Made by a program: the position numbers and the translations under genes
Shown: piece by piece, positions 1 through 64,000 of the stretch
Layout: every line of letters starts with the position of its first letter
Numbering within the stretch: the stretch's first letter is position 1
Notes under the pieces: model-generated
Told to the model about the DNA's origin: nothing
Database searches by the model: none
The model's input: only the letters and a program-made list of their open reading frames with translations
NCBI GenBank assembly: GCA_009869945.1
Contig: WIXG01000045.1
Location: 265,918 to 329,917 of the forward strand
DNA length: 64,000 nt
Source: Mesaphorura yosii
Lineage: Eukaryota; Arthropoda; Collembola; Poduromorpha; Tullbergiidae
Direction of reading: 5' to 3'

Positions 1-379
1 TAATTAAATTTTTATTGAGGACTGTCATTCGTCATAAAGGCAGATTCTGCCGAAGAGAGACTCATTCCAGCAGACGTCAAGCAGAGCGACAGGGAAACTA
101 TTTAATGACTCCGTGAAGTTCCCATTTCACTTTGCTTTATGATTTGACAGCGGTGCGGTGACACATTTTGACTTTACTCCGCTTTCAGTCACACTCGCAC
201 GTTTCTATTTTGGGATCGCACGTTCAAATAGTTCAATAGTCCAATCCATTAGCTCAGCTCAATAATCGACGACGAAAATTGATGATGCTGCTGGTTTGAA
301 TGAAATGCATGTAGACTTCCTTACACAACCAAATTCGTTCGATTTGTTTGGCTTATTAATCTGTGCACGTCGCGTTTCT

Positions 380-475
380 GAATCCATGAAAGAATCCCTC
401 TGCCAAAATCCCTCCGTCAGAATCCCTGCGACAGAATCACTCTACGACAAAATCCCTCCACGACGAAATCCCTCA
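380..475 (+). repeat. Degenerate tandem repeat, unit AATCCCT plus 7-9 nt
   Basis: Six or seven units begin with AATCCCT or a one-base variant and continue with a variable part such as GCGACAG, CCGTCAG or CCACGACGA, giving a 14-16 nt period. The segment 421-456 recurs in reverse complement at about 741-776 with roughly three mismatches in 36 bases. Together they could be the subterminal repeats of a short non-autonomous transposable element, with about 285 bp between the paired parts. No coding capacity is seen in between. Confidence 0.6.
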
Positions 476-737
476 AATACTTAGTAAAGAATAAGGCTTC
501 AGATGAACATGGTTATGGTTTGTCACGATTTCGAATTAAGAACCCTCAAAGCCGAGTTCAGTTATCATCATTGGACTCACTGTTCAGCTTAAAGAATTAA
601 ACATTTCTGAACCTTTACTTTAAAATACGGTCTGTTTCAATTACAATTTAGACAAATTTGATGTAAATGTCCAGTAGCCGAGTTCAGAAGCACTTCCTTA
701 CGTGTTTTTCCTCCTACCCTTGAAGCCGTCTCGTTCG

Positions 738-785
738 GTGGGATTTTGTCGCGGAGAGATTCTGTCGCAGGGATTGTGTCGCGCT
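738..785 (-). repeat. Inverted copy of the AATCCCT-unit repeat
   Basis: Read on the minus strand this stretch repeats the units seen at 421-456 (AATCCCTGCGACAG, then a CTCTCCGCGACA-like unit). It lies about 285 bp from its partner in opposite orientation, as expected for a foldback or MITE-like element. Confidence 0.55.
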
Positions 786-922
786 ACGGCCTCTCTCGAC
801 TGCGTCGTGCGTATCATGCACATGTCAAAATCTCTTGACAAGACATACAAAGGACATTCCAAAATGTCAAAGATTGATGATGTATTAATTTGCGATTTTT
901 TGTTCCCTTTTCGCATTTCGCA

Positions 923-2449
923 GAAACAATCACATGCTCATCAGATCAGTTCAAATGTGCAAACAATTCCAAATGCATTCCCAAACGGTGGGTTTGCGAC
1001 TTCCATGCTGACTGCTTGGATGCGTCGGATGAGCTGGGCGACTGTCGTAAGATCCTATTGCCATTGCTATGTAGAGATTACTTTGTCAAGCAAATCATCT
1101 GTTTTATCTATAACGTCTTGCGTAATTGTTGCAGCTCCTCCTGAATGCGAAGTTGGTCAGTTCAAATGCAGTAAATACAAATGGAATTCGACCTACTGCC
1201 TTCCGCCGTACTATCGGTGTGACAAGGTACAGCCGACTGCGCAGATGTGGATGCCAGATGATTAACAGGGTCAAATGTTTCATAAACGCAATTTGCTTGA
1301 ATTCTAATTACAGGAAAAGGACTGTGAAGACGGAGCAGACGAAAATGGATGCCGTAAGTGCATGCAAAAATGTTACGTGCTTGCTAGAAACTATTCTTTC
1401 ATCAGCTGCCTTGTTACTATTTCCAGAGTATCGAACTTGCCATGATGAAGATTTCAAGTGTGGCAACGGACTGTGCATACAGAACACCAAGAAATGCGAT
1501 GGGTAAGTTAGCAGGTCTCATACTAGCGAAAATTTGATGCTACCGTCTGTGTCAACTACTGCTTGAACTTTCTCATGTCTCAGATACTTTGACTGTCGCG
1601 ACCGCTCCGACGAAGCAAATTGCCCTGGAAGGTAAGACAAATCGCAGAGTGTACCTATCAACATTGTCGGGCTTACTCAGGCATTTGTGAATGAATTACA
1701 GAAACATGTCGTGCACTCATGACCAATTCGCTTGCAACAACACACTGAAGTGCGTGGACAAGACTCATGCCAAATGCAATCATCGAGACGATTGTGGAGG
1801 TACGTTTACTGAAAGCATCGTGCCAAATATTTGCATTACTTCATTGCTTGCATACTTACAAGTTTTCTCGTCTTTTCAGATAATTCTGATGAGGAAGGAT
1901 GTTCATTTGCTCCATGCACGAAGGACCAATTTCGGTGCAAGAATCAATTTTGCATTCCGACACGGTAAATACAAGCGAATGAAAACGAATGACTTCTCAA
2001 TCATAATTAATAATAGTCGAACTTCTATTTTGAATGTCCACGAATTTAGGTGGCGATGTGATGGTAAGCGCTTCACAACTTCCGATAATACTTATTAAAA
2101 CTTCAGGAATTCTAATTATGTTAATTTTGAAAAATTAGGCCGACCAGACTGCAGGGATCAATCAGAGTAAGCTTCATCTGCAATCTCAACCTTAATGCAA
2201 TACTCAATTAATTGTACTGGTTTCATTATAGTGAGGAAAATTGCACTGTCGTGAAATGTCCGGGAGATCGATTCCATTGTCCGAAGGGAAATGCCGACGG
2301 AACGCCAAAATGCATCGAGAAGAATTTAGTGTGCGATGGAAAGCAAGATTGCACAGATAACGCAGATGAAGGCAGCGCCTGCTGTAAGAATGAATTTTGC
2401 AGGTCAGGCCTGATTGCTCATAAATAACCAATCTCTTCTGTTCAATAGC
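923..2449 (+). other. Megalin class A repeat cluster I (6 repeats visible)
   Basis: Six LDL-receptor class A repeats with six cysteines and the acidic calcium-binding end (SDE or ADE) are read across several exons. The second repeat is interrupted after CDK by an intron ending at 1313. Vertebrate megalin has seven repeats in this cluster, so one is probably encoded left of 923. Two EGF modules follow at about 2450-2755, the second starting DKDECSD, which is a calcium-binding type. Confidence 0.85.
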
Positions 2450-5400
2450 TACGACGGCTTGTGCTGCACTGGACTGCGACTTTAAATGCCACCCCAGTTT
2501 GGATGGCGGGTCATGTACCTGTGATACTGGCTACGTAGTTGGAAATGATTCTCGCAGTTGTATCGGTACGAAGCACAACACTTGCTTGTCACGAATGCTC
2601 CAAATGCTGATCTCATATTCGTCTCTAAATATGCAGATAAGGACGAGTGCTCTGATTGGGGATTTTGCGACCAGTTTTGTCTCAACAAGAAAGGAGGGTT
2701 TGACTGCAGCTGTGCCACTGGATACAAGTTGGTTGACAATCGCTGCGTCGCTGGAGATGGGAATGTCAAAATCTATTTCGTGCATCATACAAATATATAC
2801 AAGATGGATTCCAAAGGCTCCTCTGTTGAGGTGATTAGCGTTTATGCACCTTGTTAAGCACTTCTGAACGGAGCTTCACTTATTTTATGACCTGTTTGCA
2901 TTCCAGTTACTGGTGAACACGACTTCCGGTTCCGGTCTCGACTACTACTACAAGAAGAAGCTGCTGATTTGGTCAGATTTGGAAACAAGAAAAGTGTACG
3001 TCTTGAACGATAAGAATCACTCCGTCGACATTAATGGAGGGCAAGCATGGCAGCCGGTTGCAGTCGCGGTCGACTGGATCGGAGAAAATCTGTACGTTGC
3101 AGACAACATTGGACAGAAGATTGACCTGTTTGACCTAAGCGGAACACACCAAGCCATCGTGTTGGGTCACAACCTGACCGCACCAAGTGACATCGCTCTT
3201 GATCCAACACGCGGGTATGAATCCCTTGCTCGTAACGCCATGACTGAAGTCATTTCACGGATTTTCTTGTTTTTAGACTTATGTTCATCGCCGACACGAC
3301 TCGTCTCCTCCGCACATCGATGGGCGGCACGCAATTGCTTCTGCTTGTGAACGAAGTCGTATATCGAGCATCTGGCATAACCCTGGATTTGATTGCGCAG
3401 CGTGTTTATTGGTGCGATAGTCTCCTCGATTACATTGAAACAGTCGATTATGAGGGCAAGAATCGTTTTCCTGTTGTGCGAGGTATGATATTTTATTCAA
3501 TTGATGCAGAATGCGTGTAGAATTTCAGAGTGGTTAAAATAAATGCTCTCTCTTTGCAGGTCCAACCAAAGTTCCTTCGCCTTCTCGTCTATCTTCTTTC
3601 GAAACTAAAATTTTCTTCACTGACGGAACTAAAGAAGGAGTTTTGTCTGTGGACAAGTTTAATGGAGGCATGAATATGAAGACTTTGTATCAAAATCGGT
3701 CTGTTGTTCGTGAACCACGAGGAATTCGAGCCATTCACTCATTACTCCAGCCGCATGTTCCCTCTCCGTAAGCAATTTTTCACAATTAGAAGCAGAACCC
3801 TAGAGATGAGTTAATACGAATCTTTGATCGATTAAAATGATTCATACTCTAGTTGTGGTCACAATAACGGAGGCTGTGATCAACTCTGCGTCCTGACTCA
3901 AGAAAATGGTGCTGTTGGCTTCGTATGTGCTTGCCGAATTGGATGGCAACTGAATGAAGATAGGAAAACTTGCAACCGTAAGTAATGAACTCTGCAGTCA
4001 TACCGGCGAATTTTCAATCTGAACTGAGTCTCAATTCCGGCTCCGGTTACAGGGGCCTACGAGTTTTTGGTGTATACGCAACATAAGTTCGTCAAGGCTC
4101 AAGTGCTGGACCCAGTGAGTGAGAACTTCAATGACGCCATTCTTCCAGTCGTGAGCAGAAGCGCCAGATTTGTTGGGTTGGACTACGATTCAATGGATAA
4201 CTACATTTACTACTCTGACGGTAGGTCCAAATCATTCAAAAATTATTTACTATTCAAGATGACATTGACCAATTCCCTACCTCCTGTAGTCTTACAAGAT
4301 GTAATCTACCGAGTGTCAAACAATGGAACCAACAAGGAGATCGTGCTTGCTGCACAAAATGAAGGCGTTGAGGGGTTGGCGTTGGATTGGGCCTCCAAGA
4401 ACCTGTACTACATTGACTCGAAAGAAGGAACGCTTTCCGTCCTATCAACTCGCAACACAACAATACGGAAGGTGTTGCTGAAAAATTTGAAGCGTCCACG
4501 TGCAATTGTGGTGCATCCGAACCGCGGTTACGTGTTCTACTCTGAATGGTGAGGAAATACAATAAAAGTTAATTTTCGCTTCTCTAATTCTCCGAAAATT
4601 TCAGGGATCGCCCAGCAAATATTTCTCGTGCCAATTCAGATGGTTCGAACGTAATTGCATTCAAGAATTTGTTGCTCGGCTGGCCCAACGGGCTTAGCAT
4701 TGACTTTGAGAAGGTACGTCAGTGGTCTACTTACTCACGATCGTGAAATAAACCATGCGTCAATTGTGATTGTTCATTCACAGGATCGCCTGTATTGGTG
4801 TGATGCTCTGCTCGATCACATTCAACATTCCGACCTCGACGGAGGCGATGTGAAAACAATAAATTCACGGCTAATTCGGCATCCATTCTCATTGGTGGTT
4901 CACGCTCAGTACGTTTACATTTCGGATTGGAGACTTGATGCAATATTCAGAATTAAGAAGGACACCGGTGGCGATGAGCAAGTTGTAACGAAGATTGACG
5001 ACACAAATCGGCTTTATGGTGTGAAAGTGTTCTCCAGGCAGAATCAAAAGATGGATCGAACTCATGTTTGCAGGTAGTTTATAAATATGGCGCGATATAA
5101 TGTAGTAATGTAGTGCTGAAATTAAAGGATGTAATTTTGACATTTTGATAGCTTGAACAATGGTGGCTGCTCCAAACTTTGCTTCCCTGTTCCAACAAAG
5201 ACCAAAGCAATTGAGGCCAAATGTGATTGTCCACAAGGCGAGAAGCTTGATAAGGATATGAAGTCTTGCATTCCGGATCCGAATGCTGAACCTGTGAAAG
5301 CATGCGCAAATAGCTGGCATTTCACTTGGTAAATGCTAAGCCAATTGCTAGTCTTAAGCATGTGTTTCTTGTGTTTAACAATTTTCCTTCCCCAGTGATA

Positions 5401-8400
5401 ACCAGAGGTGTATTCCTCAGAGCTGGGTCTGCGACGGCGATGACGACTGCCTGGATAATTCCGGTAAGAACTCAGTCAATTTGCCGACTTGATCCTTTTC
5501 AATGTGGTTAATTAATTTCGCATTTATTTCTACCGATAACCCTTTACCAGATGAGCTTCAAAATTGCACAAGTAAGCAACTCGTGGAAATACAACCAACG
5601 AGATCAAACTTCTGACTTTTGCTTGTACATTTGCGTTATTTGCATAGAGCCGACCTGCAGTTCGTCAGAGTTTCAATGTAAATCCGGACGATGTGTGCCA
5701 TCCACGTTTAAATGTGACAATGATAACGACTGTGGGGATTTCAGCGATGAGTTGGGTTGCGTCAACGTAACCTGCGAATCGAGCCAGTTCCAGTGTGAGG
5801 TAAAGCAAATTTACCAAAATCCACTTTCCCAAGCACCATTAAACTAAAGTACCATGTGTGACGGAATTTGTTTCAGAATGGACGGTGCATTCCTCTTACG
5901 TGGAAGTGTGACAGCGGTGAGTAACATTTGACAAACTATTACTTTTCATAACTTCTTCAACAATAATATTTATTTTTTTTGTACAGAGAATGATTGCGGT
6001 GGTAAGAAACCCTACTTTCAAATTTTAGTTCGTGTATCCACTCATTAAAATTGGTTTAGATGGATCCGACGAGGGTGACTTTTGTGCGGAGAAAACATGC
6101 GCGTACTTCCAGGTACGTTTAAGTTCTTATGTGTTTCTCATACCGGTGAGAAAACTGTTTAGCAGCTCTGTACTTTCTTTAATTTCAGTTTACGTGTCCG
6201 AGATCTGGCCATTGCATTCCGCAAAGTAAGTAATTTATACCATGTGATTTAGTTAAAATTTAGGGACCATATATTAAATCTATTTTGTTTTTTGTTTTTC
6301 AGCTTGGGTGAGTCAATTTTAGGCAATAGTGCACTTCTAGTCTCTTGCGTCATAAGCTAATGTTTAATTTGATATTTTTCGTCACAATTTTAGGTGTGTG
6401 ATGGAGGTGAGTAAAATACCCATTGATGGTATTATTATGGCACAATTTAATTTTCACATTTAATACTTGCCTTCCTTTTCTTTACAGATAATGATTGCTT
6501 CGACTCAGGTAAGACGCTCGGCAATGCCTTTTTTAAGCTATGGACCGTGCTTCATGTGTTTATTGCTAAAATGTAATTCTAAATATCTCTTCAATAACGC
6601 AGCCGATGAAGTTGGATGCCCACCCGTTAGTTGCAGAGAGAACCAGTTTAAGTGCTCCAACTTCAAACAATGTGTGCATGAAAGTTATAAATGTGATGGA
6701 ATTCCAGATTGCGAAGATGGTAAGCGAAGCTATGAGATGAATTAATCCAATAAAATGCAGGCTCCTATTTCGTTTAACGTAATTAGGAAGTGACGAAGTT
6801 GGATGCCCTGAAGTGAAAACAAACGAATGCAACCCTGACAAACAGTTCAGGTAAATCAAGATGAACATCCATTAATAAATCCTTCACTATTTACGGTGTT
6901 AATTTGCATGTTTTACTTTGCCTTTCAGGTGTATAAGTTCAGGAACTTGCATTCCCAAAGAATGGGCTTGTGACGGTATGTTTTTAACTTTGCGCTTAAG
7001 AAAAATGAAACATTTCGTAAATTGTGATTATTTCAATATCAGGAAGCAATGATTGCGAAGATAAGAGTGATGAGCCACCGAATTGTCACGCGAAACCGTG
7101 CACCGCAGGCTACTTCAAGTGTAATAACAACAAATGCGTGCATAACACATACATTTGTGACAACTACGGTAAGTTGATAATGAATGGTTGCTGGTTGCCG
7201 ATGGTCGAAGTGAAAGAAGTGTTATAAAATTTCACTTGTATTTTGTCCCGGAAAGATGATTGCGGAGACAATTCGGACGAAAGTGACATTCACGCTTGCA
7301 AGAAGAACTTCAAATGTGACGCACACGAGTACAAATGTGCTGACATTGAGAAGTGTGTTAACATCACCAGCGTCTGCAACGGAGTCAACGATTGTTCAAA
7401 TAACGCTGACGAGGGACCAAGTTGTGATCTGAATGAATGCATTGCCATTGCAAACACATGTGTCAATTGTAAACAAACTCCGACAGGCCCATTCTGTAAG
7501 ACTAATTACAAATACACTGTACTACATTATTGCACCACATTCTTCAACTAGATTGTAACTAATCTTTAGGCATTTGCCCACCCGGCGAAATCATCAACGG
7601 TTCAACCTGTGTTGACTTCAACGAATGCGACCTGGACAAATGCAGTCAGACATGCGTGAACACAAAGGGGTCGTATCATTGTACTTGCGTTGATGGATAC
7701 GTGCTGGAACCAGACAAGCATCGTTGCAAAGCGGTCAATCATACATCTGCCTTCCTCATCATCAGCAATCGCCGATCAATCTTAACATCTGATCTTGCTG
7801 AAAAGAGCTTGGATCGTGTGCCGGTGCAAGTTGAGAATGTCGTGGCTACAGTTTCCGATATGAACACTGGCACTCTGTACTGGTCCGATATGAAAACAAA
7901 GAAAATTATGAGACTACCAGAAGGCGGAGTGGAAGCGTCTGAAGTGATTGGAAGTGGCTTGGATCTAGTGGAAGGGCTTGCATTTGATTGGGTTGCAAAG
8001 AATATCTACTGGGTGGACTCACGCCTGCATACGCTAGAAGTTTGCAAGGAGAATGGTTCGAACCGTGTCATTCTTTTGAACCAAAATATAACTCAACCAC
8101 GTGGAATTGTTTTGGATCCAAGTCCAGGGTAAGTTTTCGGACGTTACTTGCATTACTCGGATTCAAGGTAAAGGCTTGCATGCACTCATGAATTTATCTC
8201 ACTTCACAGAGCTCGATTTCTTTTCTGGACCGACTGGGGTGATAATCCACGAGTTGAACGTCTTGACATGGATGGGTTGAACCGGACTTCAGTCATAACC
8301 ACCAAGATTTACTGGCCAAACGGGTTGACCCTAGATTTGCCCAACAAGCGAATTTACTTTGCTGACAGCAAGCTAGACTTCATTGACATGGCTGATTACA

Positions 8401-11400
8401 ATGGGCAGAACCGTAAACAAGTTTTGGCCGGAAGTCACTATTTGCTCCACCCGCACAGTTTAACACTGTACGTCGAACGCTTTCACTGTACCTGCGTCTG
8501 CAGTGTAAGTGAAATGAGATTTTTTATGAATTTCAGGTTTGAGGATACAGTTTACTGGACCGACCGACAGCTTAATCGAGTTTTGAGTTGCCACAAATTC
8601 GGAGGAGTGAATCAAACTGTTGTGAACCATTTAATCAGTCAACCATTGAGCGTAAGTGTCCACCACAAATCCCTGCAGCCATTTTACAAGAATCCCTGCG
8701 ACGGTACCACTTGCGAGCACATTTGCTTGCTCAGCAAAAATCAAGCTGGGTATGCGTGCGCGTGCCGCCCAGGCTATCGTTTGGACTCCAAGACTCGATG
8801 TGTAGAAGAGGAAACTCCGTACCTGATGGTTCTGAAGGGCAACCAAATCATTGACATTCCAATCGGGTCAGAAAGTTCTGCTGGACTTTTGAGTGCCATT
8901 GTTGGAGTTGATAATGGAAGAGTCCTGGATTACGACCGAAAGAAAGGAGATCTGTTTTGGATTCAGGGATCTGGTGATAATGTAAGGACAGCTCATATAA
9001 ATGTGATAATGATTGAGCGTAACTCACGCGTTGCTCACTTGCAGGGCACTCTATACAAATACACCCTGAGCACATCAAACAAAACAACGCTTTTGGATCC
9101 CGCGGACACAGGCATCATTGGCTCGCCTTACACGCTAGCATTTGACTGGCTAGGAAGAAATCTCTACGTTGGAAACAAAGAAGCATCAAATATCGAAATC
9201 ATAAAAGTTGACGGCAAAACACAGTATCGCACAATTCTCTTGAATAACAACGGAAGTGAACTCGGTGTGAGTCGTCCTGAAGCCATTGTCTTAGAGCCGA
9301 GCATGGGGTAAGGTCCTACGCTTTGCAGCCTGGGCTAAACCTAGTTTTTAATGCGAAATTCTCCTGTAGAATGATGTACTGGTTGGATGAGGGCGGATCG
9401 GGAGTCCCAGCTAAGCTTGGCAAAGCCAACATGGACGGCAGCGAGTCCTCAATTCTTGTTCGTGATTTGATCAAACCTACAAGTCTCACAATTGATCTGG
9501 ACCGGCGTATTTTGTATTTTGCAGCAGACTCAATGGTGATTCAATCTCAACTTGAACCAGTGAGGGACCTCTAAGTATTACTTCCTCATTTTTTGTAGAT
9601 TGAATCCGTATCCACCAGCGGAGGCAATCGGCAGACAGTCATTGCTGAACAAAGCGCGTCAATCAAGTCGATATCCGTGTTTGAGTCTCGACTGTACTAC
9701 TTGGACAACATTTACGAAAAACTAACGCGTGTCGATTTCAATGGCGAAAATCCAAAGTACATCTTGGAAAATGAGCAAGATTTACGCTACATGACAATTT
9801 TTCGCAAACGCTCAGCCAATCATGTCTGTTCGACGAATAACGGTGGTTGTGAACACATTTGCATTCCCAGTGATAACAAAAACAGAAAATGCAAGTGCGG
9901 GATTGGATATAAAGTCAACGGCGAGAACGCCAATGGGTGCTCGCCATTCAGATCGTTCTTAATTGTCGCCCAAAGTGACAAGGTTCGTGGCTTCAGTGAA
10001 GACGGAGACGAAGCCCTGCTCCCGATTTCTGGTCCAACGCATTCCATTCTTCATGTCACATCTCACATTAGCGAAAATTACATTTACTACATTGACACGT
10101 TCAAACCATCGCACAATGGGATTTATCGAGTTCGACCAAACGGATCTGACCACAGTCCTGTTATCACGACTGGAATCGGCACTAACGGCATTCGTGGACT
10201 GGCAATTGACTACTCTGCAAATCAATTGTATTTTACAAATTCATTCCCGCACGAAACATACCTGGAAGTCGCAAAATTGGACGGCTCTTTCCGCAAGATC
10301 CTAGTCAAGAAACCCACTGATTCACCGCGTGAAATCGCAGTAAATCCCACCAAGAGGCTTCTGTACTGGATTGAATCTGGACAATATCCACGAATAGGAA
10401 AAGCTTACTTGGACGGCAGTAATTGGACTGCAATCATAACCAGTGGCATTGTGAGTCCAAAGGATTTGACAATCGATATCCTCACAAATGATCTGTATTG
10501 GACTGACACGCAACTGGATACAATCCAAAAAGTCAACTGGAATGGTGGTGGCCGAGTTGTTGTCCGAAGGAACCTCCCAAGCCCGATTGGGTTGACAATA
10601 TTCAAGGACAGCGTGTATTGGGTTGACAAGAATCTGGCTGGAGTTTTTGAAGTAAGAATATACCAGTCATTCGAACAGTAAACTGATAATGTATACCTGT
10701 ATAATGGACTTTGTATCATTTTCGGAATAGGCACCGAAGTATGACTCCAACGTGACAAAAGCCAAGTCAATTCGCTCAAACTTGCCAAACCTGCGATCAA
10801 TTCACTACTATGATATTAATCAGCAACCGGAAACGCCTTCGCCTTGCAAAACGGCGTACTGCGAGCAACTTTGTTTTGCCCTTCCGATTTCAGACAACTC
10901 GTACGTTTGTGATTGTGCAAGTGGTAAAAAGCAGGGTTCTAGATGCGTCGATTTGGATGAATATTTGGTATTCGCTACAAGATCCGAGATTCGCAGCGCT
11001 CATCTCGACCCAGCAAATAATCAGCTCCCATTTGCTCCCATTACAAATCTGACTAACGTAGTTGGATTGGACTTCGATTGGAGAGAAAAGAAGTTCTTGT
11101 TCACCCAAATACGTCCTGATGCAGAGATTGGGTGGTTCAGTGTGTCGAATCCAACCAGGGCAGGGTTGAATGTCGTGCTGAACCGAACTGTCAATCCTGA
11201 AGGAATTGCTTATGACTGGATTCATGATAAGGTGATTAGCATTTCTTTACTTGAAACTGTAACTTGCAGTAGCGTTGCGATTTGTTCTAATTTCAAACTG
11301 CAAGGAATACTATTCTCTAAGACGCGCTTTTGGGCTGAATTTTCCTCAATACTGTAAACTGATTTGGGGCCGAACTCTTCTAAATCATAAAGCTTAGACT

Positions 11401-14400
11401 CTGGGCTACCAAATGGTAAAGTTTCAGGGAATTGTTATGTTTTGAACCCAAGTTATGCTCGTTTCAAAATGCAGCATTTTCCTTAAGAAGTCATTGGAGC
11501 GCTAGCATTGTCTGTTCATGGAGCTCAAGTGTAAAGCTCAGATCCCAGATCATGGCACACAAGTTGAACCAAAATCAGCGAGTTTTTATTCCTAGATATG
11601 AAATAATTCATGTTTAGGTACAGAAACTCGAGCATGTGGCCAAGTTGTCATACATTAATCGTCGGTTACTGACGCAGTTAGTTGTGTTGATTTTAGTCTA
11701 ATTGCTGCACGGATTGTGGTTGTTTAGCGCTTGTCTTGTGCACATTGCACGCGCCAATAGCGCGTTTTACGTTGCGCCGAGATAGGCCAACCTACTGATA
11801 ACTTGACAATTCACAACCTCACTTGAAGAAAATGTGACCAAACTAATTGGCTCAGGAATTAGCATTAATTTTAAGGAGAAAAAGCCCAAAAAGCTCGTCT
11901 TAGATAGTGTTCTTTAAAAATTAGATATACTGGACCGACTCAGCAAATTCGTCCATTTACGCCATGAATATCGATGGTTCCAATCTTGTCATGATTTCTC
12001 ACGTGGACCGTCCCCGAGGTAAGCGATAATCGCAAGTTTTCGCGAGTTATGTCCAGCAATTTCTTGATTTCGATTTGTGCGGTTTCAGCTATCGTGGTAC
12101 ACCCTTGCAAAGGGCAGTTGTTTTACACCGATTGGGGACTCTTTGGAACTTCTGGAAGAATATTCCGTTCAACAATGGCAGGAACATATAAAGAGGCTAT
12201 TATAAAATCTCAAATTACACAACCGTCCGGATTGGCGATTGATTATGACGAAAACATGTTGTATTGGACCGATGCTGTTCGAGAAAAGATTGAACGCTCT
12301 GATTTGGACGGCAACAATCGGGAAACATTGGTCACAGCGACCATCTACCCATTCGCCATCATTGTCTTCAAGGACTACATATATTGGACTGACTTGCAGC
12401 TGAAAGGAGTCTACCGTGCAAACAAACACACCGGAGGCGGAATGACCGAAATTGTGAAGCGTCTAGACGAGAGTCCAAGGGATATTCAAGTCTTTAGTTT
12501 GGACAGGCAAAAGTGCGAACTTAACGTCTGCGAAGTGCGCAACGGTGGATGTGTCGACGGCTCATGCCACCCGTCTCTTAATGGCACAGTTGAATGCAAA
12601 TGCAATGACACGTTTAAATTGGTGAATGATGGCAAGATGTGCGTGACCAGAAATGTTACATGTGACGGCTTCAAATTCGCATGTACGTACAACTTTACCT
12701 CTTGAGTCATAGAATGTGTTGAAATTTTTTCGATTTCGTGTAACTTCTTTAGGCGCAAATGGAAAATGTATCTCGAGACTATGGGCTTGTGACGGTAACT
12801 TTAAATACCTAAACGCAGCCAGAATGTGCTAAGACCAAATCTAAATCTCATACTTTCTCATACAGGTGAATCGGACTGCGCCGACGGCAGTGACGAAGCT
12901 GTGAACTATTGCAGTACGTATAGTCAACACAACGCATCGATTAATGCCACCATAATCTTAATTGCTAATTGACCTTTTCGCAATTTCAGCATACCATACT
13001 TGTGGAACAAATGAGTACAGATGCCGCAATGGACGATGCATATTTAAAACTTGGCGATGCGACCACGGTATGTACTTCTTTACATGGTTGTCGTATGCCA
13101 TTCTTCTGCATGTAATTCAATCCGCTGACGAGATTTTTATTTTATATTTCAGAAAATGACTGTTCAGGTAAGAGTATAACTTCAAAGTGGAAATTCTAGC
13201 ATAAAAGGCCGGGTAATTAATGATTTGCTTCTTTTCTGTTTGTACAGATAACTCAGGTAAACCATTGCGATAGACTCATGCCCTAATGAAGTCACATTTT
13301 ACATGCTTTTTGACACAAAATATGAACATTCCCTTCCTAATTTCAAATAGACGAAGAAAACTGTGAGTATCCTAAATGTGCGGACGGTGAGTTCACCTGT
13401 TCCAACCAGAGGTGCATTTCGATGTCTCAAGTTTGTAACGGAGTAAACGATTGCAAGGACAATAAAACGTCCGACGAAAATAGTGCAAACTGCAACTCCA
13501 CAAACTTCACCTGTCCAACTAATCACTTGAAATGTGAAAATACAAACATATGCGTTGAGCCGTTCTGGCTTTGCGATGGTAAGAACTAAACTCAATTCTG
13601 TACTTGTATGTAACTTTATGCCAGCACCAGCAATAATAATTTCATTGTTTCTTTTTCAGGTGACAATGATTGTGGTAAGACCGCTTTTCAATCTCCCTTT
13701 TCAGGTTCTTGTCCTGGGCATGGGTCATATCATGAATTAATTTCAAATTAATTTAGGTGACAATTCCGATGAGAATCCACTGCATTGCAGTAAGCGATCA
13801 TGCCCGGCAAACAGCTTCCGTTGTCCAAATCATCGCTGCATTCCAGGTATATATCTACTAATACTAAAATCATTCGTTCTCCTCAACATTCGTGTAATCT
13901 TTTTTTCTTTGTTTACTAGCTACATGGCATTGCGATGGTAAGTAACGTGGATAAATTTTTCTTGCCATTTTTGGCACATGCTAATTGATTGTTTCTCATC
14001 AGGTGACGATGATTGTGGAGACGGTGCGGATGAGCCAGCAGATTACTGCAAGAGTGAAGGAAAGACTTGCTTCGGAGATCTCTACACTTGTAAAAACGGC
14101 AACTGTATTCCGAGAATGTACATCTGCGACGGTGACAATGATTGCGTCGATAACTCAGACGAGGACGAGGCTATTCATATGTGTAAGTTCACAAAAGTTT
14201 GCATAATCAGGGAACGCGATGCTCATCTTCGTTTGCGGATCGCTAGGTTCCAACCGAAAGTGCGATAACGCGACGGAGTTCTACTGTCCGGAGAATAAGG
14301 CGTGGTCGCGATCGGTATGCATCCCGAGGAAGTGGGTGTGCGATGGAGGTAACTTAGGCACTAGCATGATTTACTGCAGTGAGTTAATTCTTTTGTATCA

Positions 14401-17400
14401 CTTACGTGTGTATTTGTTTTTCATTTAGATCCTGGTAAGCTGGCTCACGGATTGTCCTTTCAGACCAAACCTCAAATCGTCCCGCTCATGATATGCTGAT
14501 TTTTCATAATTTTAGATTGTGTTGACGGAAGCGATGAAAGTTCGACTCTGAATCATTGCGCACCACCTGAACCGTGCCAGGAAGATCAATTCCAATGCAA
14601 GGTTAGTGCGTATCTTCGATATGAATTGTCAGCATTTCAGAAACTAATATCCTTTCTTTGCATCAGAACTTAAGATGTATAAATGCACAATGGAAATGTG
14701 ACCACGGTAGGTGCTTGTGACAGAATTAAATGTATTTCCACGTTTTACGTTTGATTGCCACTGTCTAATCAATTCTTTTTGTATTTCAGATAATGATTGC
14801 GGTAAGCCAAAAGAATGCTGAGGCGAGGAAGACCAGTCACGGTTCACGAACGCGCGAATTTTTCTACATTTTTCGTCTTGCTTGCAGGTGACGGCAGTGA
14901 TGAAGGAAAATTCTGCAATTATCCAACCTGCGCTCCGACTGATTTTACTTGCCATAACTTCAAATGCTTGAAATCAAGCTTTAGATGCGATGGAGAAGGT
15001 AAAAAATTACGTTGACTCATACAGGCGAAAATTCTCTCTTCTCGTGTTTCATACCGGCGAATCCTTGTCTTTCAGATGATTGTGGAGAATATTCGGACGA
15101 ATTGAACTGCCCGGGTAAGTACCACTTGTCTCCATTCGTGAACTCTTCCACATACTAACACTCTGTGTTTTTAATCATTACAGCAAAGAACAGTACGGAT
15201 TGTCCGAAAGGTCAGTTCCAATGCAATGACAAGACTTGCATCGACGAAAAGCTGGTCTGCAACAAGGTATCAGATTGCCCCGACGAGTCGGATGAGTCGC
15301 TGCACTGCAACGTAAACGAGTGTGCAGATGTGAAACTCAACCAATGTGCACACCGATGCGTTGACACTCCGATTTCGTTCCATTGTGAATGCGAGCCTGG
15401 CTACAAGTAGGAACTAATTTTCTACCAGCAGATGTCAACAGCAAACGATTAAACTCCGAATCCTAACCGTATGCTTTAACTTTAGGTTACTGAAAGACAA
15501 ACGAGCTTGTGAGGATATAGACGAATGTTCAGAGACGCCGGAAGTGTGCTCGCAACAGTGCCATAACATCCCTGGGTCTTACACTTGTAAATGTGACGAA
15601 CAATACTTCGAGAAGGTTGGAAATCGTTGCAAACGCCGGGATAACATCGAACCGTACATGATATTCACGAATAAGTACTACATCAGAAACATGAGTTTGG
15701 ACGGCACAAAATACAACGTGGTTCACCAAGATTTGCGAAACGTCGTAGCCTTAGATTTCGATCTCGCCGAGCAAGCTATTTACTTTGCTGACGTGACTGG
15801 GAAAACCATCTTCAAATCTGTCGAAGGCGAAATTCCAAAACCAGTTATAAGGCACGAAAGTCATGGTCTTGAAGGTATCAGCGTTGACTGGGTAGGCAGG
15901 AAACTGTACTGGTTGGACAGACATTCAAAATCTCTCGAAGTTAGGTAAGATATATTTGTAATCCTGGAGTAACTTTAACTTGCGCAACAATTGCTGGCGC
16001 ACTTGAACATATGAATTTATTTTACAATTTTAAGTGGTAATTTGGTAATGTCTTCCGGGACATGAAATTTTCCATAATGATCATTCTTCTTACCATGTTC
16101 GAGCTTGCAATCTTCCACTGTGCATAAGATTGGGTGATTTCTTCTCGGCTGCTGTGAAAATGCCTTGCGACTTCATGTACAATTCTCATCCCCGATCTGC
16201 ACTCATTCACAATTGTGTTACTGTTCCTATTGATATGATCATGTGCGATGCCCAAACGCATCACTCCGTAAACGGTTCTCTTCCCCTCAAACTTGTGTCG
16301 ACATTGTATTTACTTAACGCTGCAGTTTATTCGTTACTAAATACTTCCCTGCAAGCTCCTGCGCGATTAAGGAAGTCTAACTGCATCGTGGCGATCCTTA
16401 GATCCTGATCTAATAATTTATTGCTCTCGCGACTTTTCTTATGCACAAATGGAGGACAAGTTGAGAATTAAATAGTGCCCAGAATACAATGGTTCAGTAG
16501 ATGAGGAGATTTGTTTTCTTTTTCTGATAAGACTTCGTGTGGTGCAAGAATCTGATTCTGATTCAAATTACAAATCCGACGCGGAAAAAATGTAATTATA
16601 GAAATGTAATTATTGGAATGCGAATTTTAGCGAACTGAACGGAACCAATCGTCGTACGCTGAAGACGTCTATTTCGGATCCACGAGGTTAGTATTTCTGG
16701 CTCAATAAATAAATACTCATACCTAGTAATTGATTTTACAATGGACAATGATTTTACGTTCGACAGCTATTGTTGTGTACCCACCAAAGGCTTTGCTATT
16801 TTACACATCATGGCACCTCCAAGCGTACATTGGAAAGATGAATATGGACGGATCAAACTTCTCTATGCTTCTCAACTGGGAGCACGGAGTGGCTTGGCCA
16901 AATGCGTTGACCATTGACTATCAGAGCGAGAGACTTTACTTTGCCGATGCTCACCTCGATTACATTGACTTCATTAACTTTGACGGGTAAGCTAAATTTA
17001 AGCCTTCCACGGTGGAACTTCTGATTTTAAAATTCCTGAATTTCTTAGAACAAATCGACACACTGTCATCAAGGGCGTGCATGCACCTCACGTTTTCGCA
17101 TTGAGCTTATTCGGCGATCAGCTCTTTTACACAGACTGGAACCTCAAAGGAATTATCGCTACAAACAAGTTTAATGGAAGTAATTGGACAGTCGTGCGAA
17201 ACACCACCCACAGACCATACGATCTTCACGTTGTCCATCCTCTCCGACAAATTCAAACGCCAAATCCATGTGCACTCAATAATGGTGGTTGCAGCCATCT
17301 TTGCCTGCTCTCGTCTCAGGCGGACGGAACTCTAACTCGCACCTGCCAGTGCCCAAACCAATTTATACTTATCAATAACATGACTTGTATTGCCAACTGC

Positions 17401-20400
17401 ACGAAAGGACAACATCGATGTGGCTCAGGGGATGATAAGTGCGTTCCGCATTACTGGAAATGTGATGTAAGTGTAATTTTAGAGATTTTATATTACTTTC
17501 TGATTTCGATATTTTATTAACCTCAATTAAAATGCGAAATAGGGCGAAAAGGACTGCTTGGATGGCAGGTAAATACACAGGGCAATTAAGGCATTATGAG
17601 GAATTTCATATTCCAATTCTTTAACCATGCAATTCATCAATTCACAGTGACGAAATCAACTGCCCTGAGAGAAAATGCAAGATTGGCCAGTTTCAATGTG
17701 ATAACATGAACTGCACGAGCCCAACGGTCATCTGTGACTCCTTCAATGACTGCGGCGATGGTTCCGATGAGAAACTTTGTAGCGAAGCCTGTGGTGAAAA
17801 CGAGTTCAAGTGCGTTCGGAGTGGAAAATGTATCCTCAATTGTAAGTAAACACTTCTTGTTTCCTATTTCACGAATTCTGAAATACTCCTATTGAGGTTA
17901 CGTACTAAAAATTTCTATTGAAATATTTTTTGCAGCTTGGAAATGCGATGGTAAGTGCTGCGTAATTTTCTCTTCTATGCAACGAACGACACATTACCGA
18001 ATTTTTGTTTGTGATCAGGCGACGCGGATTGCAGTGACGGTTCGGACGAAGACAAAGCCATATGTCGTAAGTAGCGAATAGCATATGCAATGGCTTATAC
18101 TACTACAAACAATTAAAACTGAGATCGTTTTTATATCAGATAATCGCGCTTGTGATGACAAGACTGAATTCAGTTGCAAGAATGGTCGTTGTATTCCAAA
18201 GCTTTGGTACTGCGACTTTGGTAAGGCATTTCCGCATTTCGCATTCAGCGTCTTTTTAAATCTTGTGTACCATTTAACGAATTGCAAATCCTTTTCTTTT
18301 TACAGACAATGATTGCGGTAAGTGCCAACAGAATTCTCAGCATCTTGCTTCATTTTGCACTAAACACGACGCGTAATGTAATACTTTGATTTCATATCTT
18401 AGGTGACGACAGCGATGAACCGGCATTGATTTGCGTGAACCGGAACTGTACTCAAGGATGGCGTCGTTGTCCAAGTATTGGAAATACTCAGGGATACTAC
18501 AGGTGTATCCCAGACTGGCTTTTCTGTGATGGAAAGCCAGATTGTAGAGACGCGGTAAGACCGGATGGTGGATAGAAACCCTGCGGATGTAGAACTATTT
18601 CCAATCAAATGCATTGACTCTTTTAGGGTGACGAACGACTGGAGTCGTGCGCCAAATGTGATCCCGAAAGAGAATTTACGTAAGTCGAATTTTTAAAGCG
18701 ATACTTAGATAGCGATGAAAACTGCTAAAAACTTCTGCCTTTTAAATGTACAGGTGCCGAAACTCGCGATGTGTTCCAAAGTAAGTAGCATAAATTGATT
18801 TTGTTGATTAACCTTAAACATGAACCACTTTGCTAATCCATTTATTTTTCTCCTAAAGACGCTGGCTCTGTGACTTTGGTGAGTAAAGTTTTTAATATGC
18901 TAGAATTAGTGTTGTGAATAATGCATTAATTTCGATTTATTATTATTTTCTTACAGAGAACGATTGTGGTGGTTAGTGTCAAATGTTAACATTACGCATT
19001 ATAGCATTGCGCAAGCAGTTAATAATTTCCTGGATTTCAATTTAGATAACTCCGACGAAGCTGCACAAGTTTGCCCTCAAGGTTATCGTGAATGTTCCGA
19101 GTCCGAGTTCCGCTGCAGCAATGGCAAGTGTTTGCCGAAAAGATGGAGATGTGATCACGGTAATGCTCACAACTCGCAAAAATATATACTATCGTCCCTT
19201 TTATAACACGTTTTATTCTTGTGCTTTAGATGATGATTGTGGAGATGGAAGCGACGAACTGAACTGCTCAAATCATGTCTGTCGAAATGGAACATTCCAA
19301 TGTACTAGTGGCCATTGTATCGCGGCACATTTCCGTTGTGATGTGAGCACACCTGTTGCACATCAACCTTTAGGGGATCCTAGGCAAAATTAATCATTTA
19401 TTTTTAATTATCAGGGTGATCGAGATTGTCATGATCTGTCGGACGAAATTGGTTGCCCTCCACGATATCCAGACGGAAAATATTGTCCAAAAGAAAAGTT
19501 CGAGTGCGACAATCACATTTGCGTCAGCCACTCTGATTTGTGCGATGGGACGGACGATTGTCTTGATGGATCCGATGAAAAAGAAGAGATTTGCCGTGAG
19601 TACTAGCACCCATTTTTACTACAACATAAAAGAAACACATCTTAATTTCACGTTTCACTTTGTGTAGGCGATTTCACTTGTGACAAGGTCCACAGATTCC
19701 AGTGCGCCAATAACAAGTGTGTTCCCAGATATCAACTCTGTGATGGAAGGGACAACTGCGGTGACGGATCTGATGAAAACAATATGACCATCTGTGCTCC
19801 AAGACAAAGACCATGTTCATTGATAAGGTAAGGTTTGATGATTACGTGGGTAACTGCCAGGATTCTTATTTATTTCGTGTCTTGTGCTTCAGGGAATATC
19901 GTTGTGCAAACAAAAGGTGTGTGGACAAGGAGAAGGTGTGTGACTTAGCGGACGATTGCGGTGATCAGGTGAGGCATTAGACTTTGTGCTGAACAAACCC
20001 AGACCGTTACTTTTATTCATGAAATAATACATGCTTGTATTTCATTCCAGAGCGACGAACTTGGATGTCACGAAAAATTGCACTGCGCATCGGAGCAAAA
20101 TGGCGGTTGCGACCACCGTTGCCTAAACCTGACCACTGGCGCCGGCTACATTTGCACTTGCAATCCAGGCTACATCACCAGTCGGACAAACCCTAAGCGT
20201 TGCGATGATATTGACGAATGCACGACACAACACAACTGCAGCCAACTTTGTTCAAACTTGAAGGGAACATACAATTGCTCATGCCTCGAAGGATTCCACA
20301 GCGGCTCAGAGTTTGGCGTTTGTCGTGCCATTGACCCGTCTTCGTTAATCATTATGATTAGCAATGGCGCAGAAATTCGTGGACTCGGTTTCCGAAAGAA

Positions 20401-22068
20401 TATCGACATAATCAGGAATGAAGCAAGAATTGAAGCGCTTGATTACGATGTCTTCAATAAGTACCTGTACTACGTGGACAGCTCAAAGAAAACAATGAAA
20501 CGAAGTTTGATACCTGGCTATGGCGGAGCAAACATCGGCTACGGCCAAGACCTCGAAGTAAAATCTAACGGGAAGTTTACGAGCTTGGCGGTGGATTGGA
20601 TTGCCAGCAACATTTACTGGACTGAAGTTGAACAGAAGAACTCGAACAAACCCAAAGGACGCGTTATGGTCAGCACAGCTGACGGGAGGTATAGACGAAG
20701 CATTATTGGATCCGGTTTGGAGCAGCCGTCAAGCATTGTGGTGGACAGTGCCAATGGCCTCCTCGTGCTGGCGGACGCCGGATCCAACCCGAAGATAGAT
20801 TCGAGTTGGATGGACGGATCGAAGCGTTGGACAATCGTTTCTGAGAATTTAGGACAACCCACAGGCCTCGCCATCGACTACAATAACAATAATCGAATCT
20901 ACTTTGTCGATTTCAAATACGGCCGCATTGAAAGTATCAGCTCCAAAGGAACGGACAGAATAACCATTTTACAAGGCGACAATCTGCGCCATCCAATTGC
21001 GTTGGATGTGTTTGAAACAAATGTGTACTGGATTAATCGACAATCTGGCGACTTGCTACGCCAAGACAAGTTCGGACGGGGCGTGAGCGTCACACTCGAT
21101 AGAGACTTGGTCAATCCTACAGGAGTTAAAGGTAAATTTTGCTTTGCCACAATTACTGTTGTATTCGGCAAAGGAATTGGTATATTACACGTTAATTTTC
21201 TGATATTTCAGTCTTCCATCCACTCAAATACAACACGAGTGTTTCAAATCCCTGCAAGAAATCACCATGCACCCATTTATGTCTACTTTTGCCAAATTCC
21301 GGATACCGATGCGTGTGCCCGGATAACTACGCCTTCCGCAGCGGCTCCGCCACGACGTGCGATGCTCGTAAGTGATCCTCATAAAGATGTGTTTTAATGG
21401 CAAGATGAAATTATCTACACCACAATTTTACAGCTTTTGAGCGAGAAAAGGCGTTGCCAGAATCCTGTCATTGTGAGAACGGTGGATATTGCAAACTGGT
21501 TGCCGACGGCATTGAATGCGTGTGTCCACCTGACTATTCTGGACAGACGTGCACCCAGCACGTGCAGATGAAGAGAATTGACGGATCCTCATCGGTGTCC
21601 ACAGCGAGCTATGCCATTCCAATTGTGTTAATTTTAGTATTAGCACTGGGAGGCACTGCTTTCTACGTGTTCTTGAAGAAGAAGGATTTTGTTGGGAAAT
21701 CAGTAAGCCCATCCGTGTCTTTCAGACAAGGGTCCAATGTGACCTTTGGTGTAAGTATTTCATTTCATAGAACAAGTACGCAAGTGTTGAGCGAATATTA
21801 ACCGTGCCTCGCAATTGTTGAACAGGAGGGAGGAATGTCAGCAGCCGATACAAAAATCGACCTGAAGACACGAGATTTCTCGAACCCCATGTATGATGCC
21901 TCAACTAGTGATGCAGCCCCCATGCCAAGCAGCTCAAGTCATATTGCAATATTGCCCACAACAGTAATTCAAAGCTCAAGCCCACAAATTACAATCAAGC
22001 AATTTGATCCAAATTCCGAAGATTCTGGTAAAGATACTCAAACGCTGGTGAACGAAGCAGATTGCTGA
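923..22068 (+). CDS. LRP2: LRP2/megalin-like giant endocytic receptor (5' end missing)
   Basis: Multi-exon gene for a very large type I receptor of the LDL-receptor family, expected to take up many ligands at the apical surface of absorptive cells. Visible order: class A cluster of 6 repeats, EGF pair, two YWTD propeller regions, 8 class A repeats, EGF pair, four more propeller regions, 10 class A repeats, EGF pair, one propeller, 11 class A repeats, EGF pair, last propeller, two EGF modules, one membrane span and a tail with FSNPMY (FxNPxY type). The 8/10/11 cluster sizes match vertebrate megalin (7/8/10/11) and not LRP1, so LRP2 is preferred. Introns are mostly 50-100 bp, apart from two of about 0.7 kb at 11232-11927 and 15948-16630. 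Many exons in the class A clusters are unusually small. The stop codon is TGA at 22066-22068. The coordinates span introns; the start codon is not in view. Confidence 0.93.
5387..7434 (+). other. Megalin class A repeat cluster II (8 repeats)
   Basis: Eight class A repeats can be joined across introns, from the one containing [14 protein letters not shown] to the one containing [13 protein letters not shown]. The fourth repeat is encoded by exons of 37, 5, 13 and 21 nt plus part of the next exon (6189-6603 onward). All six cysteines and the SADE terminus are restored only when these micro-exons are included. The cluster size equals that of vertebrate megalin cluster II. Confidence 0.85.
11232..11927 (+). 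other. Long intron of megalin gene (about 0.7 kb)
   Basis: Between the exon ending near 11231 (propeller six) and the exon beginning about 11928 with a YWTD-type strand. It is about ten times the usual intron here. Open frames inside it have no recognisable product and no repeat was recognised. Confidence 0.6.
12655..15320 (+). other. Megalin class A repeat cluster III (10 repeats)
   Basis: Ten class A repeats are readable after exon joining. Several depend on micro-exons: 13153-13167 (15 nt), 13248-13256 (9 nt), 13660-13674 (15 nt), 13920-13937 (18 nt), 14429-14434 (6 nt) and 14790-14801 (12 nt). The third repeat is unusual, with an insertion in its acidic end ([15 protein letters not shown]). 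Two EGF modules and the seventh propeller region follow. Confidence 0.85.
15948..16630 (+). other. Long intron of megalin gene (about 0.7 kb)
   Basis: Between the exon ending at 15946 (propeller seven) and the exon starting near 16631 ([11 protein letters not shown]). Short open frames on both strands inside it have no recognisable product. Confidence 0.6.
17396..20070 (+). other. Megalin class A repeat cluster IV (11 repeats)
   Basis: Eleven class A repeats are readable, ending with the one containing [16 protein letters not shown]. Micro-exons 18306-18317 (12 nt) and 18957-18971 (15 nt) carry the short link between the CDF and DDSDE or DNSDE parts. The fifth repeat has a longer loop between its second and third cysteines. 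The following exon from 20051 is long and encodes two EGF modules and the eighth propeller. Confidence 0.85.
21610..22068 (+). other. Megalin membrane span and cytoplasmic tail
   Basis: After a last EGF module (21466-21560) comes one hydrophobic segment (about 21 residues, 21610-21675) followed by KKK, a normal stop-transfer signal. The tail is about 110 residues over two or three exons and contains FSNPMYDAS, an FxNPxY endocytosis and adaptor-binding motif, then a serine- and threonine-rich end. Only one clear NPxY is seen, whereas vertebrate megalin has more than one. Confidence 0.85.
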
Positions 22069-22522
22069 CTCTAAATCACCAGAGACTCCATCGTTCATAG
22101 ATGGTACTTAAAGCAGACAATCAATCGTATTTATAAGAAACTCAGCTGCTACTCTAATCATTCACTTTCACAATGTGCCAGAACAAGAAAACCTTTCATT
22201 GTGTGAAAGTGAGAGTATCTGTGCTGCCTGATAGTTTGAATGTGAGTGCATAACTTTGTTTTTAAATCAGTGACTTAATTTTAACTTCGAAATTGTTAAT
22301 CTGAAACTGTATTACTAGAATTTAAGTAAAATGTTCAACAATGCGTAATTACTTAAACGATAAGACTCAAGCTTACATTTAATGTACATTTTTGTATAGT
22401 TCCGTTTTAATCTTAATCTTAAGTAAGGGACACAAAGCAGCAAAGTGATAATTATTGCGTTCTTACGACTCGGTAATTTATAATCATTTTAGCCATTCAT
22501 AATTCGCGACAAATACGATATT

Positions 22523-22528
22523 TTTATT
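22523..22528 (-). terminator. Probable poly(A) signal of RING-H2 gene
   Basis: TTTATT on the plus strand (AATAAA on the minus strand), about 115 nt past the RING gene stop at 22642 and inside the expected megalin 3' UTR. Confidence 0.45.
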
Positions 22529-22587
22529 CTTAAAAAAATGGACCTGATGACAATATTTTAGAATGTAATCTAAGAATAATTTGTCAG

Positions 22588-22593
22588 AATAAA
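22588..22593 (+). terminator. Probable poly(A) signal of megalin gene
   Basis: AATAAA about 520 nt after the megalin stop. It lies only about 50 bp left of the stop of the convergent RING gene (22642). That gene's own likely signal (TTTATT on the plus strand) is at 22523-22528, so the two 3' ends probably overlap. Confidence 0.5.
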
Positions 22594-22641
22594 CGCGTTG
22601 CCAAATCCACTTAAACCTCAGTGCTCAGTTCCAACTTGGCA

Positions 22642-23526
22642 TTAAATTGTGCAGTTGCTATCACTCCCGAAGAAAATTATGCTCGCGGCCGAAACAGCAA
22701 TCGCGAGCACAAAGTCAACATAACCGCTCAGCTCCATAAGACGATCGTACACACTTGGCTTGAGTTTGGTCCGATCTTTATCACCGCCGCGGTCTGCTTT
22801 TGGGATGGGATCGCTAAAGTCCACATCCAAGTCCACAATGTCTCCGCGTTTCTCAAACTCTTGAGTGCAGTACGGACAGGACGGTAGAAGACTGTAAAAG
22901 CAACCAACATAGATTATGAAATGAATAACGAACTGTAGCTGTAGCCATCATTGTACTTACTTCTGTCTAAACCGAGCCTGAAACCATTTATTTAAACACT
23001 GGCGATGAAAAAGATGTCCGCAGGAGGTAGCAACCAATTTCTCATTCTCCTGTCCCCAGCAGCCGTATTTCCTCTTTGGCTTAGTAATCGCTCCGGTATT
23101 GCTGTTTGTCGGGGAAATAAATCAGGATAGAATAGTGGGAAATAGTGGACTTCTGCGGCTGATTGACTTGCACTCGAGACCAGTGTTTTTAACTTAATTC
23201 GACCATGCTGAATCTGAATTTGGTGAAATTTTTTTTACGGAAATGCTTCCACCCAAAGGCCTGTAACTTTGGGTGGAAGCGTTTCCGTAAAAAAAATTTC
23301 ACTAGATTCGGATTCAGCATGGTCGAATTAGGTTAGAAAACACCATTTCAAGATAAAAATCGAAATGCACTACAGCCGAATAGTATAGGTTTAGTGAGAT
23401 CAGATGAATTTATGGTATCGGCATTGGATGGGCTTACCTGAGCAATTCAGAATTCGTAGTAATTAGTTCATGTTTGCCCTTGGGCTGCTCCAATGTGTTT
23501 GAGCAAATTGCACATTCGAAACTCAT
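22642..23526 (-). CDS. Small RING-H2 finger protein with C-terminal membrane segment
   Basis: Three exons (about 23441-23526, 22965-23101, 22642-22899) give a protein of roughly 140 residues. It begins MSFECAIC, the first metal pair of a RING finger. After a basic linker come CGHLFHRQCLNKWF and CPYC, which supply the remaining ligands in the order C, H, H, C, C, C, so this is a likely E3 ubiquitin ligase. The loop between the first and second pairs is about 40 residues, longer than usual. The C-terminus has a hydrophobic stretch (VDFVLAIAVSAASIIFFG), probably a tail anchor, so it would act at a membrane facing the cytosol. The gene converges with megalin. Its first intron contains a long hairpin element. 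Confidence 0.75.
23194..23330. repeat. Long, nearly perfect hairpin (inverted repeat, arms about 64 bp)
   Basis: The left arm starts TTAATTCGACCATGCTGAAT and the right arm ends with its reverse complement. The arms are separated by only about 8 bases (GCCTGTAA) and differ at a few positions. Each arm contains an A or T tract of about eight bases and the block GGAAGC. The element lies in the first intron of the RING gene. It resembles a palindromic MITE or foldback element, or could form a strong RNA hairpin if transcribed. Confidence 0.85.
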
Positions 23527-24135
23527 CTTGGCGATTTTGTTATGACTGATGATAAGGCTTCAGGCCAAGCACTAATTTTGATTCCAATTCCGACTCCCGC
23601 CCTGAGCGCCTGGGCACACGGTTCCTCGACCAAGAAATGTGAGGAGAGCTTACCAACGACAGTACCGCGCAGCTAATTACTCCTCTGGTAACGATAACTC
23701 GCTGGGCGTTCCCTTGTTTACAAGTTAAATGAAACGTGCTACTATGTGATATTACAAAAGAGGCAACGTTTCGAAATGCACGCCACCAGTTACTGCTCGC
23801 TTTGAACTCGTCCTCTCTCCATTCGCTTATACACGTCATACATTCAAGGTGCGTTTAAAAATGTCAACATAAGATGAAGGATGACGAAAGGCACTCAAAA
23901 TGCGTTTAAATTATTTAAATGTCAACAACGAAAGAGAATGCTGAAGTTGCACACGTAATTATTGAATTGAAATGCATGGGTCGTACTCGCCTTCATTCTT
24001 AAAGGAGGACAGGCCCTGAAAATGAATATGAATCTTCAAACGATGAGGAAGTCAACTCGCATTCGCCATTGAACATTCTTACTCGAAGGTCTCTTGTCTG
24101 ACTTCCTCCAAAAAGGGCACTAGAAACGCGTCAAA
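23527..24135. other. Divergent intergenic region
   Basis: About 600 bp between the start of the RING gene (leftward) and the start of the beta-trefoil-like gene (rightward). It must hold both promoters. No TATA box or repeat could be assigned. Confidence 0.5.
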
Positions 24136-24778
24136 ATGGACGCGAAGTTCATCTGCCTCGTACTTTTTTGTGTTTACGTTTCATTGGCCAGTGCCAGGTT
24201 GGAACCTGTCAAAATTGTTAACAATGGAGTATACAAACTGGAGATTCAAAGCGAGGACAAGGTTCGTGATCTTATCTTGTCGCAAGGCTTTTATCATTGA
24301 CTGCAAGTAGAATTTCTTTTCAAGTTTCTCACTGGTACGGACAATGGTCAGACACGATCCGTGTGGAGAAATCGTCCAGAACAGAAATGGCGGTTTACTG
24401 AAACTCAAGGTAAATAGATACTCACAGTGCTGGCAAACTTGTCCTTCCCTATATTTGCGTGTGCTTGTAACATTTCTGATTGATAGATCCAAGAAGCGGC
24501 GACAGAGCATGGACAATTAGCCCAATTAACAATGTTGGAGGTTTGAAAACTCTCTGGAAAATATCGTACGTAGGCCATGGGAAGTTCCGTTTCACAAGTT
24601 TTGAGAGCGGCATGTGTCTTCGTGGTTCAGGGTGAGTGAGAATTAGAAAAGTCAATCGGAGCATTGTGTCACTCGTGCTTAGCGAACGTTGTTTCACAGG
24701 GCGAGCGCAGTGCGTGAGGCCAAATGCGAGAAGGATGACCCAGGTCAACGCTGGCTTGTGTTAGAAACATCGGAATAG
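24136..24778 (+). CDS. Small secreted beta-trefoil (lectin-like) protein
   Basis: Four exons give about 140 residues. The first exon encodes a signal peptide (MDAKFICLVLFCVYVSLASA). The rest has three sections of about 40 residues with aromatic-rich turns (QKWRFTETQ; WKISYVGHGKFRF; GQRWLVLETSE) and one motif like ricin-B repeats (GMCLRGSG... C... GQRW), suggesting a compact beta-trefoil, often sugar-binding. Only three cysteines remain in the mature part. It lies next to, and converges with, the GH30 enzyme gene. I do not recognise a specific family; a role in glycan binding is inference. Confidence 0.6.
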
Positions 24779-24816
24779 ATGGTCGCTACTCACAATGTCT
24801 TCCTTTTTCTCGGGAA

Positions 24817-24822
24817 TTTATT
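24817..24822 (-). terminator. Probable poly(A) signal of GH30 gene
   Basis: TTTATT on the plus strand, about 65 nt past the GH30 stop on the minus strand and inside the expected 3' UTR of the opposite gene. Confidence 0.55.
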
Positions 24823-24857
24823 ACAAAGCCAGTAGTCTTTTTCTTCACAATCCAAAC

Positions 24858-24863
24858 AATAAA
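24858..24863 (+). terminator. Probable poly(A) signal of beta-trefoil-like gene
   Basis: AATAAA 80 nt after the stop at 24778, just before the stop codon of the convergent GH30 gene (24886). Confidence 0.55.
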
Positions 24864-24885
24864 ATCTGTCACACAGATACAGGAA

Positions 24886-26384
24886 TTATAGCTTGATGCA
24901 ACTACAAACTGAAAATGGTGGCAGCCTGTTCCTGTTTTCATCACAATCCAAATCATGTTCTTCAGTCGTACAACAAAATCGGAAAACAGGCGCACATTTG
25001 ATGTCAGCACTGATAGGAAACTCTTTATCCTTTGCCTTGTTCATGTAAATCAAGTTATCATTAAACCCGATACATTTTACATCCATGCCCGAGCCTTCTG
25101 TCGTCATCGGATATCTTTTGACATTTGTTAGCCCATCTTTCGTGGCATTCGTAAAAAGATTGTACACGAAGTACTTCTTTGGAAAATAGAGTTCTGTTGT
25201 CATAGTTGTGTTCAATCCGGGCGTATTTTTGTGGCCGCGTCCCCAAATTAGGCTTTCACCTGACGGTCCATTTGTAAACGCGAACCAGTAGTAATAGCGC
25301 TGAACGCAGGTGGTGCCAACAAAGTTGATGATGTGATTGGCTAAGTCGAGCGCTTCTTGCATTTGTGTAAATTCGGCGTCCAGGTACGTACTGGAGACTT
25401 CAGTCATCCAAACGGGCTTGAGGACGGGAGCAGAGTCGCAAGTTTGAGATTCGACAATTGGTTCGTGCACGGTGTGATCGTAGTACGCCTTGCCGAAGTT
25501 GTGGACGTTTTGCCCGTTACCGCGAACGCCGCCAAAGCCCAAATTGAGGTTAAGCAAGTAGCCATGCGTTCCAAGTATCTCACACGCCTTCTCACAGTCG
25601 GAATTCCCTCTACTCAGAAACTGTTTCGAGATTGACATGTACGAATTTTCTGGGCACAGCGAGATCAGAGGATCATTGAACGTTGAAATCAGACGGCAAA
25701 GTTGAGTTGCGGTCATATCGCAATGGTTCCACGTGGCGAAAATGTTTTCTGGTTCGTTCACGGGGCTGATTTGTTCGAAACTGATACCGAACTTGACACT
25801 AATAATTTGCGTGGCATTCTTAATAAAGTGGTAGTAAGCTCGTTCGTACTCTTGTAAGAGCTGCGGTTTGGCTGGGCTTTTCATGTACAATGGCGGTGAC
25901 CAAATCGACGCGATGAACGATGTGCCTGGATAGCGGCTTTTATTGGAGATGAGAGAATGGACTTTAATCCAACTGCAAATTGCTGCTGGGGAAGAACGCG
26001 TGCAGGAAATGTCGTAGACGTCCTCCGAAGGTGAGAATTCCGGCTCGATTGATGTTCGAAAGAATCTGCAGTTGGAATCACGAATATTTTACATTTATCC
26101 ACTGCAACATGTAATACAGACTGTAGACCACGGACGTACCTCAGATTAAGATCGAAGTACAATTTGTCCAAGACCTCTTCCACCAGCAAGTTATTATTCA
26201 TCGCACGCAAATGGTTGACTGAACCTAAGTAGACGCCAAAGCCTTGAAACTGATTTGGACACGAATTTTCTTGATGGCTACGAGCGCCGTTAAAAACTTG
26301 ACAAAACAAGCAAATGATTGATGAGAGTATCAAAGTTAATTTTTGAGCGTCTGGTGCGTTGGTTTTGGCAAATTGGAAATGCAT
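24886..26384 (-). CDS. Secreted glycoside hydrolase family 30 enzyme, microbial-type
   Basis: Two exons (26384-26140 and 26065-24886) give about 475 residues. The chosen start gives a hydrophobic leader followed by NSCPNQFQGFGVYLGS, the beginning of a GH30 catalytic barrel. Seen in order: IASIWSPPLYMKS (substrate loop), ISPVNEPEN with the acid/base glutamate, NHCDMTATQLC, and VWMTEVSST with the nucleophile glutamate, then YYYWFAF. The C-terminal beta domain is short and cysteine-rich. GH30 includes animal glucocerebrosidase, but the spacing and motifs look more like fungal or oomycete endo-beta-1,6-glycanases, so the substrate is uncertain. It is the second of two hydrolase genes in the same orientation, about 480 bp after GH125. 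Intron-poor structure and motif type suggest acquisition from a microbe; this is inference. Confidence 0.8.
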
Positions 26385-26864
26385 TTTGTCATCGGAAAAA
26401 CTCAGATATGATTTATGAATGATGTTCTTGTGTTTTGTGCAGTTGTAAAGGAAGAAATTCGCTTTGCTGGAATACCACTTTGATTTTAATAGGTGAGTGG
26501 TAACGGCGATTCGCTTCAGAAAGCGGTTGCCATTCAATGCTTGGTGGAATGTGTCGGTGCCACTGCCATTATGGCCTTTATGCAAGCAGTCTGCACGCGA
26601 TTCCGGTTTAAATGAAACAACAACGGCAACCTCAATTAAGGTCGGAATGCGATTGTTAATTATTCTTTTTTATTTGATCAAAGGTGATGCTTTTGGTGAG
26701 TTCGGTTTGGATAGTTTCAATTTCAATCACAAAACAATTCAAAACGCTCCATTGGCTTTATTCAAAATTGCACAACAAAATGATTTCGTAAAAACAGTTG
26801 GGACAGATGTGATTACTTTGTTCAATCGATTTCAACATCAGCCGTTATAATCATTATCAACGAA
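26385..26864. other. Spacer between GH125 and GH30 genes
   Basis: It holds the GH125 3' UTR and the GH30 promoter region. A plus-strand open frame (about 26646-26850) begins with a hydrophobic leader but overlaps these regions and has no recognisable product; it is not called. Confidence 0.5.
26757..26762 (-). terminator. Probable poly(A) signal of GH125 gene
   Basis: TTTATT on the plus strand about 105 nt after the GH125 stop codon (minus strand). Confidence 0.5.
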
Positions 26865-28651
26865 TTAATCCCATACGGTTTCCCTCAAGATGTGCGGGTA
26901 CTGCCTTGCCAGATGAAGTATCAAATCACCAAACACAGTATTCGCCCACGCAAACCAGGCCCTTGAAAAATCGTTGGGATTATTGACATTGTACGACTCG
27001 TGCATAAATCCGGTTCCAGCCGTCGAATTGCGCAGCAGACCCAGTAGATGCACAATTTCGCTTTCGCTGGTGGCGGTCATCGCCTGCATAGCTTGCGCCA
27101 TGTGCCAGGGCCTTTGCAGGCCGGTGTGTGGTGAACCCACGCCAGGGTAAGGACCTTCGGCGAACCACGGGTTCCATTCCGAGGAAAGGATGTATCTGCG
27201 CGTGTTCAAGTAGATCGGGTCGTATCTCGACACGAAGCCGAATTTGGGAAGGGAGAGAAGTGATGGGAAATTTGCGTCGTCCATGAGCACATGAGATCCG
27301 TAGCAATCCACTTCAAAGGCGTACACTTGACCGAATTCTGGATGCTGCACAATCGCATGTTTTGTAATCGCTTCTCGCACTTCTGATGCGAGCGTCTTGA
27401 TTTCTGTGGAGAGTTCAGGCCAGACAAAGTTTTCGTCCAACACCTTCGACACTCCTTCCAGACTAATCACAAACATTGCATTAGATGGTATTAAGTACTG
27501 AAATATGGTAGAGTCGTCCGAGGGCCTGAAGAATGAACGAATAAGACCGCAGCGTTTGGCCGGATTACCGATGCCGTACAAATTGGTGGTTTCGGACTGC
27601 GTTAGTGTTGGACGAGAGAATTTGAACGGTGGAAATGGAAGAACTTCAATGCTGCCGCCCTGTTGAGCCTTGAGTGTTTGCAGGATGATTTCCACGGCGG
27701 ACTTCCAGTGTTGGTTGTACAAGAATGCGGCATCGCCCGTTTGCTCGTAGTAGTACTTAGACAGGTACAAGAATGAAGCCAAACTATCCAGCTCGTATTT
27801 GGCCTCAAAGACTTCGTCCTTCTCGTAAATTGGGTACACGATGTCGCCCTTGGAAGCGTCTGATTCGTTCAGGTTGATTCCAGAGTCCCAATGCTTGAGC
27901 GGGAAGAAAGCGTTTCCCCAAGGGTACAGCTCGATCATTTCCGCCTGCGTATTTATCACACCCAGAACCAGCTCTCGAAGCTCGGGGTCGTCTCTGGCGT
28001 AAGGAACGTATGGATTCACTTGGTAAGTCGAATCTCTCAGCCACATGGCCAAAATATCTAAACGAGAATTAAGGTGAGTGAAGGCAAAGTTTTCGGATCC
28101 CACTGAGCTGTAATACGAACCCGTACCTCCAGTAACGATGTATGTGTATGGCAGTGTCAGATTATAAACTGGCTCAGTAATATTTTTCCTGAAGTAGACG
28201 GTCGTGTCTAGAATTAAACACAGACATGGCGCATTGTTCATCAGTTCAGCAATTATTTCATGACTGAGCTGCGTACCGAGTGTGCTTGGCAGACAGTTGG
28301 TGAATATTTGCCTGAGCGTATCATCGCGAATCATGCTACCAACGTCTTCAATCACATCCTCGATCGTTGTGCTGTTGTACAGGCGGTCAGCTGGGTCAGG
28401 GCGAGCGGCTGGAACTTCAGACTCCAGCGGAGAAGCGAAACGACGACTTTGAGATACACTTTGAGACAGGGCGGCTGTTGAATTAGAAAATCAAGGTTCA
28501 GTGAATTTCAAGGGATTTTGGATGGAAGTTACATGTAATGAGTGCACGCACCGGACGCAGCGTGGATAGGCTGAAGGGCTCCCTTTTCTATGCAACCCGA
28601 TCCAAAGATGCAGCTCAAGTAAAGAGCAAATTTTGAGAAATTCGACCACAT
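26865..28651 (-). CDS. Secreted GH125 (DUF1237) exo-alpha-mannosidase-like enzyme
   Basis: Two exons: a signal-peptide exon (28651-28552, MWSNFSKFALYLSCIFGSGC) and one long exon (28474-26865), about 570 residues in all. The joined frame is continuous (GCC codon across the intron). Family marks seen in order: DILAMWLRDSTYQVNPYVPY, WGNAFFPLKHWDSG, YELDSLASFLYLSKYYYEQT, VDCYGSHVLMDDANFPSLLS, SSEWNPWFAEGP, GVGSPHTG, GFMHESYNVNNP and RAWFAWANTVFGDLI. GH125 enzymes are metal-independent alpha-1,6-mannosidases known mainly from bacteria and fungi. The likely substrates are mannans or N-glycans of fungal or microbial material, outside the cell. The conserved acidic positions (MWLRDS; MHES) are kept. 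A single intron, near the signal peptide, contrasts with the intron-rich neighbours and supports horizontal acquisition followed by intron gain. Confidence 0.9.
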
Positions 28652-29446
28652 TTTGCAAAAAAAAATCGGTCTTTACGCGAATCTCAAACTTGCCTTGAAC
28701 TTGAATCAATTCAAATTACGCATAAAGTGAGCACTGGCACTGCATTTTTTTGCGAACTCGAGGGGCCTGAACCCTAAAATTCAATGGGTATCAAAGTACG
28801 AATTTGCTCCCGTTTCAAGTGTCACTTACGAACTAATCAATTGCTCGCTAGTAACGAGGAACAGCAAGTCAAGTATTTACCACACGGACGAACTTTTGTC
28901 CCACACCCACACTACATTTCGTGATTGACATAAATTAAGTGCTTGAAAAGCAAGTTGATTGTTCAGTCTGATAAAATGGTAAAAAGTTTCCAGCATCGTG
29001 TGGCCTGTGGCATGCATGTGGGTTATGCAATGCTTTACCAGCAGATCAATATAGCCATTGTACATAAGTTCACTCATTACGGCCATTAAGTTCACTCATG
29101 CGAAGGATACAGCGTTGATTATGGAAGATTTTATGTTAAGCAGCTCGCTCGCAACTTGGAATGAATTGTAGTTGTCCAGCTCGAGCACGCAACCTTAACC
29201 CAGATTATAGACACGCATCAATATCGATGTCTTCGACGTTCAACACAGAATAGCAGGAGTTGAGTTGTTTATTCCGTTCCATTAATAAAAATCGAGGAAT
29301 CAACATGAGCAAACACAAATATCAAGATTATGTCAGAAGTCATAACTCACAGCCACGTTCATTATGTATTATGGGCTGCAATTACTTTAAAATGCTGTGT
29401 TACAGTTACACGATATTGCGAGGCGAGGAGACTTGGCTGATCGAGC
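28652..29446. other. Intergenic region between GH125 promoter and cadherin 3' end
   Basis: It contains the GH125 promoter at its left end and the cadherin 3' UTR at its right end (TTTATT poly(A) signal at 29268-29273). A stretch at about 28968-29008 with a TGATAAAATG core resembles 44862-44897. No gene is recognised. Confidence 0.5.
29268..29273 (-). terminator. Probable poly(A) signal of cadherin gene
   Basis: TTTATT on the plus strand, about 175 nt past the cadherin stop codon at 29447. Confidence 0.5.
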
Positions 29447-32400
29447 TTACATGAAAGTGTCATCGCTCTCTCCCAAATTCATCAATGGATTCCTCCGCGT
29501 GACTGCCGCTAACGGATTTGGCATATCATCCGTTGCTCTTGCACTGGCTTGTCCGGGGTACGAGTAGTCGTCGTCCATTATCTGATCTGACGACTGGCCA
29601 TCAGAGACGTAGTTTCTATTTGACGCCTCATTTTTACCATCGAAGTACTCCTCGTCCTCTGCCCCAATGAGCACAGATCCTCCACTGCCGACACTGTGTA
29701 GAAAACATTTATGATCAAGTCACACTGATTTCAAGCTCTGGTGTGCCTGAACTCCAAATTCTGAGCTGATTACCTCTCTTGATCGAAGTTGGGATATCCT
29801 CCTTCGCTCGTCCAGATTGGATTCGAGCCCTGGACGGCGAATTGATTTGTGGTCGGCAGCATATTGTCGACGGCGCCTGCACGGTTTAGCCCCGATTGCT
29901 GAGATCCAAAGGTGGATGCGGTCAAAGCTCGCACTCTCCTCGACAGACTATTAAGTGAAATATGGAAGAAAGCCATTTTACATTGAGGTACGGGTTAGCA
30001 AGATCTCTGGCACGTTACCTGCGGTTGTTGAACCAACACGTGATTCCAAGAATTATAAGGCTCACGGCGACGACCGAAAGGACAGCTATCAGTACGTAAA
30101 TGACGACCTTGTCGGTACTCAACGGGTCCCTGTTGTACTGATCTTCGCCGAACGCATACAGATTGTATCCAAGTTGCTCTAAACTTTCTTGCAACGCGGT
30201 CATTTTCTCAATGTTGGTGCGTTCGCTAAAAAGAGAAGGAACCAATGAACATCGCTCGACTTTCTGCCTGTGGAAAGGTTTCACCTGGTGATTATCGTGG
30301 AAACAACTGGCTCACTGGCCTCTGAGTTGATAAAGTGAGTCTGGATAATAGTACGCCCAATGGGGTTTTGAATGGGGTAGCCGTTCTCATCCACCGCAAC
30401 CACAACTCGTTCAACGTTGCACTGATACTCGAAAATCTCAGTCAACACATGCGCCAACTGCAGACAAACCGTAAAGAGTGAATTATGACACAACGAGTGC
30501 CAGACACCAACATGAGAATAGAAGTTAAAGCTGTACCTCATTTCTTCTCTCCAGAGGGTCGAAAATCTCCGGCGGATTGCTAAATCTGAACTGGACACTG
30601 TGATCCTCCGTAACTAAATAAATCTTGACCTGCACGCTTGTGGAATGCGGCACTGGTGATTGAAAATACAGTTATACCAACGAACACGCAAAATGTAGGG
30701 TACTGCGTATCTTTTTTATTATTCTAACCTGGTGCTGAATCATCTGCAGTTATCTCGAATGTGTAGTATCCTCTCATTCCAGCCTGGGGCTGGAACAGAT
30801 TATCCAATTTTCCCGTAACTCTGTCCAACATGAAGGGCGGCTCTGCCACAGGCAAAGAAGGGTCGGACGCTTCGAATGCGGAAGAAAGGCGGTATGTGAC
30901 CGGGTCATTCATGTCCTTGTCAATTGCCAACACGGTTAAATTGAGCGATCCGATCCCGGCGTCGACTTTGATGCCGCCGGAAATGATGCCATTTTCATTT
31001 GTTTCGAATATGGGCCACTGCATAATCATAAATGAGCCACTGTCCTAATAAGTTCAGGTATTTATAGTTTGAATTTAATTACCTCGTCGTTTTCGTCCAG
31101 GACATCTACTGTGACGTTTAATTTGCTGACAGGCGGAGGCACAGGCGGACCGACGGTACAGGAAAAGGTAGGCGGACATTCTTGAGCATTGATCGCGCAT
31201 ATTTGAAGTTCATATTTGTCAATGGCTTCACGGTCGAGTTCCTTTCCATCTTGTAGAGTCAAAACGTTCTCCTTGACGTCTAGCTTGAACTCGTTCAGGT
31301 CATCTCCTTCTGTGGTGGTGCCAAATTGACTTTACTCTTTACTCTCAACATCTACCAACCTTTTTAGAAAGAGCAAAGTTTACCTCCAATGTAATAGCAA
31401 ATGGTCTCATTGAATACGTTCAAGCCATCATCTATGTCTTCGTCAGTCGCTTTCGGAAGCTGTCGTCCGAGAGAAGGGTCGTTTTCTAGAGGAAGAGTCA
31501 ATCTGAGTAGAGTTGTAAGATTTCTCTCACTATTGTCTCTCTACATTGGCTATGTAATCTAGCGCTACCTTTATGGTCAATCTGAGGTGGTGCACTTGCA
31601 AAGACTGGAGGTGTGTTGACAATAGGGACAAGCTTGATAAGAAGTGTAGCATTCGTGCGTAAAGGTGGACTGCCATCATCCGACGCTTGGACTGTTATCT
31701 AGGGTAATGAAGGGTTAATGTAGAATAATCTCGACGGACGAATATAAATAGATGAGATTAACTTACGTTAAAGTCAGTACCGATGCGATTCACCAACGAT
31801 TGACTGACCGTGATAACGCCTGCGGTTCTCTCTATGTTGAAATACTCAACCGAATCATCTGTCGTGTCTGCAATTAAAACACGACAGTTAAAAGCGTTCC
31901 GGGAAAGGGTGAAATCTCGCAATTGAACCAACCTTGTCGAACTAAACTGTAGGTTACAATACCGTTCCCAGTCCCTGGATCATCTGCGTCAGTGGCATTG
32001 CATGCAGGGACATACTCTGGTTCACCGACACTGGTGTAGTACTGTAATGCTGCCGTAACCGGCAAACCCTGAGTACATAAGAATTCAATTATATTACAAT
32101 AGGCCAATAGGAAATGCAGCAAGTCAACGAGGTGTAAGACTTCGACCGTCGCATCGAATGCACTCACCCGAGAAATGAAGATTACTGGCTGGTCTTCTTC
32201 TGGAAAGGCAAAAATGGGCGCATGCTGATTTACATCAAGTATGTTCAGTTCGAATGTTTGATTCGTCGAAAGGGAAGGTGTGCCATGGTCCATCGCCTGC
32301 AATTATTTCGATTTCAATCTATTTCCATCCCTTCGCATCACCAGTATTCTTGTATTCATTTCATCATTGCTTGAAAGAATCGTGGAGTTTCTTACCAAAA

Positions 32401-35400
32401 TATTTAGTTTATACACGCCGTATTTGTCAACAAAGTCGACGGTGGCGTTAATCCGAACCCCTGTGGGATCAAGGCTATTTTCCGGGAAATTTTCAATTAT
32501 GAACATTGATTTTGGGTCTTCCACATTTGGATTGCTACAAGTCACGTCCAAGAGATCGAAGCTGAGTGTTCTGTTTTCGCCAAGATCGAGATCCCATGCA
32601 CTAATGACTCCGAAAGATGTACCTGCGGTGGCCAACGTTTCTTCTTTGTCTTCTAGCCTAGCATTTGGATCGAATATCGGGGCATTGTCGTTGACGTCCA
32701 GCAGTTTAATCGTTATTTGATGATCCTGCCACAAACTCCCCACTAGAATAGAATATTAAATTGTGAGTTGTTTACAGTATCAAATCGTAAACGTGTAAAA
32801 AAACGTGTACCTGTTGTGGCCGGCCTGTAGTAGTCAATTGCTCTAATCAGCAAGCTGTAACTCTCTTGCTCTTCTCTGTCCAGCTCATCTCTGACAAATA
32901 GCCTGCCCGACTCGAGGTGTATTTCAAACTTTTCAGTGCCATCTCCTCCATTGTGGGTCAAATCAAGCAGAAAGCTCACGGTTCCATAAAGACCTGGTAA
33001 AGGCAGGTCAGAAGTCAATGGTCATAAGTTTGGGATTGTACACTGGAAGTTTCCCACTTACCAATGTCTCTATCAGAGGCTGCAAAGGTATATACAGTAT
33101 ATCCGGGCCCGTCGAAACTGGCATCTTCAAACACTTCAAAATTTGTTTCGTTTCTCGTAAATACGGGCTTGTTGTCATTAATGTCTTCGACGGTTATGTT
33201 GACCTAAAATGAATGAATGATCATTCATTAGTACGCAGTGTAATCAGGCCATTATTCGTTCTTGTGTGTTCATTACAAGCAGTGATGTGCTGTGCTCTCC
33301 ATCAGAAATAATTAACGTATATCCGAGCCAATCTGTATCCATCTCTCCAGGGATGATGTTTGAAGCTTCGCGATCTATGGGCACATCTTTCCTTCGGCTT
33401 AGAATTGCCCTGTTTCGACTATCTTGTGTATCGTTTAGCTCGACAAGGTCTGCCATGAGAGGATGCACCGGCCTAATATCAAACATCAAATATTTATGTT
33501 CTTCACTTTCTCTTTTATGCATGGTGATTATTAATGGCTGAGGACTGAAGTGTCGGGCATTACTCGATATAATAAATCAATGTTGTGTCACTAATGTCAG
33601 GATCGAAAGCACGAAATGTTCTGATTTCGCGTTCCGCGTTACTTGAATTGTCGGACTCCGGAGGCGTGAAAGTTGACTCCCTGTAGGTGAGTTCTGGGTC
33701 GGTTTCTTCGAACATGGGAGGATTATCTGAAGGAAATTGGCCGCATTTAGGTTAAATCTTAGCCCGCGGCAATAAGACCTTTTAGTAATTTGAAGAGTTT
33801 ACCGTTTATGTCGAGGATGGTTAGAGAGAAAAGGACGAAGTGACTTTTCTTGTCCTCAAAACTGGGATCTGTATTTTCATCCGTTGCAGTTAATTTGAAG
33901 TCGATTCGATCGACTATCTCACGGTCCACCATATTTGGCTTCGCAATAACTTTCAAGTCGTAGCTGACTCCATTCGCAGGACTTTCCGGACTTTCTTCGT
34001 AACTGACTGTAAACCACCTGAACAATATACAAACATCATCAGAGATGGGGCCGCTGGAAAAGGTGCAAAATATAGCTGCAAGACTCACTCGTCGAGATTA
34101 ACCTCCTCGTCATCTATTTCTACTTTCGTCAAAATTTCCAGGTCTATTGTGAGGGCAGCATCTGTGTCAACGTCTGCTATTGTGGCAGTTGTTCCATTGA
34201 AAATGTCAATTTCGTCCGTGGAATTTTCATTGATTGGGTTGACGGGTGGAACATAAATTGTGGGACTCTCGTCATTCACATCCAAGATTTTCAGTCGCAA
34301 CGTAAATGTAATTGATCTTTGTATGTTTGGTGGACCCTCGCACAACATATCGCAAACTTGAATAATGTGAATCTGCTCCTCAACTCTCTCAAAGTCAAAC
34401 GCGTTGGCACGGCTCACAGTGATTACGCCCGTCTCGTTGTTCAACGTTAAGTGCGTTGGTGGATTACGATTATTCCACTTGTATCTGAATAGTGAAATAC
34501 ATTTTCATAAAGCGTTGATAGACCAGTTCAATTATTTTTCTTTCATCACACCTTAAGCTGTCAGTTCCAAAACTATTTTCATCGTCGTAATCGTCGTCAA
34601 CAGCATGCAAAGCGCTCACTACCACGAATCCAAGTTCCGCGTCTTCTCGAACTTCCACTTCTAGCACACCATCAACGTCGGGGTTTCCAGGTCCCTCTTC
34701 GAACCTCGGTTCATTATCGTTAACGTTCTCGACCTTAAAATTCATCGAGTCACCTTTAAGTTCATGAACCCAGTATGGAGTTCACACGTATCACTTACGT
34801 TAAGAATGATGTTTGCAGTTGCAAAGTACTCTGCATTGCTGGAGTCCACAATTTTCACCTGAAATCATTAATGAACGTCACAAAAATATGCTTGCAAGGG
34901 ACAAAAATGATTGAATGGGTGTACCACTATATGAATATTCTCCTGTCTCCAGAACATGTCTTCATAGTCGATTCTGTTCCTATCAGTTATCGCAACTGCA
35001 AACACAGAATTATTGCCCGAACCACTACCCGGTGAAGCAAGAAGGGCACCCGTGATTTGCTCTTCCGAGTTTTGAAGAGCCGCAGAGTATTGATTATTGG
35101 CTGGACTCTACACATGTAACAGAGCTTGATAATGATCACTTTTAAAAGCTTTCCGTTTCGCGTCTTACAAAGTCATTGTCACTGATGGTAAAATTTTGTC
35201 TAATTATTCCATCCAGTCCCTCCAGTGGGAGCTCTGATGTGACAGAATATCCTTCCGGGATACGTACATTGAATGATCTTTCGCCGCTGCCATCGTCAAA
35301 TCTTGGCTAAAGTGACATCAAGAGTGAACTAGTAAGTAGGGGCTTCCGACCGAAGATCGGACTGATTTCGTCTTTACCGGATTATCGTTGATATCGACAA

Positions 35401-37071
35401 TGGTCAGAAATACTGAATACATGATGAATTCGTGCGGAGGTAATACTTCGGTCGCAATTACGTCGAACTGAAAGAATGACGTATCCAGCACATCTGCATC
35501 AATTACTGCTGAAACGCTTAGCAGCCCCGTGTCTTTGTCAATTGTGAAAAACGGCTCATGATCAAAGTTTTCTGGAACTAAAACCACGTGGTTGAAAAGG
35601 ATCGTATTGTCTGAACGTACTGAACTATTGAATTAGGTGGTAGCACGACTTACTTCCGCTGATCGAGTATTCGATTGGGCTGTTCACTCCGCGGTCCTGG
35701 TCAACGGCTTCATATTGAAAACTATCGTACTCCTGCAATGCAAACGTGGATTATATGGAGAAGACTGCACGACATGCGTAGAATTTGAACAGACTTTCAC
35801 TCACCTCAATCGTTCCATTCTCCTCCACAGAAATACTTGCTACAAGATTGATCCATCTTGGAGGCTGGTCTGGCATATCGTCCACAGATACTAATGTCAT
35901 TGGGCATTCTGTCTTGTGTATCCGATTTGAATCCTAATGGCCAAAATGGAAAGAGACAACAATTGCAGCACTGGAAGCAACACTATACCCTTGTGGAATT
36001 TACATGGACTGTAGAACTTTCTTGGACTTACCTCCACCGAAATAATGATTCGATGACTAGTCCTTACTTCGTAATCCAAAGTCGCCCCAGGCTTTAGGGA
36101 AAAAACACCCGATACGGAATTAACTTGAAATAAGCTTAAGAGTTGGTCGGGTAAGTCAAGATCCTGAATAAATCCAAACACACTTTATCACAAAATATCA
36201 TAAGGGAATTGTAGTCTGATTTGTATTAATTAAACTACCTGCAGACTAAATCTTAGCTGTCCGGCATCGATTGCGTCACGATCAGTTGCTTCGTATTTAT
36301 AAATGATGTCGTGTTCCTGAGAAATCGTATAAGAAAATCAGAAATCGCGATCAGGAAATGACGTCGAGGGACATTCACACGTCCCTAACGTCACTCGGCT
36401 GAGTTTTCTTTACCTCATTCTCCGGGATCGTAAAATTAAGTCCCCCGGCACAATTCGTGATTGTCGGTGGATTGTCATTGATGTCCACCACTTGAATGTA
36501 AAAAAGACCGAGTCCTGGCAATGGTGGGTTCAGGCGGACGGTGTATGTCGGGAGCGTTGCGATTTCTTCAAAGTCAAACTCAGTTTGAATTTGAACCAAA
36601 TATTTCCCATCGACTTCGGTTATCACAATGACGGGTAAGGGAGATCCGGTTGGACCTCCTCCAACATTGCTAACAATTGGGGCAGTCGGTCCTGCAACGC
36701 ATCTTGATGAAAATGTGCTCCACACGTGTTTCTTATGCTTTTATTCGTCTAACCTGTGTACTTAATTTCGGCCACTAATAAATCGACCTGGTTTCTCTCG
36801 TCAATTCGGATCGTAAACTCCCCAGGGCTAACCTCAACGCCGTCAGGCGGGTCTGTTTCTTTTGGTTGCAGGAACTGGTCCTCGTACTGACCTAATTAGA
36901 GGTAAATCGGAATAAAGCGACATAACTCACGCAAGGCTCAAGAATCGAAGCCTGGGTCGTGGCTTAAGTTCGAAACTTTTATGTTGGCTCCAGCCAAGTT
37001 TCTAAATTACCTTTGCAAGATGAGGTCCATGTGAGCAAAACGAACGCGCACAGCCAAAGTATCTTCTTCAT
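29447..37071 (-). CDS. Multi-domain cadherin, arthropod midgut-cadherin type
   Basis: More than 20 exons on the minus strand. The first (from 37071) encodes a signal peptide (MKKILWLCAFVLLTWTSSC). About ten cadherin repeats follow, marked by linkers such as VDINDNPP, ENVNDNEPRF, LDVNDESP, VEDINDNKPVF, LDVNDNAPIF and LDVNQHAPIF, whose acidic residues bind calcium. A membrane-proximal part without cadherin motifs comes next (VVVAVDENGYPIQNPIGRTI), then one membrane span (VIYVLIAVLSVVAVSLIILG) and a tail of about 165 residues. The tail has GSQQSGLNRAG, AVQGSNPIW and an acidic LIGAEDEEYFDG. This tail pattern is what I know from insect midgut cadherins, the family used as receptors by Bacillus thuringiensis Cry proteins, and related cadherin-23-like proteins. 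Classical catenin-binding motifs were not seen. Role: calcium-dependent adhesion on apical epithelial surfaces, inferred from the family. Confidence 0.88.
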
Positions 37072-37599
37072 CTTGAACCGCTCGACAAAACGTGCACCGG
37101 AGTAATTTCGACTTCAGTGAAATGAAAGAATTCGAACTGTATGAATTTTCACGACAATTCCTTTAAGGTTCCGGAGCTTTACCTGACCGACCAGAACGAT
37201 ATAGAAGGAGCAATTAAACATTTTCTCATCAAGTATGACAGATGGATTCGTCCCGATGATAAGCCGCAATGACATGCGTCCGTGGTTTGTTATCTTCTTC
37301 TGTGCTCACTGATAACTTAACTGCTGAATGTTCGTTTGGCAGTCGATACACGGCTTTGTTCAATTGCAATTGTGTTGATTATGATAAGCCTTTTAAATTC
37401 CTTTTGTGCAATCAGGCCAATCCAACAATTACAATCGTCCGGCGTATGAGAAAATTACGCAGCCTTTATTAATAGAGTCTGGCTCATGATGGGCTGGCAC
37501 TTGTCATTTTTCACTTCCAATTTATATCAGATTAGCATTTTCATACAGCACTTTCGATCACACATGCCAAGGGCAAAATCCATGGTGCTCATGGTTGGG

Positions 37600-37803
37600 G
37601 GTTGACATTGACCATTGGCTGGTGAAATCAGCGTTTATTAGAACTCTTGTAAAAACCTATTCAAACACACTTGAAAGCATTTATAATTCGTAATTATGAT
37701 GTTCAGTTGGCTTGAGTCAGATCTGACTCGTAGCAAATGAAATGAAGAGAAAACGACGTATCAAAAATGAGCGACTGGAATGACGCAAATCCTTCGGTGT
37801 AAT
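37600..37803 (+). repeat. Direct repeat, copy 1 (about 200 bp, non-coding)
   Basis: It shares with 38063-38256 an ordered series of blocks: a TGACCATT block, GCGTTTATTA, CTGTAAAA or TTGTAAAA, AACACTTGA, TGTAATTA or CGTAATTA, CAAATGAA, AGAGAAAAC and ATGACGCAAATC-TTCGG. The spacing is nearly constant, so this is a duplicated segment rather than scattered similarity. Confidence 0.65.
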
Positions 37804-38062
37804 TAAACTGTTAATATTCTGGACATTCTCGGTGCTGTAATATGCCCACGAATAGCAATAGCCATTCAACATTTTTAAAGACTCGTGACAAGTAAGGGCT
37901 TGGGGGCGCTTACGAAGTTTTCTAAGAGCGAAACAAATCGTCTTGTATATTTGACGGGAAAGACTCAAATAAGCAAATAAAACTTGTATTTCTCACAAAG
38001 TTACACTAATTTCTTCTATCCTTTCGAACAAAGTGATGTACGATGATACCGGAATTGTATTG

Positions 38063-38256
38063 GTTGTACACTGACCATTTGTGGAATAATGCGTCCGCGT
38101 TTATTAAGCCTCTGTAAAAGCTTGTTCAAAAACACTTGATACTTGTAATTAGTACATATCATAGCTGACGACGGCAAATGAATGGACTAAGAGAAAACAC
38201 GCTTCTATTTCTATGAATGATCTGTGCGACTTAAATGACGCAAATCGTTCGGAGTA
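38063..38256 (+). repeat. Direct repeat, copy 2 (about 200 bp, non-coding)
   Basis: Second copy of the segment at 37600-37803, about 460 bp downstream. It could be a duplicated regulatory segment for the flanking genes or remains of a mobile element. Confidence 0.65.
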
Positions 38257-38475
38257 CTGTACCAATGACGAACTATTGCAAGGTGAACTTCAACCAGATT
38301 TTGCGCCCAACGTTTCCCTACAGAAGAAACTGTAATCATGTGTAACGATACGCCAGGCAACTTTTATGATCTCCAGACCCGCGACTGATCCTGGAAATGT
38401 AGTCAGATTGGCGTGTGGCGCTCTATCCACAGTTCTATAGAAATAAATCAAACCGCTCTACGTCGTGTTTATTAG

Positions 38476-40213
38476 CTCTCAAAAATCGACTCAGATTCGA
38501 ATGTTTTGTCTTGCGAGGTGGAGAATTCGCAGCCTCCATTTTGTGATGTCTGCTCTTGTGAAAACTCATGTCCGAAACATGGAATCTTCAAAATTAGCGA
38601 CAGGGAAGCTCCATATGACGAAACTGTATCAAAATCAAAAACTTTTGGTATGTCCACTCATTCGCTTCATCTTAAAACCCACACTTCGTACTGTAATGTA
38701 CACAGCTCATCTTGCCCGAATACAAAATACGACATCCGCGGTGGACTCCTGTCATCCACTGGTATCAGCAATAACGATGACAGGGATCGACCGCTTGAAC
38801 CGAAAAATGGGAAGTTCCGTTCGGCCAGAGAAGGACAATGCAATTTTGCTGAAGCAACTTCAAGTAATTTACAGCGGGAGGGTAAAAATAAGTTTTATAA
38901 CTAGGCTATTGCTCCTTGAATTTTCCAAATCATAGTAGACCTTCGATTTATTTTACCTTCACAAAGCTTGGTAACTGACAAGCTTAACATTATGCCGGGA
39001 AAAATCTATCAATTTCAAAATAGAGGACGCAGCGCACAAATTTTCAAGCAGATTTATGTAGACACATTTCGGCAGCTACAGAATATTGTAAGTGTAAAAC
39101 AAATTGCTTGCTTTGTTTGACTTGTACTGTGGCAGTCATAAGACGTTAAAACCTTCATGTCTAATTCATTATTTTGCAAGAAATCGTTCGTATCATGTGC
39201 CGAAGGCGCAAAATGGTACAAGCGGCAGCTGAAGAGAAGAAGCTGGTCATGGAAGAGATTTCGAAATTTCCGCTGTATTGGAAGAAGCTTCCATCAAACG
39301 CCGAGATTACGGCTGAAGCGAGAAGCTTCCAGAACCCACGACCAATTGTGCACCTCGCCATCGAACTTGATGGGCTGATCACTGATCGTATTTTTATTGA
39401 GCTGTATGCAGACATTTGTCCGACTACGTGTGAACATTTTTGCTTGCTCTGCATGCGCAATAAGCCACCAAGTTACAAAGGAAATGGAATAGCCAGGATA
39501 TATCCTGGTGCGTTTTGGAGATGCGAAAACGAAATGAGATCTGCTTTTGGTAAACCATTCGACCAGGAAAACTTTAAATACGAATTTGCATTTCTTTCTC
39601 AAATAAAAGAAGTGTACTTTCGGCAGAGCAGAGTGAAGCACGATGCCGCCGGAATTGTTTCGATGTCTTCGGGACCAAAGAGTACAGGGGCTGAGTTCGC
39701 GATTTGTGCTAGACCGCTTTCGATTTGGAACGGAAAGTATGTAGCATTTGGCAAAGTTATTTGGGGTCTTGGTTACTTAAACTTCGTGATCAACGGCGGG
39801 CTTGACATTTACTTTACTTTTCAAGGCTGTGGCCACGCCCATCGGATGTATGTAATGCAAGCGGAAGATCCAAGCGACCCGATGGGGGAAACTGGGGTTC
39901 ACCTATTGAGTAAACTGAGCAATTTCCAGTCTTGCTGCTGCTACACCCAGGTTCATTCATTCTCTGATTGCAGGTTAATGAATGAATTCGGAACCGAAAG
40001 TAGAACTGATGGAACCGTCTTGCAACATGGAAATGAACAGCTTTACTTTTCGTTTTCGAGAATGGCGTGCATTTGGATTGCTAGAATTGTGAACGCTACG
40101 TACGTTGATCCGTCCGATTTCGTCCTGTTGCGAAGACCGGAAGCAGAGTGGGAATGTCGCGGGATGAATGATCGTTTGTGCATGAGTGAAGGTCCGTACT
40201 TCATACACAACTG
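38476..40213 (+). CDS. Protein with degenerate cyclophilin-type domain (exon ends uncertain)
   Basis: A first supported exon follows the acceptor at 38471-38475 and carries a cysteine-rich part (PPFCDVCSCENSCPKHG). Exon two (about 38936-39097) and exon three (from 39181) follow. From about 39340 the third exon encodes a cyclophilin-type fold (RPIVHLAIELDGLITDRIFI, ELYADICPTTCEHFCLLC, SMSSGPKSTGAEFAICARP, WNGKYVAFGKVIWGLGYL). The usual active-site motif with arginine and phenylalanine in an FHR...GDF context is replaced by RIYPGAFWRCE, so isomerase activity is doubtful. The start codon was not found. The phase between exons two and three fits only with a weak donor (near 39102), so one frame break is possible. 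After 40189 a further exon (about 40241-40398) may be used. Similar divergent cyclophilin-domain proteins in insects are testis-biased. Confidence 0.55.
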
Positions 40214-40477
40214 ACCGAGGAGTGTCGTTCCTGATATTTTCAGCCTCGGAAACTATGAGTCCACGCTACTGTCTTGAAATGATGAGCATTGATAGCGACA
40301 AGGACCCGATGAACACTACCAACTGGTGGCGCGGACCCGGTGTTTTGGCGGAATGACGAGGAAGATGTTTACTGTACCGGACACGCAGCTTTCACTGTTT
40401 AGTCAGGTAACACTCCACAGACGCTGAAAACTGTGGGTTTAACATTATGCTTATTTGGAAGTCTGTTCTATTCCCAG

Positions 40478-40661
40478 ATGGCACTGAAACTAAGATGCCA
40501 TATCCCGCTACGAATAGCGCTACCCAAATCGTTGGAAATAGGATAGCGCGCATTGACAAGATTGACTGGGATCAGAACGGGATTCCTGTATTCCCAAGAC
40601 CACATGGTTATAAAACCCTAGTTCCTGTACCCAGTGGTCAGGGACCTCAAGATGCTTATTA
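40478..40661 (+). CDS. Probable 3'-terminal exon of cyclophilin-like gene
   Basis: After an acceptor at 40476-40477 the frame reads DGTETKMPYPATNSATQIVG, IARIDKIDWDQNGIPVFPRP and ends PSGQGPQDAY before TAA. The composition looks like real protein. Its phase does not join cleanly to the upstream stretch 40241-40398, where all three frames look partly coding. It may be the last exon of the cyclophilin-like gene or part of a separate small gene. Confidence 0.4.
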
Positions 40662-41160
40662 AATACAGGCGAATATTTTCGTCCTGAGACCCAAGCTACA
40701 TTGATGGCGTTGCTGGCTTAAATCCGTTGTTCTTCTCTGGTCCTGGTCCTTCAGGTTTCTCCTATTACAATTTGCTGTAAAGTCGACACCTGAGTGCCAG
40801 AATGTAGACGTGTCCGCGTTTGACCGGATTTCTAATTGCATAACACGTGTCGAAACTGTTCGGGTTAAATCAATCGTGTCGTGTGAGCGTGGAATTCCCA
40901 TAACGGTATTTGCCGCGGGCCCACACAAACACTTTACGCTCAATTTACGGGAAGTTATCATGAACAGCATGAGGTCATGAATTGCGCTTTGTTAACATCA
41001 CAGTTGCGTTGAAACGATATACGAAACGTGATATGACATACTATCTCGACCACTTGTCCGCAAACAATAATTTAAAATAGACAACGTTGATGGAAGCGTA
41101 TTTGCTCCATCAATCATTCAGTCAACTCCTGATGGATTGCTTGCATGCTTACATTTTTCT
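40662..41160. other. Intergenic region before SLC5 tandem
   Basis: About 500 bp without a recognisable gene. It ends at the TATA-like box of the first SLC5 gene. Confidence 0.5.
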
Positions 41161-41168
41161 TATAAAAG
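41161..41168 (+). promoter_or_regulatory. TATA box of first SLC5 gene
   Basis: TATAAAAG, a good core match, 116 bp upstream of the start codon at 41277. A start site about 30 bp downstream would give a 5' UTR of about 85 nt. Confidence 0.55.
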
Positions 41169-41276
41169 GCGGTAGCTTGCACACATCGAATCCGGTGGTG
41201 CGGTGATAAACTGACTGAACTTCACTGAAGTCGTGAAGTACGTTCGAATCAGGCAAGGCCCTTCGCCTTTGGTGAC

Positions 41277-44131
41277 ATGGCAAGTTACACTTCTGAAGCG
41301 AGGAAAGTGCTCGAAGGCACTATATTCGACGAAGACTACGCAGATCGCTTCACATGGCCCGAGTATCTTGTATTTGCTGCACTTTTGTCAGTGTCACTTG
41401 GAATCGGAATATTCTATGGATGCTTTGGCCAGAAAAACAAGTCGAACGAAGAGTTCTTGATGGCAGGGCGATCAATGCCGATTTTTCCGGTCACACTTTC
41501 ACTTCTTTGCAGGTACAAGAAACTTACGACTTATGACACCTGTTTCATATTCCAGTGGTGAAGGAGTTATGATTAATCTTTCTCCTGCTTGTCGGGACTT
41601 CTTATTTTCAGCTTTGTGTCGGCAGTGACACTTTTAGGTACTCGCGAAATAGTTCCAAACGCTACGGTGTTTAATGTAACGAATACAGTAAAGCATTTTA
41701 ATTTTGACTTTCTCCTATTTAGGAAATCCCGTCGAGGTTTACTTTTATGGGTACGTAACCTGCGTTAATCATGGATCCCTCTTGGCACAAAAGTCTCTTA
41801 ATTTGAATAATTCTAAATCCGAAGACTTCAGTACTGGATGATTGTTATTTCGTTTGTGTGGATGACTCTTGCACTGACGTTTATCTACATTCCAGTTTAC
41901 TGCAACCTTCGACTCACTTCTGCTTTTGAGGTTATCAGTGGATTTACACTCACAGACATGCACATCATCAGACCGCGACAATGAAATGTATTTGAACCTT
42001 TACTTCTTTTCAGTATTTCGAGATGAGATTTGACAAGAAACTGAGACGAGTAATTTCGCTTTCTCAAATTATTCATGCGGTAAGAATTTTGGCTCATGTA
42101 AGTTCGTCTCAAATGAGAACTTTTGATTAAATGCAGTTACTATACATGCCGTTGACAGTGTGGGGTCCAGCAATTGCACTGGAGGAAGGTAATCACTGAA
42201 TTTAGAAGTGGTTATAAATCGTTCAATGTTCGATTTTTATCCAGTCGCAGGAATAAATGCTCGACTGACCAGTGCCATCATTTTTCTCGTATGCATCGCT
42301 TATTCTTCATTGGTGAGTGCGACGTTGCAATTAATTTTGGCCGGCAGACTCATTTGAATGGAATTGAATCAATGGCTTCTTAACAGGGAGGCCTGAAAGC
42401 TGTCTTGTGGACCGATGCAGTTCAGGCATTCGTCATGCTAGCGTCTCTTATATCGGTTATCATAATCGGCGTGAATGAAGTCGGAGGAGTTGACGTCGTC
42501 TGGCAAAGAGCGCAGGACACTGACAGAACTCGAGTTCTCAACTTTGACACTGACCTAAGAACAAGGCACACGTTTTGGACCGGCTTCATTGCCGCCTACT
42601 TTAATTGGATGCCTTTGTTTGCCGCAACTCAAGCACAGATTCAAAGATATTTATCTGTCCCTTCTCTCAAGCATGCGAGACAGTAATTGGTCCAAAATTT
42701 AGATTTTACAAGACTCGTACAGGAGGGGCAATATTAATTGTATTTTCGACCTTTCAGAGTTGTGTGGATTAATTTGGTTGGTCTTACCACGATTGTCTCA
42801 CTCTGCTCATTCATTGGTTAGTGAAATTTCAGTTGCAAAATCACAAGTTCCCGGCTATTGTAAAGTGTGACATTGACATCGACGGCCTCTTTTGCACAGG
42901 TTTAATAGTTTACGCTAAGTACTTTGAATGCGACCCAATCACTCTGGGGGTACGTCAGAAATTCGGAAATTATGAAGTTTACAGTGACGCGTTGATTAAA
43001 ATGCATCTGTTCTCAGAAAATTTCAACCTCAGATCAACTTGTCCCGCTTTTCGTTATGGACGTTATTGGAGACATCCCTGTCTTGCCAGGTAATCTTACG
43101 TTACGGGTTAGAATTTACGCTTCCTGGTAGAAATGAACATATGTTTTCTGTGTAGGTCTATTCGTGGCTGGGCTCACGGCAGGATCGTTGAGGTGAGACA
43201 TCGTTGGCGCGTATGCCCATAGCAACTCAATTCATAAATATTTGCTATATTTTTGTAGCTCTGTCTCAAGTTCGCTAAATGCATTGGCAGCGATCGCTAC
43301 AGAAGATTTTGTAAAACTCTACCGACCGAATCTGTCCGACACAAAACTGGGAGTCGTTTCGAAAGCCATCAGCACAGTCGGCGGACTGATTGCCTTTGGT
43401 TTAGTATTTGTGATTTCGGCAGTTGGGAATATTTTGCCATTTGCTTCACTTTTGCACGGAACTTTCCTCGGACCAATCTTGGGTTGCTTTACACTTGGCA
43501 TGTTTTTCCCATGGACTAACTGGATCGTAAGTCGAATGTGTTCTCTGATCCCCAGTCTTCAGAAAGGTCGAAATCTGAAATGCAATGCCCCTATGAATTT
43601 CAGGGAGTGATTCTCAGTCTTGCTCCTTCCGTCGGACTCACATTGTTTATCGGGATTGGTTCGATATTGGCCGGAAATGACAAAAAGCTGCCAAATCAAA
43701 GGTTATTTCTTGACCAGAGTGGTTGTTATTTGGATTCCAATGTGACATCAACGGTAGCGACCTTATTAATTGATTCGCGTGCCAATACTGCTTGGAAGGA
43801 CGAAGAATGGAGTCCAATCATCAAGCTTTTCTCTCTATCGTACCAGTGGCAGCCCGTCATTCCTTGTGTGAGCGTTGTGGTACTCGGCCTTTTGTTCAGC
43901 TTGATAGTGGCACAGTTTAAGAAGTTTCCACCAGTGAAGGCTAAGTACATGAGCCCACCACTGCTTTCATTATGGAAGCTGGTTTTGAATGAGAAGACAT
44001 TGGCGAGGTTCATCGATTTAGATGACGATGACCCTGTAACTGAGAAAGATGAAAGGTCACATATACCAGATACCTCTCTACCTGTACCTACATACAAGTC
44101 AATGAATTTTGATAACAACGTAGATAATTAG
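41277..44131 (+). CDS. SLC5-family sodium-coupled (monocarboxylate-type) transporter, copy 1
   Basis: About ten or more exons give a protein of roughly 590 residues. It starts MASYTSEARKVLEG and has the SLC5 core: MAGRSMPIFPVTLSLLCS, SAVTLLGNPVEVYFYG, VYCNLRLTSAFEYFEMRFD, LYMPLTVWGPAIALEE, GGLKAVLWTDAVQAFVMLAS, ATQAQIQRYLSVPSLKHARQ, FVAGLTAGSLSSVSSSLNAL and GNILPFASLLHGTFLGPILG. These are the sodium-site and substrate-core helices of the family, matching insect sodium-coupled monocarboxylate or multivitamin transporters. It would sit in the plasma membrane with about 13 spans. The C-terminal cytoplasmic tail is short. The second gene, in the same orientation 0.9 kb downstream, has the same exon plan, so they are tandem duplicates. 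The exact substrate cannot be read from sequence. Confidence 0.9.
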
Positions 44132-45011
44132 TTACGGTGGTGGTTTACGCGCTGTCCATGGACGCATGCAAGCAGACGTACATTTGATATGTTATCTGGC
44201 AACTCAGTAAAGTACTGTCTGCTTGATGTGTTTGAATTTGGAATTGGTACCTGATTGCATTTGCCTAGTTTCAACCATCCAGTATGACCAACTCGGTTCG
44301 ACCTTGACCGTCAATTCGCTAAACTGGCGTTATGAACGTTTACTACCAATAAATATTCATGTTGCATTCCATCTTTCCATCAAAAGAGCGAAACATTTAC
44401 AACATTTTTCCCGTCACATTAAAACATGAATGATGAACATTATTCATGACCTTAAGCAGTGGAATTGGAAGGTTCGAGGCACAATTGGTTGCAGCTTTTA
44501 CGCCTCCAAATTGTCCAAATCCAATTTAATCTTGCATTTCTGCACATTTCAACAGTGAGCTTATGATTTTGCCATGTACAATAGAATAAAAATACACCAA
44601 GTAGCTGAGCATGTAAGTAGTTGACGAACGTCATGCAATGCTTAATATCGATCCCCACTTCAGTTTCGAGTGGATGCTCGAGCTTTGTTTCAACTGGAAG
44701 TTTTGATGCTCATGTTACGCTATCGATGAATTACTAACAAACTTCAGATTGATTGATATTCAAATTGCATAATCAAAATATTTAATCAATTCGTCAGTAA
44801 AGCATGCATCTTTCGCATGCCGTGTACTCTGTTTCGAGTGTTGGAGTCGGCCACGCTTTTCCTGATAAAATGAAATTCCAAGCATCGTCTGGCCTGTCAG
44901 AGCCTATTCGTGTGGCTGCGCACGCATGCCAGTTTTTAATCATGAACTTTAAGGTTGCAGTAATGAGGAACTGTTAGCAGGAGAAATTGACTTGTTTCGG
45001 TCATCACCGTC
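44132..45011. other. Intergenic region between SLC5 copies
   Basis: It contains a possible poly(A) signal for copy 1 (AATAAA, 44348-44353). A stretch at 44862-44897 resembles 28968-29008 near the cadherin and GH125 genes. No gene is recognised. Confidence 0.5.
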
Positions 45012-47826
45012 ATGGATCCAGAATTCGAAGGAACCATTTTTGCGCCTCATTACCCGGACCGTTTCACATGGACCGAGTATGGCGTGTTCGCCGCCCTTCT
45101 TGCGGTTTCGATGGGAATCGGAGTTTATTACGGTTGCGTCGGCAAGAAAAATGCAACGAACGAAGACTTCTTGATGGCCGGACGGTCAATGCCCATCTTT
45201 CCAGTGTCGCTGTCGTTGCTGTGCTCGTAAGTTTCACTTTACCTTCGCTGTCCATTAGTCTATTATGATACGATCACGATTTGCTACAATAATCAACTTG
45301 GCTTTAGATTCATTTCTGCAATCACTTTCTTGGGAAATCCAGTTGAGGTCTACTTCTACGGGTAATTTTTCTTTCTCATGGCCTAAGTAATCAACCATTC
45401 GCTTCAGTTTTCTGAGATCTTAGATGATTTTTGCAGAGTGCAGTACATTTTCCTGAACCTCTCTTTTCTTTGGATGAGCTTGGCGTTAGCATTCCTTTAT
45501 GTGCCCGTGTATTACAATCTCCGAATAACTTCGGCGTTCGAGGTACGACTTGTCAAGTATTCACACATATGCACACGATGATTTTATAATGTCCTTCAAT
45601 ATGTTTCAGTACTTTGAGAAGAGATTCGATAGTCGAATCCGAATGTTGTTTTCGGTTGGCCAAGTTTTTCATTCGGTAAATCCCAAACCCTTCGCGTCTT
45701 CCTTTTGTGAATAAAACTGCATCCTCGTTTCCGACCTTTTCCTTAGCTTTTGTACATGCCAACGACCGTATACGGACCAGCCATTGCTCTAGAAGAAGGT
45801 AAAAGTCGTAGAAGGGTTGATTATACTGTTGTATTTAATGTTTCGCATATTATTTCGCATGTTCGCTCTTAGTGGCAGGAATTAATGGCATGATTTCGTC
45901 CGCCATTATATTCTTCGTGTGTATTGGATATTCCTCGCTGGTAAGATGTCTTGAGTCAGGTCTGGAACCATTTTGCTTTGTTTCTAATATTTGCTGCGTG
46001 TTTTGTTACAAGGGCGGGCTGAAAGCCGTTCTTTGGACCGACGCACTGCAAGCTTTCGTAATGTTTGGATCGCTCTTTTCCATAGTCGGAGTGGGAATAA
46101 ATAACATGGGCGGCGGCTTGGACAAGATTTGGCAATTGGCTAAGGACTCTGGCCGAACTGACTTCTTTAATTTTGATTTCGATCCGCGGACAAGACATAC
46201 AGTATGGACAGGTTAGCGATATATATGCAATTTATAAGACTTTTCGTCACTCTATGGTTTGTTTTGTAGGGGGCATTGGCGGCTACTTCATCTACATGCC
46301 TCTCTTTGCATGCACGCAAGCCCAGATTCAGCGATATTTGTCCGTTCCAACACTGAAGAAAGCTCAACAGTACGAAAAATCCGTCATTTGTCATTTACTT
46401 CAGCTCTTTACTTACTATCCACTTTTGTTTGTCCAGATGCATTTTCATCAACATGGTGGGTTTGTGGGCAGTTATCTTCCTGTGCTCACTGATCGGATTG
46501 ATCATATACGGAACCTATGCCATTTGTGATCCAATTCAGCTTGGGGTAGGAGGCTTGGCTTTAGTCCACAAGCTTTTATGCTCACATTTCATTTATTTAA
46601 TTTCTCGGACACTAGAAAATTGAAAACTCTGATCAATTGGTGCCTCTCTTTGTGATGGACGTACTAGGGGATATACCCCTATTACCGGGGTTGTTTGTCG
46701 CTGGATTGACGTCCGGCTCGCTTAGGTACGATTCAACAACCTCTTTCTTTCAACTCTCAATGTTAGTGCATCTCACATGCACTTCGCTGTGTAATGTTGC
46801 TTCACGCTGTTATCCATTCGTTAAACATTTCCCAACATTTTTCTTGTGGTTTTTCAATTAGTACTGTGTCGAGTGCGCTAAACTCACTGGCAGCTATAAT
46901 AACTGAGGACTTTGTTAAAAAGTATCGACCGGGCATGTCCGACACAAAATTAGGACTCATTTCGAAACTCGTGACTTTGGTTGGCGGAATCATCTCGTTT
47001 CTCTTAATTTTTGTGATTGCCGCAGTCGGAAACATTCTTCCCGTAAGCACTAATCATGATAGATTGTCAGATCGAAAAGATGAATTAGGCTCATGGATGA
47101 ATGATGAGGGTCTGTATCATTTCAGTTTGCTAGCGTACTTCATGGTTTTTTGGTGGGACCGGTTCTGGGCTGTGCGACTTTGGGCATGTTCTTCCCATGG
47201 TCAAACTGGATTGTAAGCATTCAAGTTGCTACTTTCCATTGAAATGAACAATGAACAAGAGTGTCTAATACTCTTTAGAAATGTTTTCTTTATTGCAGGG
47301 CTCACTGATGGCGATTTTCCCGTCCATGGCACTGACTCTGTTTGTTGGAGTTGGTTCAATTGTGGCAGGAAATGAGAAAAAACTTCCAAATCAGAAACTT
47401 TCTTTTCTGAACGACGGGTGCTACTTGAACGAGACAACCACGTCTCCTTTCATGTCTTCCACTATGGCGGCCCCTTCAACTTATTGGAAGGACATTGAAT
47501 ATTCTGGACTAATCAACTTCTTATCATTGTCCTACATGCTCCAGCCAATTATTCCCGTAGTCTCTACAGTTTTGTTGGGCTTATTATTTAGTTTTATTGT
47601 GGGGCGATTCAGGAAGTTCCCAGCTTTTAGTTCTAATTACATGAGCTCACCGATCTTAGCGTTATGGGTCCGCATTTTGGGGAGGGAACGGTTAAGAGAA
47701 TGGATTATTTTCGAAGATGAGAAAGAAGCTGCAGCTGATACGTTAGACAAAGTTGCGGCTTACACGAATCCAGACATATTTTCGATAACCGATGACGAAA
47801 AGAAAGATACGAATATGAATTATTAA
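45012..47826 (+). CDS. SLC5-family sodium-coupled (monocarboxylate-type) transporter, copy 2
   Basis: The start codon at 45012 opens MDPEFEGTIFAPHYPDRFTW, which aligns with the N-terminus of copy 1. The same motifs follow: MAGRSMPIFPVSLSLLCS, TFLGNPVEVYFYG, LYMPTTVYGPAIALEE, GGLKAVLWTDALQAFVMFGS, CTQAQIQRYLSVPTLKKAQQ, GLFVAGLTSGSLSTVSSALN, GNILPFASVLHGFLVGPVLG and TLGMFFPWSNWI. The last exon (from about 47300) encodes the final spans and a charged tail ending DEKKDTNMNY. Splice sites are at positions equivalent to copy 1. It is a likely apical solute carrier, with the specific substrate unknown. Sequence differences from copy 1 are spread over the protein, so the duplication is not recent. 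Confidence 0.9.
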
Positions 47827-48106
47827 ACGCGGCGATCCGTCACTGTTGCTTTTGCATGTGGTGTAAGAAAGAAATTTTTCACGTTCATAATCAATATCAA
47901 CATTTGCATTGTAATCTCATGAAGAATTAATTAATCTGTCGCATACATAATCCTCATGCATGACAGCTCAGCTATTTCGTTAGGCACGAGGAATTAATCA
48001 AGCAGGTAAGTACTTTCTAGTGTATGTGGCCAATGTGGCTCTTATTAGAGTTTCCTAATACTAATTCGTATGTAAAGCTTCAGTCCGAATATACTTCGAT
48101 ATTTAG

Positions 48107-48782
48107 TTTCCGACCATTCTTCATCGTATTTTTATTGGAGAAATTCTCGGCTACGCAACCCTTGGCATGTTCTTCCCGTAGTCGAATTGGATTATAAGCA
48201 TAATAAGCAGATCAGCAATAAGCACATCAGTGTCCAGCAGATGTGTTCATATCACCTTTGTTTTTCAGGGGTCAATCATGGCGATTTTCCCATCCATTGC
48301 GGTGATGTTGTTCTTTGGGCTTGGCTCTATTCTTGCAGGAAACGACAATAAACTTCCGAATCAGAAACTTCCATTCCTCAACAATGACTTCTATTTAAAC
48401 GACACGGTCACGACTTCCTCTTTCTTGTCATCAACTCTGAAGCAACCATCGCCTCATTAGAAGGATATTTAATATTCTGGACTGATCAGCGCTTTATCCT
48501 TATCCTTCATGCTCCAGCCAATCATTCCCGTTGTCTGCACCGTTTTCTTGAGGTTAATACTCAGTTTTATTGTACACCGGTTCAGGAAATTCCCAGCCTT
48601 CAGATTCAGTTTCATGAGTGCTCTGGTTCTAGCTTTATGGATTCGCGTTTTAGGAAGGGAGCGGTTAAGAGAATGGATTGTTTGAAGAAGAGGCAGTATC
48701 TGGAAAAGTAGATGTTGATAAAGTTGGAGTTTACACGAATCCTGAAATATATTCTGCAGGCGGTGAGAAAATTATCACTTGA
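48107..48782 (+). pseudogene. Truncated SLC5 copy 3, pseudogene
   Basis: Only the last two exon equivalents remain. The first (48107-48190) aligns with FASVLHGFLVGPVLGCATLG but reads into TAG where the intact copies have the tryptophan of FFPWSNWI. The second (from about 48270) aligns with GSLMAIFPSMALTLFVGVGS and continues closely, then has TAG in place of the tryptophan of YWKDIEYSG and a later frame change and stop near the ERLREWI part. The splice acceptor before the second exon is still intact. It is closest to copy 2. Parts upstream of 48107 are missing, so this is a partial duplicate or a decayed gene. Confidence 0.85.
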
Positions 48783-49385
48783 ATAAAAATTAATAAAGTA
48801 AAGCGATTTGAGTCATTCAGATCATGGTCAGGTCAGTGTTCTATCGCGAGGAACTTTGAACTCCATAATCACCGCGTTCATTTGCATTGCATCTTCAATT
48901 GGATGGTAAACAGAATCAATTAAATCGTTACATAATACCTAAATATGAAAGTACTCTGTGCAATGAATCATACATTAGCCTCGACAATAACTTCACAGGT
49001 GATGCCACGTCTCACATGATTGCAGATCTCTCTTCTCTACGATCTTACGATGCAGTGAGTCATCAAAAGTTTACTTCAAAACTGGTTTTTCACATGCTAC
49101 ACTTGTCTGCTGGCGTTATCAGGCTTCATTGCTCGCCAGTCTTGCAGTCTTGCCGTGCTTTACAGTTTCATAGCAATGTAATTACTCTCACGTCTTAAGG
49201 ATGCCAACACATGAGCACATTTTCTTAAAAGACAGTTTGTTCAGTACGCATCAAAACTTTGTCTAACGCGCATCGTGAGACCGTAATCTTACAAAGACAA
49301 GCTGATTGTTGATTCACATCATTTAAGAAAATCAGTCAGTGTTTCTGTATTCTACCGTACTGAGTTTTTACAGTTAGCATCAGAA
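48783..49385. other. Intergenic region
   Basis: About 600 bp between the SLC5 pseudogene and the SEC14-GOLD gene. No gene or repeat was recognised. Confidence 0.5.
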
Positions 49386-51447
49386 ATGGCCACAGAAGCG
49401 ATTGAGGGAATTGAAGTTGGAACCGTCGTCGATGACTCCTTCAGTGTGGAGGAGGCGGCATCGCTAACCGAAGAAGAGATGTTGAGTACTGTAAGTGCGA
49501 ATGGAATTTAACACGCACGGTTGCTGATTTCCAGCTCAATCAACCGTCATAATTGACTTCTGCCTATAGTTTCGTGACGAGATCGAAGCCCTGGACGGAA
49601 TTCAGCTCGACAGCTACTTTGCACACGATGTGATGCTAAAAAGATGGTTAAGAGGTCAGTGGTACAAATGAGAGTAGAGCAACCACAAACGTGTTGCATT
49701 TCCTTACCCTTTGGTACACGTTAGTAAGTGGTTCCATTGTTGTTTCTTTTCATGTGCTTGTAGCAAGGAACATGAACGTCGATGAAGCAGTTAAAATGTT
49801 CAAAGAGGTTAGTACATGACAAAGTTTCTTAATTTCTCTTTTGTTGCGCAATTCCAATTCGCATTCATTTCGCATGCCGTCTAAGCTGCATGCAAACATT
49901 CATACATGCGAATTTTCGTTATTCATCAATGCCGTATGTATACCGTGTTATTTTCTAGTCTCATGAATGGAGGGAGACTGCTGGAATTTATTCCATCTGC
50001 GATTGGAAGCCACCAGCAGAGTTTATCGATGATTTCCCCTTCTACATTTGTGGACTGGACCATGAAGGCGATCCATGTACGTTTACGTTATGCGATTAGG
50101 CTCGCGTTAAATCGTGGTGGGTAATTTTGTCATGCGCTATGTAGTTGGAGTCGTGACATGGAAGAAATGGAACGTTGACGCTTTGCTTGCAGCTTTGTAT
50201 CGCGACGGTGGTGAAACTCATTTAAAGTACTTTTATCAGTGCATGGAAATAATCCACGGTATTCACAAGGAGCACAGTGATCCTCCACATAAAATAGTCA
50301 ATCAAGGGATCGTGATTGTGGACATGGAAGGACTCGCTGTCACTCAATTCGCTTCGAAAGAAGGTAAAAATAAAATAATAAGGGAAAAGATACGAAAGTG
50401 ATTTCTAGCCTTGAGTTTGGATGTATTTGACAGCTGTGTCCGTCTTACTGGAGGGCACGCGTAAATTCGAGGCCAACTATCCTGGACTCTTGAAGAAAGT
50501 CGTGGTCGTGAACGGTACGTGGATGATGATTTTGATTGAACGTGCAGTTAATTTTGCCACAATGCAAACGGTCAACAAAGGTTTTAATTTCTTGCAGCGC
50601 CGACAATATTTTCAATGCTTTGGCAAATCATCAGCCCGCTGCTCAGTGAAGAAACTAAATCGAAAGTGGAAGTTCATGGATATTACTCCTACAACGATGA
50701 TTGGAAATCGAATGTACGCCAATTGGTTCCAGTCGACCAGCTTCCGTCGCATTATGGCGGAGCCAATACTAATTGCCAAAGCGTAAGTCGAAAGAGATGC
50801 TAGTGCTTGGAGAAGGATATATGATCTTATGATTTTGCGGTTCAGTACAAGCAAAGTCATGGACGCCGGAACTTCCAAAAGGCCCACGTCAGTCTTGAGA
50901 AGTTTAAATTGAAGCCCATAACGGTCGCAGCTGGAGATAAGCAAAAAATCTGCATCAAAGTGACGAAACCGAACAGCGTACTCAGGTACGTTACAAATTG
51001 CACGTTTGTGTCATTAAATGGGCTGTAAAGTCGAACTCGAATGTGTCCATGCCTAACCACAATTCTAAACATTCGCAGATGGGAATTTAAATCGGACTAC
51101 TACGATGTTGGATTTTACGTAACATTCGAGGACGAAGAGAAAGAAATTGTGGACTACTCCCGAGCTGATTCACATGTTGTCCTGCAAAAAGGTGCCCTGG
51201 AGTGCCATAAGCCTGGAAAATGTAAGCTAAATGTAGCTCTTTTCTTGAAGTACGCGCTGACACATGTCACTTTTTTCCAGATTACTTGGTCTTCGACAAT
51301 ACATTCAGCCGATTTCGTGCAAAGAGTGTTCACTATCGCACTGTGCTAGTTGAACCAATCACGGCAGAGCAACACACGGCACAACTTGAAGCAAGTGTGG
51401 CGAATTTGGAAGTCTCGTCGTCTGAAGTCACTGAAGTAACTGCATGA
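49386..51447 (+). CDS. SEC14-like (CRAL-TRIO) protein with GOLD domain
   Basis: About ten short exons give roughly 400 residues. It starts MATEAIEGIEVGTVVDDSF. The CRAL-TRIO N-terminal helices carry SYFAHDVMLKRWLRARNMNV and DEAVKMFKESHEWRE. The lipid-binding part shows PFYICGLDHEGDP, NQGIVIVDMEGLAV, ARKFEANYPG-like (here GTRKFEANYPGLLKKVVVVN), APTIFSMLWQIISPLLSEET and LPSHYGG. A C-terminal GOLD beta-sandwich follows (KICIKVTKPNSVLRWEFKSD, YYDVGFYVTF, YLVFDNTFSRFRAKSVHYRT). This order matches SEC14L2/TAP-type cytosolic lipid-transfer proteins. It has no signal peptide and no membrane span. The exact ligand is unknown. Confidence 0.9.
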
Positions 51448-51873
51448 TTCATGAAAACCAAGTTGGTACTCGGTAAATCGTGCTAGTACTCAGTTCGAGT
51501 ATGAATGGAAATTGTGCGCAGTATGTTACTATAATCTTTTATTTTTGCATGTAAAAATGGATAATAAAACAAGGGTTTGGAGTGTAATCAAAATCGGAAA
51601 TCCTCAAAGAGTGGAACTTGAGGATGATTTCTGTTCTCCAAAGTGAAAAGCTCTGTTTTCGGGACTCTGTACAAAAGGAAAGTGTGATTTCACTTGCACT
51701 GACATCATTGTGTGGATTAGCTTTTTTCGGAGAATCAATTAGATTGGAACTGCCTTGTCTGAAATCACAAGAGTCTGTTCCGACAAACTTTCTGGCTTTC
51801 GTGTTCAGTTGCCGACACGTGGCAGTTGAAGAAAGAAAGATTTCGCTTAGCATTGCATTGCATTTGGAAAACG
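51448..51873. other. Intergenic region
   Basis: About 425 bp between the SEC14-GOLD stop and the orphan membrane protein start. It must hold the 3' end of the first and the promoter of the second. No gene is recognised. Confidence 0.5.
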
Positions 51874-52978
51874 ATGAAGTTGTGTCTAAGTGTATTTTTG
51901 GCGTCATTAGCCAAGACCGTCCTTAGCACATCCTTTTTTAAACTAGGGAATGTTCATCCGACTTCTCCCGACACGAAGACAGAATTCAATTGGTTCGGTG
52001 ATTGCAGCTATACATCTACTTCTGGTTACTGGAGCATTGCGGAAAATGACACGAGAAGTCATTGCAGTTTAACGTTCAAGGAATTTCAGTTTAATGGCAT
52101 ATTAACAACGTTCCTCACAAATGGTTCGTCTGTTCTGGCCACGTTCCTGAAAAACTCATCCGGAAATCGAGTTACAGTTGCAAGCTCAGAATGGATAACG
52201 GAGCCTGGATGGTTGAACAGTACGATTGAGTTGCAACTTATTGAAGGAGAGGCTGAATTGGTACGATTTCAATGTTGTATGGTCATAGTATTGTCCAGTT
52301 TTTTGCAATGATGTGGTTTGATAGGGAGCCATCATTACAATCTTTAACCCTATCGGGCACGGATTTTCTCCTGCACTCGATAATTGGTTCAACACTGGCA
52401 ACAACGAGAGTATTACAACCGAACCCGAACTCGAAATCAGCGAGAAACCCAGCAAATCAATTTCTGAGCAAATGAAGGAGGTAAACCTCCACCTTCTTGT
52501 AGCAGTCGCCGGTCTAATTTTGATCATGATGGTGATCGTGATCATTGTAACCTGCATTCGACGAATGTGTCCACCGTGCAAAGGACCAAACGTCGAGGAC
52601 CTGGACGAAGCTGTGGACACCTATGATGAAGATGACTTGTTGGATGAAATCTTGGATACGCAGTTGCGAATGGGGTTGCATTTCGATCTGCCCAAAACCC
52701 AGGCTGGGTTCCAGGTTGAGCAAATGTCGCGCACGGAACCGATTTTCTTCTCGTCGAATTGGGCTTCCACATTCAGTGATCCAGAAAAGCCGACGATTAG
52801 CGCTCAGAATGTTCAGAATACGGGAAGCGCTGCCAGCCTGCTGGCTCCGGCCTCCGATTTGCACAGGAGCGTTGGAAATATGGGATCGAGCAACAAAGTA
52901 ATCGGCTTTAGAGGAACTGAGTCACAGAATGAACTGGTAAGCAGTTCATCCACACAGGCGCTTGTTGATACAGTATGA
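51874..52978 (+). CDS. Type I membrane protein of unknown function
   Basis: Two exons (51874-52260, 52324-52978) give about 345 residues. The start gives a signal peptide (MKLCLSVFLASLAKTVLSTS). The ectodomain of about 185 residues has several N-glycosylation sites (NDT, NGS, NSS, NST, NES) and few cysteines. One membrane span follows (LHLLVAVAGLILIMMVIVII) and then CIRRMCPPC, a juxtamembrane cysteine cluster that may be palmitoylated. The tail of about 140 residues has an acidic part (DLDEAVDTYDEDDLLDEILD) and a serine-rich end. I do not recognise the family. The ectodomain length and beta-like pattern could suit a single lectin-like or immunoglobulin-like domain, but no signature is seen. 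Confidence 0.7.
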
Positions 52979-53042
52979 CTTAATCCTGCTTGCTGAATTT
53001 CTGTACAACAATATGCTAAGATTTATTATCTGTCATGTAAGA

Positions 53043-53048
53043 AATAAA
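53043..53048 (+). terminator. Probable poly(A) signal of orphan membrane protein gene
   Basis: AATAAA 65 nt after the stop at 52978. The convergent PLD3/4-like gene has a possible signal (TTTATT on plus) at 53022-53027. Confidence 0.5.
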
Positions 53049-53284
53049 AGTGTCTTTGCAAGTATAACATGAATTAGAATAAACAACAGATTTTCAAAAT
53101 CCCAAATGTTTTGGGAGGCTCCCTACAAACTAAAATCACGTTGTACATGCAGATACAGAAATAGGTCATGATCATAACTAGTAACTAGTATCATCGTCGT
53201 TTGACATGGATAATTCGTTGGCGCAAATACCAGCTAATAAACAAATGAATAGAGATTTGAGATTCGTATTATTACAACTCTTAT

Positions 53285-56200
53285 CTATGCAGACGCCGTC
53301 CCAATTTTCTTCTGCATCTCACTAAGAATTTGTTCTAACGGCTTCGCGTAAGCTGAGTTCCAATCTCTGTCAAATATTTCTTTAATTTGCCCATGTGCAT
53401 TGTCTTCAGGCGGACGAACGGCAGAAGTATTTCGTGGGGTAATGATAACACCCACACCTCCAGTAACAGTAAAATAATCCGACGACCAATTAGACGTCCC
53501 AACATACGCTGATTTTTCTGTCACCATGTACTTATTGTGGTTGACTCTGGCAAACGGTATTTTAGCTTGATCCGGCGTTGAAGGCACTTCGAACAGTTTC
53601 TATAAAATCGGTATAAAAGAAACATTATCCAGAAGTAAGGCAGAACTTTCCGTAATTTCAAGGTTTCTTACAATTTGAATATCTACGTAATCGTAGACAT
53701 GGTTGAGATCATGCAAAGATTTGAGGTAAACAATTTGCGACTCCCTTGTGTTGTTCCACTGCGATATCAGCAGGCGAATTTTAACTCGACGGTTTATGGC
53801 GGCACTTTTGATCCTATCATCAATATCAGGCCAGTAACTGCAAAACAATTGAAAACACCGATTTATTAGTATCGCTTTGAAATATTCCCCTTCACGCATA
53901 AAAGGTACGCTAATTGAAACTTACACAGGTTGCCGTATGTATAAGCTGCTGGGCGTGTAATCCATAACGGCGACATTGATGAATTCGGTTGCATTATCCA
54001 TCACATCAAGTATTGAGTCAATATCAGTTGTACGCCCGGATGGACAAAACTGAGGTGGCGAACTCTAAAATGCCATCAGGAAGTTTGTATCATTACGCAT
54101 CACATCACAATGAGTTTGTGTGCAGTGGCTTTACCGAAATATACGAGTTGTATTGTGTTCCATTGAAGGCCACTTTCATGGGAGTGTCCTTTCCATAATC
54201 TGTATGAAAGGGAATTGGCCACTTGTCGGGAATTCTAGAATTATTGTGTCCAAGTTCCCAGTACACCTGCATTCAATACAAAAACGACCAAGCAGTCATT
54301 AACCATGACTTTCCAACTATTCAAAACATGCAAAATGCAATTGAATGGGCGAATCTTACGTCAAAAATCTTTTGTATGTCTTGAGCAAAGCAGGAGCAGT
54401 TTGTAATAAAAAGGCCCAATTCTTTTACCTATAAATATATTCAAATTAATTGGCCATCAATTTGTTTACTGACTTTCTAGTTTTCGTGTCACGTACTTGT
54501 GTAAGAGATCGCCAATCCAAGTTAGCAGATCCGAGGTACACGTGTTTTTTGTCAACCACCCATAATTTAGTGTGGAGAATCCCACTTCCAATAAGTCTTG
54601 TGAAATTGAGCCTTCGAACCTAAATCATGAGATGAGACCGAAAATGCGGCGTGCCTTGCTCGAGAACATGTAGAAAAAAGAAATAATCACAACATACCTC
54701 AGCCGCTTTGGCAGCAACTAAATCATGAGTATCAATGTTTGGATATGATTTCGAGTCCAGGTCTTGAGCGATGCGAATTTTAACTTTTTTTGCCAGCCCT
54801 GTTTGCATGAGCCGACTAAATACATCTTTACCCTGAAAAAACAAAAACCTGACATTTAGGAAAGCCACAAGAAGCTTAGCCCGTGGAATCGAAAGACTGG
54901 AAGGACCCTCACCTGTGCAGAAGTGGGGTGTGGAGGCAACTCCTTTCCCTGGAGACTCCAGTAAAAGGAGGCAATATTTATTTCGTGTTGAGCAACGTTA
55001 ATAAGTTGTACCCATGCGTCATAAGTACTCAAATGATGTTTCGTGTTATTGAATATTAACCCCTCTGGAATGCTTTCCACAACGCTGAGTCTGTGAACAT
55101 ACAAGGGCGAAATTAAAATACAAGTAAAAAAAATATTAAGTTATGACCAGATGTGCGTTATAGCATAAACATGGAAAACATTTAACGTTGTAAATGAATT
55201 GAACGAGCCAGACCGTACGAAATAAAACTTTCATACGGTCAAAAAATCTTAAATCTGGCAAAAATGCAACGCAGATGTTCATCTGCTGCGGGTCAAACAC
55301 ACATACATATTTTCGCATGATGCCCTTTGATCGTTAATGAAAGACGCCGGCATCCGACTCCCATAATCGTTAAAACAAAGACTATCGTTGGATTCAGCAG
55401 TTCAGAAGTCAGCTGCAACAATTTTTGGCTAGGAACGAGTTGCACGAGTCGAGGATTTTAGAAGCAGAAAACAAAGCACGTCTTCAGCTGGCTTCTGACA
55501 TCTCATGGACAATAAAATCAGATTATTATGTTAAAACCAGGATGAAAATGCCTTTCTGCCGATGCAGAAAAGTTGTTTTTAGAATTGGCAACTTGTGCCT
55601 TTTCTCGTTTCGAATCGCTATTGGAACCACTTCGTTGCGGTTTTATGTAGTGGTTAAAAATAGCATCATCTGCTAATTAGATTTTATTACTTAATCAATG
55701 GGTTGAAAAGTATGCGATAGCGTTTAGATAAGCTTCGAGCTTCGGCTCTGTTAACAGAATGACTCATTCCAAACACTTAAACACAAACACAGGATTACAA
55801 AAGAGGTCTATAGTTCTTACTTGCATTGCTTGTTACAATCCATCCATTGGTGCTGTTTCTGCAACTGATCTTCTCGTTTTTCATCTTCCCATTTTTGATC
55901 CAGTAATGATAACACCACGACAAGGACAATGAGGACAAGTATTATCGAAATAGGTATGCATGACGGTTTACAACACCTAAAAATTCAAAGGGACGACATG
56001 AAAAGGCGAAAAAATTAAAATCACTCCATGTCCTGGCGTACCTTCTGGCTTTGCTCGGCTTGTAGCCACGAACCATGTACCTGGAATCATAAAGCTCTAG
56101 CTCCAGCTCGCCGAAATCTAGCTTGCCTTCAGCTTCTACCTTGGACTAAAAAAAACAAAGCATCAAAACATGAGTTAATCATTGAGTGAACCAAGATCTA

Positions 56201-56292
56201 AAGAGCGTCCTCCGTCTCCATTATCATCGTGCAATTGCACTTACCGCCGCCTCGTTCTCTATCACTTCCACTTCAATGTCACTAGTTGTCAT
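53285..56292 (-). CDS. PLD3/PLD4-like type II membrane protein (phospholipase D fold)
   Basis: Around nine exons. The chosen start (56292) opens [16 protein letters not shown]; the cytoplasmic part continues to RCCKPSC, followed by one membrane anchor ([19 protein letters not shown]), giving type II topology. The lumenal part has [12 protein letters not shown] and [15 protein letters not shown], typical of PLD3/4. The first HKD motif is [20 protein letters not shown] (about 54560). The second is [20 protein letters not shown] (about 53500), with the aspartate replaced by glutamate as in vertebrate PLD3. Family members act in lysosomes as 5'-3' exonucleases on single-stranded nucleic acid rather than classical phospholipases; the same is inferred here. 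Both catalytic histidines and lysines are present. The frame is open upstream of the chosen start, so translation may begin earlier (see 56671-56799). Confidence 0.9.
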
Positions 56293-56670
56293 TTTATCAT
56301 GAGAAATATTCAACCCTTCTTTACACTCCGGGCTCTTTAAATCATTAACGGCAAACGGGGGCTCGGAGTATCCGGCTAACCCGGCATAGACTAGTGGACT
56401 ACAAATACTTCAACAAAATGGGATCATTGATAATTTATTGATCTTCTAAAGCGTATAACGTTTAAACCTTAATTGATAGTCCAAAACGGGACTTAACTTA
56501 AATACATTGCTCATACCATCGTTTGCACACAAAAATGTCAACGACTTTTGTTTACAAATGCACCGAGTGAGTGGGACTCTGAACTTCTCTGAGGCGAGCG
56601 AAATTTCTTATTTCCCTCAAAAAGACAAATCTCAATTGCACTTTGTGGTCTTTGTTCGGATTCAGCTCAC

Positions 56671-56799
56671 CTTGTAATGTGGTTGGCCAAATTCCTTCTT
56701 CAATGAACCTCGTAGTGTGTTATCGTCTCCATCACTAGAACTCTTACTTCCTGGAACGCTTGTCTTACGCGAACCAAAGTCCAGCGAGAACATCGGCAT
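56671..56799 (-). other. Possible upstream coding exon of PLD3/4-like gene
   Basis: On the minus strand an ATG at 56799 opens 43 codons (MPMFSLDFGSRKTSVPGSKS... FGQPHYK) ending at a consensus donor AAG|GTGAGC. The next exon of the PLD3/4-like gene is also open upstream of its chosen start, but the phase does not match a simple join. It may be an alternative first exon, or an exon of another transcript. Confidence 0.35.
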
Positions 56800-59700
56800 G
56801 AGGATGCCTTCAACTTCGATTAATGTGAATCCAATGTCTCATTGACACTGGCTCGGCTTGCTTGCTTGCTTTCTTTTCCTAATTGTAACCAGTGAAACGC
56901 GCTGTTTGTGACGAGTTGTCAGTTGTCACGATTGTTTGTCATGTCAATTATTAACTGTCCAGATTGGACACGAAAACACAAGAAGTGTAAGAAGTTAATT
57001 TGGTATTTGTTTGTTTTGTCTAACGGACGTCCAGGACGAGCAGTATTTTGCATTGTTCATTTTCATTGACTCACGGCTTAACTCACCACGGATTTCCTCC
57101 TGTCACTCACTGATTCAGTTTATTGTCCGACGCAAATGTGGGGAATTTTTTGAGTATAACTACAAAGTGTTTACTGTTCATAACCTCAAGTCAACAGAAA
57201 CCCGAAACATATTGCTGCACACACACAATTTCTTCGTACAATAAGCACAAAACTTTCCCTCGATTCAATTCATTCGAAAGGCTCTAATTCAATACCACGC
57301 AATAAAATAACTGGTGTCCTCTGGTTTATGTAATTGTTAGGTTAGACTGGTCGTTTTGTCATCGTCCTTGAACCCACAAGTGCACGCGCACAAATTGCAA
57401 TCTTTGCACCCAGCACACATTCTCATCCACATCACCTGAGTAAATACACTACGTATCAGTGTCAGCACCGCAAAATGTTGCTGTTGCTTAAATGTCAAGA
57501 TAAATTTTTGAAATGAAAACAGAAACAAGGCACAGATCACTCAGTAGGAGCATTTATAACTTGACTGTTTCTGGTGGCGATGTTGGATCGCGGATGTGAA
57601 ACCGAAGACACGCGTCCACCCACAAAATCTGGCTTCGGGAACAGCCACACAATGAGCTCGTAAACTGTGTTATCAAAACGTGTTACAATCACCAGGCAGG
57701 CAGTTTGCCAATGTCAAACTGTTTATGTTTGTGGAATGATAGCGACTGCCAATTTTATCCTGCTCGTGACGAGCAACTGATTAAAGACTACATAAAGCAA
57801 ACACTAACACAATACCACATTGCGCGTCAAGCAGCAATATTATCGGTTATCGCAGCTTGATGTCATTAGAAATAGCTTGAATAGAAAAGGTGGCACGGTA
57901 GCAGCAATCAAGCTGATTAGGACTGGAAAGCGACAGCGGGATCTCCTGCAATGAAGGAGAAATTCATCACGCCCAAAGCACACATGAATAAATTATACGC
58001 TCACACGAAACTGAATGTACGAATGTCCGAGCTGAATAATAAAGTGACGGCGTTCGCACGCAATTTGATGTCTTGTATTGCCTCCTGGAATTGAAATTGC
58101 GAGTGTTCCAGTTCCATCCATTTCTACCGACTAGGCCGACAATAAATTCGACAATAACGATGTCATGCAATCGCGTTTTGGTCTGCCATTGCAATAATAA
58201 TAACTCAAATCGTTGTACATGTGTCATTCTGTCATTTGATTTCTTACTTTCATTTTGCAGACACACTCGACTCTTTTATTCAATCCGCTTTGCAGCCTGA
58301 AATTTTGCACGCTAAAAGGTCCGTCTTAATGACACAACATTGATCTCAACCTCTAGTACTTTGTGCCTGCCAGTCAAACGGCGTGTCATCAGAAGGTCTA
58401 ATGACCCGAAAAGCAAATCGAACCAAATCGGGCACTAGCTTCCTGATCGATCCAAGTTCCAAGGTCGAGACGAGAATCCACTCAGACTAATTAAAAGTCT
58501 CTAGTGACGTAGGTGCATGACAGAATGATTAATTGCGCCACCTCTCAATTTGCGACCAAGACGGGAGAGATCCCGTCGAAATTGACACTTTTGATGAGTT
58601 TAGACAAATAAGAACTCAAAACACTACAAATGAACGACACTTCAAACACACGTTCTGGCAGCCCTCCAAGAAAGAACAATGACTTACCCACCGCCGAGTC
58701 AAGTCGACACTCCATTCAACTCCAGTTCAAGCCCATGCAAATTCTGATTTCAGCACAAATACAACTTGAAATGCCACTGATCACTGAGGAAGAGAACAGC
58801 AAGGAAGAGAAGGTTATATTTGATTTGTTGTCCGTATGTTTTGAAGTTTGCAGTAAGTCGACTGTCGACTGAGTCATGCACAATCGGAACACGGCGTTGA
58901 TAAAGAAAATCTGACGCTGAGACTCTGACGAACGGGACCGCGCGAAGAAAAGATATTTTTAGAAATATGTGTACAATATGGATACAGAGAGGATGACTGA
59001 CTTCTGACATGGCAAACGTGACATCACCGTCTTTGCTTTACCTGTAGAAAGCGAAGAGAAGATGCGCATCAAAATATTATGCCCTTTTCCAAAACTTTAA
59101 CCTCGAAATCGTGGGTGAAGTGATCTTTTCTTGCGAAAGGTAGAACAGGCGATGACTGACGTGGCACAAACAACATTCTCTATTCTGCAGGAAATCCCGA
59201 GAATTTTGAAACCAGGCCCACTCAGGCTGCTGGTCAGAGTAGGTTAAGGTTATGGTTGTGTTTATATCTCCATAATTTGCAATAATGTCTGATTTGTATA
59301 ATTCATCACAGGAAATTCCGGGCGGTCCTTCGCTGTCGTGTGAATGATAAATGGTCAAGAGCAACCTCGACGGTCGTAAACGCTGCATATATGAGAAAGG
59401 CTTAGACATAGTTTACTGCCTCAATTTTAGCCTGACCACATCATCTACTCTCCAGGAAATTCTCATATTTCTTGCTTATTACATGATTATGTTGTCAGCA
59501 TTTTTGTAGCGAGACATTTAGCGTAAGTCATATAATAATAATACCTGCTCAATTTGTTGTAAATCTGTCAAAGAATCTTTTGAGGTAAGCATCTCCTGCG
59601 CAAGTGAATGATTTGCAGGAAGTGAGTTATAAAGGGTAAACATTAACTGCCGTAAACGAATTTTTGATGTTAATGACGCACATAATCGCAATATCGGCAC

Positions 59701-60135
59701 CAACCCCATGCAAATACTACGAGTAAGGCTAAGGTAAGACTTAGAATAAAACTGCCTACCATGCCAAATACCCAGGTTTGAGAACGACGGGAAACTTAAC
59801 ACAAAACCATAACATGCAACAAATTTAATAAATTGATTTTGAACACGGACACAGAAAATCATAACTTTTTATTGGCATGCATTTAGTTTCTTACGCACCG
59901 TTCTATCATTTTCCCATACTGGAGCTAATTCCATAACAAATACGCTATGTTTGGTCAATGAACGCTTTTGTTGTACAAACAGCAACCCGTAGTGTTCTAT
60001 CAAAATCTCAAAGCTTGGTCGAAACTCTAATTTTGTTCCACATAAAAGGGACATCCACCGTACGCATCGGTTAACTGGTTTCTCGTAATCCTATAATCGT
60101 AGTAGTAGTGATAAGGAGCTAACATCAAAGAAAAG
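56800..60135. other. Gene-poor region of about 3.3 kb
   Basis: No gene is convincing. Seen and not called: a minus-strand cysteine-rich exon-like frame (57337-57435), a plus-strand frame with a donor-like end (58630-58853), and several minus-strand hydrophobic frames at 59077-60413. The region lies between genes pointing away from each other, so it should hold their promoters. Confidence 0.5.
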
Positions 60136-62031
60136 ATGGGAACTGAAATGATGATGATCAATCGTCCCTGCCGAAGATGGCTGACAACCAACCAGGACGA
60201 GTATCGGAACCCAGTCAACGTTAAAATTGATAAGTAAGACCAGTGAACTATACAACAGCGAGCTTGTGCATCATTAAGATTGAATACTTCCTCCACAGTC
60301 GAATTCAGTCTGACGAATTTGCTCGGTACGAAGAATGCATGAAGGCAAAGGAGCATGAAAAGGAGCATATGCGTGAAATCGCACGACAAACCCTCTGCTG
60401 CGCGGAACAGCAAGCAAATCGCGAACTTGTCAATTATCCAACGAATTCGAATATCAGCGAAGGTGAGTGATCCACCGCATCTACTCGTTCGATAATTAGC
60501 TCACTCCTAATCATGTCAATCATGTGTCTTCTCTCAGAAGCGCATTCAAAACCATCTTGGTGTCGCTGTTTGCCTACCGGAAATCCGAACTGCTTCGAAG
60601 AAGAACGCGAGGAGAAATGTACCGATGATATGTGTTACTGCAAGCAAGTTTACAATCAAGTGGAGCGAAGTCCGGATAACGAGCGCCAAAAAAATTACTC
60701 GTCAACCTACTTCATCGACTATCGGGATCCGAAATTTCCATACATAAGAAATAAATTTGGAATTACAAAGGTAAAGAAACGTAGCTCACGCTTGACAGTG
60801 CATTAAAATTCGTCTATGCATTCTCAAACAGATTTTGGATGACAAATTTAAAGCGTACAAGGAAAAGGCTGACGCCGAAGATGCCAAGAAGGAGCCCAAA
60901 ATCATTCCACCTCCACCGGAAGAATCGACCCCAGCTGGACCAAGTTCCTTGAACGAGGACGAATCTCAGGAAACCTTGCGCAAAACTTGGAAGCCAGACG
61001 AATCATGGTGGCGTAATGAAACGGACGACTGTCGAAAGGAAATGATTAAAAAATACGTTTGGACATCAACGTACCGCGAAATGCATAAGGATGGCGCAGT
61101 TCTTCCGATTACAGTCCGAGAAATACCAGAGTCTTGCATTGAGAATCCGCCTGGAGACCCCGTAAGGTTTTTCATTCACCTCCTCATACTTGTTTTTACT
61201 GCCATTGCAAGAATGTAGGTTAAACCAAAAGCTGAAATAACACCGCCAACGCTCTACAATGTGGGAGAAGTTTTCGAAAAATGGGACCGACCACAAGTTC
61301 GAACTATGGCTAAAAGATGTGACACCATGTACAATCGGCCCTGTCTGGATTACGACACATACTTTAAGGATCATTACCTTCACCGTGCAAAGTTAGCTCA
61401 TATTCTTATAAATTATACATTGCCGTTCACCTTAACCTTTGTCGATTTACACTTGTTTGTCTCAATATCTCATCGCTTGAAAGGTTTGCTCGTTGTCCTG
61501 AAATGGACGATGTCGCCTCTGAGGAAAACCTGCGCTTGGCTCGGTCGAACACACTTCGCATGCCCTACGACAGGATGATTCCTGGGTAATCCCCGTATTT
61601 CTGTCGTATTTCGGTGATCAAACAATTTACTTCATATTTTCGTGTGCAGGTACATGGGTTATGATATGGCATACGCACCGCCAGTTTGTAAAATCAAAAC
61701 TGTGTTTGATCCCTTAAACCCATACGACAGAATGTCCACTTATGAATCAGATTTTAGGTACGACTCTTTCCATTGCCTTGCTGTCCATGGGTTTCCATAT
61801 TTTTAAAGTACGCTGTATTTTAGGCTGCACCCGCAAGAAATCTATGAGAATCCAGTGCGACCACATCGTCCGAGTGATATTGATCGAGTGGTAATTGCCA
61901 CAAATCCAATTCATACACTGGGAAATATGCCACTTCCTGACGCAAGGCGTTTGTCTTGCTATCTGGAATGTAATCTGAAGTCGTGTCCTGAAGGCTACGT
62001 CCCGCTGGCGCAAGCGAGGCAACCTTGTTGA
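60136..62031 (+). CDS. Uncharacterised soluble protein, possibly ciliary or sperm-associated
   Basis: Eight exons (60136-60233, 60299-60462, 60539-60770, 60832-61158, about 61219-61391, 61482-61586, about 61651-61757, 61825-62031) give about 400 residues. The in-frame ATG at 60136 was chosen (MGTEMMMINRPCRRWLTTNQ). There is no signal peptide or membrane span. Features: a charged helix (FARYEECMKAKEHEKEHMRE), a cysteine-rich piece (SWCRCLPTGNPNCFEEEREE...CTDDMCYCKQ), a proline-rich linker (KIIPPPPEESTPAGPSS), and tyrosine- and proline-rich short motifs in the second half (TYFKDHYLHRAKFARCPE; MAYAPPVCKIK; NPYDRMSTYESDF; YENPVRPHRPSDID). Such motif style is common in axonemal microtubule-associated proteins, but I do not recognise the family, and that role is inference. 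Confidence 0.7.
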
Positions 62032-62042
62032 ATTATTACTAA

Positions 62043-62048
62043 TTTATT
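62043..62048 (-). terminator. Probable poly(A) signal of PPPPY membrane protein gene
   Basis: TTTATT on plus, about 45 nt past the stop at 62092 on the minus strand and only 12 nt from the stop of the opposite gene. Confidence 0.5.
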
Positions 62049-62062
62049 ATTTAAACCAACTT

Positions 62063-62068
62063 AATAAA
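62063..62068 (+). terminator. Probable poly(A) signal of the 60136-62031 gene
   Basis: AATAAA 32 nt after the stop at 62031. It lies between the two convergent stop codons. Confidence 0.5.
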
Positions 62069-62091
62069 CACACCGAGAGAGAAAATCATCT

Positions 62092-62949
62092 TCATTCGCT
62101 CCGAAGACTGCTGACCACGCTCAGTGTTTCATACGGAGGAGGAGGATGCGTTGGGGAACGATTGCCGGGCTTCATTGCTATAAAATAGGAAACACGTGTG
62201 GTATCTTAACTGCCCTTTCGACAAGTCCCAGTCCAACTACTAGGATTTAAATACGAAAGAGTAAGAGTGCACTTACAACAGTCGTCGAGTTGAGAGGAAC
62301 ATTCAAAAACAGCTTCATACGGCGGAGGTGGCTCTGGCTCTGAAAAGGGCGAGTTATGCAATTACGTATTAAACTATAAACTAGCTGAACCAAGGTACTT
62401 GAGTTGGTTTACTTTGGCAATCGCAATGTCGTCTATGCTCCTGACCCATACTCGCTGGAAACGAGTCATCAGAACTCATGAAATTCTGTGGTTCATAAAG
62501 TTGAAAATCCAGCCCCATGTCGACGTACGCTCTTGTATCATTGACCCAAACTCTGTTCGCATCCTCGACTGCACTTGTAGAACCTGCAACAATGAAGGTC
62601 GATAAAATGCTGACGAATCTGGTAACATTATGGAAAAGACTGCATGTACCAGTCACACTTGTCTCATCCCACTGTAGTTGTTTTTCACTGCAGGAGTTTG
62701 AGCAGGAACCACCTTTCGTGAAAATGAAGTAAAGCATGAAGACAAAGATGGCCAATATAAGCATAAAACAGCCGATCACAATTGCAAGGTCAATTGCCCT
62801 GAGAGAAACAAGCAGAAAAATTCATGATCTAGGCGGTCTTCTTTTTAATGGAAAACTTACCCAATTGCAAAATTCTCTGGAAATATTGTGCTCGAGACTC
62901 CGGTTGAATACAGCAATTCTTCTGTTGTGCAGCAATCTTCTTCCAACAT
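62092..62949 (-). CDS. Small single-span membrane protein with two PPPPY motifs
   Basis: Five exons join in frame to about 180 residues. It starts MLEEDCCTTEELLYSTGVSS, with no signal peptide, followed by a membrane span (AIDLAIVIGCFMLILAIFVF and four more hydrophobic residues). After the span comes a cysteine pair (GGSCSNSCSEK). The C-terminal part has two copies of PPPPYE (PPPPYEAVFE at about 62310, PPPPYETLSV in the last exon). PPxY motifs bind WW domains of Nedd4-type ubiquitin ligases, so the protein may be an adaptor that brings such ligases to a membrane, as known for small PPxY adaptor proteins in general. The early cysteines suggest palmitoylation. No family is recognised by name. 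Confidence 0.65.
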
Positions 62950-63399
62950 TTTCGTTCTACTGCTTCAACTGGAACAAAATGGTTGTTACGCATTTGATCC
63001 AGATCGCAAGTGACACAATTTTATGGGACATCGACGTGTGATTGCGTAATATGTTCTGCATACATTCATTTTACTCCAGGTTTGTGCAAAGCTGTAGAAA
63101 TGGGAAGTTAAGCTACTTCCAAATGCAATGTCCTGGTTTCTGCATTAAATCACATCTGTGCTAAACTGCTAACATTGGCATTTAGTAGCACGGCCTGCGC
63201 TGTGAGATTGGCCCATATGTCCTTAATTTTCGCCGAGCTGCTGTGATTCATATTGTTAATGGTGCGATAAGATAAAGGTCAATATTGGCGTACAAAACAC
63301 ATTGCAGTTTTTATTTGCGACGCGACATAGTAACCATTTAAGGATTTATACCATGCGATAATGAAAACTCTCGTATTGTCATATCTAACACTAGCTGAG
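62950..63399. other. Intergenic region
   Basis: Between the start of the PPPPY protein gene and the 3' end of the nuclear receptor gene. Nothing recognised. Confidence 0.5.
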
Positions 63400-64000
63400 T
63401 TATGTTGGCGATGTATTTTGTGCATTCCCATTCTCAATGAGCAGAAACTTGTCGATGTCCTTAAGGTGTTCGTTGTACTGCTTGAAGCAATACGCGACTG
63501 ATGCATCATAAGCGTCAATTAAAAGGAGTGGAAGCTTCTTCGCCCGCCAAACAAGTTCTTTGCAATCCTCACAGTTCAACTGTCCCAGCCTTGGAGTTTC
63601 GCGCAGCACTTGGCCCAGCTTCTCAAGACGTTCTGAAAATTCGTGGCATTGCAATAATCGTAGGGTTAGCATACTTGAATGGTGCTTCAAACTTACCAGC
63701 TGATGTACATCCGAGGCCGCCGTCTGTTTCTGCTTGGGAAGAACGATACTCTGTGTAATTTCTCAGCAGCTGAGCATAAAAGTCCCGAATTTCCTCAAGC
63801 CGCTCGGGGTTTTTCAGCCCTGGTATTTTCGAGAAGATTTTTATGGCTGATAAGAGGACATATTCGACACTGTCAAGTTGCAGGACGTGCAATTCACGGC
63901 AAAACTTAAAGAGTGATTTTGCCATATGCGAGAGCCCGGCATTTTCGAAATGCTGACAATGGTAGGGCACTTCGTTAGCGAAAATGATGCAGTCTTTGTC
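63400..64000 (-). CDS. Nuclear hormone receptor, ligand-binding domain C-terminal part (partial)
   Basis: Two exons are visible (from the right edge to 63697, and 63632-63400); the rest lies to the right of the window. The first encodes helices of a nuclear receptor ligand-binding domain (HMAKSLFKFCRELHVLQLD, SVEYVLLSAIKIFSKIPGLK, NPERLEEIRDFYAQLLRNYT), the section around helices 7 to 9. The second encodes ERLEKLGQVLRETPRLGQLN and continues to a stop after NAQNTSPT. The pattern EYVLLSAIKIFS is closest to NR1-type receptors such as EcR, LXR or HR96. The DNA-binding domain is not in view, so subfamily assignment is tentative. The usual helix 12 activation motif is not obvious in the last exon. 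Confidence 0.7.

Follow-up and report, generated by a model that had tools for sequence, protein, structure and literature searches.

The locus described here raises the question of whether a glycoside hydrolase gene of microbial type is a genuine gene of the animal genome in which it lies, and if so, where it came from and what its product may do. The window, which is the whole 64-kb stretch of DNA analysed, corresponds to positions 265918-329917 of contig C45, and the genome searched comprises 93.0 Mb in 1127 contigs. The minus strand of the window carries a GH125 gene at 26865-28651, whose unspliced frame of 541 aa matches PF06824 with an E-value of 1.4e-142 (475.9 bits) and thereby bears out the family assignment of the initial annotation. 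The reading favored here, to which we give a probability of about 0.68, is that the gene encodes a putative secreted exo-α-1,6-mannosidase of the host, and that a microbe-type gene was taken up by an arthropod ancestor and is now intron-bearing and duplicated.

The gene is predicted to have four exons, all on the minus strand. Exon 1 (28552-28651) starts with the ATG at 28651 and encodes a hydrophobic leader; judged by eye, this N-terminus has the look of the signal peptide that had been claimed for it. It is followed by intron 1 (28475-28551, 77 bp), exon 2 (28277-28474, containing RPDPADRLYNS...NCLPSTL), intron 2 (28208-28276, 69 bp), exon 3 (28127-28207, DTTVYFRK...YIVTG) and intron 3 (28058-28126, 69 bp). 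All three introns are GT...AG introns in phase 1. Exon 4 (26865-28057) is 1193 bp, which is long even in a four-exon model, and encodes the greater part of the catalytic domain, with Asp307, Glu480 and Arg492 in the spliced numbering. A polyadenylation-like AATAAA signal lies downstream on the same strand (26757-26762), and its first base, 26762, is 102 bp beyond the stop codon.

Introns 2 and 3 were absent from the model of the initial annotation, in which a single intron is followed by one long exon. The first intron stands, but the frame 28474-26865 hides the other two. Both are in frame and stop-free, and since their length of 69 bp is divisible by three, they pass for coding sequence. With these introns removed, the protein reads PSTLDTTVYFRK and VTGDILAMWLRDS. 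The matching columns in 93 non-animal rows mostly read PNTLDTTV and DIxAMWLRDS, and the column conservation in these rows is 0.96 for the P of PNTLDTTV and 1.00 for both the D of GDI and the W. The spliced protein has 523 aa and matches PF06824 over positions 1-414 of the 414 in the profile (512.8 bits, E 8.7e-154, cut-off 23.4). Four exons are preferred because the Pfam score is higher after splicing and because a paralogue has frame-breaking introns in the same places; on the same two grounds (475.9 rising to 512.8 bits, and the paralogue introns), the single-long-exon model is rejected. In-frame, stop-free introns in compact genomes are a pitfall, as they can be mistaken for exon and lend a host gene a 'bacterial' look. 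The architecture of a leader intron and one long exon had also been used as an argument for acquisition, and this argument falls away, since three introns are present and two of them are inside the conserved domain in both copies.

The paralogue (L001) was found by a genome search at C42:182446-183612, with a CRAL_TRIO gene within a few kb. It has introns of 68 and 74 bp at both sites of introns 2 and 3 of the window gene, and these are phase 1 in L001 too. Intron 1 of L001 is ambiguous, as 64-bp and 37-bp versions each leave an open frame; the identity and dN figures for the pair were computed with the 64-bp form. The two copies are identical at 380 of 518 aligned residues (73%). A Nei-Gojobori (NG86) calculation by hand results in a pN of 0.177, a dN of 0.20 and a pS of 0.80, which is saturated. 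The saturated pS and the low dN mark the duplication as old, with both copies retained under purifying selection. With parallel gain set aside, the presence of the two conserved-domain introns in both copies means that they predate the duplication. The GC3 of the GH125 gene is 0.57 compared to 0.46-0.49 in five LRP frames, and this raised value tells neither the date nor the source of the gene.

The initial annotation placed GH125 between clear animal genes. This is confirmed upstream, where there is an LRP-type receptor with Ldl_recept_b repeats (Pfam). The gene on the other flank has DxNDNxP motifs, seen by eye, which we take to be cadherin-type; the five exon pieces of this gene that were tried gave no Pfam match. 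Next on this side come pieces of SSF-transporter and PLD-like type. Two adjoining sodium:solute symporter-like genes at 41229-47826 on the plus strand look by eye like a tandem duplicate, and one piece of them matched SSF. Rfam and tRNA scans of the 64-kb window gave no matches. The host is an arthropod, judged from RR cuticle domains (66 Chitin_bind_4 matches in the genome, partly clustered) and from the hemocyanin family (Hemocyanin_C, with 32 exon matches spread over 15 contigs). Against a nematode host, a TTR-52 search gave no match, but its control matched nowhere either, and the search does not enter this judgment. A Lipocalin_7 search for a protein of tardigrade type gave one ordinary FABP, which says nothing on the host, and COX1 had no match. 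The one hemocyanin-family frame that was examined scores 248 bits against hemocyanin 3ixv, hardly better than the 240 bits against phenoloxidase 3hhs, and so gives no narrower placement among the arthropods. The hemocyanin/phenoloxidase family is apparently expanded, with matches on contigs C68, C105, C185, C296, C313, C320, C327, C389, C423, C487, C553, C651, C685, C905 and C1029.

The best solved match to GH125 is the bacterial structure 3p2c (5.2e-100). Residues D220, E393 and R405 of 2NVP align with D307, E480 and R492 of the window protein and with D316, E489 and R501 of the paralogue, and all 93 bacterial or viral-contig rows keep these three residues in the alignment. In bacterial GH125, as a passage of PMC9425025 describes it, the Asp is the acid and the Glu holds the nucleophilic water together with the Arg. 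Since the Asp that acts as acid, the Glu that acts as base and the Arg that binds the water are all conserved, the arthropod protein is best read as an inverting exo-α-1,6-mannosidase, an activity that in GH125 is metal-independent. Its most likely function would be that of a secreted exo-α-1,6-mannosidase that finishes mannan cut by GH76, with secretion, catalysis and role all predicted from sequence. The enzyme might instead serve to turn over the α-1,6 arm of N-glycans, for which bacterial GH125 is often paired with GH38, according to a passage of PMC5215778. The arthropod GH125 is like the bacterial enzymes CpGH125 (2NVP), SpGH125 (3QRY) and BtGH125 (2P0V) in family, acid Asp, base Glu and Arg. 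It differs from bacterial GH125 in that it has introns and sits in an arthropod genome. In addition, 23 of its residues fall in columns that are gapped in more than 95% of the 93 bacterial or viral-contig rows, and some of its residues occur in none of these rows.

Elsewhere in the genome are two GH76 genes, L100:1054-2487 (C50) and L101:958-2561 (C43). L100 matches PF03663 at 2.4e-49, and L101 does so with its middle exon at 3.2e-24. A weak GH88 match (27.9 bits, cut-off 26.6) overlaps the GH76 match in L100. The Asp-Asp (DD) motif, which is named for GH76 in a passage of PMC12295086, is present by sequence inspection. The coding part of L100 is intronless and its neighbor is a neurotransmitter-gated channel gene, whereas L101 is interrupted by two introns, 69 and 65 bp long. 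The comparison set for GH76 consisted of plasmid-borne and solved sequences. Within this set, L100 is identical to an enzyme on a plasmid of Streptomyces sp. SAT1 at 245 of 466 residues (53%); an N-terminal stretch that falls outside of the GH76 match accounts for 84 of these identities, over 144 residues. The proteins of L100 and L101 are identical at 257 of 470 residues. The catalytic core of L100 is identical at 120/258 to CtGH76, at 139/253 to the Streptomyces enzyme and at 159/257 to L101. The best solved relatives are the CtGH76 structures of Chaetomium thermophilum (9r4k, 9r4o and 9r4p; 196.6 bits), but the arthropod GH76 is closer to the Streptomyces enzyme, with which it has the N-terminal stretch in common. 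The part of PMC12295086 that deals with the family counts 15,624 GH76 sequences, of which 9876 come from fungi and 5450 from bacteria with no breakdown of the rest, and puts CtGH76 in a secreted subfamily of mixed fungi and bacteria that is linked to glycan degradation. L100 is possibly a stronger candidate for transfer than GH125. One GH76 module has been listed in the host transcriptome of a rhinoceros beetle, where the relevant section does not establish whether it is the beetle's own gene (PMC10981690).

Another glycosidase-like gene lies 480 bp downstream of GH125 on the same strand (24886-26384). It has exons at 26384-26140 and 26065-24886, with an intron of 74 bp at 26139-26066, and encodes 474 aa. 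Three further copies (L006, L007 and L008) have 46-50% identity. The spliced protein of 474 aa reaches only 12.2 bits (E 0.11) against PF14587, below the cut-off of 27, and the unspliced sequence is below the cut-off as well. A profile of the four copies matches structure 7n6h (AcXbh30A) at 2.9e-11. The neighbor gene resembles GH30 but is not assigned as a member of the family. A search of plasmids with the GH30-like sequences gave no match at 0.01 and one weak match at E 0.9 for a paralogue. The GH30-like family has conserved cysteines near the C-terminus, and in L007 and L008 a Thr-rich stretch comes last, with a hydrophobic tail that by eye resembles a GPI-anchor signal. The GC3 is 0.84 for L007 (C1004) and 0.50 for L006, compared to 0.46-0.49 for the five host LRP frames.

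Relatives of GH125 are numerous in prokaryotes. The scan of bacterial and archaeal genomes matched at least 595 stretches, of which at least 594 encode GH125 relatives; the best 80 of these are 40-46% identical to the arthropod protein over exon 4, and 75 of the 80 are from Bacteroidota, going by record title. Plasmid sequences contributed 34 records that match the unspliced frame, all at less than 60% identity, and 12 of the 34 were taken into the comparison. Viral contigs contained one relative at 35%, and 16 of 387 Verrucomicrobiota genomes had a GH125 match. In a BLASTP comparison of the spliced protein with 114 sequences, the 25 matches listed are 40-45% identical. Three trees were built from the arthropod pair, bacterial GH125 and one viral-contig row. 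Tree 1 (FastTree) had 95 rows; tree 2 (careful setting) had 44 hand-picked rows; and tree 3 (careful setting) had 46 rows, 44 of them bacterial, made up of 14 of 20 newly extracted proteins and 30 of the earlier 93.

A joining of a microbial gene onto an animal contig, through contamination or misassembly, is extremely improbable. The three GT...AG introns, the AATAAA signal past the stop and the intron-bearing paralogue on another contig, near a CRAL_TRIO gene, make GH125 look like a genuine host gene. The saturated synonymous sites between the copies and the absence of any N in the window also speak against an artifact. The introns, the flanking animal-type genes and the paralogue on a separate contig are all evidence of chromosomal integration, and the argument that intron and flanks speak against contamination holds. 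A direct transfer from a member of the Bacteroidota or Verrucomicrobiota, followed by strong divergence, would agree with the prokaryotic relatives at 40-46%, most of the best 80 being from Bacteroidota, and with the top-scoring BLASTP protein, which is from a Verrucomicrobiota genome (43%). Trees 1 and 2 also set the arthropod pair beside one Verrucomicrobiota row (support of 93 and 87/79), and tree 2 placed the pair outside of 35 other rows including all 28 Bacteroidota rows (96/96). However, the similarity is about 40-46% to members of either phylum, and the link to the Verrucomicrobiota row was rejected, since it was gone once 14 more Verrucomicrobiota rows were added in tree 3, where the pair is at an unresolved fork. 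The stem of the pair is 1.11, 1.9 and 2.05 changes per site in trees 1, 2 and 3, and a stem this long makes the placement unsure. At about 2 changes per site, the stem gives no hint of the donor, and a recent transfer from one of the bacteria sampled would not be expected to leave it so long. None of the 93 non-animal rows has the T of INTQAE or the A that EAKYELDS contains. Together, the long stem, the lost link and these residues make a near bacterial donor among the sampled groups unlikely, and we regard direct bacterial transfer as improbable. The phylogeny that the initial annotation had proposed as a check has thus been followed for its bacterial part, with no close donor among the bacteria sampled.

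Under vertical inheritance, an early ancestor of opisthokonts or of animals would already have had GH125, and most of the well-studied animals would have lost it, so that the arthropod protein is an ordinary, seldom noticed lysosomal or secreted mannosidase. The three introns, two of them common to both copies, and the very long stem that parts the pair from every bacterium sampled are consistent with this, as is the absence of the same T and A from the 93 bacterial or viral-contig rows, though the blocks around them are conserved. We hold vertical inheritance to be unlikely, if worth serious consideration, and prefer transfer because of the company that GH125 keeps in the genome. The companion GH76 resembles the Streptomyces enzyme over its full length, which suggests that the genome does carry microbe-type CAZymes. 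In addition, the distribution passage of PMC5215778 names bacteria and fungi only, with GH125 'quite widely distributed in bacteria and fungi'. A microbial-type origin of GH125 is plausible, and, partly on account of sequence motifs, a donor of fungal type seems likelier than one from the bacterial groups sampled. The fungal GH125 proteins, which we take to be Mug157-like, are presumably the nearest relatives of the arthropod protein and presumably have INTQAE, VFE-KYELDSLA and related blocks in common with it. Six peptide words of this fungal GH125 type, looked for in full texts, turned up in no paper of those searched.

No animal-encoded GH125 was found in the open-licence literature searched. 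The section on the rhinoceros beetle in PMC10981690 lists 11 GH125 genes in the prokaryotic metagenome of the gut and none in the host transcriptome. The string 'GH125' is a sample code in PMC12212510 and a clone name in PMC5322392. A horizontally acquired GH43 is reported in Folsomia candida (PMC9460274) and a horizontally acquired GH45 in soil invertebrates (PMC13084967). These are likewise microbial-type polysaccharide enzymes in soil invertebrate genomes, but they target hemicellulose or cellulose, whereas the arthropod GH125 and GH76 would target α-1,6-mannan. The terms GH125, GH76 and mannosidase do not occur in the main text of PMC9460274. The GH125 gene described here is of an established enzyme family, and what is unusual is its host; it has an old, host-like gene structure and is accompanied by a second mannan-degrading family in the genome. 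The known acquired CAZymes of arthropods act mostly against plant polymers.

In the proposed mechanism, a microbe-type GH125 gene would have been taken up by an arthropod ancestor, its introns gained or brought along, and the gene then duplicated. The GH76 endo-α-1,6-mannanase would release α-1,6-mannan fragments from fungal cell walls. GH125 would then finish these fragments, probably in the gut or lysosome, by removing terminal α-1,6-mannose through inverting hydrolysis, with the Asp as the acid and the Glu and Arg holding the water. Family membership and catalytic residues were observed for this set, and GH125 and GH76 are present in one genome. The role in mannan digestion would further depend on secretion, a common tissue, the substrate and fungus feeding by the arthropod, all of which we infer. 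GH92, which takes off mannan side chains in bacterial systems as outlined in a passage of PMC12295086, had no match in the genome (its control matched in 3 of 14 genomes); without it the mannan-degrading set would be incomplete. A more tentative suggestion, which we consider somewhat doubtful, is that this arthropod lineage drew its set from two or more separate microbial sources, with GH76 as an endo-mannanase of actinobacterial type and GH125 as an exo-mannosidase of fungal type, and uses it to break down the walls of yeasts and moulds without gut microbes. GH76 and GH125 have two copies each, and the four-copy GH30-like family lies partly beside them.

The arthropod may therefore be able to digest the cell walls of yeasts and moulds with its own enzymes of microbial descent. 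If true, an animal-encoded pair of endo- and exo-acting α-1,6-mannan enzymes would point to autonomous digestion of fungi.
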